Assembly: GCA_003231975.1 (NCBI GenBank)
Contig: QIKW01000145.1
Location: 1-40,095, forward strand
Reading direction: 5' to 3'
Length of the DNA: 40,095 nucleotides
Origin: Acidimicrobiia bacterium
GTDB lineage: Bacteria; Actinomycetota; Acidimicrobiia; Acidimicrobiales; SZUA-35
Part shown: in pieces, positions 1 through 40,095 of the stretch
Numbering within the stretch: position 1 is the first letter of the stretch
Layout: every line of letters begins with the position of its first letter
Notes under the pieces: generated by a model
Databases searched by the model: none
Told to the model about the DNA's origin: nothing
Seen by the model: only the letters and a program-made list of their open reading frames with translations
Made by a program: the position numbers and the translations under genes

Positions 1-2
1 CG

Positions 3-1121
3 GCATTGCTGGCGCTTGCTGCGATTGCCGGCCCAATTGCCATTGCCCTCTGGCCTGAAGGAGATGGCCGCGGCAAAGAGGTGAATGTTGGAATTGCTGG
101 TGCCGATTCGGGCATCGAGGAACGACTGGTCTTGCTGGCCGCCGACGAATTCTCGTTCGAGTTCACCCCGTTTCCGGGGCCGTCCGGCACCGAGGTGGAT
201 CTGGCGTTGTCCAACGACGAGGTGGATGTGGTGATTGAACCGCCTGGCACGCTGATCTGGAATGACGCCGTTGACCGCCAGCTTGGCGCGATCGTCCGCT
301 TTGCCATGCAAGAGGAAGCCGCCGCAGCAAGGGGCCTGTCTGAAGGCCTCACCAATACCCAAGTCGAAGAACTGTTCAGACCAATAGAAATCGAACAGCG
401 ATTTGTTGATGGAGCCCCCGAGTCGGCCCAGCTTCTGGCGATCGCTTTCGGGGCCCTGATGGTTGGATTCATCCTGCCGCAAATCTTTGGCCAGCTCACG
501 ATGATGAGTGTGGTTGAAGAGAAATCAACCGGAGTGGTTGAGGTTCTGTTGAGCCACATTCGGCCCCGCACGCTGCTGGTTGGCAAGGTGATAGGCCTCA
601 CAATTCTTGCCCTAATTCAGTTGCTTGCCATTTCTCTTGGGTTGGTTGGCGCCCTGCTTGTCGCCGACGCCATCGACCTGCCCCGTTCTGTCTGGCAGTT
701 CGTGCCAATTCTTGCAGTCAGCATCCTTGGGGGAGTGATTGTCTACAACACGCTTTTCGCTTTGCTTGGTTCGCTGATCTCGCGCCAGGAAGACTCGTCA
801 CAAGTGATGATGCCGGTCTTCATCCCTTTGATGGGCGGGTTCTTTGTCGGTCAGATCGCCTTGCAAGGCAACGTTGACTCCCTGGCGGTGAAGATCCTTT
901 CCTTCGTTCCGCTCACCGCGCCAATGATTCTGCCGGTTCGGGTAATCCGCGGTGCCATCGAACCCTGGGAGATCGCAGCTTCCCTGGTCATCCTGGCTGT
1001 CACCATCTGGTTGCTGATCTGGGCCGCAGGCAGGCTCTACGAGTTCGCTCTGTTGCACCGGGGTTCCCGAATCGGTTGGAAGCGGGCCTGGAGATTGGCC
1101 ACAGGTAAGCCCGGCGACTGA
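3..1121 (+). CDS. ABC-2 type transporter permease (5' end outside window)
   Basis: This is the C-terminal part of an ABC-2/NatB-type membrane permease, the channel half of an ABC exporter whose ATPase would lie upstream of the window. The frame is open from the window edge, so the true start is not visible. A periplasm-facing stretch comes first, then VVEEKSTGVVEVLLS, the EEK..G..EVLLS signature that precedes the membrane core in this family. Five or so hydrophobic segments follow, including LTILALIQLLAISLGLVGAL and VIVYNTLFALLGSLIS. The gene ends at TGA 1119-1121. The substrate cannot be told; NatB relatives export Na+, drugs or peptides. It is followed by 187 bp holding an inverted repeat and the promoter of the next gene. 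Confidence 0.85.
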   Translation, partial: ALLALAAIAGPIAIALWPEGDGRGKEVNVGIAGADSGIEERLVLLAADEFSFEFTPFPGPSGTEVDLALSNDEVDVVIEPPGTLIWNDAVDRQLGAIVRFAMQEEAAAARGLSEGLTNTQVEELFRPIEIEQRFVDGAPESAQLLAIAFGALMVGFILPQIFGQLTMMSVVEEKSTGVVEVLLSHIRPRTLLVGKVIGLTILALIQLLAISLGLVGALLVADAIDLPRSVWQFVPILAVSILGGVIVYNTLFALLGSLISRQEDSSQVMMPVFIPLMGGFFVGQIALQGNVDSLAVKILSFVPLTAPMILPVRVIRGAIEPWEIAASLVILAVTIWLLIWAAGRLYEFALLHRGSRIGWKRAWRLATGKPGD

Positions 1122-1189
1122 GCTTGGTATTCAGAAGTACGCGATTGGTCCGAGTCCTTGAATCCGCGCTACGGAGGCCCCTGGCCTAG

Positions 1190-1241
1190 CCGAACTGGCA
1201 TGGAATAGTGGCGGAAACGCACCTAATCCATGCCAGTTCGG
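1190..1241. terminator. Perfect 15-bp inverted repeat, possible terminator
   Basis: CCGAACTGGCATGGA (1190-1204) is repeated as its exact reverse complement at 1227-1241, with a 22-nt spacer. It sits between the ABC permease stop and the SulP promoter. There is no T-tract, so it would be an actinobacterial-style hairpin terminator or a protein-binding dyad. A smaller hairpin, AGGCC-cct-GGCCT, lies just upstream at 1175-1187. Confidence 0.55.
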
Positions 1242-1272
1242 TTCCCGCGGCACCGAGATTGAGGACCTGCTC

Positions 1273-1308
1273 TTGACCATTGGGCTAAAAGTACGTATAT
1301 TCGGACTT
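1273..1308 (+). promoter_or_regulatory. SulP promoter with overlapping operator; leaderless start predicted
   Basis: TTGACC (1273-1278), a 17-nt spacer and TATATT (1296-1301) make a near-consensus sigma-70 promoter. The ATG of the transporter follows 7 nt after the -10 box, so the mRNA would be leaderless. The 18-mer GTACGTATATTCGGACTT (1291-1308) covers the -10 and the start site. It matches the 18-mer in the promoter at 3404-3448 at 16 of 18 positions. A repressor bound here would block RNA polymerase. The TTG of the -35 box is in frame with the gene and could be mistaken for its start codon. Confidence 0.7.
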
Positions 1309-3072
1309 ATGTTGAAACTGTTGCCGATCTTGAGCTGGGGGCCAACCTACGAGCGTTCGGATCTGCGCAGCGACCTGGCGGCTGGGGTAACCGTTGGTGC
1401 CATGTTGGTGCCCCAGGCAATGGCCTATGCGCTGCTGGCGGGGCTGCCGCCAGCGGTTGGGCTGTTTGCCGCAACGGTCCCCGTTGTTGTTTATGCCCTG
1501 TTCGGCACTTCGCGCCAGCTGGCCGTTGGCCCGGTGGCCATAGTCTCTCTGCTAACAGCATCGGCGTTGGCGCCGCTGGCCGAGGAGGGAACGGCCGCCT
1601 ACCTGGGCGCCGCCGCAGTGTTGGCGCTGATGGTTGGGTTGCTCCACATCGTTCTGGGGATCGGGCGCCTCGGCTATCTGGTGAACTTTCTCTCGCACTC
1701 GGTGCTAGTTGGCTTCACCGCAGCAGCCGCGCTGATTATCGGCTTTTCGCAGGCGAAACACCTCGTCGGGGTCAGCGTTGAACGCAAGGAGCAGTTCTAT
1801 GAAACGGTGTTGGAATTGGCCAGGAATCTCTCGGCCACCAACGCGCCAACCTTGGTGGTTGGGGTCACTTCGCTGGCTGGGTTGTTTTGGCTGAAGAAGT
1901 TGGCGCCCCGCGTGCCAGGGGCCTTGGTTGTGGTTGTTGGTTCAATCCTTGCCGTAGTGGCGTTTGGGTTGGAAGACCGTGGTGTGGCGGTAGTTGGAGA
2001 CATACCCGGCTCGCTGCCCAGCTTCGCCCTTCCCAGTCTCTCGGGATCGCTGGCAGGCAACCTGGTTGGCACCGCTTTCGTGATCACGCTGGTTGGGTTT
2101 ATGGAGTCAATTGCGGTTGCGAAGGTGTACGCCAAGCGCCATCGCTACGAAGTAGATCCGAACTCGGAACTGATCGGGCTCGGCGCCGCGAATTTGGCCG
2201 CCGGGTTGTTTGGCGGCTATCCGGTTACCGGTGGTTTCTCCCGAACAGCAGTGAACGACAGCGCGGGTGCCCGCACACCGCTGGCTTCGCTGATCACAGC
2301 CGGAATTGTTCTGGTCACCATTGCCTTCCTCACTCCGCTGCTGGCCTCGCTACCAAATGCAGCGCTTGGCGCAATCATTGTGATGGCGGTTATTGGGTTG
2401 ATGGACGTTCCTCAGATGCGCCACATCGCCAAGGTGAAACGATCAGACCTGGTTGGGTTGAGCGTTGCGTTCTTTGCCACCCTGATCCTGGGAATAGAGC
2501 TTGGAATTGCGGTGGCTGTTGTTGCCTCTATGCTGGTGGTGTTCGCCAGGATGTCGATGCCCCACACTGCGGTGCTAGGCCACGTAGAGGGCACAACCAG
2601 CTATCGGAATGTGAATCGATTCCCCGAGGCCAGGGTGCTTGATGGCATCTCGATCATTCGTATCGACGCGGCTCTGTCGTTTGTAAATGCTACGAACATC
2701 AAGAAGCTTCTGATCGCCGAGGCAACACCAGCAGCAACCGAGCCGCGGGCGCTGATCCTCGACGCATCCGGCATAAACGACATCGACGCCACCGGCGCCG
2801 AGATGCTGCACGAGGTGATGGCCGAGACCAAGGAGCTTGGTGTTGCCCTGCATCTGGCCAGCGTTAAGGGGCCGGTTCGTGACGTGCTTCGCCTGGCCGG
2901 AATCTGGACCGAGCTTGGAGACCGCCTGCACGCCAGCACCGATGACGCAGTTGCCGCCATCTCCCAGAGGCGCCCGGCGCCAGCCGACCAGCGCCGTCTT
3001 GGCATCGACGAGCGGTGTCAGCCCCCACCGTCGAACAGTCCGGAGGATGCCGGCGAATCCGTCGGTGTCTGA
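1309..3072 (+). CDS. SulP family anion transporter with STAS domain
   Basis: A secondary anion transporter or channel of the SulP/SLC26 family (sulfate, bicarbonate or related anions) in the cytoplasmic membrane, 587 residues from ATG 1309. The transmembrane core has the usual features: VGAMLVPQAMAYALLAGLPP in the first helices, FLSHSVLVGFTAAAAL, and GGYPVTGGFSRTAVNDSAGA. A C-terminal cytosolic STAS domain begins near residue 430 and includes ALILDASGINDIDATGAEML. ATG 1309 is preferred because an upstream in-frame TTG is the -35 hexamer of the promoter. The gene is followed after 41 bp by a rhodanese and then by a persulfide dioxygenase, and it shares an operator-like 18-mer with the latter. 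Export of sulfite, sulfate or thiosulfate from sulfide oxidation is therefore a reasonable inference; the substrate is not shown by the sequence. Confidence 0.9.
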   Translation: MLKLLPILSWGPTYERSDLRSDLAAGVTVGAMLVPQAMAYALLAGLPPAVGLFAATVPVVVYALFGTSRQLAVGPVAIVSLLTASALAPLAEEGTAAYLGAAAVLALMVGLLHIVLGIGRLGYLVNFLSHSVLVGFTAAAALIIGFSQAKHLVGVSVERKEQFYETVLELARNLSATNAPTLVVGVTSLAGLFWLKKLAPRVPGALVVVVGSILAVVAFGLEDRGVAVVGDIPGSLPSFALPSLSGSLAGNLVGTAFVITLVGFMESIAVAKVYAKRHRYEVDPNSELIGLGAANLAAGLFGGYPVTGGFSRTAVNDSAGARTPLASLITAGIVLVTIAFLTPLLASLPNAALGAIIVMAVIGLMDVPQMRHIAKVKRSDLVGLSVAFFATLILGIELGIAVAVVASMLVVFARMSMPHTAVLGHVEGTTSYRNVNRFPEARVLDGISIIRIDAALSFVNATNIKKLLIAEATPAATEPRALILDASGINDIDATGAEMLHEVMAETKELGVALHLASVKGPVRDVLRLAGIWTELGDRLHASTDDAVAAISQRRPAPADQRRLGIDERCQPPPSNSPEDAGESVGV

Positions 3073-3113
3073 TGTGGAAACATAAGAATCAAACCCGAAA
3101 GGCACTCCCAATA

Positions 3114-3407
3114 ATGCACAGAGACCATCCAGTAACCGACCACGCCGCAGTTGTGGATTCAGACACCCAGCTCATAGACGTCCGCGAGCCAGACGAGGTT
3201 GCCGAAGGCACCATTCAAGGCTCCAAGAACATTCCTCTCAGCGAACTGCCAGAACGAATCGGCGAGCTGGATCGGTCGAAACGGGTGGCGCTGTTTTGTC
3301 GCAGCGGTGGTCGCAGTACCAAGGCGTGTGAGCTGTTAACAGAAGCGGGCTTCGCCGACGTGGTCAATCTTGCTGGTGGCATGCTGGCAATCGAAGAACA
3401 GGGTTGA
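3114..3407 (+). CDS. Single-domain rhodanese
   Basis: A 97-residue sulfurtransferase of the rhodanese fold. It has LIDVREPDEVAEGTI, typical of the N-terminal half, and the active-site loop FCRSGGRS with the catalytic persulfide-carrying Cys at residue 62. Its likely role is to move sulfane sulfur between thiosulfate, glutathione-type or protein persulfides. Start ATG 3114 is chosen because GAAAGG (3097-3102) lies 11 nt upstream and the product then has standard domain length. It lies 41 bp behind the SulP gene and is probably cotranscribed. Its last codons overlap the -35 box of the next promoter. The adjacent CstB-like protein ends in a domain closely similar to this one, so a shared persulfide substrate is likely. 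Confidence 0.88.
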   Translation: MHRDHPVTDHAAVVDSDTQLIDVREPDEVAEGTIQGSKNIPLSELPERIGELDRSKRVALFCRSGGRSTKACELLTEAGFADVVNLAGGMLAIEEQG

Positions 3408-3448
3408 CCCGGCCGCCCGGTTGGTATAATGTACGTACATTCGGATTT
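3404..3448 (+). promoter_or_regulatory. CstB-like gene promoter with palindromic operator
   Basis: TTGACC (3404-3409) and a perfect TATAAT (3425-3430) are separated by only 15 nt. The -10 box runs into the 14-bp perfect palindrome AATGTACGTACATT (3428-3441). The wider 18-mer GTACGTACATTCGGATTT (3431-3448) matches the one at 1291-1308 with two differences. AAAGGAG follows at 3449-3454, 6 nt before ATG 3461, so this mRNA has a leader, unlike the SulP mRNA. The regulator is unknown. Sulfide/persulfide sensors of the ArsR (BigR/SqrR) or CsoR (CstR) type are candidates by analogy. Confidence 0.7.
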
Positions 3449-3460
3449 AAAGGAGTGGTC

Positions 3461-4843
3461 ATGAAATTCACCCAGTACTACCTCGACTGTCTCTCTCAGG
3501 CGTCCTACCTCGTCGGTGACGAAACCACTGGTCGGGCCGTTGTGGTAGACCCAAGGCGAGATACCGACGAATACGTTCGCGACGCTGAGGCCGCGGGTTT
3601 GAAGATCGAGTTGATCATCGAAACCCACTTCCATGCAGACTTCCTGTCTGGCCACCTCGAGTTGGCCGAGGCCACCGGAGCCCAGATCGGCTTCTCGTCG
3701 GTTGCTGAAACCGAGTTCGAGTCTCGCAAGCTGGCAGACGGCGAGCGCATCAGCCTTGGAGATGTGCAGCTTCAGATTCTGCACACGCCAGGCCATACGC
3801 CAGAGTCCATCAGCATTGTTGTGTGGGAGCACGCCGACGACGAAATTCCCTACGGTGTGCTAACCGGAGACACGCTGTTCATTGGCGACGTTGGCCGCCC
3901 CGACCTGCTCTCGTCCATCGGTTTCAGCAAGGAAGATCTGGCCAACCAACTTTACGACAGCCTGCACAACAAGCTGCTCCCCTTGCCAGACGCCACCAGG
4001 GTCTACCCGGCCCACGGGGCAGGATCTGCCTGTGGCAAGAACCTTTCAACCGACACGTGGTCCACAATGGGCGAGCAACGGTTGAACAACTACGCGTTGC
4101 TGGCTCCCGACAAGGCCACCTTTGTTGACCTTGTCACCGAAGGCCAGCCCCCGGCTCCAGGCTACTTCCTCTACAACGCAGGTCTGAACCGCAAAGACCG
4201 TGATCTGCTTGACGAAACAGCGCAGCCCCGGTCACTCGACCTTGGCGAGTTCCAGGCGCTAACAAGCGGGGGAGCGCTTGTGATTGATGGCCGCACTCCT
4301 GAAGACTTCGCCCTCGGTCACCTCGCCGGATCCATCAACGTTGGGCTAAATGGCCGTTATGCCGAATTCGCCGGATCAGTTGTGCCAACCGATGTGGACA
4401 TCGTTCTTGTGGTGGAAGACGGCTTTGAGCTTGAGGCCAAGAATCGCCTTGCCCGAATCGGCTTTGACCGGGTGTTGGGATATCTCAAGGAGCCGCTGAA
4501 GGTGATGGCCTCGAACCCAGACCTTGTGCGTCGGGCTTCTCGGATGACGGCCTCTGAGTTCGAACAGCGCCGTGGCGACATCGACGGGCTTCAGCTGGTA
4601 GACGTCCGCAATCCGGGCGAGGTTGCTCTTGGCACAATCCAAGGCGCCACGGCCATTCCAGTAGGGCAACTTCCCGGCAGGCTTGACGAGTTGGATCCCA
4701 AGGCCCCAACCATTGTGTTCTGTGCCGGTGGCTACCGCTCTTCGGTTGGGGCAAGCGTGCTGCGTGAGGCCGGCTTCGGTGATGTTTCAGACATCATCGG
4801 CGGCTACAGCGCCTGGTCTGACCTAGTGGCTGCGCCAGTCTGA
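3461..4843 (+). CDS. CstB-like persulfide dioxygenase-rhodanese fusion
   Basis: A 460-residue, three-domain cytosolic enzyme expected to oxidise low-molecular-weight persulfides to sulfite and combine it with a second persulfide to give thiosulfate. Residues 1-230 are a metallo-beta-lactamase fold of the ETHE1/persulfide-dioxygenase class, with THFHADFLSGH (H56, H58, D60), HTPGH (H112), TGDTLF (D137) and YPAHGAGSACGK (H185, C191). The AGSxCGK Cys resembles the MBL-domain Cys described for CstB. Residues 258-345 are a rhodanese-like domain without a catalytic Cys (VVEDGFELE at the loop). Residues 362-455 are an active rhodanese with FCAGGYRS (C421). AAAGGAG 6 nt upstream supports ATG 3461. Sequence and domain order fit CstB better than plain ETHE1. 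Confidence 0.88.
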   Translation: MKFTQYYLDCLSQASYLVGDETTGRAVVVDPRRDTDEYVRDAEAAGLKIELIIETHFHADFLSGHLELAEATGAQIGFSSVAETEFESRKLADGERISLGDVQLQILHTPGHTPESISIVVWEHADDEIPYGVLTGDTLFIGDVGRPDLLSSIGFSKEDLANQLYDSLHNKLLPLPDATRVYPAHGAGSACGKNLSTDTWSTMGEQRLNNYALLAPDKATFVDLVTEGQPPAPGYFLYNAGLNRKDRDLLDETAQPRSLDLGEFQALTSGGALVIDGRTPEDFALGHLAGSINVGLNGRYAEFAGSVVPTDVDIVLVVEDGFELEAKNRLARIGFDRVLGYLKEPLKVMASNPDLVRRASRMTASEFEQRRGDIDGLQLVDVRNPGEVALGTIQGATAIPVGQLPGRLDELDPKAPTIVFCAGGYRSSVGASVLREAGFGDVSDIIGGYSAWSDLVAAPV

Positions 4844-4868
4844 GGGCTGGCAATCTGGGGCCCGGAGG

Positions 4869-5282
4869 TCAGTAGCCGATCGGCCAATGGTCAACCAGTA
4901 GACCCGGCATCGGGAAATCACCGGTGTTGGCCGTGGCCAACGCTGCTCCGATGCCCATCGCCGCAGCGGCGACCAAACAATCTGCCTGGTGGACGGTTAC
5001 GCCACGCTTGGCAAAGTCGCGTCGCCAACCACCCGCCATAGCGCCTTCGGCTACTCCGAGGGGTGCCAGCCTTAGGCCGTTGAAGAGTCGCCTAGCGATC
5101 GATTCTTCTTCATGCCTCAGACCGCGCCAGATCTCCTCGACCGATATGACACACACCCAAGGCTCGACCCCCGTGCGTCGAAGCGCGGTAAGGCGCGATG
5201 CGGCCGGACGCCCCCGAAGAGCGTCGATGATGACGGTGGAATCGAGCAGAAGACGAGACAAGTTAACCAGTGCGCCGACCAT
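4869..5282 (-). CDS. vapC: VapC-type PIN-domain toxin
   Basis: A 137-residue PIN-domain ribonuclease, probably the toxin of a VapBC pair. The PIN acidic residues are visible: LLLDSTVIIDALRG near the N terminus, SVEEIWRGL in the middle, HQADCLVAAAA, and TANTGDF near the C terminus. VapC toxins cleave specific tRNA or rRNA sites with Mg2+. The chosen ATG (5282) makes the gene overlap the antitoxin by 20 nt, the usual coupled arrangement. A TTG at 5261, after the antitoxin stop, is possible but would remove residues ahead of the first strand. It converges with the CstB-like gene, with 25 bp between the stops. Confidence 0.85.
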   Translation of the reverse strand: MVGALVNLSRLLLDSTVIIDALRGRPAASRLTALRRTGVEPWVCVISVEEIWRGLRHEEESIARRLFNGLRLAPLGVAEGAMAGGWRRDFAKRGVTVHQADCLVAAAAMGIGAALATANTGDFPMPGLLVDHWPIGY

Positions 5283-5502
5283 CGGCCCGTCGTTGCTCTT
5301 GCACCCATGCAGCGGGGTCGTCGTCCCAGCCGTGACCGCTGTGGTCGATTTGTCCAAGCGCTGAAGCGATGTCGTCCCAGCGCCGATCGTCGTCAAGACC
5401 GCGCCGAATTAGCTCGGCAATGAATGCACTACGGCGCCGCTTTCCTGCCCGCCGGTCAAGCTCGGCAACGAGTGCGTCGTCCAACGCTATGTGCAGACGC
5501 AT
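5263..5502 (-). CDS. vapB: VapB-type ribbon-helix-helix antitoxin
   Basis: A 79-residue antitoxin. The N terminus MRLHIALDDALVAELDRRAG with RRSAFIAELIRRGL is a CopG/Arc ribbon-helix-helix DNA-binding domain. The acidic, Trp-containing C-terminal tail (GHGWDDDPAAWVQEQR) would bind and block the PIN toxin. It is the first gene of the pair. ATG 5502 is preferred over an ATG six codons upstream, because that one falls upstream of and across the predicted -10 box. The dyad at the promoter is a likely autoregulatory site for the VapBC complex. Confidence 0.85.
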   Translation of the reverse strand: MRLHIALDDALVAELDRRAGKRRRSAFIAELIRRGLDDDRRWDDIASALGQIDHSGHGWDDDPAAWVQEQRRADGRRTG

Positions 5503-5521
5503 GTGTTGATTATAACACACA
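5500..5521 (-). promoter_or_regulatory. vapBC promoter and operator dyad
   Basis: On the minus strand TATAAT (5514-5509) lies 6 nt before ATG 5502, predicting a leaderless vapB mRNA. An inverted repeat TGTGTT-N6-AACACA (5502-5519) is centred on this -10 box. That is the expected position for repression by the RHH antitoxin. No convincing -35 box was found. Confidence 0.6.
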
Positions 5522-5523
5522 GC

Positions 5524-5557
5524 TTGCCAACCCCGCCGAACATCGACTATCGTCGAT
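5524..5557 (+). promoter_or_regulatory. Putative arsR promoter and operator
   Basis: TTGCCA (5524-5529) and TATCGT (5548-5553), 18 nt apart, could be the promoter of the ArsR gene whose ATG is at 5563. The dyad ATCGA-N6-TCGAT (5542-5557) overlaps the -10 box and is a plausible ArsR autoregulatory site. It is unlike the operator-like motif of the sulfur genes. Confidence 0.4.
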
Positions 5558-5562
5558 CATCG

Positions 5563-5919
5563 ATGGTAGCCATGGAGACACAATGGGGCACCGAGGTAGA
5601 TCGGGATCAGGCGATCGAGTGGGCTTCGTGGTTCCAGGCCTTAGCAGATCCAACTCGAATTCTCATTCTGCACTGGCTGGCGCGACAGCGTCGGGCGATG
5701 ACAGTTGGTGAGATCACAGCGGCACTAGACGTTGGTCAGTCAACTGTGTCTCACCACCTGGCGAAGCTGGCCGAAGTTGGCTTCTTGGTGGTTGAACGGG
5801 CCGGGAATCAGAGTCACTGGCGGGTTAACGACGCCTGCATTTCGGCGTTTCCGTCCGCCGCCCAAGTTGTGCTTGGGAAAGTCTCACCCGATTTCGAGAA
5901 AGCAAAAAGGACCCAATGA
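5563..5919 (+). CDS. ArsR family winged-helix regulator
   Basis: A 118-residue ArsR/SmtB-type repressor. WFQALADPTRILILHWLARQ opens the domain, and the recognition helix region is VGQSTVSHHLAKLAEVGFL, followed by the wing ERAGNQSHWRVND. There is a single Cys (NDACISAFPSAA), so any thiol-based metalloid sensing would need this Cys in the dimer plus other ligands. The stop overlaps the start of the methyltransferase gene (ATGA), which implies coupled translation and a regulator-enzyme operon. ATG 5563 is chosen because it follows the putative -10 box by 9 nt; ATG 5572 is an alternative. It is divergent from vapBC. Confidence 0.85.
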   Translation: MVAMETQWGTEVDRDQAIEWASWFQALADPTRILILHWLARQRRAMTVGEITAALDVGQSTVSHHLAKLAEVGFLVVERAGNQSHWRVNDACISAFPSAAQVVLGKVSPDFEKAKRTQ

Positions 5920-6635
5920 GCAACATCGAAGACTCAGTTCGCAGCTACTACCGCGAAGCGGCCACCAGAGGCGCTGAGCGCCACGCCGACCTTGGTGGCG
6001 ATGATCGCTGGGGAAGATCCCGCTACGAACCAGACAGCCTCGCCGAAGCCCTAGCAGTTGCTGCCGGGCTCTCGATGGGCTGCGGGAACCCTTTTGCCCT
6101 GGCCGATCTTGCACCGGGTGAAACTGTTCTGGATCTTGGGTCTGGAGCCGGGTTGGACGTGATCCTAAGCGCCCGCCGGGTTGGCCCGACCGGCCAGGTC
6201 TATGGGGTCGATTTCCTTGACGAGATGCTTGAAGTTGCCCGCGCCAATGCAGCCGAAGCAGGCGTTGAGAATGTTGAGTTTCTGGCTGGCACGATTGAGG
6301 CTGTGCCCCTTCCAAACAATTCGGTTGATGTCGTGATCTCTAACTGCGTGATCAACCTGGTCCCCGACAAGGCCCCCGTGTTCGCTGAAATGGCACGGGT
6401 GCTAAAGCCAGGGGGCCGCATCGCGGTGTCTGATGTGGTGCTGGACGACGACGCTGCGGAGCCAGACCAAACCAACCTCGAGGCGTGGGCCGAGCAGGGG
6501 GCGGGCGGCCTTCGCCGTAGCCAGTACAGCTCAATGCTGGGCTTGGCTGGGTTCAGCGACATAAACATTCAGTTCACCCATGAGGTAGGGCCTGGCATGA
6601 ACGGCGCCGCCATTCGGGCCGTGCTGCCTGGCTAG
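5916..6635 (+). CDS. ArsM-like SAM-dependent methyltransferase
   Basis: A 239-residue class I methyltransferase of the arsenite methyltransferase family. It has the SAM motif [16 protein letters not shown] (residues 71-86), GVDFLDEML, and the family hallmarks SMGCGNP (C56) and [13 protein letters not shown] (C144). ArsM uses Cys thiolates to hold As(III) and transfers methyl groups to give volatile or less toxic forms. The third conserved Cys of ArsM, in a WAEC.AGAL-type motif, is Gln here ([10 protein letters not shown]194). The arsenic substrate is thus likely from family and context, but the number of methylations, or even the substrate, may differ. The gene overlaps arsR by 4 nt. Its 3' end is tandemly repeated in the intergenic DNA. 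Confidence 0.8.
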
Positions 6636-6692
6636 CGCTGTGCTGCCTGACTAGTGCCGTGCTGGCTGGCTACCGCTGTGCTGGCTAGTGGG
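6621..6692 (+). repeat. 19-bp imperfect tandem repeat at the arsM-like 3' end
   Basis: Three 19-bp units (6621-6639, 6640-6658, 6659-6677) and a partial fourth (from 6678) follow the pattern GTGCTGcCTGgCTAgcgct. The first unit contains the last codons and TAG stop of the methyltransferase gene. The last one runs into the end of the convergent GNAT gene. This looks like slipped-strand duplication of the gene terminus. Confidence 0.75.
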
Positions 6693-7443
6693 GGCCGGTG
6701 TAGTACCGGTATTGATGTGACCTTTCGAACCCTGCCCGGTCGAACAGGCCCAGTGAAGCTTCGTTGGTCTCCTCAACAGCAGCAAAGATCTTTGTAGCGT
6801 CGGCAATTTCGGCCTCGATGGCCAGCCGTCTCAGCACCGCGTTTGCTGATCCCTGCCGTCTGGCCCAACCCAGCGTGGCCAAGCATTGGGCGCATGCCAA
6901 GCCCCTGTCGACAACAATTTGGCCAACCGATTGAACCCGCTGGGCCTTCTTCGCTACCACAAACTTTGTAGGCGCCTCAGGCCGAAGAAGCACGTTGCGC
7001 AGAATGGAGGCCGCCATTGCTCCTTTTCGTTCTGACTCAACCTCCCAATATGCATCAAACCACTCGTTGGTAAGCTCCGCGGCGACGCTGGTTGACCCCT
7101 CGTCCGTTTCGGATAGCAAGGCCAGCACATCAACTACGTTGGCCAAGAGCAGCCAGGTTGCATTGCTGGGGCTGTAGCCGCGGCCCACCAAGAACTCGGG
7201 AAGGGCCGCTGGCGACGATGCCTCGCTAACCAGGAACCTTGGTTGGAGGTTCCGGCTTAGGTAGAACCGTTCGGCTTCGTCAACGGTGCCAGCCAGGTTC
7301 TGAGGGGTGCCGCAGGCAAGAACCGAATTCGCCCGTTGGGTTACTCCCGAAGTGAAACGAAACAACCAGCCCTCGATGGCCGTGGAAACCGCAGGCGGCC
7401 AGGCTGTTGCCATCGCGGCGTCAAGCTCGGCCAGAGGTTCCAT
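6685..7443 (-). CDS. GNAT family N-acetyltransferase
   Basis: A 252-residue acetyltransferase-like protein. The N-terminal part has a divergent GNAT-type half (WPPAVSTAIEGWLFRF, then RANSVLACG). The C-terminal half has the acetyl-CoA-binding region ATLGWARRQGSANAVLRRLAIEA and the family ending ETNEASLGLFDRAGFERSHQYRYY. In related proteins the ANSV motif follows the opening WP..GW segment as here. The substrate is unknown. ATG 7443 is chosen; a TTG eight codons upstream is possible. It lies 36 bp behind the HD-GYP gene on the same strand and may be cotranscribed with it. Confidence 0.8.
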   Translation of the reverse strand: MEPLAELDAAMATAWPPAVSTAIEGWLFRFTSGVTQRANSVLACGTPQNLAGTVDEAERFYLSRNLQPRFLVSEASSPAALPEFLVGRGYSPSNATWLLLANVVDVLALLSETDEGSTSVAAELTNEWFDAYWEVESERKGAMAASILRNVLLRPEAPTKFVVAKKAQRVQSVGQIVVDRGLACAQCLATLGWARRQGSANAVLRRLAIEAEIADATKIFAAVEETNEASLGLFDRAGFERSHQYRYYTGPH

Positions 7444-7479
7444 CTGGCAAAGCGTAGATCCTGGCAAACGCCCCGTGTT

Positions 7480-9576
7480 TCAGGAACCGGGAGTTGGGGA
7501 GCCGATCACGCCGTTGCCGTTGTAGGACAGGCCTCTATTGCTGCCGGAATAGGTGACGATGTAGGTGGCGTCGAAACCCAAGATTGGATCAGGCTCGCCC
7601 GACCACTCCAAGGCGTTGCTGCCAGCGAAAGCAGGGTCTCGCCAGCCGATGTAGTCAACAACGTCGCCGTTGCTGTCAAGCAGCCACAGGTCATCGCCGG
7701 TTGATTCCAAGGTTGGTCCTGAGCTGTCGAAGAACTCAAGCGTTCCCCCCGGGACCGACATGGTTGAGCCGTCAACCCAGATCACGGCTCTCGCCCCTGG
7801 CTGGAGGGTCGAGGGATTTTCGTTGAAGCCCTCGGTGAAAGATTGCTTGTTGCCGTTGCCGGGAATCCAGGGCCCGTCCTGAATTCCAGTTGGCTTCCAG
7901 TCTTGAAGGGTGAACGCAGCCAGGTCGATGGCGCTGCCGGTCATGTTCTGAATCTCGATGAACTCAGCGGTGCTGCCGTTTGTCTGATGCAAATACTCGG
8001 TGATCACCAGATCTCCGGCGAACGGAGACAGAGCCAGCCCGTCCCCGCCGGTTGGCAACGTCGTTGTGGTAGTCGGCGCTGTGGTTGTTGTGGTGGTTGG
8101 CGCCGAAGTGCTGGTCGTGGTTGGCGCCGTCGTTGTTGTGGTTGGGCCCGCACTGGCGGAGGTGGATGTGTTCCCGGCCGAAGTTGAGGTTGTGGCCCCA
8201 GGAAGAGCGCTGGTTGATGAAAAGCTGGACGAAATGCTGGAGGTTGAGCCCGACTGGTCTTTCACGGTAGTGCTGCTGGCCAGCCCTGGGCCGGGCTGCG
8301 TGCCGGGCTGCGCCGCCGGGTTGGGATTGCTGGTTGGAGCCAAAAGTGGCAGGGATGCTGGAGGTTCTTGCTGGTCGGCCGGAAGGCTGGAAGCCACAAC
8401 CATCACGTCGCCAACGGCCTGCTCTGATGACTCTGAGAGAACGCCAAGCGGGCCCCCAACGCTTCCCAGCAAGGCGGCAAGGCCCGCAGTAATCCCGGCA
8501 ACCCCGGTAACTGCTGCTGCGGCAACGGCGCCTGCGGGAATCACTGGCCCCAGGCCGGTAGCTCCCGGCCCTGAAACGTTCAGCAGCCAGCTCAGCGGGC
8601 CCATCACCAACCGAAGCCTGCCGAGCCCGATGTTCAGGAACGCCCGAACCACGTGAGGGTCAAACTGAGATCCTGCGCAGGCTGCTATCTCGGCCCTGGC
8701 TTCCTCGGAGGGTCTTGGCTTCTTGTAGCTGCGGGTCGAGGTCATAACGTCGAATGCGTCTGCAACCGAAACGATGCGGGCCGCCAAGGGGATCGACTTT
8801 GCCGCCAGGCCCTCGGGATAGCCCGCTCCGTTCCAATGTTCGTGATGGTGCCCAACAGCGTCGACCCAGTCTCCCAGCCAAGGCCGAAGCGGCTCGGCCA
8901 GCTTGGCGCCAAGTGTTGTGTGGGTCTTTAACACCTCCCATTCGGCTTCGGTTGGGAGGCCTTCCTTGTTCAGAATTTCCGCCGGAACGTGAAGCTTCCC
9001 TATGTCGTGAATAAGTGCCGCCCAGCGGAGCCGGTCTTGGTCGGCTTGAGGCAGGTTCATTTCCTCCGAAATCAGGTCGGTGTAGGCCCTAACCCGCTCG
9101 CAGTGGCCCCTGGTCAAGCGGTCGTGGGTGCTTAGGCCAGCAACCAACTCAAGCAGCGAAGCGGCGTGATCGGTTGTGTTGGTTCCGAGGCCACTTTCAA
9201 CAAGGTCATCTACCCGGCGCTGAAGTTGGCGGGTGGTGCCGGTTCTCATTGCGACGCTGAAGCGACTTGGCGCCTTGTCCGGGAACACCAGGGACAGTTT
9301 CAGCAGCGCAGCCAATGGCAGGAGTTTGCGGGCCAGCCGGTCAGCCGCAAACAGAACGATGGCAGACGCAGTCAGCAGCGCTGCCATCCAAACCACGAAC
9401 GGCACACCAACTCTGTCCTGGGGCCAGGTGCGAACAAACCACAGCGAAGCCACGAACGACACGCCAGCAGGGGCCAGCATTGCCAGCATTCGAAGTGATC
9501 TGGCCAGCCACGGGCGGCTGGCCCACCGCACGTCTTCTTCGTTCGCCGTTGGCCTGATTGGCCCGTCTTCGCCCAT
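7480..9576 (-). CDS. Membrane HD-GYP phosphodiesterase with extracytoplasmic lamin-tail domain
   Basis: A 698-residue multidomain protein. Hydrophobic segments at about 31-50 and 57-77 are followed by an HD-GYP domain (about 145-315) with the metal motif HDIGK (H190, D191) and HHHEHWNGAGYPEG (243-256). HD-GYP domains usually hydrolyse cyclic di-GMP or related dinucleotides. A Gly/Ala-rich hydrophobic stretch (about 340-372) should cross the membrane again. A Ser/Thr/Pro-rich linker (about 430-508, runs of TTTTT) follows, and then a lamin-tail-like beta domain (about 520-695: LVITEYLHQTNGSTAEFIEIQN, then WVDGS and VVDYIGW). Topology would put the enzyme inside and the lamin-tail domain outside. 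A GGGNCNNNNGNCCC-like site lies 59-72 nt upstream. Start ATG 9576. Confidence 0.87.
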   Translation of the reverse strand: MGEDGPIRPTANEEDVRWASRPWLARSLRMLAMLAPAGVSFVASLWFVRTWPQDRVGVPFVVWMAALLTASAIVLFAADRLARKLLPLAALLKLSLVFPDKAPSRFSVAMRTGTTRQLQRRVDDLVESGLGTNTTDHAASLLELVAGLSTHDRLTRGHCERVRAYTDLISEEMNLPQADQDRLRWAALIHDIGKLHVPAEILNKEGLPTEAEWEVLKTHTTLGAKLAEPLRPWLGDWVDAVGHHHEHWNGAGYPEGLAAKSIPLAARIVSVADAFDVMTSTRSYKKPRPSEEARAEIAACAGSQFDPHVVRAFLNIGLGRLRLVMGPLSWLLNVSGPGATGLGPVIPAGAVAAAAVTGVAGITAGLAALLGSVGGPLGVLSESSEQAVGDVMVVASSLPADQQEPPASLPLLAPTSNPNPAAQPGTQPGPGLASSTTVKDQSGSTSSISSSFSSTSALPGATTSTSAGNTSTSASAGPTTTTTAPTTTSTSAPTTTTTTAPTTTTTLPTGGDGLALSPFAGDLVITEYLHQTNGSTAEFIEIQNMTGSAIDLAAFTLQDWKPTGIQDGPWIPGNGNKQSFTEGFNENPSTLQPGARAVIWVDGSTMSVPGGTLEFFDSSGPTLESTGDDLWLLDSNGDVVDYIGWRDPAFAGSNALEWSGEPDPILGFDATYIVTYSGSNRGLSYNGNGVIGSPTPGS

Positions 9577-9634
9577 CCTTCACTAATCGACCTTGACTAC
9601 GTGGGTCCAAATAGGCGATCGGATCTTCGCGGCC

Positions 9635-9648
9635 GGGCCATATGGCCT
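9635..9648. promoter_or_regulatory. Predicted DevR box upstream of the HD-GYP gene
   Basis: GGGCCATATGGCCT fits GGGNCNNNNGNCCC at all but the last defined base. It is centred about 65 nt before the HD-GYP start codon. A possible -10 TATTTG (minus strand, 9613-9608) would place the box near -40, the usual position for DosR activation. Confidence 0.45.
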
Positions 9649-9657
9649 ACGGGTTGC

Positions 9658-10338
9658 CTAGCTGGCAGGTGCCTTGTGAAAGAGAGCGTGGAAGCGATAC
9701 GGGTAGGAGATGGAGCCTCGGAACTCGCCAACCAATCCGAATTCAGACGCACTGTCGTCTAGGTCCTTTGGCGTGTACCAATAGCCAAGCTGGTCTCGCC
9801 TTAGCTTCATGGCGGTAAGGGCCCAAGAAGCGGCAGGGCGGATCGAGAAACGGTAGGGAGGCTTGAGGTTCCCGGCCCGGTATGGATACTTGTGCACGGC
9901 CCAGGGAATGGATGCGTCGACGATTAGGCCGTCCGGGCTGAGCATTCCCGCCGCCAGTTCGAAGTGCGAGCGCAGCATGTCGACACTGAGGTTCTGCATA
10001 ACTCCGTTGGAATAGATCAGGTCGAATTGTTGGTCGTCGCTGAACTGATGGGCCGAGGCTTTCTGTAGCTGCACACCAGGATGACGCGCTTCGAAGGCCT
10101 CCAGCATCGAGGCGGAAAGGTCGGTTCCCAGGTAGCTCTTGGCCGAGGAAAACCCGAGGCGATCATAGAATTCTCCAGAGCCACAACCAAGTTCGAGCAC
10201 CCTCCCAGACTCCCTCCCTTGAAGCAGCCACAGAAGTTCGACCGAGAACTCGGCGTAGTACTCGTCGGTGCTCCTTGCATGGAGAGGTTCGTTCTGGTCC
10301 TCCCAGAAGTTCTCCCAATATTCTTCTTGGTCATTCAC
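9658..10338 (-). CDS. SAM-dependent methyltransferase
   Basis: A 226-residue class I methyltransferase. It has the SAM-binding loop VLELGCGSGEFYDRLG, the acidic end of strand 2 (LGTDLSASML), and FDLIYSNGVMQNLS, the equivalent of motif IV. The acceptor is unknown. The C-terminal part (KYPYRAGNLKPPYRFSIRP) is aromatic and resembles small-molecule or lipid-type methyltransferases only loosely. Start GTG 10338 is used. A possible -10 TACGAT (minus strand, 10352-10347) lies 8 nt upstream, so translation may be leaderless. It is 247 bp downstream of the desaturase gene on the same strand, with a palindromic DevR-type box in the gap. That gap shows no other gene. Confidence 0.85.
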   Translation of the reverse strand: MNDQEEYWENFWEDQNEPLHARSTDEYYAEFSVELLWLLQGRESGRVLELGCGSGEFYDRLGFSSAKSYLGTDLSASMLEAFEARHPGVQLQKASAHQFSDDQQFDLIYSNGVMQNLSVDMLRSHFELAAGMLSPDGLIVDASIPWAVHKYPYRAGNLKPPYRFSIRPAASWALTAMKLRRDQLGYWYTPKDLDDSASEFGLVGEFRGSISYPYRFHALFHKAPAS

Positions 10339-10430
10339 GGCTGGCGATCGTAGTGTCCCGGCAGTGGTTTGTATCGGCGCCCAGACGGTGGCCGGTCGCA
10401 GCGCTGTTCATGGCGGCTTTCCCGGGATTT

Positions 10431-10444
10431 GGGACCTTGGTCCC
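10431..10444. promoter_or_regulatory. Predicted DevR box, perfect palindrome
   Basis: GGGACCTTGGTCCC is a perfect 14-bp palindrome that fits GGGNCNNNNGNCCC, with T-rich flank TTT on the left as in DosR boxes. It lies in the 247-bp gap upstream of the methyltransferase gene, about 100 nt before its start codon. Confidence 0.55.
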
Positions 10445-10585
10445 TAGCTCGAAGATGGCCGGTCGGTCATTCTCGATGGAGAGTGGGCTCCACCTCCGGT
10501 CCCATCTCCCCCATGACTTGGGGCCGGGGGCGTCGGGGCTCACTCCTCTTTTGGCGAGTCTCCGCTTTGGTGTCGAGTCTTGGCT

Positions 10586-11650
10586 CTATCGAGCCTTGTA
10601 CCCAGACCAGCTCTGCTGGTCAAAGTCATAGAGCTTGCAGTCCCTAGTGGTTCGCAAATAGCGGCGCATGGTTAAGCGTTCCCAGCCGACATGGCTGGGG
10701 TACGCGGCGGCCAGGTGCTGGGCTGCTTCGTCCAGGTGGTAGCAGGGAATTCGTGGGTCGACGTGGTGCGGTACGTGCACAAAGATCGAATGGAAAAACG
10801 GGCGGGCCAGCCACGGCAGCTTCAGGATTGTGGTGCTCTCAAGTTGGCCGCGGACCTTGGTCCACCCGCGCCGGCTGGCCCATGGCAGATCGGTGCTGAT
10901 GTGATGGACATAAACAGTGAAGCCAATGGCCCAGGTGAAGAGAAGAAACGGCACCACTAGGAGTTTCACGATCATCCACCCCGCTCCGGGCACGGTGCCA
11001 TAGCGGACCCAGCCTGTGGCACCAACGGCCCCAATCAGCAAAACAGTAAGCCGAGCGAGCCAGCGCCGATCGCTCTGGATGCGTTCGGTCCACTTGGCAG
11101 GCGGCTCGGTCAGGCGCACCATTTGCTGCCACCACACCACCCTCATGTAGTACGCCCCTGCTCCAAGGCAGGACCACTCGATGCGATGGGCCAGTTTCCC
11201 GAGTCGGCCACTGGCCTCGTATCGCTCGCGGGTGACCGGGTGCCAGACGAAGTCCATTCCTTCTCGGGCTGTGTAGCGGTGGTGGATGTGGTTGTGGCCA
11301 AGAGCCCAGCTGGCCCTGATGTGCTGGCTGGGGATCATCAGCCACCGGGCAACGCGGTCGTTCGTTTTGCGCCCCGAGAAGAGTGCCTGGTGAGCGGCGT
11401 CGTGAGCCAGCACGAACATAGCGGCAACGCTCAGCCCGGCCAGAACCCAAAGAGGCAATACCAGAAACCAGCGGTCGGTGAAGGCCAGTGCGACTACCGA
11501 TGCCAGCCAGAGGGTCACATCTCGGGCGACCAGAAGCCATGCCCGGCTGTTCGACTTCTCCAAGCACGAAGCCGGAATCACAGCCATGGCATCCCGCAGA
11601 GTTGCAGGCAGCGGTTCTGGGGCGGGGGACGGCAATGGTGCAGGGGGCAT
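10586..11650 (-). CDS. Membrane fatty acid desaturase/hydroxylase
   Basis: A 354-residue integral-membrane di-iron enzyme of the fatty acid desaturase superfamily. All three His clusters are visible: HDAAH (83-87), HNHIHH (119-124) and HVPHH (292-296). These sit between hydrophobic segments (about 45-80 and 200-250). The family inserts double bonds or hydroxyls into acyl lipids, carotenoids or related substrates using O2 and a ferredoxin or cytochrome b5 donor. The divergent operon encodes a ferredoxin-reductase that could supply electrons. Start ATG 11650 is used; an internal ATG at 11587 would remove a Pro-rich leader and is an alternative. Predicted DevR boxes lie in the divergent promoter region. 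Confidence 0.88.
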   Translation of the reverse strand: MPPAPLPSPAPEPLPATLRDAMAVIPASCLEKSNSRAWLLVARDVTLWLASVVALAFTDRWFLVLPLWVLAGLSVAAMFVLAHDAAHQALFSGRKTNDRVARWLMIPSQHIRASWALGHNHIHHRYTAREGMDFVWHPVTRERYEASGRLGKLAHRIEWSCLGAGAYYMRVVWWQQMVRLTEPPAKWTERIQSDRRWLARLTVLLIGAVGATGWVRYGTVPGAGWMIVKLLVVPFLLFTWAIGFTVYVHHISTDLPWASRRGWTKVRGQLESTTILKLPWLARPFFHSIFVHVPHHVDPRIPCYHLDEAAQHLAAAYPSHVGWERLTMRRYLRTTRDCKLYDFDQQSWSGYKAR

Positions 11651-11715
11651 CAGTTCTCAACCAGATTCAGCAGTAGGACCGCCCCATCGATAGGGCAAGA
11701 ATGCTGTGTTGGGCA

Positions 11716-11729
11716 GGGTCGAAGGTCCC
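11716..11729. promoter_or_regulatory. Predicted DevR box 1 in the desaturase/di-iron divergent region
   Basis: GGGTCGAAGGTCCC fits GGGNCNNNNGNCCC exactly. It differs by one base from the site at 18282-18295. It is 66-79 nt upstream of the desaturase start (minus strand). Confidence 0.55.
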
Positions 11730-11763
11730 GATCTGAACCAAGCCCCAGAAACTCGTCCGATCA

Positions 11764-11777
11764 GGGTCGTTAGGCCC
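11764..11777. promoter_or_regulatory. Predicted DevR box 2 in the desaturase/di-iron divergent region
   Basis: GGGTCGTTAGGCCC fits GGGNCNNNNGNCCC exactly. It is centred 48 bp from box 1 and ends 66 nt before the di-iron protein's GTG start. Paired boxes are common in strong DosR-activated promoters. Confidence 0.55.
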
Positions 11778-11843
11778 TACATCATTTCGGAGGATTCGGC
11801 CAGGATCACGCGACCCAACATCGGCCACTCTGAGGAGAATGAC

Positions 11844-12866
11844 GTGAGCGAGCTAACAGACACAGCGGAGGCCAAGGACCCGCCCGTTACCGAACAACCC
11901 AACGTCTTTCCCTTGAGCTGGCACAAGGGCACCGAGAAGATGGAGGAGATCTGGGCATCGGCCCAGCGCGAAACTTGGGATCCGGCCCATCTCCCGTGGG
12001 ATACCTTTGACCCAAGCTCCTACACGTGGGAGGAACGAGAAGCCATCGCCTACTGGTGGACGTTGCTTTCGGTGTTTGACGCATCTGCTCCCCCTGTCTT
12101 TGCCGCCGCTCTGATTAAGACCTATGAAGATCATGAGGAAGACGCAGTTCGCCGCTGCTTCTTTTCGGTAACACGCGATGAGCAAAATCACGAACAGGTC
12201 TGCGGCCTCGCAATAACCAAGCTGCTGGACCACCCAAACCCGTTGCTGTACGAACCGCGATCCGAGCTTGGCCTTCTGGCCCAGCGAAACGCAAAGTGGC
12301 TCTACTACAACGGAGGCCGCTACTGGGAGGGCTACAAGAAGGCCGTTCCCAAGTACCCGCTGGCCGTTCTCTTCTCATCCTTCCTGATGGGCGAGATCGC
12401 AGCGGCAACGATCTTCCAGCAAATGGCTAGCGGAGCACGAGAGCCGGTGTTCGAAGAGGCATTCAAGAACATTGGCCGCGACGAGGGCCGCCACATGGCG
12501 ATTTGCCTCGCACTGATGGAGCGGGACTACCCAAAGCTTGACGTGTCCGACAAGGCGCTCATCACAAAGCAAATTCGGGCCGGATACCTCTTTCTCTCGG
12601 CGGTGCTATACGAGCCTCCGCCCAACTTTTGGGAGCTCCCGGACGATTTCATCGAGGTTCAGAGGCGATGCGAGGAAACTTGCCGCAACGCCGGTTTCTT
12701 CATTCCCGAGGTGGAGGCCAAACGAGAGAACTGGCGGCAGGCAATTCTGAACCTCAAAGGTGTCCTGGATCGCTACAACGTTCCCTTTCCAGCCATTCCC
12801 GAGGTTGGAATCAGCGGCGAAGAGGTTTCCGACATTGACCTCGAAGACATCATCCCGGTTTTCTGA
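11844..12866 (+). CDS. R2-like ferritin-fold di-iron protein
   Basis: A 340-residue helical protein of the ferritin-like/R2 superfamily. A full six-ligand di-metal set can be read: D79 (VFDASAPP), E113 and H116 (RDEQNHEQVC), E184 (LMGEIAAAT), E214 and H217 (RDEGRHMAIC). Both ExxH motifs are followed by Cys four residues after the His. In ribonucleotide reductase R2 the radical Tyr sits four residues after the first His; here that position is C120, so this is unlikely to be an ordinary R2. An O2-dependent oxygenase or oxidase is more likely. GTG 11844 is preceded by GAGGAG with 6-nt spacing. The reductase gene begins 1 nt after its stop. The exact subfamily is not recognised. Confidence 0.82.
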   Translation: MSELTDTAEAKDPPVTEQPNVFPLSWHKGTEKMEEIWASAQRETWDPAHLPWDTFDPSSYTWEEREAIAYWWTLLSVFDASAPPVFAAALIKTYEDHEEDAVRRCFFSVTRDEQNHEQVCGLAITKLLDHPNPLLYEPRSELGLLAQRNAKWLYYNGGRYWEGYKKAVPKYPLAVLFSSFLMGEIAAATIFQQMASGAREPVFEEAFKNIGRDEGRHMAICLALMERDYPKLDVSDKALITKQIRAGYLFLSAVLYEPPPNFWELPDDFIEVQRRCEETCRNAGFFIPEVEAKRENWRQAILNLKGVLDRYNVPFPAIPEVGISGEEVSDIDLEDIIPVF

Positions 12867-12867
12867 G

Positions 12868-13902
12868 GTGGATAGCGCGCTGATCCGGCTGGCGCCGTCG
12901 ACCAAGACGGTCCAGTGTTTGGCGGGCGACACCGTGCTGGCTGCGCTGGAACGCGAGGGGTTCGCCCTTCCGAACAACTGCCGAGCGGGGGCTTGTGGGG
13001 AATGCAAGACGAAGCTCCTGGCAGGCGAGGTTGACCAGGGCACCGTTTTGGACATGGCGCTGACCACTGAGGAACGGGCCGAGGGCTACCGCCTGATGTG
13101 CATGGCGAAGCCGGTGACTGAGGTCGTCGAAATCGAGTTTGGATCCCTCGAGGCGAAACCGAAGCTGTTTCCGCCTCGGGATCGCGTGCTTTGCGTTGTG
13201 ACCGATGCGGTGCAGCGAACGTCGACCATCAGAGAAGTCCGCATCCGACCCGTCGGGGAGCCGCTGCGATTTTGGCCAGGGCAGTACCTTCTAGTCGGCG
13301 ATTCCCAGGCTGGGGTGTCTCCTCGGCCGTACTCAATCGCGAATGCTCCCCGGCCCGACGGCGAGATGAGTTTGCTGGTTGCGCTGGTTCCGGACGGCAA
13401 GACCAGCGGCTGGCTCCATGCGGGGCTGCAGGTAGGGGATCGCATCACGGTTGGCGGCCCCTACGGCACCTTCATTGGTGATCCCGGAACCAGCACTCCT
13501 GTGCTGTGCCTGGCCGCTGGATCTGGCCTGGCTCCCATTTTGGCCCTCACCGATGCTGCCCTCCGGCGCGGTTTCGACAAGCCGGTAACCGTGCTGTTCT
13601 CGGCTCGCTCCGAGGCCGACGTGTTTGATCAGGGCCTGACCTCCTGGTGGGCGGCGAAACACCGGCGGTTCACCTTCCTCACAACCTTTACCGGCCTGCC
13701 CGCTGGGGCCGAGGCGAGCGGCTCGCTTGTTGGCCGGATTCCCGACGTGTTGCCAGGGCTCATGCCCGACCTGGCTGATCACGCCGTGTACATCGCCGGG
13801 AGCCCTGAGTTTGTCGACGCCTGCTCTGAGGCGGCACTTGGACTGGGGGCCGAGCAGGGTCGCCTGCACGTTGAGCGCTACGTAGCCGCGTTGACCGCTT
13901 AG
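12868..13902 (+). CDS. Oxygenase reductase: [2Fe-2S] ferredoxin-FAD-NAD(P) domains
   Basis: A 344-residue electron-transfer component. The N terminus is a plant-type ferredoxin with the cluster ligands NNCRAGACGECK (C38, C43, C46) and C78 (LMCMAKP). A FAD-binding domain follows with RPYSIANAP, then an NAD(P)-binding domain with LCLAAGSGLAPILAL. The order ferredoxin-FAD-NAD matches reductases of bacterial multicomponent mono- and dioxygenases. GTG 12868 begins 1 nt after the stop of the di-iron gene (TGA-G-GTG), so the two are almost certainly translated together. It probably reduces that protein and possibly the nearby desaturase. Its TAG stop overlaps the TAA of the convergent kinase gene (13899-13902). 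Confidence 0.9.
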   Translation: MDSALIRLAPSTKTVQCLAGDTVLAALEREGFALPNNCRAGACGECKTKLLAGEVDQGTVLDMALTTEERAEGYRLMCMAKPVTEVVEIEFGSLEAKPKLFPPRDRVLCVVTDAVQRTSTIREVRIRPVGEPLRFWPGQYLLVGDSQAGVSPRPYSIANAPRPDGEMSLLVALVPDGKTSGWLHAGLQVGDRITVGGPYGTFIGDPGTSTPVLCLAAGSGLAPILALTDAALRRGFDKPVTVLFSARSEADVFDQGLTSWWAAKHRRFTFLTTFTGLPAGAEASGSLVGRIPDVLPGLMPDLADHAVYIAGSPEFVDACSEAALGLGAEQGRLHVERYVAALTA

Positions 13903-15410
13903 CTGCCGGGTGCCTGCTCCAAAGGCACTGCCCACTCCACAACCGTTCCAATCCCGTCTGGTCCTGGCCCGTAACTCAAGCTGCCGTTAAGGGATTCAGC
14001 TCTTCTGGCCAGGCTGCGGAGGCCGAAACCGGCGTGGTCTCCGGTTGGCATGCCAACACCGTCGTCCTCAACTCTGATCACCAGGTTCTGGCGGCCGCTG
14101 AAGATGCTCACCTTCGCCAATGAGGCTTCGGCGTGGCGTTCCACGTTCGACAGCAACTCGTTGAGGGTCGGCAGCAGTTGGTCTAATCGATCGGTCTGAA
14201 TATTGCCCATGTCGCCGCTCAAGTCCAGGGTCACCGAGTTCTTGCCGACCGCGTTGTGTCGGTCGATCAATCTCTGAATCTCACCGGCGGGTGTGTGTTG
14301 GGGCTCGGTCAACCGATAGATCGTGCTGCGGATGCTGGCAATCGTTTCGTCGAGGTCCTGAATGGTTTCGTGCATTCGCTCCTCTCGGAGACTTGAGACT
14401 CCGGTGCCTGCCTGGAGCCGCATACCCGTTGCGAAGAGTCTCTGGATGACTACGTCGTGGAGGTCCCTGGCGATGCGCTCTCGGTCTTCGGTCAGGAGCA
14501 TCTGGCGTCTGTCGTTCCTAGCCTGGGCCAGCACAAACGACACCGCGGCCTCCGAGGCCAGTGACTGAGCCGCCCCGAGTTCGGCTTCGGTGAACTGATC
14601 ACCGTCTGCCTCCCGTGCCGCAATCAGAACTCCCTGGGGGGCGCCCGCAGATATCAGCGGCACGATCACCATCGGGCCGAGATCAGCAAGGCGCGGCTCG
14701 CCTCCGGCGGGGAGGATGAGGCCAGAGCCTGGTGAGTCGATCACCCTGGCTTCGCCTGAGTCCAGCGCCTGGTGGATCTCGGTGCCGGCTTGTGTCACCG
14801 TTTGGCGTCGAGTCGCCGAGGAGGGAGGTGAGCCCGAAATGGCTCGCGCTCGAAGCTGGCCGTCGGAGTTCGGTACGGCGATCACTCCGTACATCGTCTT
14901 GAGGCTTGCTGGAATTGAATCGGCGACAAGTTGCAGAACGGTGTTAATCGGGTCTTCGTTCAGTGCCGACTTGCGGATCAGGGCCAGCGATCGCAGTAGC
15001 TGCTCACGTCTGTCCCGCAGCGAGATATCGCGGATCACCGCCATCACCATCCGTGTGCCCCGCACCTGCACAGGGCTCAGGGAGATCTCGACCGGCAACA
15101 CCGACTTGTCGGCGCGTCTGGCAAAGAGCCGAGTGTCAGACTCGCCCATTGGGCGAACCTTGGGATCGCTTTCATAACGAAGTCGATGGGCCCGATGGAC
15201 GTCTTGGGACTTGGTGGGCACCAACAGTTCGATCGGTTCCCCGACGAGTTCACCAACCTCGTATCCCAACATCTCGGCCGCCTTGGCGTTTGCCATTTCG
15301 ATGGTGCCATCGTGTGAAACCGAGATGATGGCGTCCGGCGCGCCCTGGATGTAAGCAAGGGCGGCCTCGGGATCAAGACCAGCACTACCGGCAGGCTCGA
15401 TGGCAGGCAT
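13899..15410 (-). CDS. DevS-like sensor histidine kinase (PAS-GAF-HisKA_3)
   Basis: A 503-residue soluble kinase with no membrane segment. A PAS domain (about 18-130) begins GAPDAIISVSHDGTIEMANA. A GAF-like domain (about 150-295) follows. The dimerisation/phosphoacceptor helix is RERIARDLHDVVIQRLF (H318). The ATPase domain has an N box (LLSNVERHA, N422) and G box (VEDDGVGMP). Mycobacterial DevS has two GAF domains and a haem in the first; here one sensory slot is PAS. No haem ligand can be assigned from sequence alone. The gene lies 59 bp downstream of devR on the same strand, as in the devR-devS operon. ATG 15410 is the start used. The ligand could be O2/NO, redox state or a flavin. Confidence 0.88.
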   Translation of the reverse strand: MPAIEPAGSAGLDPEAALAYIQGAPDAIISVSHDGTIEMANAKAAEMLGYEVGELVGEPIELLVPTKSQDVHRAHRLRYESDPKVRPMGESDTRLFARRADKSVLPVEISLSPVQVRGTRMVMAVIRDISLRDRREQLLRSLALIRKSALNEDPINTVLQLVADSIPASLKTMYGVIAVPNSDGQLRARAISGSPPSSATRRQTVTQAGTEIHQALDSGEARVIDSPGSGLILPAGGEPRLADLGPMVIVPLISAGAPQGVLIAAREADGDQFTEAELGAAQSLASEAAVSFVLAQARNDRRQMLLTEDRERIARDLHDVVIQRLFATGMRLQAGTGVSSLREERMHETIQDLDETIASIRSTIYRLTEPQHTPAGEIQRLIDRHNAVGKNSVTLDLSGDMGNIQTDRLDQLLPTLNELLSNVERHAEASLAKVSIFSGRQNLVIRVEDDGVGMPTGDHAGFGLRSLARRAESLNGSLSYGPGPDGIGTVVEWAVPLEQAPGS

Positions 15411-15469
15411 CCGGATTGAGCCTAGGCGAAGACCGGGGGACGATCTTGGGCCCGCCCAACTTGTGGGCT

Positions 15470-16174
15470 TTACAGGTACCTATTGCGTTGGCGTTCTTCG
15501 AGGCGGGCCGCGAATGCGGCAGCCTCGGTTCGCCTTGCCATCCCCAGCTTGGCAAGCATGTTCGACACGTAGTTCTTCACTGTTTTTTCAGCCAGGTACA
15601 TCTCGTCGGCAATTTGGCGGTTTGAATAGCCCTCGCCGATCAGGTCAAAGATCCGGTGCTCCTGGTCGGTAAGAGCGTCCACCTTGCCTTCGTCGCTGTC
15701 TTTGAGGCGTTGCAGGCCCATCCGAACCGTTGCGTCATCGAGAAGTTTCGCCCCGGCTGCAACCCTTCGAATCGAAGCGACCAGGTCGTTGCCCTTGATT
15801 TGTTTCAGGACATAACCAGCGGCCCCTGCCATTGCAGCATCAACCAGAGCTCTGTCGTCGGCGAAGGATGTCAGGATCAAGCAAGCTACCTCTGGGTGAG
15901 CCGATCGGATTTCACGGCAGACCTCGATGCCGTTTCCTTCCTGAAGTCGGACGTCGAGGACAGCCACATCGGGTTGCGTTTGGCCAACCACCCGTAGCGC
16001 CTCGGCGGCCGTTGCTGCTTCACTAACCACTTCCATTCCAGGTTCGGTGTTGACTAGGTCGGCCACGCCTTTGCGCACGATCTCATGGTCGTCCAGGAGG
16101 AACACCCCGATGGTTTTCGGTGTCGGGCCCGTTTGATCTTCTGAGGCTTCGGTGTTCGAATTGTTGCTGCTCAT
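15470..16174 (-). CDS. devR: DevR/DosR-like NarL-family response regulator
   Basis: A 234-residue response regulator. The receiver has DD at 28-29, the phosphoacceptor D74 (AVLDVRLQEGNGIEVC) and Lys 124 or 127 in VLKQIKG. The C-terminal LuxR-type domain contains MYLAEKTVKNYVSNMLAKLG. The AEKTVKNYVS helix is the same as in M. tuberculosis DosR, whose Lys and Asn side chains (here K197, K200, N201) read the GGGAC half-sites. Overall similarity is along the full length. With devS directly downstream and usp directly upstream, this gene heads a hypoxia-type regulatory locus. The 174-bp region upstream contains a long palindrome with a perfect DosR core, which suggests autoregulation. Confidence 0.9.
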   Translation of the reverse strand: MSSNNSNTEASEDQTGPTPKTIGVFLLDDHEIVRKGVADLVNTEPGMEVVSEAATAAEALRVVGQTQPDVAVLDVRLQEGNGIEVCREIRSAHPEVACLILTSFADDRALVDAAMAGAAGYVLKQIKGNDLVASIRRVAAGAKLLDDATVRMGLQRLKDSDEGKVDALTDQEHRIFDLIGEGYSNRQIADEMYLAEKTVKNYVSNMLAKLGMARRTEAAAFAARLEERQRNRYL

Positions 16175-16260
16175 GCTTATCTCATGTTGATTCAGGGTTG
16201 GGTGGGTCGGCGAGACGTTGCTCGACTGAGGAGTCTTTCACGTCGTCGGGTCGGGCGCAT

Positions 16261-16280
16261 TCGGGAGCTGCCTCTCCCGA
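16261..16280. repeat. Short hairpin upstream of devR
   Basis: TCGGGAG-ctgcct-CTCCCGA is a perfect 7-bp inverted repeat in the usp-devR gap. It may be a terminator-like hairpin for usp or a secondary regulator site. It does not fit the DevR box spacing. Confidence 0.4.
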
Positions 16281-16308
16281 GTTTTGGGAGTTGACTACAC
16301 ATTCGCCA

Positions 16309-16340
16309 GACGGTGAAGGGACTAAAGTCCCTTCACCGTC
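16309..16340. promoter_or_regulatory. DevR box within a 32-bp perfect palindrome
   Basis: GACGGTGAAGGGACT (16309-16323), AA, and its exact reverse complement (16326-16340) form a palindrome around GGGACTAAAGTCCC (16317-16330). That core matches all 14 positions of the DosR consensus core GGGACTWWAGTCCC. It lies 9 nt after the usp stop and about 150 nt upstream of devR. As RNA the same sequence would make a very stable hairpin, so it may also end or attenuate usp transcription. Confidence 0.75.
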
Positions 16341-16348
16341 CATAGGAC

Positions 16349-17233
16349 CTACGGCCAGCCATCTTCGGCGGTCCCGGGAACAACAACTGTTGGGATGCGG
16401 GGATGGTTCACCAGTGCCGTTGTGGCCGACCCGAGAAGCAGATGACTAATAACTCCTTCCCCTCGAGCACCGAGTACAAGTAGATCTGCTTCACAGTCTC
16501 GGAGAGATCCGCGCGGGTCGCCAAGAACAAGCCGACGTTCGACTGAGTCTTCGGGCTGGCCCGCGGCCTCAGCGGCTCTGGTCGCGGCTCGGCTGAGGAT
16601 GCGTTCGGCACTGGTTTCGAAGATCTCATACGGCGTGGCGGTTTCGCCAAGGCCAGCCGCCGGGGGGCTCCAAGAGTGCACAGCCTGAACGACTGCCCCT
16701 TCTGGTCGGTGCTCCAGCGCCCAGGTAAGGGCCGCTGTCGAGCTGGCAGAGCTGTCCACCCCAACCACGATTCTTTGAATTCTTGCCTGGTTGGCGTCGG
16801 CGGGAATCACGGCCACTGGCACGTCGCTGTGGGCGGTGCAGTACGAGCTGGTTGATCCCAGCAGTGCTCCAACGAACGCTCCGTGGCCTCTAGTTCCAAC
16901 CACCAGGAGGTCGGACTCAGCTGCCATCTCGACCAGAACCGGCCCGGGTTGACCGTGGGCAACCCGGCTCGGCAGCAGCAGCGACGAGTCGATTCCGCTG
17001 ATAGCGTTCTCGACGATTTCCTTCGCCTGGTCCTCGAACGCATTCTTCAGGTTGGGCGATGGGGCCCCTGGCGCCGGGCGCGGCGAGTGCCGGAGGGGAA
17101 AGTGCCACGAGATTACTGGCTGAATCTTCCCGTAATGCTCGGCCTGAGCAATGGCCCAGGCGAGCGCGGCCAAAGACTGCTCGGATCCATCGACCCCAAC
17201 GGTCATTACCCGGTCGTTCGAATTGGCAGACAT
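16349..17233 (-). CDS. Tandem universal stress protein (UspA-type, two domains)
   Basis: A 294-residue protein with two Usp domains. The first ends with the ATP-binding pattern GTRGHGAFVGALLGSTSSY, and the second with GARGEGVISHLLLGSATTAL (G-x2-G-x9-G-S/T in both). Each domain starts with the usual strand followed by the acidic VGVD motif (MTVGVDGSEQS, VVVGVDSSASS). Two-domain ATP-binding Usps are a dominant class in the mycobacterial DosR regulon, and Rv3134c, a Usp, is the gene just upstream of devR there. The same order is seen here. ATG 17233 is the start. A DevR-like box lies about 91-104 nt upstream. Confidence 0.92.
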   Translation of the reverse strand: MSANSNDRVMTVGVDGSEQSLAALAWAIAQAEHYGKIQPVISWHFPLRHSPRPAPGAPSPNLKNAFEDQAKEIVENAISGIDSSLLLPSRVAHGQPGPVLVEMAAESDLLVVGTRGHGAFVGALLGSTSSYCTAHSDVPVAVIPADANQARIQRIVVGVDSSASSTAALTWALEHRPEGAVVQAVHSWSPPAAGLGETATPYEIFETSAERILSRAATRAAEAAGQPEDSVERRLVLGDPRGSLRDCEADLLVLGARGEGVISHLLLGSATTALVNHPRIPTVVVPGTAEDGWP

Positions 17234-17323
17234 AACCTCTCGCTTCTTTGTGAGTGTTGCCGGGGCCTCGTCGGTGTGCCCGGACGCACCTTCTACGATC
17301 CGCCTCTGGCTAGCTCAGCGGCA

Positions 17324-17337
17324 GGGCCGAACGTCCT
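17324..17337. promoter_or_regulatory. Predicted DevR box upstream of usp
   Basis: GGGCCGAACGTCCT fits GGGNCNNNNGNCCC except at the last base. Together with the site at 18282-18295 it shares AGGGCCGAA-S-GTCC. It lies about 91-104 nt upstream of the usp start in the 110-bp gap behind the PNPOx-like gene. Confidence 0.45.
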
Positions 17338-17343
17338 GACGTG

Positions 17344-17751
17344 TCACCTCAGAACCTGCCGCCCCGTCACCGAGGTAGGCACGATTCGAAAGTAGCGATT
17401 CTTGAAGCCGGCAGCCCACGGCTGGATCCCAAGCTCGTCGGCATCCAGGATCTCCTCAAGGCTCTCCAGTTCGGTGGCCTCGCCAACTACGACAACGCTC
17501 CAGCCAGAGCGTGCATCTTCGTCCAGGTCGTCCACCTCGAAGGCCACGCCTTGGCCAAGGGTGGCGGCGGCCAGCTTCAGCCCAGCCGCCGTTTTGATCA
17601 TGATCGATCTGCCGTCCACCCGGTAGTTGACCGGAAAGATGTCCGGCCGATTTTGCACCGAAACGGCCAGACGCCCGACATCCTTTCCCGCCAACAGCGC
17701 CCAGCAATGATCCTCGGGAAGGTCATCCAGTCCGGTGCGAGGATCAGTCAC
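17344..17751 (-). CDS. PNPOx-like flavin-binding protein
   Basis: A 135-residue split-barrel protein of the pyridoxamine 5'-phosphate oxidase-like superfamily. Key stretches are CWALLAGKDVGRLAV, IFPVNYRVDGRSIMIKTAAG, and SGWSVVVVGEATELES. In related proteins these bind FMN or F420 and support small reductase or oxidase activities. It begins with GTG 17751, one base after the stop of the cNMP-binding gene (TGA-G-GTG), so the two are cotranscribed and translationally coupled. It is a paralogue of the C-terminal domain of the fusion protein at 18360-19631. The substrate is not known. Confidence 0.82.
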   Translation of the reverse strand: MTDPRTGLDDLPEDHCWALLAGKDVGRLAVSVQNRPDIFPVNYRVDGRSIMIKTAAGLKLAAATLGQGVAFEVDDLDEDARSGWSVVVVGEATELESLEEILDADELGIQPWAAGFKNRYFRIVPTSVTGRQVLR

Positions 17752-17752
17752 C

Positions 17753-18190
17753 TCAGTTGCCCCGATACAGCAGGTCCATAGACCGCAGACGCTCCGCCAG
17801 TTGAATGGCGATCGTTCTTGACAGGGCCGGGTTGTCGTTGAGAATCTGATCGAAGCGGTTATAGGGAATAGCAAGGGCCGCCAGATCGGTCTTGGCCAGA
17901 ACCGTGGCGCTAGCCGGAGTTCCACCGAACAGACCGAGCTCGCCAACCAGTTCGCCCTCGCCGATCGTTGCCACCTCCTTGTCACCAATTACGACGCTGA
18001 GCGAACCTTTGGTGACCAAATAGGCCTCGTGGTGTCGATGGCCTTCTGCGATCAGCACGGTTCCGACTGGAACTTCGAACTCGTCCGCTGCCGAGGCGAG
18101 GTTTTGGAGGGCTGATTTGTCTGCCCCGGCAAATAGTTCGATCTCTCGGAGTCTTGCAACCTTGGCGTCTTCACGGTGCAGAACTGGCAT
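17753..18190 (-). CDS. Cyclic-nucleotide-binding domain protein
   Basis: A 145-residue single cNMP-binding (CAP-type effector) domain without a DNA-binding helix-turn-helix. It reads LREIELFAGADKSALQNLAS, VPVGTVLIAEG, YLVTKGSLSVVIGDKEVATIGEGELVGELGLFGGTPASATVLA (in parts), and ends with helices NPALSRTIAIQLAERLRSM. The GELGLF...ASATV segment is the phosphate-binding cassette, although the usual Arg is replaced in the ASATV context, so nucleotide binding is uncertain. ATG 18190 is chosen because AAAGAAG lies about 9 nt upstream. It is coupled to the PNPOx-like gene. The DevR box at 18282-18295 lies about 92 nt upstream. Confidence 0.82.
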   Translation of the reverse strand: MPVLHREDAKVARLREIELFAGADKSALQNLASAADEFEVPVGTVLIAEGHRHHEAYLVTKGSLSVVIGDKEVATIGEGELVGELGLFGGTPASATVLAKTDLAALAIPYNRFDQILNDNPALSRTIAIQLAERLRSMDLLYRGN

Positions 18191-18281
18191 TGTGGGCTTC
18201 TTTCGTAGCCTGTCCCCATGGGATCGCGGCATCGGTCTGGTCGGTATGGCCAATGGTGGCTCCTTTCGTTGCGGGTGATCA

Positions 18282-18295
18282 GGGCCGAAGGTCCC
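18282..18295. promoter_or_regulatory. Predicted DevR box in divergent promoter region
   Basis: GGGCCGAAGGTCCC fits GGGNCNNNNGNCCC exactly. It is located between the cNMP-binding gene (minus) and the Usp-PNPOx fusion gene (plus). It is centred about 70 nt from the fusion's ATG 18360, so it could serve both directions. Confidence 0.58.
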
Positions 18296-18359
18296 TACAC
18301 CTCCGCTCAAAGTGGAGTCAATGTCAAGGGATGTTCCCACTGTCAACGATCAGTTTCCG

Positions 18360-19631
18360 ATGAGCCCACCCCCTGTTCGACGCGTGATCCTTCCGTTGCG
18401 CGAAGCCGCCGATCTTGGGCCGCGGTTGCTTCCGGCCGCGGTTCTTGGCCCTTGGTTCGACTCGCCGATTCAGGTCGTGGTTTGCCAGCCGGAGCTGGCT
18501 GACGGAATCGATGCAACGTTGGGGAACCTCGGGGTGGCCGTGGTTCCTGCGGCCTGTTTTGATGACGGGGACTTCCACGAACAGGTTGCGGTTCTTGCCG
18601 GAGCTACGGGCCCGTCCCTGCTTCTTCTGGGTTCCTCGGATCAGGATCTGGAGCTGGCGCGGGCATGCGGTCAGACGGCGTTCCTGGTTGCTGATCAAGC
18701 TGGCCCCAGGCTCAACACCGGCCCATTGGTGGTCGGAGTTCCTGATGGCCCGGACGACCTCGGAGCGTTGGCCGTTGCGGCAACCTGGAGCAGGTTCCTT
18801 GACCTGTCCGTGCGACTTGTAGCTGACGCCGCGGAGGACTCGCCAGACCCGGCTCAGGCCTACCAAAAGCTGACCGAAATGGGCGTGGACGTCGGGGTTG
18901 ACAGCCTTCGACCGCACGGATTGGAGCCCTTGACGTTGGTGGCGCGTACCCGAAATGCCACTGCTGTGGTAGTTCCCGAGCACCGATTGCGCGATCGAGA
19001 ATTCGTCGACCGGGCGATTCGGGAAGGGATCTCAATCCTTGTGGCGCCAAGTGCTAAGACCGCACCCTCTGGCTCGCGGTCCGAGGCCTTGGCCACACCT
19101 GATTCAGAACAGGGCGACGCTGATCCATCTTCAAGTCTTGGATTGCTTAGCCGGCGCCAGTGTTTCCAGCTGTTGGCCAGTCAGTCGGTTGGGCGGATGG
19201 CGTACGTGGTTGATGGCTGGCCCACGGTTGTTCCGGTCAACTACGCGGTTTTCAGCGGCGATGGAAGTGATGTCACCGATGGCGCCGACGTCATCATTCG
19301 GAGCCTCGAAGGGGGCAAGCTTCAGGCCGCTCGTCAGGGCGAGGTGGTTTGTTTCCAGATCGATCAGGTTCGCCCCACCACTCGGGCCGGTTGGAGCGTG
19401 CTGGCCCACGGGCAACTTGAGGTGATCTCAGACCCAAGTGTGCTCCGCTCGGCATGGCTGAACGATCCTGACCCCTGGGTTAAGTCAGAACGCTGGCACT
19501 GGCTGCGGCTCGTCGTGTTCTCCATTTCGGGACGGAGACAGGTAGAGACCGACCTGGAAGTTGCGGGCTTTCGAAGGGGTGGACGAATACCTTCACCAGT
19601 TGGACACGAGGCAGGAGTGGCGCCACCATGA
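18360..19631 (+). CDS. Usp-like/PNPOx-like fusion protein
   Basis: A 423-residue protein. Residues 1 to about 250 look like two degenerate Usp/Rossmann units (RRVILPLREAADLG; TGPLVVGVPDGPDDLGALAVA; AVVVPEHRLRDREFVDRAI). Both lack a clear G-x2-G-x9-G(S/T) ATP motif. Residues 285 to the end are a PNPOx-like domain (SRRQCFQLLASQSVGRMAYV, TVVPVNYAVF, RAGWSVLAHGQLEV), paralogous to the protein at 17344-17751. A flavin-dependent redox role tied to stress signalling is inferred. ATG 18360 is used; ATG 18321 and GTG 18312 are in frame and possible. It is divergent from the cNMP-binding gene, with a DevR box between. Confidence 0.78.
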   Translation: MSPPPVRRVILPLREAADLGPRLLPAAVLGPWFDSPIQVVVCQPELADGIDATLGNLGVAVVPAACFDDGDFHEQVAVLAGATGPSLLLLGSSDQDLELARACGQTAFLVADQAGPRLNTGPLVVGVPDGPDDLGALAVAATWSRFLDLSVRLVADAAEDSPDPAQAYQKLTEMGVDVGVDSLRPHGLEPLTLVARTRNATAVVVPEHRLRDREFVDRAIREGISILVAPSAKTAPSGSRSEALATPDSEQGDADPSSSLGLLSRRQCFQLLASQSVGRMAYVVDGWPTVVPVNYAVFSGDGSDVTDGADVIIRSLEGGKLQAARQGEVVCFQIDQVRPTTRAGWSVLAHGQLEVISDPSVLRSAWLNDPDPWVKSERWHWLRLVVFSISGRRQVETDLEVAGFRRGGRIPSPVGHEAGVAPP

Positions 19632-19694
19632 GAGATCCCCGCCGTTGTGCAACAGTGGCGGCAGAACGGGGGACTGGCGGTAGGTCAGCGGCTT

Positions 19695-19713
19695 CGCCTC
19701 CGGGAGGCGTTCT
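19695..19713 (+). terminator. Hairpin terminator after the Usp-PNPOx fusion
   Basis: CGCCTC-CGG-GAGGCG followed by TTCT forms a tight GC-rich hairpin 63 nt after the fusion gene's stop. It fits a factor-independent terminator with a short T-tract. Confidence 0.55.
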
Positions 19714-19795
19714 AAGGTTCGGGTCCTAAAGGCCGATATTGTGAGTGGTCAGGTTTTAGGGTGTGACAAGCCCTTCAGTCGCCCCCGGAGGATCA

Positions 19796-20656
19796 ATGGA
19801 CAGCCACAGATACCGATCGAAGCTTGGTAGGACCGCCCGCTCGTCCGCGCTGTTTGTGACGCTGGCTCTTGTGGCCTCCGCGTGCGGGTCCGACGGCGAA
19901 GAAGTTGGCCAGGTTTCTGTGACTTCAACTTCGCCTGCCACGACGGCAGAGACCGAGCCGCCAACCACCGAAGCAGAGGCTCAGGCCACGGCAGAAACGT
20001 CAAACCCGCCAACCACGGCCGCTGCCACCACCTCTGAGGCGCCCCACCCAGTACCGGGTGAGCCACTGGACTTCGGCCCTCAGGCTGGGGTACCGCTGCG
20101 CGTTATCGGGGTTAAGTACGACGACGTTCTGAACTTCAGGGCCGACCCCAGCCCGGCCGCAGAGATCCTGGCAACAGGCGAGCCTCTGGCCCCCGACTTT
20201 GATTTGTCAACCATGGGCGAGGCTTGGAATGCCCCTGGCGGTGCGTGGTGGAAGGTCAAGGTGCTCGGTGCCGAGGCTTGGGCGAACCAGAAGTTTCTGG
20301 GAATGATCGGTGACCGGGCGGATGTGTTTGACGAGGTTGGGGCCGACCTTGGCGTCCTGAAGTTTGAAAGCGTGGAATCAGCGGCGCTGGCGGTTGCTGC
20401 AACCAGGTCATCAGAAGCTCCGCCGTCAGATGTGGTTCTGGTGGGTGAACCGCACACGGTTGAGTCTGGAATCGGCAGCGCCGTTGTTGACGTGGTTGGT
20501 TTGGGCGATGACGCTGTGAAGGGGCTACGGATGTGGATTGACGTAGACGTGGTGTTCGAAGCTGACTCTACCGAGGACGTTCAGTTCGTGGTGCTCACAG
20601 GCGTGGAAGCGGCGCCCATCTGCAGTCGCGGGCTGTCGGGTGGCCTCTGCCTGTAG
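19796..20656 (+). CDS. Lipoprotein with SH3-like domain
   Basis: A 286-residue exported protein. A positively charged N terminus (HRYRSKLGRTAR) and hydrophobic core (ALFVTLALVASAC) end at a lipobox-like Cys, residue 30, so it is probably lipid-anchored on the outer face of the membrane. A Thr/Ala/Glu-rich spacer follows, then a bacterial SH3-like segment (VIGVKYDDVLNFRADPSPAA, WWKVKVLGAEAWANQKFLG). The last part (VVDVVGLGDDAVKGLRMWID) resembles beta-sandwich domains of secreted proteins but is not recognised. GGAGG 4 nt before ATG 19796 sets the start. The function is unknown; SH3-like domains in such proteins often contact peptidoglycan. Confidence 0.75.
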   Translation: MDSHRYRSKLGRTARSSALFVTLALVASACGSDGEEVGQVSVTSTSPATTAETEPPTTEAEAQATAETSNPPTTAAATTSEAPHPVPGEPLDFGPQAGVPLRVIGVKYDDVLNFRADPSPAAEILATGEPLAPDFDLSTMGEAWNAPGGAWWKVKVLGAEAWANQKFLGMIGDRADVFDEVGADLGVLKFESVESAALAVAATRSSEAPPSDVVLVGEPHTVESGIGSAVVDVVGLGDDAVKGLRMWIDVDVVFEADSTEDVQFVVLTGVEAAPICSRGLSGGLCL

Positions 20657-20683
20657 GCCTGCCATGTAGCTCGTGTCTTGGGG

Positions 20684-22483
20684 CTACCAATACTCTTCGT
20701 AGTGGATGTTTCCCCGTTGCTTGCGACGATCCAGGGTGAAACCTCGCTCCTCCAATAGCTGCACAACCCCAACTGTCTCTGGATACTTCAACACGCCGTC
20801 TACCTCTTCGGGTAGGCCGATCATCGCCGGGTTCCCGCAGAGGAAAACGTGGGTGGTCTGAGGGTCTAACTCAATGCCCAATTCCTCTTCGAGGGTGCGA
20901 TCTCGCAGCAGGTCCTGGAGATACCTTTTTGGCACTTCCGGCTCGCGGGTTGGGACCGGAAGGTAGTGATAGTTCGGGGCCCTCTTGGCCAGCCGTTCGT
21001 GTTTTTCTCGATACCCGAGGTCGGCCCACTGGCGAACAGAGACCGCTGAAACAATTGGGCCAACGTGACCTCTTCGCAGCATTTCAACCACCATTGCGTT
21101 CTGTGGAGCTTCGCCGGTTCCGGTTGACAGAAACAGCAGGGTTGCGTCGGGATCGGTGAGGTCGGCGGTCGTGTAGCGGCCAGCCACTTTGGCCCCAAGA
21201 TAGATTCGGTCACCTGGCCGTTTCAAGGCCAACCTCGGAGTGAGCGCAGGGACGTTGTCCTCTGTTGGGGGGACCAACACGATGTAGAACTCAAGCTCGC
21301 CCGCCCGCGAGTCATCTGTCAGGTACCCAAAGCTGTCGAACATTCGGCTGGAAATGGAATACGAACGTCGGATCAGTTTTTCCCAGCGTTCCCCTAGTGC
21401 GTGATCTTCAGCGTCATCAATTCGGGGTTCCCAGAACCCGAGCCCCAGCGATGCATATTGGCCAGGAAGGTGGGCCGTGTCGCCGGTGTCTGGTCGCACT
21501 CGCAGCACCCATAGATCCGAGTGGCTTGGCTCAAAATGAGTGATCGTTGCGTTGTAGTGCTCGGTTCGCAGTTCCTCGATCGCTCCGGTGTGTCGCCTTC
21601 GTCGATCCGCGGGCGCAATGTGGGCCAGGCGCGGCAGGTCGGGAAACGACGACGCCGACATACGGGCCCATATGTCCCACCCGGGGGAGAACTGAAGATC
21701 CTGGTTCTCGGTCGAGAGTTCGTCGGCGCCGCCAAAGAACCACACCGCACCCGAGGTTCGGGCCTGTGTTGTCAGGCCGACGCTTTCGGGGGTTGGTGCC
21801 AGCCTGCCAATGGCAAAGACGACGTGGTCAAACTGGAGGTCCGGCACTCGCCGGTCGTCGAAGAACGCCATAGGGAAGCCGTCTGTCTCGCCGATCTGAT
21901 CCGGAGTTGACCGGTAGAGAACGGTGGCTCTTCGGTCTCGCTCCAGCCTGCGGAGTATGGCATCGCCGGCGGGGGACAGGAGGCTGGGTTCGATCCCGCC
22001 GCCCGAGAGCACAACTCTGGCGCCGCTGGCGGCGAGGGACGCTGTCATCTCAACCGCGTGGTCGCTGGCGCCCACCACCAGAACGTCGAGATTGGATACA
22101 CCTTCGGGAGCAGTGTTGATATGAATCCTGTCAGCCGCAGCGTCAGAAACAGTGGTGATCGGGATGGAAGGAGCTGGGTTGGGCCGGGCCGACCGGGTGG
22201 CAACCAGGCACGCCTTCGTGTGATAACTCTGTTTTGACGACGAGACAATCACCGTTGGTTTAGAGGTTCCAGAATCGATATCCAAATCGATCGACAGCAC
22301 CGATTCCCCGTAGCCAACATCAAGCCCGCGCTCATTTATCAACTCGGGAAAAGCAACGGTTGAGCCCTCTGTGATCACCCTCACCAGTGACAATCCGGCC
22401 CGTTGAGCATCAACGGCCACCGACAGCCCGCCGCCGGTGCTTCCAATGATGATCAGGTCATGGAGGGTTGGTGCATCACTCAA
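20684..22483 (-). CDS. Flavoprotein disulfide-reductase-like/ferredoxin-NADP reductase fusion
   Basis: A 599-residue two-part oxidoreductase. Residues 1 to about 300 are a thioredoxin-reductase-like two-Rossmann module, but the first dinucleotide motif is IIGSTGGGLS rather than GxGxxG, the second is VVGASDHAVE, and no CxxC redox pair is present. Residues about 305-599 are a plant/bacterial-type ferredoxin-NADP reductase: RRSYSISSRM (FAD), LFLSTGTGEAPQNAM (NADP), VFLCGNPAMIG, and the C-terminal aromatic ending HYEEYW. The FNR half should exchange electrons between NADPH and ferredoxin. The N-terminal half may be regulatory or bind an unknown substrate. A DevR-like box lies about 130 nt upstream. 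Start ATG 22483. Confidence 0.83.
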   Translation of the reverse strand: MSDAPTLHDLIIIGSTGGGLSVAVDAQRAGLSLVRVITEGSTVAFPELINERGLDVGYGESVLSIDLDIDSGTSKPTVIVSSSKQSYHTKACLVATRSARPNPAPSIPITTVSDAAADRIHINTAPEGVSNLDVLVVGASDHAVEMTASLAASGARVVLSGGGIEPSLLSPAGDAILRRLERDRRATVLYRSTPDQIGETDGFPMAFFDDRRVPDLQFDHVVFAIGRLAPTPESVGLTTQARTSGAVWFFGGADELSTENQDLQFSPGWDIWARMSASSFPDLPRLAHIAPADRRRRHTGAIEELRTEHYNATITHFEPSHSDLWVLRVRPDTGDTAHLPGQYASLGLGFWEPRIDDAEDHALGERWEKLIRRSYSISSRMFDSFGYLTDDSRAGELEFYIVLVPPTEDNVPALTPRLALKRPGDRIYLGAKVAGRYTTADLTDPDATLLFLSTGTGEAPQNAMVVEMLRRGHVGPIVSAVSVRQWADLGYREKHERLAKRAPNYHYLPVPTREPEVPKRYLQDLLRDRTLEEELGIELDPQTTHVFLCGNPAMIGLPEEVDGVLKYPETVGVVQLLEERGFTLDRRKQRGNIHYEEYW

Positions 22484-22612
22484 AGCTGTCCTTCCGATCG
22501 TGAAGAAGTGTTACCTGGACGTCGCACCCTAGAACCCCGGGCCCTTACCTCCAAAACTCGGCCCAGGAGGGAAAACGACCGTCGCCGTTCTTGGTACGTG
22601 AGACCTGAACCT

Positions 22613-22626
22613 GGGTCGAAGGACTC
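22613..22626. promoter_or_regulatory. Weak DevR-like box
   Basis: GGGTCGAAGGACTC fits GGGNCNNNNGNCCC except at one C. Its left 10 bases equal those of the box at 11716. It lies about 130 nt upstream of the FNR fusion (minus) and about 65 nt upstream of a small plus-strand gene. Confidence 0.35.
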
Positions 22627-22690
22627 ATTTGTGGCCTGAAACAACACAATTCCATAGCCATGCAGCGACACGCAGCTTAGAGTGCGAATT

Positions 22691-22963
22691 GTGAAGCTCA
22701 TCGTGCTGAGATCAAGCAGTTTGTCCGCGCAGGACTGGCGACGTCAATACTGGCAAAGAGCAACCGCTGGCGTGGACCCCCGCCGTCGTCGCGAACTGTT
22801 CCGTGGCGGCCTTGCCGCCTTCGCCGCCCTTGGGGTAATGGTTGGCAGTCTTTTCTTGTTGGACGAACCCCAGCCAGGAGACGGCCCTTCGGTAGCTCCT
22901 CCGTCGGCTGCGGTTGAGGGGGCCCAACCTCCTCTTGGCCCGGTGATAGAGGCTCCCGACTAG
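22691..22963 (+). CDS. Small single-pass membrane protein
   Basis: A 90-residue protein not recognised by family. It has a basic N-terminal half (DWRRQYWQRATAG, DPRRRRELFRG), one hydrophobic segment (LAAFAALGVMVGSLFLL), and a Pro-rich tail (QPGDGPSVAPPSAAVEGAQP). Positive residues before the helix predict an N-in, C-out orientation. GTG 22691 lies 7 nt after a possible -10 TAGAGT (22678-22683), so it may be leaderless; GTG 22682 is an alternative start. It converges with uppP, with 6 bp between the genes. Codon use looks normal for the region, but expression is unproven. Confidence 0.5.
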   Translation: MKLIVLRSSSLSAQDWRRQYWQRATAGVDPRRRRELFRGGLAAFAALGVMVGSLFLLDEPQPGDGPSVAPPSAAVEGAQPPLGPVIEAPD

Positions 22964-22969
22964 AGCCCG

Positions 22970-23890
22970 CTAGAGCCAACCGGCACCGATGGCGCCGAGA
23001 GTGAGAATTCCTATCGCCAGCCGGTACCAGCCGAACACCTCGAAGCCGCGCTCGTTTAGCCACGCCACCATCCACCGAACAGCAATAACCGCCGAGGCGA
23101 ACGCAACCACCAGCCCAACCAGGGGCGTGACGATGCCGAACGTGTCGACCAGTTCCCCGCCGTCCTGCAAAGCAGTTAGAGCGGTTGCTGCACTAAGGGT
23201 TACGAGCCCAAGAAGGAAGCTGAACTCAACGGCTGCTCTCAGCGATAGACCAACCAACACCCCTGCCACGATCGTTACAAGCGATCGGCTGGTGCCCGGC
23301 CAAACCGCCAGCGCCTGAAGCAGACCAATAAGGGCAGCCTGTTTGAATGTGATCGCCGCCAGTTCGGAACCAATGCGGTCAAAGAATCGGATCCGGGTTA
23401 GTACCAAAATGGCCAACCCGCCTACGATCCACGCGATTGCGATGGCGGTTGGGTTGAAAAGCCGTTCCTTTGCGAACTCGAACAGCGTGATAGCGAGAAT
23501 GGCGGTTGGCACAAAGGCGGCAAGGATGGCCAGCAGCACTCGGCGCCCTTCTTCGCTCCGGCCGAACAACCCGTCGATCATCTGACGGACTCGCTCCTTG
23601 TAGACAACCAATACGGCCAGGATTGCTCCGGCCTGGATGCAAATGGCGTAGGTATCGAGGGCGCGGTCGGAGGCCTCGGTGCCGCCCAGTCCCAGCACTT
23701 CATTCGCTACCAGCAGATGGCCGGTTGAGCTGACTGGAAGGTACTCGGTTACGCCCTCTACCAGGCCAAGGATCACAGCGGCGAACACCGACAGCCCAAA
23801 TTCGCTTCCGTCGGCCAGTGCCGCCGCCGGGCTGGCCGACAGCACCATCAGGACAACAACACCAACGCCAACGCCGAGTCTGTAACGCAC
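22970..23890 (-). CDS. uppP: Undecaprenyl-diphosphatase
   Basis: A 306-residue integral membrane phosphatase of the BacA/UppP family. It recycles undecaprenyl diphosphate to the monophosphate carrier for peptidoglycan and other surface glycans, and overproduction gives bacitracin resistance. Both signature regions are present: GLVEGVTEYLPVSSTGHLL, with the catalytic Glu and the SSTGH loop, and WPGTSRSLVTIVAG with the Arg of the phosphate site. About eight hydrophobic segments follow the usual plan. The N terminus has an extra hydrophobic segment (LGVGVGVVVLMVLSASPAAAL) that could be a signal peptide. It is divergent from folD across 162 bp, which hold a small GC hairpin (GGCCG-tag-CGGCC) and no gene. 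Confidence 0.94.
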   Translation of the reverse strand: MRYRLGVGVGVVVLMVLSASPAAALADGSEFGLSVFAAVILGLVEGVTEYLPVSSTGHLLVANEVLGLGGTEASDRALDTYAICIQAGAILAVLVVYKERVRQMIDGLFGRSEEGRRVLLAILAAFVPTAILAITLFEFAKERLFNPTAIAIAWIVGGLAILVLTRIRFFDRIGSELAAITFKQAALIGLLQALAVWPGTSRSLVTIVAGVLVGLSLRAAVEFSFLLGLVTLSAATALTALQDGGELVDTFGIVTPLVGLVVAFASAVIAVRWMVAWLNERGFEVFGWYRLAIGILTLGAIGAGWL

Positions 23891-24052
23891 TGGCAGAGCC
23901 TACGGGGCGCGTGCCTTGCCCCCGCGATTCTCTGGGCCTGGCCGGCCGTAGCGGCCGCTTGTGACTTTGGGGAATTGGTTCCTCCCTGCTGCTAGCGTTC
24001 CGGCGATTCCGAACCGAATGGTTGGGTCTCGCACGCTTGAACGGAGCCGGGT

Positions 24053-24961
24053 ATGGAGTTTGAACGAACCACGGGCGGAGCAATCCTTATGGACGGCATC
24101 CGTTTGCGAGACGAGATCATTGTGTCCCTGCGGTCAACCATCGAAGCCGACGGCAACCCCGACGTCTGCCTGGCAACCGTGCTGGTAGGCGACGACAAGC
24201 CGAGCAGGCTTTATGTGAAGTCAAAACACAAAAAGGCTAAAGAGGCCGGCCTTGCATCGCGCCACATCGACCTCCCGTCCAATATTGCCCAGTCACAGCT
24301 TGAGACCGAGGTGAGGGCCCTGGCCGATGACCCGTCAGTTCACGGGATTCTGGTGCAGCTCCCGCTTCCTGAGGGCCTTGACGCCGAGCCAGTGTTGGAT
24401 CTGTTGCCGGTGACGAAAGACGTGGATGGTCTGACCGAGCGGTCGATGGGCCGTCTGGTTCGAGGCAAGCCGGGCCACGTGCCTTGCACCCCCCTCGGTG
24501 TGATGCGTCTTCTCGATCGGTACGGCGTTGAGACCAGCGGCAAACGAGCCGTTGTGATTGGCCGCTCAACCCTTGTTGGCCTGCCCCAGGTTCTGCTACT
24601 TGGGCGCAAAGGGACTGATGCCACCGTTACCTTGGCTCACTCTCGCACGGCAGATCTGGCCGCTGTTTGCCGCGAAGCCGACATCGTGATAGCGGCGGCG
24701 GGGATGGCCGGGCTGGTAACCCCGGACTTCGTCAAGCCGGGGGCGGCGGTGATTGACGTTGGCGTTAGTCGAAGTGAGGCTGGAATCGTTGGTGACGTGC
24801 AGTTTGAGGCTGTGCAGGAGGTCGCGGGAGCCATAACCCCAATGCCTGGTGGCACCGGCCCCATGACGATTGGGTGCCTAATGCAGAACACGTACGCCGC
24901 GTTCAAGATGCAGCAATACGAAGATACAGGGGTAGAACTGGGGTCGGGCCTCTCTCTTTAG
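24053..24961 (+). CDS. folD: Bifunctional methylene-THF dehydrogenase/cyclohydrolase
   Basis: A 302-residue FolD that interconverts 5,10-methylene-THF, methenyl-THF and 10-formyl-THF with NADP+. Family residues are in place: the catalytic YVKSK (Y54, K58), VHGILVQLPLPEGL, DVDGLT, VIGRSTLVGLPQVLLL in the Rossmann fold, and TPMPGGTGPMTIGCLMQNT near the C terminus. The start ATG 24053 has GGAG about 7 nt upstream. It is not in an operon with the C1 genes at 30570-37728 but belongs to the same pathway, between the dehydrogenase and formate-THF ligase steps. Its 3' end forms part of a long hairpin shared with the convergent gene. Confidence 0.95.
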   Translation: MEFERTTGGAILMDGIRLRDEIIVSLRSTIEADGNPDVCLATVLVGDDKPSRLYVKSKHKKAKEAGLASRHIDLPSNIAQSQLETEVRALADDPSVHGILVQLPLPEGLDAEPVLDLLPVTKDVDGLTERSMGRLVRGKPGHVPCTPLGVMRLLDRYGVETSGKRAVVIGRSTLVGLPQVLLLGRKGTDATVTLAHSRTADLAAVCREADIVIAAAGMAGLVTPDFVKPGAAVIDVGVSRSEAGIVGDVQFEAVQEVAGAITPMPGGTGPMTIGCLMQNTYAAFKMQQYEDTGVELGSGLSL

Positions 24962-25013
24962 CTTCTCCCTACCGTCCCCTTGGCAGCGCGAGAACAGAGA
25001 GAAACCCGACCCC
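24940..25013. terminator. Bidirectional hairpin between folD and the LysM gene
   Basis: GGGGTCGGG (24940-24948) plus TCTCTCT (24951-24957) pair with AGAGAGA (24996-25002) plus CCCGACCCC (25005-25013), giving a 16-bp two-part stem with small internal bulges. It begins within the last codons of folD and ends 11 nt before the LysM gene's stop codon. It suits termination from both sides. Confidence 0.65.
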
Positions 25014-25024
25014 CTCAGGGGTGA

Positions 25025-25630
25025 TCAGTTGGCGGCTGGAATCCTGAGGACCTGGCCGGGGAAGATGAGATCGGGATCTTTCAGCATTGGCTTGTTCGCC
25101 TCGAAGATCGCCGGGTACTTCATTGCGTCGCCGTAGACCTCCTTGGCGATCTTGCTGAGAGAGTCTCCTCTTTGCACCACATACATCTCGCTCTCGGGTT
25201 CTTCGACCGCGATCTTGATGTAGTCACGGACCTGGTCGATTCCCTGCGAGTTGCCGAGGGCCAGAATGATCTTCTCTCGGGTGGCCTGATCGGCCACTTC
25301 TCCAATGACGGTGGCCACACTGCCTCTCAACCTCACGTCAAGGTCACCAAAGCCCATCGACTTGAGGTAGACCTCCATCGTGTCTGATTTGTCCTGGGAG
25401 GCGGCTCGGGCTTCGGCTGCTTCGGCTTTGTCCTCTGCGACTGCCTTTGCCTTTACGTCAGCAGACTTCTTGATCTGAGCGTCTCGCTTCACCTTGGCAG
25501 TGCGGCGTTTCTTCTCTCTGACTGCCGCCTCCTTGGCGGCTTCCTCCGAGGCGGCTTGCGCCTTTTCCTCTTTGGTGTCGCCGATGCCAATCTTGGCTCC
25601 GGCTTCTTTCACAAAATCGAATACGCCCAT
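25025..25630 (-). CDS. Kbp/YgaU-like BON-LysM protein
   Basis: A 201-residue protein homologous to E. coli Kbp (YgaU), a cytoplasmic K+-binding protein. It opens with MGVFDFVKEAGAKIG, nearly as in Kbp. A BON domain is at about 85-150 (VRLRGSVATVIGEVADQATR), and a LysM domain is at about 152-199 (YVVQRGDSLSKIAKEVYGD, EANKPMLKDPDLIFPGQVLR). Compared with the roughly 150-residue Kbp, about 55 extra residues of Ala/Lys/Glu-rich sequence (KEEKAQAASEEAAKEAA onwards) separate the N-terminal motif from BON; this should be a charged helix or coiled coil. There is no signal peptide. Start ATG 25630. Confidence 0.88.
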   Translation of the reverse strand: MGVFDFVKEAGAKIGIGDTKEEKAQAASEEAAKEAAVREKKRRTAKVKRDAQIKKSADVKAKAVAEDKAEAAEARAASQDKSDTMEVYLKSMGFGDLDVRLRGSVATVIGEVADQATREKIILALGNSQGIDQVRDYIKIAVEEPESEMYVVQRGDSLSKIAKEVYGDAMKYPAIFEANKPMLKDPDLIFPGQVLRIPAAN

Positions 25631-25766
25631 GGGCTCAAACCTTTCGTTGGGAACTGACGCACGCTAGCGAGGTTCCCGCCCTGGCGCCCGGCGTTCGGCA
25701 AAGAAGAGCGATCTGTTTGCTTGCCGGGAGCCGTCTGGCTGGTGAATGGGGCGCACCTAGGCCACG

Positions 25767-27500
25767 ATGTCTGGCGTGATCGACCACTTTCAAGATGCCT
25801 GGAAAGAGCTATCCGCACCTGGTTCGGGATTTGCCATGACCGACACCGAGGTTCGGGGGGTGAGGATGCGCGTCTTTGAACAGGTGCCGTCAGACATGAG
25901 GGAGATCTGGGAGTTGGCAACGCTCCATGGCGACAAGCGGTACATCGTCTATGAGGACGAGGCCTACAGCTACGCCGAAACAGCAGTTTCTGTGCGGGCG
26001 CTGGCTCATCATCTGCGAGAGGTTCACGGCGTTGGGTCTGGCGATCGGGTTGGCATCGCCATGCGGAACTACCCGGAGTGGGTAATCAGCTATTGGGCAA
26101 TAGCCGCGCTGGGAGCAGCAGCCGTTGGTCTCAATGCGTGGTGGACAGGCCCCGAAATGGAGTTCGGCCTGGCCGACTCTCGGCCGAAGGTGCTGATCTG
26201 TGACGAAGAACGGCTTGAGAGGGTGATCCCCCACCTCGACGCACTGCGGGCCGAGGAGCCAATGCACCTGTTGGTGGTTCGCTCCCAGATGGAGTTGCCA
26301 GAGGAAGCTGCCCGTTGGGAAGAGGTAATTGATCCGCTTCGCGCTCCGTCAGAGCTGCCTCCAGCCGAGATCCATCCTGATGACGACGTCACCATCTTCT
26401 ACACCTCTGGCACAACGGGCAATCCCAAGGGTGCTCAACTCACGCATCGGGGGTCGGTCCACAACCTGTTCAACATCGTGTTCATGACAATGACCGCAGC
26501 GGTAGCTCAGGCAAAGGCCGACGCCGCCAATGGCACACAATCAGGTGAACCGGCGGCCGATGCGCCGCTGGTGTTCATGGCTCCAACCCCACTGTTTCAT
26601 GTGACCGCATGCAACTGCGTGCTTCACCCGGTAACCCTGTTGGGGGCCAAGCTGGTTCTTACCCGCAAGTGGGACCCTGGTCGGGCCTTGGAACTGATCG
26701 AGCGGGAGAGGGTTACCAACCTGTCTGGTGTGCCAACAATGAGTCGTGAGCTGTTGGCCCACCCAGACTGGGAAACCAGAGACACATCTTCGCTGAAGGC
26801 ACTTACTGGCGGTGGCGCTCCCGTGCCGCCAGACCTTGTTGAGAAGATAGATGACGCTCTCCCCGGTGGGATGCCTTCAACCGGCTATGGCCTTACCGAA
26901 ACTCACGGAGTTCTGACAATCAACATGGCCGCCCTGTATCTGAGCAAGCCAAGCTCGTGCGGGCCAATAGTTCCAACCGTTGATGCCAAGGTTGTGGACG
27001 ACCTTGGCAACGACCTGCCGGAGGGCTCGGTTGGTCAACTCTGTGTGAAGGGGCCAATCGTGATCAAGGGCTACATCAACCGGCCGGAGGAGAGCGCTGA
27101 GGCCATCAAAGATGGTTGGTTCAACACCGGCGATATTGCCAGAATCGATGAAGATGGCTTTGTGTTCATCGTCGACCGGGCCAAGGACATGGTGCTGAGA
27201 GGTGGCGAAAACGTGTACTGCTCCGAGGTGGAGGCAGCAATTTATGCCCACCCCGAGGTCGCCGAGGTTGCCGTGTTCGGACTGCCAGACGAAAGGCTTG
27301 GCGAGGAAGTTGCTGCCGCGGTCGTGCTGCGCCCTGACTCTGGGCTTACGGGCGACGACTTGCGGGCGTATCTGGCTCCGCTGATCTCGAAACAGAAGAT
27401 CCCGACCAAGATCTCCTTCCGCGCCGACCCGCTACCTCAAAACGCCAACGGCAAGTTCTTGAAGCGGCAGCTGCGCGACGAGATGATTGCCGCGAGCTAA
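25767..27500 (+). CDS. Acyl-CoA synthetase (AMP-forming)
   Basis: A 577-residue class I adenylate-forming ligase that activates a carboxylic acid, probably a fatty or related acid, to its CoA thioester. Motifs in order are FYTSGTTGNPKGAQLTH (ATP), STGYGLTETHGV, DGWFNTGDIA, DRAKDMVLRGGENVYCSEVE, and the C-terminal catalytic Lys in NANGKFLKRQLRDEM. Length matches long- or medium-chain acyl-CoA ligases. Specificity cannot be read. ATG 25767 is the first plausible start. A short insertion (AQAKADAANGTQSGEPAADA) after the ATP loop is typical of some actinobacterial members. The 136-bp upstream region has no clear operator. Confidence 0.9.
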   Translation: MSGVIDHFQDAWKELSAPGSGFAMTDTEVRGVRMRVFEQVPSDMREIWELATLHGDKRYIVYEDEAYSYAETAVSVRALAHHLREVHGVGSGDRVGIAMRNYPEWVISYWAIAALGAAAVGLNAWWTGPEMEFGLADSRPKVLICDEERLERVIPHLDALRAEEPMHLLVVRSQMELPEEAARWEEVIDPLRAPSELPPAEIHPDDDVTIFYTSGTTGNPKGAQLTHRGSVHNLFNIVFMTMTAAVAQAKADAANGTQSGEPAADAPLVFMAPTPLFHVTACNCVLHPVTLLGAKLVLTRKWDPGRALELIERERVTNLSGVPTMSRELLAHPDWETRDTSSLKALTGGGAPVPPDLVEKIDDALPGGMPSTGYGLTETHGVLTINMAALYLSKPSSCGPIVPTVDAKVVDDLGNDLPEGSVGQLCVKGPIVIKGYINRPEESAEAIKDGWFNTGDIARIDEDGFVFIVDRAKDMVLRGGENVYCSEVEAAIYAHPEVAEVAVFGLPDERLGEEVAAAVVLRPDSGLTGDDLRAYLAPLISKQKIPTKISFRADPLPQNANGKFLKRQLRDEMIAAS

Positions 27501-27523
27501 CCAGCATGAGTGCCCTCTGGGGA

Positions 27524-28760
27524 TCAGTCGCGTCTGGCTCGTCTCGGGCGGGCAAGCACTGTGATCGCCGCAGTTGCTCGCGAGGAGATTGGCACCCATG
27601 GTCGCTGGCGATGCACGGGAAGGGCGTCCCGAACCATGATGCGGTAGCCGAGATAGACAGCAATCAAAGCGTGGCTGACAGCCAAAACGGGGAAGAACGC
27701 GCCAGTACCGAACGCGACGAAAGCCAAGGCGGTTATCAACGGCCCGAGCACAGCGCCCGCGCCGTTCACCATCACCAAAGACGAACTGGCCGAAGCCATC
27801 TTCGACGGTGGGATCCAGTCTGCTGTGTATGCGATGGTGAGGGAGTAGAGCGGAAACATCGCCCCGCCCAAAATGAACATCAAGCCGGTTCCTGCCAGGC
27901 TGGTTTTGTCAACCGCTGTCATTGCGAGGGCTGCCGCGATTGCTGACAGGGCCAGCACGACCATCAGCCCTCGGCGGGGGAAGCGATCAGATGCGGCTCC
28001 CACCGGCCACTGAAACAACACCGCCCCTGCTATTGGCGCTCCCATGAATACAGCGATCTCTGAGGGTTCCATTGCCACTCGGGCCCCGAAGACGGCCCCC
28101 ATGCCCAGCAAGGTACCCGCAGCCATTCCAACGAACAGCATCGTGGTAACGCCGGTTGGAACTTCCTTTGTGAGTTCCCTGAACGGCATTCTCTCCGGAG
28201 TGGAGATTGGGGGAGCTGACGTGGTGGAAAGCGCCGTTGGCAGCAGTGAAAGTGAAACGAGGATCGAAGCAACCACAAACAGTGTTACTCCTCGAGGGTC
28301 AGCCGTGGTAAGCAACAGCTGACCGACGGCCCGCAAGCAAACGGCCGCGGATCTCGGGAGTCGCGATGTCGTTCAGCCAGCTCTCGGCCACCACGTAAAG
28401 CCCGGCCATGCAGGCGCCGGTGACAAACCGAGTTGGCGCCCAGACCAGCGGTGCTACAGCGATGGCAAGAACCAGGGTGACCGTTGACGCAAGCGAAGCC
28501 AGTGCGGCAAACACCCGAATGTGTCCGACGTTTTCCAAAAGGCGAAACGCCAGTTTCGAACCAACCAGGAAGCCAGCGAAGTAGCTGGCGATCACGACTC
28601 CGGTCGACAGTGTGCCGAAGTCTTCAAGCTCGGCTCGAACCCCCACCAGGGTGCCGGCGAGCCCGTTCCCAACCATGAGCAGCGCAATGCCAACCAGGAG
28701 GGCAGACGCCGCCGAGGTAGGGCTTGGCTGCGGCACGGGAACCGACTGCTGAGATTGCAC
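27524..28760 (-). pseudogene. MFS transporter interrupted by a small deletion
   Basis: The two halves of one major facilitator are in different frames. The N-terminal half starts near GTG 28760 and runs ASALLVGIALLMVGNGLAG ... AESWLNDIATPEIRGRLLA, then leaves the conserved path at about 28334 and stops at 28299. The C-terminal half continues in the next frame as AVGQLLLTTADPRGVTLFVV to a stop at 27524. In YcaD-like MFS proteins about ten residues (a YMV...G.A-type helix segment) join LLA to GQLLL; these are missing. A deletion of about 30 nt that also shifts the frame explains it. No clear export substrate. An assembly error is possible, but the loss of sequence argues for a real mutation. 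Confidence 0.75.
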
Positions 28761-28835
28761 GGGGCGTATTGTGCTGCATAGCGCTATCTTTTCGCGCCGT
28801 GACGCGTGGTCCCAATGTGACTGGTTTGCGTGGTC

Positions 28836-28858
28836 GCCGGAGGCGGACCTGCGAGAGC
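28836..28858. repeat. Repeat element copy 1 (23-nt unit)
   Basis: GCCGGAGGCGGACCTGCGAG plus AGC is identical to 28982-29004. It is preceded at 28808-28819 by GGTCCCAATGTG, a sequence that follows the other copies. This 257-bp gap between the MFS pseudogene and the VanY gene consists largely of repeat sequence and has no gene. Confidence 0.7.
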
Positions 28859-28864
28859 GGCCGC

Positions 28865-28923
28865 CGTTCCTCGGCCTGGCGGCCTCGTCTCTTCGCAACT
28901 TTTTCGCTCCGCTCAAAACTCGC
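28865..28923. repeat. Repeat element copy A (CGTTCCTCGGCCTG family)
   Basis: This 59-nt stretch begins CGTTCCTCGGCCTGGCGGCC and ends with GCTCAAAACTCGC. It is repeated with few changes at 30398-30459. Both copies lie in gaps beside minus-strand genes. Confidence 0.7.
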
Positions 28924-28981
28924 ACAAGCCACTTACGCGTTGCCGACGGCGTCGGCACGCAGTGAGTTGTTGAGCTGGATT

Positions 28982-29016
28982 GCCGGAGGCGGACCTGCGA
29001 GAGCAGGTCCCAATGT
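28982..29016. repeat. Repeat element copy 2 with conserved hairpin
   Basis: GGACCTGC (28991-28998), loop GAGA, GCAGGTCC (29003-29010), then CAATGT. The hairpin is 8 nt beyond the VanY stop and could end that transcript. The equivalent element at 30578-30611 has base changes on both sides of the stem that keep pairing. Confidence 0.7.
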
Positions 29017-29017
29017 A

Positions 29018-30343
29018 TTAGCGGCCGGTAGTTGACCAGTGCCAGGGTTCGCTTGGCAGATTGATCAAACCGTAAGTGGCGGCGTTTGCCTGGAGCCAGA
29101 GAAATCCTGAACTGGAGCTGTTGAGGATCGCACCGCCTTGGGTGAAGTCGATCGCCAGCCCCTTCTCGTGTTGGGAGAACCCGGGCCTGGCGGTTGGAGG
29201 GCTGCACGTGCCAGAGCGCTGTTCGAAGATGGCGTAGCCGCTGCTCCCGCAGTTGCCTCGCCTCAGAATTATCTGGTTCTCTCGATCTCGGTAGCCCCAT
29301 CCGCTCAGGTCGACGCCGTCAGACATCGCAGCACCGATCAGAGCGACCAAGCTGTCTGCGATCTCTGCGTTCACTGTGATCGGCGTGATTGCAACGACCT
29401 GCTCGGTCATTTCGGGTTCCGGCTGTTCGCCCTCGCTGGGTAGGTTGGGATCCTCGGTGTCGGTGCTGACAATTGGACCTTCGGACCCGTCGTCGGTTGG
29501 ATCACCGCTACTACCGTCATCGGCTTCGTCTTCGGGGTCGACAACGGGTGTGCGAACAACTACGGACACGACCTGTACCAGGGTGATCGGATCGGCCTCT
29601 TTCACCAGAACCTCGTGAGTGCGTCTGGATATGGCTTCGTTCCTCGCAACCAGTTTGGCTTCGAACTGCTGGCGAATTTGTTGAGCAACTCTTAGCCGGC
29701 TGAGGGCCTCGTCGCGGTCAATTCGGCGGAGGCGAACCACCTCGGCAGCCTCATCCACTGCAATCACGGCGTGGGACAGGTTCTCCCCGGCGACACGAAG
29801 CCGTTCAACCAGGTCGGCGGTGGCAACCTGAATCGGTTGCTGCAAGCGGGCTCGCAGGAAGTCGCTGCCGTAGCTTTCCTGGAGGCCGTCGTCGCCCATT
29901 GACCAGATGCGAATCGCGTAGCCTTCCAGGTCCTGCTCCACTTTGTCCCGAATTGCCTGAACTCTGGCAAGCTCAACCTCAAGGGCATCCTGAATGCCAA
30001 CGGCTTCAGCCACCTTGGCGTCGGCCTCTACAAGTTGAGCGTCTCTTTGTCGGCGGTTGGTAACGACCATTTCGCGACGAATGGGAATTTCACCGTCGGT
30101 TAGCAGCCAAGGGTCGAAAGCAATGGCAAAGAGGGCAGCCTCTTCAAGGTCCAGCCCCTCAACGTTAAGGTCTGGCTCTTCCTGGGGGCCATCCTCTGCG
30201 GGCTCATTGGGCTCATCGTCTGAAGTCTCGTCGGGGGAATCGGCAAAGACGATGGGTGTTCCATCTGGGGCGGCGCTGGCTGAGCTGATGAACGGGAAAG
30301 TGCCGAGCCAGGCAATCAGAATGAGCGCGGGGAAGCGTTTCAC
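29018..30343 (-). CDS. Exported VanY-type D-alanyl-D-alanine carboxypeptidase with coiled coil
   Basis: A 441-residue exported envelope enzyme. A signal peptide (KRFPALILIAWLGTFPFISS, then ASA) is followed by an acidic stretch and a long coiled coil (about 90-250, Arg/Glu/Ala-rich heptads). A second acidic linker leads to a C-terminal VanY peptidase domain with SQHEKGLAIDFT (SxHxxGxAxD, zinc) and EPWHWS (zinc/catalytic). Coiled coil plus zinc peptidase recalls cell-division hydrolases such as RipA/EnvC organisations, where the coil controls the hydrolase. It would trim peptidoglycan stem peptides. GTG 30343 is the chosen start; a TTG at 30364 is possible. Confidence 0.83.
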   Translation of the reverse strand: MKRFPALILIAWLGTFPFISSASAAPDGTPIVFADSPDETSDDEPNEPAEDGPQEEPDLNVEGLDLEEAALFAIAFDPWLLTDGEIPIRREMVVTNRRQRDAQLVEADAKVAEAVGIQDALEVELARVQAIRDKVEQDLEGYAIRIWSMGDDGLQESYGSDFLRARLQQPIQVATADLVERLRVAGENLSHAVIAVDEAAEVVRLRRIDRDEALSRLRVAQQIRQQFEAKLVARNEAISRRTHEVLVKEADPITLVQVVSVVVRTPVVDPEDEADDGSSGDPTDDGSEGPIVSTDTEDPNLPSEGEQPEPEMTEQVVAITPITVNAEIADSLVALIGAAMSDGVDLSGWGYRDRENQIILRRGNCGSSGYAIFEQRSGTCSPPTARPGFSQHEKGLAIDFTQGGAILNSSSSGFLWLQANAATYGLINLPSEPWHWSTTGR

Positions 30344-30397
30344 GACCTCTACCCATCGGCACAAATATTGCCGGGGTGTAGAGTCTTTTGTCCGCGT

Positions 30398-30459
30398 CGT
30401 TCCTCGGCCTGACGGCCTCGTCTCTTCCCGAGTCTTTCTCGCTTCGCTCCAAAACTCGC
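30398..30459. repeat. Repeat element copy B (CGTTCCTCGGCCTG family)
   Basis: A 62-nt relative of 28865-28923, with the same CGTTCCTCGGCCTG start and AAACTCGC end. It lies just upstream of the VanY gene. The whole gap 30344-30569 is filled by repeats and hairpins and shows no gene. Confidence 0.7.
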
Positions 30460-30475
30460 CGGCGCCAGTTTGTTT

Positions 30476-30528
30476 CAGGCAGGACCGGCGAAGCCGGATC
30501 CTGCCTGGCTAGGAACTCGGAGAGTTCC
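30476..30528. terminator. Hairpin pair downstream of the metF-like gene
   Basis: CAGGCAGGACCGGC-gaa-GCCGGATCCTGCCTG (30476-30507) is a 14-bp stem with one bulge. GGAACTC-gga-GAGTTCC (30512-30528) follows. CCTGGCTAGGAAC occurs twice here (30504-30516 and 30550-30562). They probably terminate the minus-strand fhs-metF transcript and insulate the VanY promoter. Confidence 0.55.
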
Positions 30529-30569
30529 CGGGGGCTCCGGCGGATCAGGCCTGGCTAGGAACCCCCGAC

Positions 30570-31484
30570 TCAGATGGCCGGAGGCGGGTCTGTGGGAGCA
30601 GACCCCAATGTGACCTCGCGCCAGGCTTCGGTGGCGGCTACTTGGTTGAAGGTGAACACGTGGAGTTTCTCGACGCCGAGTTCGAGGTTGGCCTGGCTGA
30701 GGGGCAGCAGAAGGTCGTTCGGGTCATAGGCGGTTGAGGCCATCATCTTCACGATGGCAGAGCGGTTCTTCCTCAAATAGTTCAGGCTTTGCCCTAGCCC
30801 GATTCTGGCTCCGGTTGAGATCAACTTTGCCTTGTCGACAACACCGGCGAGGCCAAGGTGGATCCCGAGGGTGAGACCGGCGGCCCGCTCGTTGCGTATC
30901 CATTTCTCGACGACCTCTGCATCAAAGCACATCTGTGTGCTGCACCAGCCGGTGACGCCGGCGTCGGCTAGGAGCGCTTGTTTTTGGTGGAGAGCTTGAT
31001 GCAGTTGCTGGTCTGGAATGAAGGCATGATGGTCTGGATAGGCGGGTACGCCGATGGCTTCCAGCCCATGATCGGTGCCCAAGAAGTCGCTTAGGAACTC
31101 TGCTGCTGCGGAGTAGCTGCCTTTGGGGTCTCCATCGCCTCCGACCACCAGAACCTTCGCTACGCCGGCTTCCCGGCACCAATTGCCAAGAAGGCGAGTG
31201 TGGTTGCGGTCTCGGACCAGGCGGCTTGAGAAGTGTGGGATTGGATCGAAGCCCTGGGCCAGGAACTCTTCTGTGAGCCGCTGGGTTTCCTCAATTCCTT
31301 TCACCGGTGAGCAGGTGATTGACAACGATGAACCCGCTCGAAGGCTCTGCCTAGCCGTTTCCAGGCTTCTCATTGGAACCACTTCGGTTGTGAATGTCTT
31401 TGTCAGATGAAGGCGGTGTGCCAACTGGCTTGGCGTCTCTTCGAACTGGGCAGCAGTGCGTGGCCGCTTAAGAGAGAAGCCCAT
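30570..31484 (-). CDS. MetF-like methylenetetrahydrofolate reductase
   Basis: A 304-residue TIM-barrel flavoprotein of the MetF/MTHFR family, reducing methylene-THF to methyl-THF. It reads TTEVVPMRSLE, SITCSPVKGIEETQRLTEEF, GFDPIPHFSSRLVRDRNHTR, VLVVGGDGDPKGSYSAAAEF, and GVTGWCSTQMCFDAEVVEKW. These follow the order of MetF (Thr..P..HL.., then GGD), but several positions differ, as in divergent homologues linked to methylated-amine loci. ATG 31484 follows the fhs stop directly (TGA-ATG), so it is coupled to fhs. The last codons overlap a conserved repeat hairpin, which gives the Pro-rich C terminus. Confidence 0.82.
   Translation of the reverse strand: MGFSLKRPRTAAQFEETPSQLAHRLHLTKTFTTEVVPMRSLETARQSLRAGSSLSITCSPVKGIEETQRLTEEFLAQGFDPIPHFSSRLVRDRNHTRLLGNWCREAGVAKVLVVGGDGDPKGSYSAAAEFLSDFLGTDHGLEAIGVPAYPDHHAFIPDQQLHQALHQKQALLADAGVTGWCSTQMCFDAEVVEKWIRNERAAGLTLGIHLGLAGVVDKAKLISTGARIGLGQSLNYLRKNRSAIVKMMASTAYDPNDLLLPLSQANLELGVEKLHVFTFNQVAATEAWREVTLGSAPTDPPPAI
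30578..30611. repeat. Repeat element copy 3, inside the metF-like 3' end
   Basis: GGGTCTGT (30586-30593), loop GGGA, GCAGACCC (30598-30605), followed by CAATGT. It aligns with 28982-29016, with paired changes in the stem. It lies across the final codons of the metF-like gene. Confidence 0.65.
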
Positions 31485-33194
31485 TCAGCTGAGACCAACA
31501 ATTTCGCCGTTTGGGTTGTTGGTGAAGTCAAGGTCGATCTTGTTGGCTGCTGGGGTTTTTCCCAGCCCCGGCATGGTGCGCATGTCTCCACAGATCGGGT
31601 AGACGAACCCGGCGCCAACGCTGGCTCGGACCTCGCGAACGGGGAGGATCCATCCGGTTGGGGCACCCTTCAGTTTCGGGTCGTGGCTGAGGGAGAGGTG
31701 GGTTTTTGCAATGCAAACCGGGAGCTCGCCGAAACCTGCTGCCTCGTAGGTGTCGATCTGCTTGTCGGCGGCAGGTGAGAACTCAACGCCGTCTGCGCCG
31801 TACACCTTGGTGGCCACGGTACGAATCTTGTCTCGGATGGGCATCTCGTCTGGGTACAGAACTTCAAAGTGTGACTCTTCGTCGGCGGCTTCCTTTACCA
31901 CCTCAGCCAGATCGGTTGCGCCGGTTCCACCGTCTGCGAAGTGAGTTGATACAGCCGCTCTGGCGCCGTACTCGTCGGCAATCTCGTGAATGGCCGCAAC
32001 GTCTTCATCGTGGTCACCAGGGAAGACGTTGATGGCAACAACCGGGGTGACGCCATGAATCTGCATGTTCTCCAGCTGCTTGCGAAGGTTGTCTCCTCCC
32101 TGGTGCACTTCGTCTGGGTTCACTTCCAACAGAGCAGGCGGCAGAGGCTTGCCAGCAACTATGCGATGGTTGCCAGAATGCGCCTTCAGCCCTCGAACGG
32201 TGGCCACCAGTACTGCGGCGTCTGGGGCGAGGCCGGAGTATCGGCACTTGATGTTGAAGAACCGCTCTGCCCCCATGTCTGCCCCGAAGCCAGCCTCGGT
32301 TAAGAGAAAATCCGACATGTGAATGCCGATTCGATCAGCAACAATTGATGAGTTCCCAGTTGCGATGTTGCCGAATGGGCCCGTGTGCACCAGAGCCGGG
32401 GTGTTCTCAAGCGTCTGCATCAGGTTGGGTTTGATTGCTTCAAGAAGGATCACAGCCATTGAGCCTGCCACGCCGATCTCCTCGGCTGTGATTGGCGTTC
32501 CGGCCTTGCTGTAGCCAAGGACTATTCGGCCCAGCCGCTCTCTCAGGTTCTTCATTGAGGTGGCCAGAGCTAGGGCCGCCATCACCTCAGAGGCTGCGGT
32601 AATGTCGAAGCCGGTTTCCCTTGGCACTCCGTCGAGGCGACCGCCCAAACCGATCACGGCGTTTCGCAGGGCCCTATCGTTCACGTCAAGCACACGACGC
32701 CAGGTGATGTTGTGAAGGTCGAACCCGGCGTCGTTGCCATGAAACAGGTGGGCATCGAGCATGGCCGAGCACAGGTTGTGGGCGGCGGTAACAGCGTGCA
32801 TGTCTCCGGTGAGGTGCAGGTTGAACAACTCCATTGGCACCACCTGGCTGTAGCCACCGCCCGCGGCGCCGCCCTTGATCCCAAAGGTTGGGCCCATTGA
32901 CGGCTGACGGATGGCGATGGTTGCCGTGGAGCCAATGTGTTTGAACGCCTGACCAAGGCCAACGGTCGTGGTGGTTTTCCCCTCACCAAGAGGCGTTGGC
33001 GTTATGGCCGAGACCACGACGTACTTTGCCCTTGGGCGTTCCGACATTGCCTCGATTGCGTCCAGCCCAATCTTGGCTGCGCCAACGCCATACGGCTCAA
33101 GCATGTGCACGGGAATTCCGGACTGTTCGGCTATCTCTGGCAGCGGCAACAACTCTGCCCGCTTGGCTATCTCCAGATCGGTCGGGAAGCTCAT
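31485..33194 (-). CDS. fhs: Formate-tetrahydrofolate ligase
   Basis: A 569-residue ATP-dependent ligase that joins formate and THF, or runs in reverse to release formate and ATP. The P-loop TPTPLGEGKTTTTVGLGQA and the family stretches RQPSMGPTFGIKGGAAGGGYSQ (in parts), GRLDGVPRETGFDITAASEV, KCRYSGLAPDAAVLVATVR and EIYG-like KVYGADGV are all present. ATG 33194 is set by AAAGGAG 11 nt upstream and by normal family length. It is the first gene of the fhs-metF pair and divergent from the dimethylglycine dehydrogenase-like gene. Its probable 5' leader contains the twin hairpins at 33239-33302. Together with FolD it would let the cell dispose of C1 units as formate or recover ATP from them. Confidence 0.95.
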   Translation of the reverse strand: MSFPTDLEIAKRAELLPLPEIAEQSGIPVHMLEPYGVGAAKIGLDAIEAMSERPRAKYVVVSAITPTPLGEGKTTTTVGLGQAFKHIGSTATIAIRQPSMGPTFGIKGGAAGGGYSQVVPMELFNLHLTGDMHAVTAAHNLCSAMLDAHLFHGNDAGFDLHNITWRRVLDVNDRALRNAVIGLGGRLDGVPRETGFDITAASEVMAALALATSMKNLRERLGRIVLGYSKAGTPITAEEIGVAGSMAVILLEAIKPNLMQTLENTPALVHTGPFGNIATGNSSIVADRIGIHMSDFLLTEAGFGADMGAERFFNIKCRYSGLAPDAAVLVATVRGLKAHSGNHRIVAGKPLPPALLEVNPDEVHQGGDNLRKQLENMQIHGVTPVVAINVFPGDHDEDVAAIHEIADEYGARAAVSTHFADGGTGATDLAEVVKEAADEESHFEVLYPDEMPIRDKIRTVATKVYGADGVEFSPAADKQIDTYEAAGFGELPVCIAKTHLSLSHDPKLKGAPTGWILPVREVRASVGAGFVYPICGDMRTMPGLGKTPAANKIDLDFTNNPNGEIVGLS

Positions 33195-33238
33195 TGGCTG
33201 GGGCACTCCTTTTGAAACGCGCGTTCTTGGGCGTAGTA

Positions 33239-33302
33239 CTGTTCGGACTACGGCTTGGGCCGTGGACAGTCCTGTCTCGGTCACGGCTCTTGCCGTGGAC
33301 AG
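33239..33302. repeat. Twin 31-nt hairpin repeats in the fhs/dehydrogenase control region
   Basis: Two 31-nt direct repeats (33239-33269 and 33272-33302), 2 nt apart, share CTGT at the start, ACGGC in the middle and CCGTGGACAG at the end. Each folds on itself: CTGT/ACAG outer stem, an asymmetric internal loop, and (C)ACGGC/GCCGTG inner stem with a 3-4-nt loop. They lie 45-108 nt before the fhs start and 103-166 nt before the dehydrogenase start. Confidence 0.7.
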
Positions 33303-33317
33303 CGGGAGCGTACCCCA

Positions 33318-33362
33318 GTATCGTCGAGCAGTCCCACGATACAGAAGCCTACCGCATCGTGG
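33318..33362. promoter_or_regulatory. Overlapping dyads in the divergent control region
   Basis: GTATCGT (33318-33324) is complementary to ACGATAC (33336-33342). The latter overlaps CCACGAT (33334-33340), which is complementary to ATCGTGG (33356-33362). As RNA the two stems exclude each other. As DNA the first is a 25-bp operator-like dyad. A weak -10 TATTCT (33366-33371) follows for the plus-strand operon. Confidence 0.5.
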
Positions 33363-33404
33363 AAGTATTCTCTTTATTGCCCTTCTTGAAGACCGAGGCC
33401 TGAT

Positions 33405-35939
33405 GTGAGCGAATTGCCAGCCAAATCCAAGGTTGTCGTTATTGGTGCCGGAATTGTTGGCAGCTGCCTGGTTGGCCACCTCAGCCAGCTCGGCTGGACC
33501 GACATTGTGCTGATCGACAAGGGCCCCTTGCCTAACCCGGGGGGCTCAACGGGCCATGCTTCGAATTTCATTTTCCCGGTTGATCACAACAAGGAGATGG
33601 CGCTGCTTGGCGTTCAGAGCGCCAACCAGTTTCGAGATCTAGGCCTCAGCGTCGACTCTGGCGGAATCGAGGTGGCTCGAACCGAAGCGCGAATGCATGA
33701 GCTGGCGCGTCGGATGACCTCGGCGAAAGCCTGGGGGGTTGAGGCCAGCCTGCTGACACCGGGCGAGGTGAAAGAGTTGGTTCCCTTCATCAACGAAGAA
33801 GTGATCCTCGGCGGTTTCTACTGCTCGTCTGTCTCGGTGGTTGATTCCCTCGAAACAGGAACTCAGATGCGCAACCTGGCGCTCGAGCAAGAGGCACTGA
33901 AGGTGTTCGCCAACACCGAAGTTCTTGACCTGATAACCGAGGAAACTCCTATTGAGGGCCAGACAAAGATCAAGGCCGTGGTGACCGACAAAGGGACCAT
34001 CGAGGCCGAGTACGTCGTGATTGCCTGCGGTGTGTGGAGCAACCGAATCGCCAATCTGGCTGGGGCATACATTCCGCTGGTGCCTGCCGTGCACCAGATG
34101 GCCGACGTTGGACCGATGGACGTGTTAGCCGAAACCAACAACGAGATTGGCTATCCGATTGTGCGAGACATGGACACGTTCTGTTACGAACGTCAGAGTT
34201 CTGGGTCCATGGAAGTCGGCTCGTATGGTCACCGGGCAATTCTGCACCACCCAGACGAGATCCCGTCCAACGACGCAGCCGCCCTGTCGCCAACCGAGAT
34301 GCCGTTTACCCCTGACGATTTCGACCCACAGATGGAAACCGCCATCGAGTTGATGGACATGCTTGGCGACGCCGAGATCAAGTACGCAATCAACGGATTG
34401 CTGTCGTTGACCCCAGACACGATGCCCTGTCTTGGCGAGATCCCCGAGGTCAGAAACCTTTGGTCGGCTGCTGCGGTGTGGGTTAAGGAAGGGCCCGGAA
34501 TGGCCCAGGTTGTTGCCGAGTGGATGACCCACGGCTATCCGAGAGTGATCGACGCCCACGGCGCCGACATTGCCCGTTTCTACGAAGAAGAAAAGTCTGA
34601 CGAGCACATCTGGGCCAGGGCTACCGAGCACTTCGTCAAGACCTACGGAATTGTGCATCCGGCCGAGCAGTGGGCCGGCCGTCGCAACCTCCAGGTGAGC
34701 CCCTACTTCTCCAGACAGGAGGCACTTGGGGCCGAGTTCTTTGCCGCCCGCACGTGGGAGCGGCCTCAGTGGTACCAGTCCAACGCCGACCTCGTTCAGC
34801 GCTATGAGCTTCAGGAGCGAGAGGTTGAGTGGGACAATCGGTGGTGGAGCCCGATCTCAACCGGCGAGCACCTGAACTTGCGTGAAAACTGTGGTCTGGT
34901 TGATCTAAGTGCGTTCCAGATTTATGAGCTGACCGGCCCTGGAGCGGTTGCCTTCGCCGATCACTTAGCTGTCAACAAGGTCGACAAGCCCGTCGGAAGC
35001 TCGGTCTACACCCCCTGGCTCACCCCAGACGGCGGCTTCCATTCAGATCTCACCATGATGCGAACAGCTGAGAACACAGTGCAGATAGTCACCGGCGTTT
35101 TCGACGGAGGCAGAGACCAGTTCTGGGTGAAGAAGTTGATGCCTCAGGACGGTTCGGTAGCGTTTGCCAACATCACCCTCGATGTCACAACCCTTGGTTT
35201 GTGGGGTCCGAACGCTCCAGCTGTTCTGGCTCAGCTCACCGACCAGGATCTCAGCCAGGCCGGATCGCCATACGGCTCGCTTCGCACCGTCATTCTCCAA
35301 ACAGCCTCGGGGCCAATTGAGGCCACGCTGTTTCGGATCTCCTACGTTGGCGACACCGGCTGGGAGATTTACACCGCTTGGGGCAACGGCCCCGCGTTGT
35401 GGGATGCCCTGGTGGTTGCGGGCGCCGACCTGGGTCTGAGGCCAACCGGCGGCGGTGTCTACGGCACGTCGGGCAGGCTGGAAAAGGGTTACCGCTTGAT
35501 GGGCAACGAACTTGAAAGCGAGTACAGCCCGGTCGAGGCTGGTTTGGCCAGGCCAAAGGTGAAGGCTTCAGACTTCATTGGCAAGGAGGCTTACCTTAAA
35601 GCCCGCCAGGATGGTCCTGAAGTTCAGATGTGCACCCTCACGGTCGAGGACCACACCGACAGCGCGGGCCGCAAGCGGTTCATGATGGGCGGCAACGAAC
35701 CGCTTCTCACATTGGACGGTGCGCGGATCGTCGACAGCCACGGCCGGGCTTCCAGAGTTTGCTCTGCTGGCCCCGGCCCGTCTGTTGGCAAGCACCTGCT
35801 GCTCGGCTACCTGCCAAATGAGTTGGCCGTGATTGGCACCGACCTCCAGGTGATGTATCAGAACGAGTACTTCCCGGTGAAGGTTGGTGCCATCGACGGT
35901 TCGGTCTTTGACCCTGAAGACAGCCGCTTGAAGAGCTGA
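33405..35939 (+). CDS. Dimethylglycine/sarcosine dehydrogenase family protein with GcvT domains
   Basis: An 844-residue flavoenzyme, close in length and order to Arthrobacter globiformis dimethylglycine oxidase. The FAD domain has VVVIGAGIVGSCLVGHLSQ (GxGxxG at 14-19) and PGGSTGHASNF; H51 matches the His that carries covalent FAD in that enzyme. AVHQMADVGP and SYGHRAILHH follow in the substrate half. Residues from about 430 form the folate-binding GcvT-type part (RNLQVSPYFSRQE, ENCGLVDLSAFQIYELTGPG, LFRISYVGDTGWEIYTAWGN, SGRLEKGYRLMGNE). It should demethylate an N-methylated amine and pass the C1 unit to THF. ETF genes directly downstream argue for a dehydrogenase using ETF rather than an oxidase. 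GTG 33405 has GAGG about 8 nt upstream. Confidence 0.88.
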   Translation: MSELPAKSKVVVIGAGIVGSCLVGHLSQLGWTDIVLIDKGPLPNPGGSTGHASNFIFPVDHNKEMALLGVQSANQFRDLGLSVDSGGIEVARTEARMHELARRMTSAKAWGVEASLLTPGEVKELVPFINEEVILGGFYCSSVSVVDSLETGTQMRNLALEQEALKVFANTEVLDLITEETPIEGQTKIKAVVTDKGTIEAEYVVIACGVWSNRIANLAGAYIPLVPAVHQMADVGPMDVLAETNNEIGYPIVRDMDTFCYERQSSGSMEVGSYGHRAILHHPDEIPSNDAAALSPTEMPFTPDDFDPQMETAIELMDMLGDAEIKYAINGLLSLTPDTMPCLGEIPEVRNLWSAAAVWVKEGPGMAQVVAEWMTHGYPRVIDAHGADIARFYEEEKSDEHIWARATEHFVKTYGIVHPAEQWAGRRNLQVSPYFSRQEALGAEFFAARTWERPQWYQSNADLVQRYELQEREVEWDNRWWSPISTGEHLNLRENCGLVDLSAFQIYELTGPGAVAFADHLAVNKVDKPVGSSVYTPWLTPDGGFHSDLTMMRTAENTVQIVTGVFDGGRDQFWVKKLMPQDGSVAFANITLDVTTLGLWGPNAPAVLAQLTDQDLSQAGSPYGSLRTVILQTASGPIEATLFRISYVGDTGWEIYTAWGNGPALWDALVVAGADLGLRPTGGGVYGTSGRLEKGYRLMGNELESEYSPVEAGLARPKVKASDFIGKEAYLKARQDGPEVQMCTLTVEDHTDSAGRKRFMMGGNEPLLTLDGARIVDSHGRASRVCSAGPGPSVGKHLLLGYLPNELAVIGTDLQVMYQNEYFPVKVGAIDGSVFDPEDSRLKS

Positions 35940-35940
35940 C

Positions 35941-36762
35941 GTGACAGCCGAACAGACTTCTCGGATTGATGCCTCTGAGCTTCGGGTGCTGGTCTGCATT
36001 AAACGGGTTCCCGCCCCGGGAGCCAGAATCAACCTCACAGACGACGGCCAGCGCATCGACACAGCCCACCTCGGTTTCGCAATGAGCCCGCATGAAGAGT
36101 GCGCAGTCGAAGCAGCCATTCAACTCACCCAGGAAGCCGGGGGAGAGGCAACGGTGCTTACGGTCGGCCCGGAGGAAGCAGAAGAGCAGTTGCGCTACGC
36201 AGTTTCGCTGGGAATCCACAAGGCTGTTCTGGTCAAGACAGACGGCGAAGCGGTGAATCCCCAGCGAACAGCCAGGGCGATTGGGGCCGCTGTTGCCGCG
36301 CTTGAAGCCGCCGACGGGCCCTTCCACCTCATCCTTTTTGGTAACGAGAGCGCAGATTCTGGCGGTTTCCAGGTTGGCATCAGGGTTGCGGTAGGTCTTG
36401 GCAGGCCAATCGTGACTGCGATCAAGGGGATAGACCTCGAGCTTGAAGCCCCGGCGATTACTGCAAAGCGCGAGATCGACGGCGGCCTTGAGATCTACAA
36501 ACTGCCGACCCCGGCGGTTCTGGGCGTGAAGGAGGGCCTGAACCTGCCTCGGTACCCAACAATGAAGGGCCGTTTGGCCTCCAAGAAGGCCGAGATCACC
36601 CAGTTCCAGCCGGGCGAATCCGAGCCGGATGGGCTTGACGGGCAGACGTCTTTGGGTCTGATTCAACCTCCGCAGAAGGCGTCCAATGTTGTGCGCCTTG
36701 GTGAAGGCCCTGCTGCGGCCCCAGCGGTTGTAGACCTACTTGACGAACTGGGGGTGCTGTAG
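35941..36762 (+). CDS. etfB: Electron transfer flavoprotein beta subunit
   Basis: A 273-residue ETF beta subunit, binding AMP and docking with partner dehydrogenases. It starts LRVLVCIKRVPAPGARINLT, has ECAVEAAIQLTQEAGGEATVLTVG and the adenine-nucleotide region LILFGNESADSGGFQVG. The recognition loop signature VKEGLNLPRYPTMKGRLASKK (split here as VKEGLNLPRYP and TMKGRLASKK) is present. Its GTG start is 1 nt after the dehydrogenase stop, which ties the three genes into one operon. With etfA it should take electrons from the dehydrogenase flavin to the quinone pool through ETF-quinone oxidoreductase encoded elsewhere. Confidence 0.94.
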   Translation: MTAEQTSRIDASELRVLVCIKRVPAPGARINLTDDGQRIDTAHLGFAMSPHEECAVEAAIQLTQEAGGEATVLTVGPEEAEEQLRYAVSLGIHKAVLVKTDGEAVNPQRTARAIGAAVAALEAADGPFHLILFGNESADSGGFQVGIRVAVGLGRPIVTAIKGIDLELEAPAITAKREIDGGLEIYKLPTPAVLGVKEGLNLPRYPTMKGRLASKKAEITQFQPGESEPDGLDGQTSLGLIQPPQKASNVVRLGEGPAAAPAVVDLLDELGVL

Positions 36763-37728
36763 GTGAGTTCATTTACCGAAGTGCTGGTTGTTGGCGAACA
36801 CGAGCGAGGCACTCTGGTCGACGCCACCCTGGAAGCGCTCACGTTCGCCCGTTCGCTCAGTGACGAAATAGCCGTTCTGGTTTGCGGAGACTTCGACCTG
36901 GCCGATCGGCTGGCGCAGTTCGGGGCAACAACTGTTCATATTGCAGACCACGAACTGCTGAACGGAGACTTTGGTCCCGAGGCCTGGGGCGAGACCCTCG
37001 CGCAGTTGATTCAAACTGAGGAGCCAGAGATGGTGTTGGCTTGTGGCACCAGCAGGGGAAACGAGGTGATGGCTCAAGCCGCGGCACGGCTCGATCTACC
37101 CTTTGTTGCCAACTGCATCGAGTTGTCAGAAGCTGGCACCGAGATCACACGAGTGCAGTGGGGCGGGTCGCTTCTCGAGCAAACTGCCCTAACAGCCGAC
37201 ATAAAGATGATCTCGGTTTCTCACCACGCGGTAGAGCCGACCGAGGCCGATGCGGGCCAACCCGAACAACGCTCCTTCAAACCTGATCTGGCCGAAGACT
37301 TGGCCCGCACCGTTGTGCAGGGCAGGGAGATTGCCGAGGCCGGAGTTTCCTTGGCTACCGCCGCCGTTGTGGTTGGTGGAGGCAGAGGTGTTGGCAGCCC
37401 AGAAGCCTTTGCCCCGCTTGAGGAATTGGCCTCACTGCTTGGCGGGCGGGTTGGCTGCTCGCGGGCGGTAACCAACAACGGGTGGCGGCCGCACTCTGAC
37501 CAGGTGGGCCAGACAGGCACCCGAATCGCCCCTGAGATCTATATCGCCACCGGAATCTCGGGCGCCATTCAGCACTGGGTCGGCGCGTCGGCGGCCAAGC
37601 AGATCCTGGCAATAAACACAGACCCCGATGCCAACATGGTGGTTAAGGCCGACTACGCAGTTATCGGTGATCTGCACGAGGTAGTCCCTGCAATTGTTGA
37701 CGAGATCAGATCGCGGCAGGCCGACTGA
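36763..37728 (+). CDS. etfA: Electron transfer flavoprotein alpha subunit
   Basis: A 321-residue ETF alpha subunit that holds the redox-active FAD. The C-terminal FAD domain is clear: VVVGGGRGVGSPEAF, GCSRAVTNNGWRPHSDQVGQ, TGTRIAPEIYIATGISGAIQ, and ILAINTDPDANMVVKADYAVIGD. GTG 36763 directly follows the etfB stop (TAG-GTG), so translation is coupled. The gene's last 23 nt overlap the 3' end of a convergent membrane-protein gene. The pairing with a dimethylglycine dehydrogenase-like gene suggests a dedicated ETF rather than the one for fatty acid oxidation. Confidence 0.95.
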   Translation: MSSFTEVLVVGEHERGTLVDATLEALTFARSLSDEIAVLVCGDFDLADRLAQFGATTVHIADHELLNGDFGPEAWGETLAQLIQTEEPEMVLACGTSRGNEVMAQAAARLDLPFVANCIELSEAGTEITRVQWGGSLLEQTALTADIKMISVSHHAVEPTEADAGQPEQRSFKPDLAEDLARTVVQGREIAEAGVSLATAAVVVGGGRGVGSPEAFAPLEELASLLGGRVGCSRAVTNNGWRPHSDQVGQTGTRIAPEIYIATGISGAIQHWVGASAAKQILAINTDPDANMVVKADYAVIGDLHEVVPAIVDEIRSRQAD

Positions 37729-38365
37729 CCTTACGGGTCAGCACAACTTCCACTCCTTGGCTGGCCATGCTGCGCTGGAACCACCAGAGGCCAATGGCGA
37801 TCGTGGCGCCGGTGCTAGCCGGCCCAAGGAATGACTTGATTATTACGAACGATGTGATGGATTGAGTAAGCAGCAAATACAGGGTTACCGCCCCGTTCAG
37901 CAATGAGGTGGCTGCCCACAAGAGCGAGAGCTTCGGGAAGAACGCGTTGAACGCGGGCTCGTTTGTTGTTGCCTCGTCGAACGGGCAGAAGTCATAAACG
38001 AGTCGCTGGGCCAGCGGCAGCCCAAGTGGCACCGACAGCAGGAAGGCCGTTCCGATCAAAGTTGTTGAGATGGTTGGCTGGATGAAGTAGGCGAGGATGC
38101 TTCCGGTTGAGATCGCGACGATTGTCTTTGCCGTGTTGCCGATGATGCTGAGAATGACCAAGCCCGCGATTCGGTGACCTTTCGTCTGCTGATAGGCCAC
38201 CACGCCAAGCGACCAAGCCAGGGCGGCCAGCACGGCAGGCGTTATTCCGATGGCTTTGAACAGGGCAAGGAATAAGAGCATCGGCACGATCTTGCCAACC
38301 AGCACGTTCAGCCAGGCATGATCGAAGATGGCTCGGAGTCCGGGGATTACCACGCGTCGGTCCAC
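37706..38365 (-). CDS. VC0807-like polytopic membrane protein
   Basis: A 219-residue protein with about six hydrophobic segments (for example IVPMLLFLALFKAIGITPAV, LVILSIIGNTAKTIVAISTG, TSFVIIKSFLGPASTGATIA). The pattern of short loops and the PKLSLLWAATSLLNGAVTLYLL region resemble the VC0807/intracellular-septation-protein-A-like family, whose function is not known. ATG 38365 is used. It overlaps etfA tail to tail by 23 nt and lies 69 bp behind the decarboxylase on the same strand. Confidence 0.7.
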   Translation of the reverse strand: MDRRVVIPGLRAIFDHAWLNVLVGKIVPMLLFLALFKAIGITPAVLAALAWSLGVVAYQQTKGHRIAGLVILSIIGNTAKTIVAISTGSILAYFIQPTISTTLIGTAFLLSVPLGLPLAQRLVYDFCPFDEATTNEPAFNAFFPKLSLLWAATSLLNGAVTLYLLLTQSITSFVIIKSFLGPASTGATIAIGLWWFQRSMASQGVEVVLTRKVSRPAAI

Positions 38366-38434
38366 ACGAATCTGTCGTCACAGACAGGCGGAAGTTTCGC
38401 GGTTTCTTCAAACTGGAACGTTTGGGTTCGGCTG

Positions 38435-39804
38435 CTACCGGAGGGCGTCGATGATGACAGCGATGTCTTCGGTCGAGGTTCGCGGATTTATGAAACAGAA
38501 CCGAAACACCGGCTTGCCGTCGTGCCTGCTTGGTACAACAAACGCCAACCCCTCGTTCATCATTTCTATAGATCGGGCTTGATACTGAGCTCCATCCCAG
38601 CCAATCCGTTCAAACACAACGATGCTGAGCTGAGGCTCCCACACCAACCGAAGGTGATCGGCTGCCTCCACCTGACGGCCTGCTTCTCGGGCCAGGTCGA
38701 TGGTCAGTTGGATGGCCGTGCCGTAAGCATCGCTGCCGTAGGTGGCAAGCGAGAACCAGAATGGTAGGCCCCTAGCCCTCCTGGTTAGCTGGATCGCAAA
38801 GTCAGACGGGTTCCAGTCTCCAAAGGCGTTGAGAAACTCCAGGTAACCGGCGTGCTGAGCGTGAGCGGCCCTGCCCTGATCGGGGTTGCGCCAGATCAGA
38901 GCGCAGCAGTCGTATGGGGCGAACAGCCACTTGTGAGGGTCGATTATGAGCGAGTCGGCGTGCTCAATTCCGGAGAACTGTGCCCGTGCCTGGGGCGCAG
39001 CCAAAGCGGCTCCGCCGTACGCGGCGTCGACATGGAACCAGACATCTCGCTCTCGGCACAGAGCGCCAACCGACGCCAGATCGTCCACCACACCCAGGTT
39101 GGTTGAACCCGCGGTTGCAACCACTCCGCAGACCCGGTCGCCGTGCTGGCTGAGGGCGGCGTCAACGGTGTCTCCTGTCAGCCTTCGGCGGCTGTCGGTT
39201 TCGGCCCGTATCACATCGACCCCCATTACCTCGGCTGCCGAAGGGACCGAGGAGTGAGCGGTCTGGGAAACCACAAAGGCCCAACGCTGAGGCAGCGGCT
39301 TGCCTGCGGCTTCGAAGCTGGCGATGGCCGCCTTGCGGGCCCCAACCATGGCTGACAGGTTACCGATCGTGCCGCCAGGGACGAACACACCACCTGCCTC
39401 GGCTGGGAGGCCTGCCAGGTTGCTCAACCAGCGAAGTGCCTCGTTTTCGGCGTAGGCGGCCCCTGCTCCCTCGATCCAAGACCCGCCATAGATACTGCAG
39501 GCCCCAACCACAAGGTCGAACAGCACGGCCGCCTCGGTAGGGGCAGCAGGAACAAACGAGAGGTAGCGGGTGTAGTCAACAGACAGACAAGCCGGAGCCA
39601 GAACATCCCTGAACAACTCGAACGCCTTGTCTCCCCAATCCCTGAAGGGGTAATGGTTGGCCCGCAGGCCTGGGCCAGGTCGGCTTCGGTTCTTGGTTGG
39701 TCAAGAGGGATGGGGTCAAGCCTGGTGCGGGCCCTCGCGTAACCGACCAGCCGGTCTGCCAGCTCATCGGTTTCTGGGGTGTAGCTGTGCATAGATTTTG
39801 GCAT
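38435..39804 (-). pseudogene. PLP-dependent group II decarboxylase with a frameshift
   Basis: The gene encodes a pyridoxal-5'-phosphate decarboxylase of the aromatic-L-amino-acid/glutamate group (about 455 residues if intact). The start is ATG 39804 with AAGGA upstream. The first frame reads SYTPETDELADRLVGYARAR ... ITPSGIG and then becomes nonsense. The next frame carries on as DKAFELFRDVLAPACLSVDY through FVPGGTIGNLSAMVGARKAA, FHVDAAYGGAALAAPQ, and the PLP Lys in IIDPHKWLFAPYDC. One extra base in the CCCC run at 39634-39637 (plus strand) would restore GIGGDKAFELF. This may be a true lesion, a phase-variable tract or a sequencing error. It follows the potD-like gene by 18 bp. Confidence 0.8.
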
Positions 39805-39822
39805 GCGGTCCTTGGTGAACGG

Positions 39823-40095
39823 TTACAGGAGTAGTTCGCCGAACTCGGCTTCGAGGGTGTCTTCGTCTGTTGGGCTGAGGCCACCCCAGGCAAACAGCCG
39901 TGACCGGGTTTCGTCGTCTGGAAACAGCAGCGGATCTTCGGCTAATGCAGCGAGGTCGCCGCCTTGCCTGCGCAGCTCGTCCTGCACGCCGAGAACAGGG
40001 GAGACATAGCCAACCCATGCTGTAATCTGGGCGGCCTGGACCGGGTCGTACACGTAGTTCATGAACTCGCCAGCCGCCCGGAGGTTCGTGGCCCC
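39823..40095 (-). CDS. C terminus of a polyamine-type ABC substrate-binding protein
   Basis: The last 90 codons of a gene that enters from beyond the window. NYVYDPVQAAQITAWVGYVS, PVLGVQDEL, and DPLLFPDDETRSRLFAWGGL match the end of PotD/PotF spermidine/putrescine-binding proteins. The upstream codons in frame (ATNLRAAGEFM) also fit the hinge helix of the family. It is the gene before the PLP decarboxylase, so uptake of an amine or polyamine together with a decarboxylase may form one operon. The substrate is not certain; related proteins also bind other cations. Confidence 0.8.
   Translation of the reverse strand, partial: GATNLRAAGEFMNYVYDPVQAAQITAWVGYVSPVLGVQDELRRQGGDLAALAEDPLLFPDDETRSRLFAWGGLSPTDEDTLEAEFGELLL

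Follow-up and report, generated by a model that had tools for sequence, protein, structure and literature searches.

Two sulfur genes in the genome of an Acidimicrobiia bacterium (G000) are preceded by nearly the same 18 bp, which raises the question of whether one regulator controls both and, if so, which. The stretch of DNA that was analysed, 40,095 nt in length, is referred to here as the window. A window search placed the two copies, GTACGTATATTCGGACTT and GTACGTACATTCGGATTT, at 1291-1308 and 3431-3448, exactly as the first-pass annotation had reported; they precede a SulP transporter gene and a CstB-like persulfide dioxygenase gene, respectively. In a pattern search that tolerated up to 3 mismatches, these were the only two copies in the entire genome (3.7 Mb), and the many copies at unrelated genes that would have spoken against a common operator were not seen. 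Two exact copies in a genome might be thought to reflect a chance likeness between two promoters. However, dinucleotide shuffles of the window yielded 0.02 matches with up to 3 mismatches and none contained two, and the motif is kept at the same genes in relatives. Chance is thereby refuted, and we give it practically no weight.

Read in the context of the sites in relatives, the 18-mer corresponds to the right-hand part of a longer dyad of 22 bp, with the approximate halves TCCGAATGTAC and GTACATTCGGA. This dyad is probably the operator of a GntR/HutC (UTRA) repressor encoded on C55, which would govern a sulfide/persulfide oxidation regulon by covering the -10 region. We infer binding, repression and an effector from operator conservation, regulon content, gene linkage and the fit of the DNA contacts. 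The original proposal of one regulator for transporter and persulfide dioxygenase is itself well supported, as the predicted operator is conserved over the family and the content of the putative regulon fits.

Genes and promoters of the window

The 460-aa MBL-rhodanese protein is, by sequence, a CstB-like persulfide dioxygenase with the corresponding activity predicted. It has the CstB-type order of an MBL domain and then two rhodanese domains over its full length, and full-length matches were obtained to PDB 3tp9 (1.6e-88) and 3r2u (2.4e-62), the latter of which we take to be the S. aureus CstB-type protein. Of the sulfur genes that had been considered, the transporter is a SulP and not a TauE protein, although TauE/SafE-like genes with the same operator do occur in some relatives. 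Coordinates are collected in Table 1.

Table 1. Features at the two promoters, the genes that they precede, and the candidate regulator gene. Positions are those of the window unless a contig is given.
Feature	Position	Strand	Basis
-35 box TTGACC, SulP promoter	1273-1278	+	Letter check; TTGAC at equal spacing in SulP promoters of relatives
Putative operator 1, 22-bp dyad GCTAAAAGTACGTATATTCGGA, over spacer and -10	1284-1305	+	PWM score 34.0; kept before SulP in relatives
-10 box TATATT within operator 1, 7 nt ahead of ATG	1296-1301	+	Letter check; 6-7 nt in relatives
SulP-family anion transporter with STAS domain	1309-3072	+	TIGR00815 498 bits, PF00916
Single-domain rhodanese (sulfurtransferase)	3114-3407	+	PF00581 3.8e-18
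Possible -35 TTGACC, dioxygenase promoter, 15-bp spacer (16-17 in relatives)	3404-3409	+	
Extended -10 TGGTATAAT, dioxygenase promoter	3422-3430	+	Letter check
Putative operator 2, GTATAATGTACGTACATTCGGA, over and directly behind -10	3424-3445	+	PWM score 36.0; kept before persulfide dioxygenase in relatives
Ribosome-binding site AAAGGAG in short leader; dioxygenase ATG at 3461	3449-3455	+	Letter check
CstB-like persulfide dioxygenase (predicted), MBL + two rhodanese domains	3461-4843	+	PF00753, 2x PF00581
gntR (GntR/UTRA, HutC-type repressor candidate)	G000:C55:5937-6695	minus	Ortholog search; outside window

Letter by letter, the SulP promoter reads TTGACC, 17 bp, TATATT, 7 bp and the ATG at 1309, with the -10 box within the 18-mer as claimed, and its mRNA is predicted to be leaderless, starting at or next to the ATG. 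For the dioxygenase promoter, the palindrome, TATAAT and AAAGGAG of the first-pass annotation were all recovered, and two details were refined: the perfect 14-bp palindrome AATGTACGTACATT at 3428-3441, inside operator 2, overlaps the last three bases of TATAAT, and since the spacer behind the upstream TTGACC is only 15 bp, this promoter probably relies on its extended -10. A transcription start about 7 nt behind TATAAT is predicted for it. An Rfam search of the window gave no match and thus offers no riboswitch explanation.

Two other gene pairs of the window are recorded here. At 5563-6635, a gene for an ArsR-type regulator and, immediately behind it, an arsenite-methyltransferase-like gene form a self-contained pair that is unrelated to the 22-bp operator; a repeat rich in ATCGAC/GTCGAT lies a short way ahead of them (5540-5570). 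On the minus strand at 4869-5505, a VapC-like PIN-domain protein is encoded behind a small ORF without a Pfam match, forming a probable toxin-antitoxin pair.

The dyad in related genomes

The sequence GTACGTAYATTCGGA, which in context is one arm of the 22-bp dyad, was found with at most one mismatch in 22 of 39 family genomes; their 171 Mb hold 35 such matches in all, compared with 2 to the reversed pattern. The dioxygenase site of G000 holds the perfect 14-bp core. Mostly, the dyad stands before genes for SulP, persulfide dioxygenase, SQR (the nearest model being type III SQR), TauE/SafE-like proteins, beta-carbonic anhydrase, lipoprotein rhodanese and SoeABC-like proteins, the last being our short label for an Fe-S/NrfD protein followed by a molybdopterin oxidoreductase. 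The sites next to sqr and tauE for which a search had been recommended are therefore present in relatives. A few of the 35 matches lie at genes without an evident sulfur link (e.g. L006, L025 and L026), as is expected of chance matches at this tolerance.

The position of the dyad relative to the promoter elements follows the gene. At SulP and carbonic anhydrase promoters of relatives, the operator supplies the -10 (TAYATT); TTGAC lies 17 bp ahead of this box and the ATG 6-7 nt after it, a conserved arrangement that predicts a leaderless mRNA. SQR and SoeBC-like promoters have the dyad in the opposite orientation, where it still supplies a TACATT -10, and at several dioxygenase promoters, including that of the window, it is located behind TATAAT and followed by a leader with a ribosome-binding site. 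The difference in leader design noticed between the SulP and dioxygenase promoters is thus real and conserved in relatives. Because the 18-mer at SulP promoters contains the -10 and discriminator at a fixed distance from the ATG, it could be regarded as promoter sequence only (-10, discriminator and leaderless start) with no operator in it. That reading is very improbable given the other register at the dioxygenase promoter, the inversion at SQR and SoeBC-like promoters, the preserved dyad symmetry and the absence of the 18-mer from the rest of the genome. All these positions of the predicted operator would suit a repressor that blocks RNA polymerase.

Leaderless operator-promoters like that of SulP were also observed at the beta-carbonic anhydrase genes at L080:4252 and L081:6542, and a carbonic anhydrase gene lies downstream of SulP in L161, L207 and L215. 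Given this neighbourhood, SulP might be a bicarbonate transporter, or COS/CS2 might be substrates of the enzyme. In L071 (G024:C382), a run of GTACGTAC-like elements at 8690-8760 precedes a quinone-oxidoreductase-type (ADH) gene, which is no obvious sulfur gene.

Candidate regulators and their linkage to the sites

Only one recurrent transcription-factor family that fits was found around the motif sites, a GntR/UTRA protein. A single-copy ortholog is present in 29 of the 39 family genomes, G000 included. Of the 19 genomes having both the gene and a site, 7 have them no more than 10 kb apart, for which the chance probability is about 4e-10. Sites with at most one mismatch occur at 19/Mb around GntR genes versus 0.2/Mb overall. 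Homologs at E <= 1e-30 were detected in 119 of 397 genomes of the order, and the best matches to the GntR locus in named public genomes were records of uncultured Acidimicrobiales and Ilumatobacter, which makes an uncultured representative of this order the most likely source of the window. The flanks of 80 named gntR loci carry genes for persulfide dioxygenase (33), SulP (18), SoeBC-like proteins (20) and SQR (12). Across these loci (1.0 Mb), a matrix trained on 24 sites, which had been found by pattern or beside persulfide dioxygenase genes and not via GntR linkage, identified 49 sites of at least 19 bits, whereas matrices that had been reversed or permuted identified 0. Typical are L160 and L201, where the order is lipoprotein rhodanese, gntR, SQR, SulP, YgaP-type rhodanese, rhodanese and dioxygenase, with operators in three of the gene gaps.

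The G000 genome was searched with a pattern built from the sites of relatives. A third clean site was located at C55:4976, where it precedes a SoeBC-like gene at a distance of about 1 kb from gntR, and a weak one (11.7 bits) between gntR and the lipoprotein rhodanese gene. Loosened to 3 mismatches, the pattern gave 21 matches versus 31 in the control, and no further targets in this genome are therefore claimed. Presence and absence of motif and GntR ortholog over the 39 genomes show only a trend (p = 0.07), so that the argument is carried by linkage and motif class.

The operator could be real and yet be read by another factor (ArsR, LysR or a different GntR), with the GntR ortholog merely travelling with sulfur genes. 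Good operators do occur without a close ortholog in G014 (96% complete) and G034 (95%), which have only 26-31% identical GntRs, and likewise in the less complete G004 and G009; in some genomes with the operator but no close ortholog, another GntR (26-32% identical) or a LysR lies near the persulfide dioxygenase or SulP gene. We nevertheless consider this unlikely, since the ArsR of the window is a singleton among motif loci, LysR occurs at few of them, and the dyad agrees with HutC sites in its spacing and with the contact residues of the GntR in its base pattern. As for the individual candidates, the window ArsR has no homolog at other motif loci, scores 30 bits against the BigR cut-off of 155 and is not linked to the operator over genomes, which sets it apart from BigR/SqrR-type sulfane-sulfur repressors. 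LysR stands beside some SulP and SoeBC-like genes but is not general. The ArsR/CsoR-type regulator that the first-pass annotation had in mind is thus not the best candidate; the only CsoR of G000 is a copper-type one, and the site of CstR-like proteins is a different one.

In G014, good operators precede a SulP gene and a YeeE-like gene (L067:8647-8668 and 9716-9737). Near some GntR loci (LysR-SoeBC type and ICMT-only type), no sites of at least 17 bits were found. A GntR subgroup with LysR, SoeBC-like and SoeA-like clusters (L226, L228, L241, L248, L250, L263 and L266) has no strong operator copy and may have a diverged operator.

CstB of S. aureus is under CstR control, and CstR-like genes are divergent to SulP in the relatives L066, L161, L203, L219 and L223, so the sites might instead be operators of this CsoR-family persulfide sensor. 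However, the CstR-type dyad, TACCCC..GGGGTA, is a separate element beside the 22-bp dyad and goes with the CstR-like gene, being present at 7 of 13 sites with such a gene in the locus versus 2 of 46 without (p = 1.5e-4); it accompanies nine SulP or dioxygenase sites, of which 7 have the gene in the locus. The CstR-like CsoR homologs of relatives lack the copper-site His. G000 keeps the 22-bp dyad although its only CsoR is copper-type (Cys-His-Cys) and no CstR-type dyad is found at 1200-1310 or 3350-3470. The CstR reading is largely refuted and highly improbable. With neither a CstR-like gene nor its dyad in G000, no operator other than the GntR-type one is recognised at the two promoters. Among the relatives, two repressor sites per promoter, a CstR-type dyad beside a GntR-type operator, were seen at L203:10359, L219:9058, L223:7654, L066:3050, L074:9263, L044:1228 and L034:2227.

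The GntR candidate: predicted DNA contacts and proposed mechanism

The ortholog in L069 has an N-terminal PF00392 (GntR wHTH) and a C-terminal PF07702 (UTRA) domain, the architecture of NagR (YvoA), DasR, PhnF and HutC, which are the closest solved structures by sequence and fold. A structure model of the candidate (pLDDT 81) matches NagR, DasR and PhnF, as does its sequence. The best-matching family models of the G000 copy are HutC and PhnF, with scores below the NCBIfam cut-offs of both (97.7 bits versus 220 for TIGR02018), and it is thus not HutC sensu stricto, the histidine utilisation repressor. The regulons of these four regulators concern amino sugars, phosphonates or histidine, whereas that of the candidate would concern sulfide/persulfide oxidation.

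The operator core TGTACGTACA matches the HutC consensus TGTA-N2-TACA (PMC12977541) and the spacing of HutC-subfamily sites, in which GT and AC are mostly 4 nt apart (PMC4494728); the GTACGTAC core is accordingly a palindromic GT-N4-AC operator. Unlike in HutC-type sites, the half-site here is extended by CGGA. In the structure of NagR on DNA, two arginines read guanines, Arg48 at G-4 and Arg38 at G-5 (PMC4333415). By alignment, the candidate has R51 in the place of Arg48; all of 20 orthologs share this Arg, and all of the 24 training sites have G-4. At the Arg38 position, the orthologs have Leu, Ala, Met or His, and the operator base at -5 is T, which agrees with the reported Arg-G correlation at the matching HTH position, on our reading that HTH position 28 of that correlation is NagR 38.

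We propose that the GntR/HutC-subfamily repressor from C55 would bind the 22-bp dyad, with the expected motif AATGTACGTACATTCGG. Its regulon here would comprise SulP, the persulfide dioxygenase and the Mo/Fe-S/NrfD complex, to which relatives would add SQR, TauE, carbonic anhydrase and rhodaneses. Repression would result from occupation of the -10 region. In the SulP promoter the -10 hexamer would be within the bound operator, with the mRNA start at or next to the ATG, and in the dioxygenase promoter the occupied dyad would overlap TATAAT and continue directly behind it. The repressor would then be released by a small molecule that fills the UTRA pocket.

Repressors of sulfide/persulfide oxidation such as CstR, BigR, SqrR and sHdrR act via reactive cysteines. 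The targets of the CstR/CstA/CstB operon system of Staphylococcus aureus recur here (CstB-like MBL-rhodanese dioxygenase, rhodaneses, SQR and TauE), but the main shared operator is not that of CstR; G000 is without a CstR-like gene or site, and some relatives have both in addition. BigR, SqrR, YgaV, sHdrR and SoxR also repress persulfide dioxygenase or sulfur-oxidation operons and are ArsR-family proteins with reactive cysteines, whereas the candidate has no conserved cysteine: the G000 copy contains 0, and at no alignment position do more than 7 of 20 orthologs have one. The candidate is therefore unlikely to sense persulfide through thiols in the manner of CstR or BigR.

The anion pocket offers another lead. 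Arg133, Arg135 and Tyr167, which hold phosphate in NagR, correspond to the invariant R135, R137 and Y170 of the candidate. Unlike NagR-type regulators, it has further invariant residues that fall on pocket positions or beside them, R148, W225 and R226. On these grounds one may reasonably guess that the effector is a sulfur oxyanion or a sulfonate, and it is put forward as a guess. Speculatively, this HutC-type repressor, which has no conserved cysteine, might use the Arg-Arg-Tyr pocket (phosphate/sulfate in NagR) to sense a small sulfonate or an inorganic oxyanion such as sulfite, thiosulfate or sulfate, and so control sulfide oxidation by a product instead of by persulfide chemistry, in some species jointly with CstR on the same promoters. 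If a GntR/HutC protein without conserved cysteines does read this widespread actinobacterial regulon, its sensing principle would differ from that of the cysteine-based CstR, BigR, SqrR and sHdrR, and its binding motif could help to annotate the sulfur genes of many uncultured Acidimicrobiales. Searches of the open-access literature returned no GntR regulator of sulfide or persulfide oxidation; within that literature, the candidate is probably the first link of a GntR-type protein to hydrogen-sulfide metabolism.

Control of the two genes with different strengths, as originally suggested, is plausible on one ground, a broken half-site contact in operator 1. As the SulP -10 requires TATATT, the C/G pair at +4 is missing from this operator; in NagR-type binding, the conserved Arg of the recognition helix reads that base. 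The SulP site is therefore predicted to be weaker than the dioxygenase site.

Follow-up and report, generated by a model that had tools for sequence, protein, structure and literature searches.

Two adjacent genes in a 40,095-nt stretch of DNA (the window; contig QIKW01000145.1 of the Acidimicrobiia bacterium assembly GCA_003231975.1) probably encode a two-component di-iron epoxidase that would attack the ring of an aryl-acetyl-CoA, usually phenylacetyl-CoA, and would replace or duplicate the PaaABCDE enzyme. Among the routes by which aromatic compounds are broken down, aerobic phenylacetyl-CoA catabolism is a central one, and its attack on the ring is attributed to PaaABCDE. The proposal is based on the domain make-up of the two proteins, the predicted fold, the conserved metal ligands, the coupling of the two genes, their genomic association with phenylacetate (paa) genes, and the complementary absence of PaaA. 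We infer the substrate, the epoxidation, the electron route, and any low-oxygen preference of the pair. The paa context across genomes is the main point of the analysis; it is supported by the comparisons below and is invisible from a single sequence. No description of the di-iron family was found in the open-licence literature, and an account elsewhere is possible.

The gene pair and its relatives

The features of the pair are given below by their positions in the window.

11844 to 12866, + strand: R2-like di-iron protein, proposed oxygenase component; GTG start, 340 aa
12078 to 12080, + strand: codon for D79, proposed metal ligand in the first helix; from the alignment, assigned by position
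12180 to 12191, + strand: E113-Q-N-H116, first ExxH metal-binding motif; from translation and alignment
12201 to 12203, + strand: codon for C120, at the position of R2 Tyr122 and sMMO Cys151; equivalence by motif register
12393 to 12395, + strand: codon for E184, proposed ligand in the third core helix; from translation and alignment
12483 to 12494, + strand: E214-G-R-H217, second ExxH metal-binding motif; from translation and alignment
12504 to 12506, + strand: codon for C221, at the same offset past the second ExxH as C120 past the first; from the alignment
12868 to 13902, + strand: reductase, GTG start, 344 aa; N-terminal 2Fe-2S ferredoxin domain, then FAD and NAD domains

The di-iron start at 11844 is backed by homologues over a longer mechanical ORF from 11706, and the TGA stop at 12864 to 12866 leaves a gap of 1 nt before the reductase gene. 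Searches with Pfam and NCBIfam placed the reductase nearest to BenC and MmoC, with scores far short of either cut-off.

When 84,980 species genomes were scanned, relatives of the di-iron protein turned up in 308 stretches. The best 80 of these 308 relatives were 74–82% identical to the window protein; they belong to Alpha-, Beta-, and Gammaproteobacteria, Bdellovibrionota, Actinomycetota, Myxococcota, and other groups, and so close a resemblance between phyla points to one conserved function passed on by horizontal transfer. The pair is rare in the window's own phylum, where the window genome and one other had it among 396 sampled. Among 61 related genomes, four carried a di-iron relative, one of them only the distant protein L004. 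The window protein belongs to an Acidimicrobiia group, its nearest relatives being L006 and L007 (~82–84% identity); it is 75–77% identical to the proteins of Sedimenticola and of genome G514. An oxygenase-type ferredoxin-FAD-NAD reductase 1 nt downstream had been part of the original prediction; it was found there, and a reductase was the next gene on the same strand in 72 of the loci of the best 80.

The predicted ligand set consists of D79, E113, H116, E184, E214, and H217. All six ligands had been said to be visible in the sequence and this was borne out, the one in the first helix being Asp, not Glu. In nine sequences reaching down to 32% identity, the other five residues were invariant, and position 79 was Asp or Glu, with Glu once, in L004. 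The two motifs read E113-x-x-H116-x-x-x-C120 and E214-x-x-H217-x-x-x-C221. Both Cys residues were invariant in all 47 aligned close relatives (74–82% identical to the window protein) and were kept in eight of the nine diverse sequences. The sole loss was again in L004 (positions 1489–2541, − strand), a 32% relative from the same taxonomic family as the window, with Ala at the matching offset. Because both Cys are replaced in L004, the Cys pair is a mark of the family and not of the whole superfamily. No reductase was seen adjoining the L004 gene; an enoyl-CoA hydratase gene and a MaoC-like gene lie nearby. The original prediction that Cys occupies the position of the R2 radical Tyr, and recurs at the same offset after the second ExxH, stood. 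The oddness attached to the first of these Cys residues was weakened by precedent: the α chain of sMMO contains DEIRHTHQC, the same ExxHxxxC pattern. As read from the helix register, C120 and C221 may face the metals.

Profile searches gave few matches to the di-iron protein. At E ≤ 1 there was no match to the R2 and R2lox small-subunit models (Pfam, NCBIfam), to the Pfam BMM hydroxylase model, or to PaaA (TIGR02156 and Pfam PaaA_PaaC); BoxB was absent from the NCBIfam matches at the same threshold, and nothing in NCBIfam came near any cut-off. Alignment with hhalign gave probabilities of 0.5% against PaaA and 0.15% against PaaC. The Pfam AurF match fell below its gathering score (15.7 bits vs. 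29.6). Pfam Rubrerythrin exceeded its own marginally (23.9 bits vs. 22.8) over residues 182–244 only, around the second ExxH; this marginal match would place the protein at the superfamily level only. PHROGs gave no family assignment, and the PDB yielded no convincing sequence match to the single protein or to a 47-row profile.

The AlphaFold2 model (pLDDT 82.5, pTM 0.83) had an R2-like fold. It aligned with R2lox, VlmB, and related proteins at Z-scores of 19 to 20 over ~260 residues with 11–14% identity, and with MMOH of sMMO at Z 17.5. Together the predicted model and the alignment contain the R2-like fold with the ligand order D/E, ExxH, E, ExxH. No BoxB or PaaA row was present in the VIA-align top 50, which is no evidence against a fold match. 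From the domains, fold, and profile results we concluded that this is an R2-like di-iron protein with its own reductase, from a family that has no curated model in the libraries used. The profile searches and the structure prediction proposed with the original prediction thus agreed with its assignment of a two-component di-iron oxygenase of an unassigned subfamily, as did the coupling to the reductase.

Phenylacetate genes and the absence of PaaA

Genes of the paa pathway were found within 8 kb of the pair in 38 of the loci of the best 80 of 308 relatives; the other 42 had none within that distance, some of them owing to contig ends. One such arrangement is that of Sedimenticola selenatireducens BK-1 (L097), where paaX is followed by reductase, di-iron gene, and paaZ on the other strand, and then by paaF, paaG, paaH, paaJ, and paaK. 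PaaZ, PaaF, PaaG, PaaH, and PaaK of this locus reach their NCBIfam equivalog cut-offs, and PaaJ reaches that for 3-oxoadipyl-CoA thiolase; PaaX just misses its own (261.9 bits vs. 264.6). The pair lies between paaZ and paaX in a pathway that is otherwise complete, and PaaA had no match anywhere in this genome. A second such cluster, in G514 (L092), encodes PaaY, PaaX, reductase, di-iron protein, PaaN, PaaH, PaaK, and PaaJ, also with no PaaA. In the PaaA-less clusters the di-iron gene was the sole oxygenase gene seen. Elsewhere, for example in Marinospirillum and Vitreoscilla, a single cluster often contains both the pair and PaaABCDE. In Vitreoscilla this is on plasmid pVF1, with the pair placed after paaIKABCDE and paaZ; there, as in annotated plasmid copies generally, the di-iron gene is labeled as a hypothetical protein, and its partner as a 2Fe-2S protein.

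Other neighbors recur in particular lineages. In seven Azospirillum loci (L051, L057, L059, L066, L070, L072, and L081), the di-iron gene is immediately preceded by a gene, between it and PaaX, for a BLUF blue-light-sensor-like protein of ~160–200 aa, named by eye. In four actinobacterial loci (L002, L003, L032, and L039) a gene for a metallo-β-lactamase-like hydrolase, also named by eye, is directly upstream of the pair.

Fifty-four carrier genomes were searched for PaaA, which exceeded its cut-off in 37. Sixteen were counted as PaaA-less, 14 having no match at all and two only a weak paralogue (~69 bits); one further carrier, with a PaaA fragment, was left out of this count. The 14, which include S. 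selenatireducens (G483), had not even the weak cross-match expected of PaaC. All 16 encoded PaaZ or PaaN, and 14 encoded PaaK, which was absent from G139 and G452; many of the genomes are drafts, and only G139 among the 16, itself without PaaK, is known to be a single contig.

The 82 Azospirillales genomes gave a similar result. The di-iron gene was present in 29, all of which had PaaN, and PaaN was present in 31. Both PaaN-containing genomes without the di-iron gene had PaaA, and all five PaaN-containing genomes without PaaA had the di-iron gene, so that none of the 31 was without both. Within the genus Azospirillum, no PaaA was found in A. halopraeferens DSM 3675. The association of the di-iron gene with PaaN gave a Fisher value of 4e−20, uncorrected for relatedness. 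Three Azospirillales genomes counted as PaaA-less have a weak PaaA-like ORF beside the di-iron gene. An orphan PaaA_PaaC-family protein of ~272 aa is encoded in L040 (5561–6376, − strand), L047 (5567–6382, − strand), and L096 (6644–7462, − strand); in L040 it scored 83.6 bits with Pfam and only 70.6 bits with TIGR02156. In these three loci the orphan and a small ORF are divergent from PaaX and the di-iron pair, and no PaaABCDE is present.

As a control, full-length PaaZ was found in 15 of 369 sampled Gammaproteobacteria. Besides the center genome, all 14 had PaaA, and no di-iron gene was found in the surroundings of their PaaZ genes. On a tree of 92 di-iron proteins, the absence of PaaA amounted to eight changes, at least six of which were forced by well-supported branches. 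Published phenotypes of strains outside the survey of the pair fit the proposal: Azospirillum lipoferum 4B and Azospirillum sp. B510, which have paa genes, grow on phenylacetate, and A. brasilense strains do not (PMC3899980).

A recent survey (2026) recommended PaaA and PaaC as genomic markers of the phenylacetyl-CoA pathway and noted rare configurations without core epoxidase subunits (PMC13186573). We give an even chance to the broader proposition that a single-subunit R2-like phenylacetyl-CoA epoxidase has displaced PaaABCDE several times, and that surveys based on PaaA and PaaC miss such species.

The copy in the window and alternative functions

The neighbors of the pair in the window are not paa genes. 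The same genome has a PaaK-PaaA-PaaD-PaaB-PaaC cluster on a separate contig (C6); PaaZ and PaaN gave nothing over thresholds in this genome or in the related genomes G009 and G017. A MarR-type regulator gene adjoins the pair in four actinobacterial loci (L006, L007, L009, and L038), and this regulator has a homologue in the paa cluster of the window genome that is 49% identical to the L038 protein. In the window organism the pair would most plausibly act as a second aryl-acetyl-CoA oxygenase, an assignment less sure than that for Sedimenticola.

Several features near these genes were recorded. On contig C6 (L089, 12000–30000) the gene order is PaaI, MarR, PaaK, PaaA, PaaD, PaaB, PaaC; no PaaE was seen adjoining the cluster, and the pair's reductase might also serve PaaABC. 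In the window, the gene divergent from the di-iron gene (10586–11650, − strand) encodes a homologue of fatty acid desaturases, with 88.9 bits in Pfam; this homologue is DesA-like but far below the NCBIfam cut-off. Positions 7480–9576 (− strand) encode a 698-aa protein with an HD domain (HD_5), a long Ser/Thr/Pro-rich linker, and a C-terminal Lamin Tail Domain. We rejected a function read from the window neighbors (fatty acid desaturase, methyltransferase, sensor kinase, and regulator) because close relatives of the pair do not have those neighbors.

A paralogue subfamily bears on the choice of substrate. Proteins of 48–60% identity were found in Variovorax, Nonomuraea, and two Azospirillales genomes. 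At the loci of Variovorax and the Azospirillales, the neighbors are MaoC, enoyl-CoA hydratase, and thiolase-like proteins together with a second reductase; most of these loci have in addition a PaaK-like ligase, a branched-chain ABC transporter, an indolepyruvate:ferredoxin oxidoreductase, or a PaaN homologue. In L086, L093, and L094 a 50–60% paralogue occurs with MaoC, enoyl-CoA hydratase, and thiolase-like proteins, and in two of them with indolepyruvate:ferredoxin oxidoreductase, which suggests that the pathway there handles another aryl-acetyl-CoA, one derived from an aryl-pyruvate. Such clusters seem to be sister pathways that act on other aryl-CoA substrates, and their neighbors indicate that the family follows aryl-acyl-CoA pathways.

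Since PaaA is also present in 37 of the 54 carriers, the pair must often be redundant and might act on another substrate. It could oxygenate a different aryl-acyl-CoA, such as hydroxyphenylacetyl-CoA or indoleacetyl-CoA, share only the lower paa enzymes, and so widen the substrate range of a cell that keeps PaaABCDE. The paralogue clusters, with their indolepyruvate:ferredoxin oxidoreductase and separate ligases, point the same way, as do homologues (named by sequence resemblance) of homogentisate dioxygenase and fumarylacetoacetase in the Azospirillum loci. Against this, PaaA-less clusters contain PaaK, PaaG, PaaH, and PaaZ above curated cut-offs with the di-iron protein as the only oxygenase seen, and the 74–82% identity of the best 80 speaks for a single substrate kept throughout the main clade; we regard this explanation as possible but doubtful. 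The frequent coexistence with PaaABCDE in one cluster would also suit an accessory di-iron oxidase that removes oxygen or repairs dead-end epoxide or oxepin products of the pathway instead of attacking the ring. Such a role does not account for genomes in which the paa pathway is complete and the pair is present but PaaA is missing, and we give it only a small chance.

For the window copy, the paa link might be incidental and the pair an unrelated two-component hydroxylase or desaturase of lipid, hydrocarbon, or secondary metabolism. The divergent desaturase homologue and the presence of PaaABC elsewhere in the genome are consistent with this. The identity of the window protein to its Acidimicrobiia relatives (82–84%) and to the Sedimenticola and G514 proteins (75–77%) argues otherwise, as does the MarR regulator shared between the four actinobacterial loci and the window genome's paa cluster; we regard this explanation as very improbable.

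Proposed reaction and comparison with known systems

Judging from the domains, the reductase would take electrons from NAD(P)H and pass them through its FAD and 2Fe-2S cluster to the di-iron site of its 340-aa partner. Once reduced, this site would activate O2 and epoxidize the ring of the aryl-acetyl-CoA, phenylacetyl-CoA in most relatives; this step corresponds to the gap that the pair appears to fill. According to the known biochemistry of the pathway, the product, 1,2-epoxyphenylacetyl-CoA, would be passed to PaaG and to PaaZ or PaaN (PMC4498308). The pair would replace the unrelated multi-subunit PaaABCDE in some bacteria and be additional to it in others, including the window's organism.

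If the pair does the job of PaaABCDE, species without PaaA may still run the phenylacetyl-CoA pathway. It would be a new and simpler start of aromatic breakdown and would offer a simpler two-protein epoxidase for study and biocatalysis. PaaA, BoxB, and the di-iron family would then be a clear case of convergence among di-iron aryl-CoA epoxidases.

In its proposed reaction and place in the pathway the pair resembles PaaABCE, which is also a di-iron oxygenase with six Glu/Asp/His ligands and a 2Fe-2S/FAD reductase. Neither sequence nor profile comparison showed the di-iron protein to be significantly similar to PaaA or PaaC, and the pair, unlike PaaABCDE, has one oxygenase subunit with no PaaB, PaaC, or PaaD partner. 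The ferredoxin domain is N-terminal in the pair's reductase, whereas it is C-terminal in PaaE (PMC4498308).

R2lox and other R2-like oxidases, and the azoxy synthase VlmB, share the predicted fold and ligand order. They differ in their low identity (11–14%), in the dedicated reductase found here, and in the Cys that by motif register occupies the position of the R2 radical Tyr. sMMO (MmoX and MmoC) shares ExxHxxxC at that position, the domain order of the MmoC/BenC reductases, and the fold (Z 17.5); no β or γ subunit or regulatory protein was recognized among those neighbors of the pair that were given a name.

BoxB is a single-polypeptide di-iron benzoyl-CoA epoxidase with a separate reductase, BoxA (PMC4498308), and in this arrangement BoxAB resembles the proposed pair. 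BoxA carries two 4Fe-4S clusters, whereas the pair's reductase would carry 2Fe-2S and FAD, and published BoxB is inactive on phenylacetyl-CoA (PMC4498308). By the tests made the pair is a member of neither system, yet it should work like BoxAB or PaaABCE.
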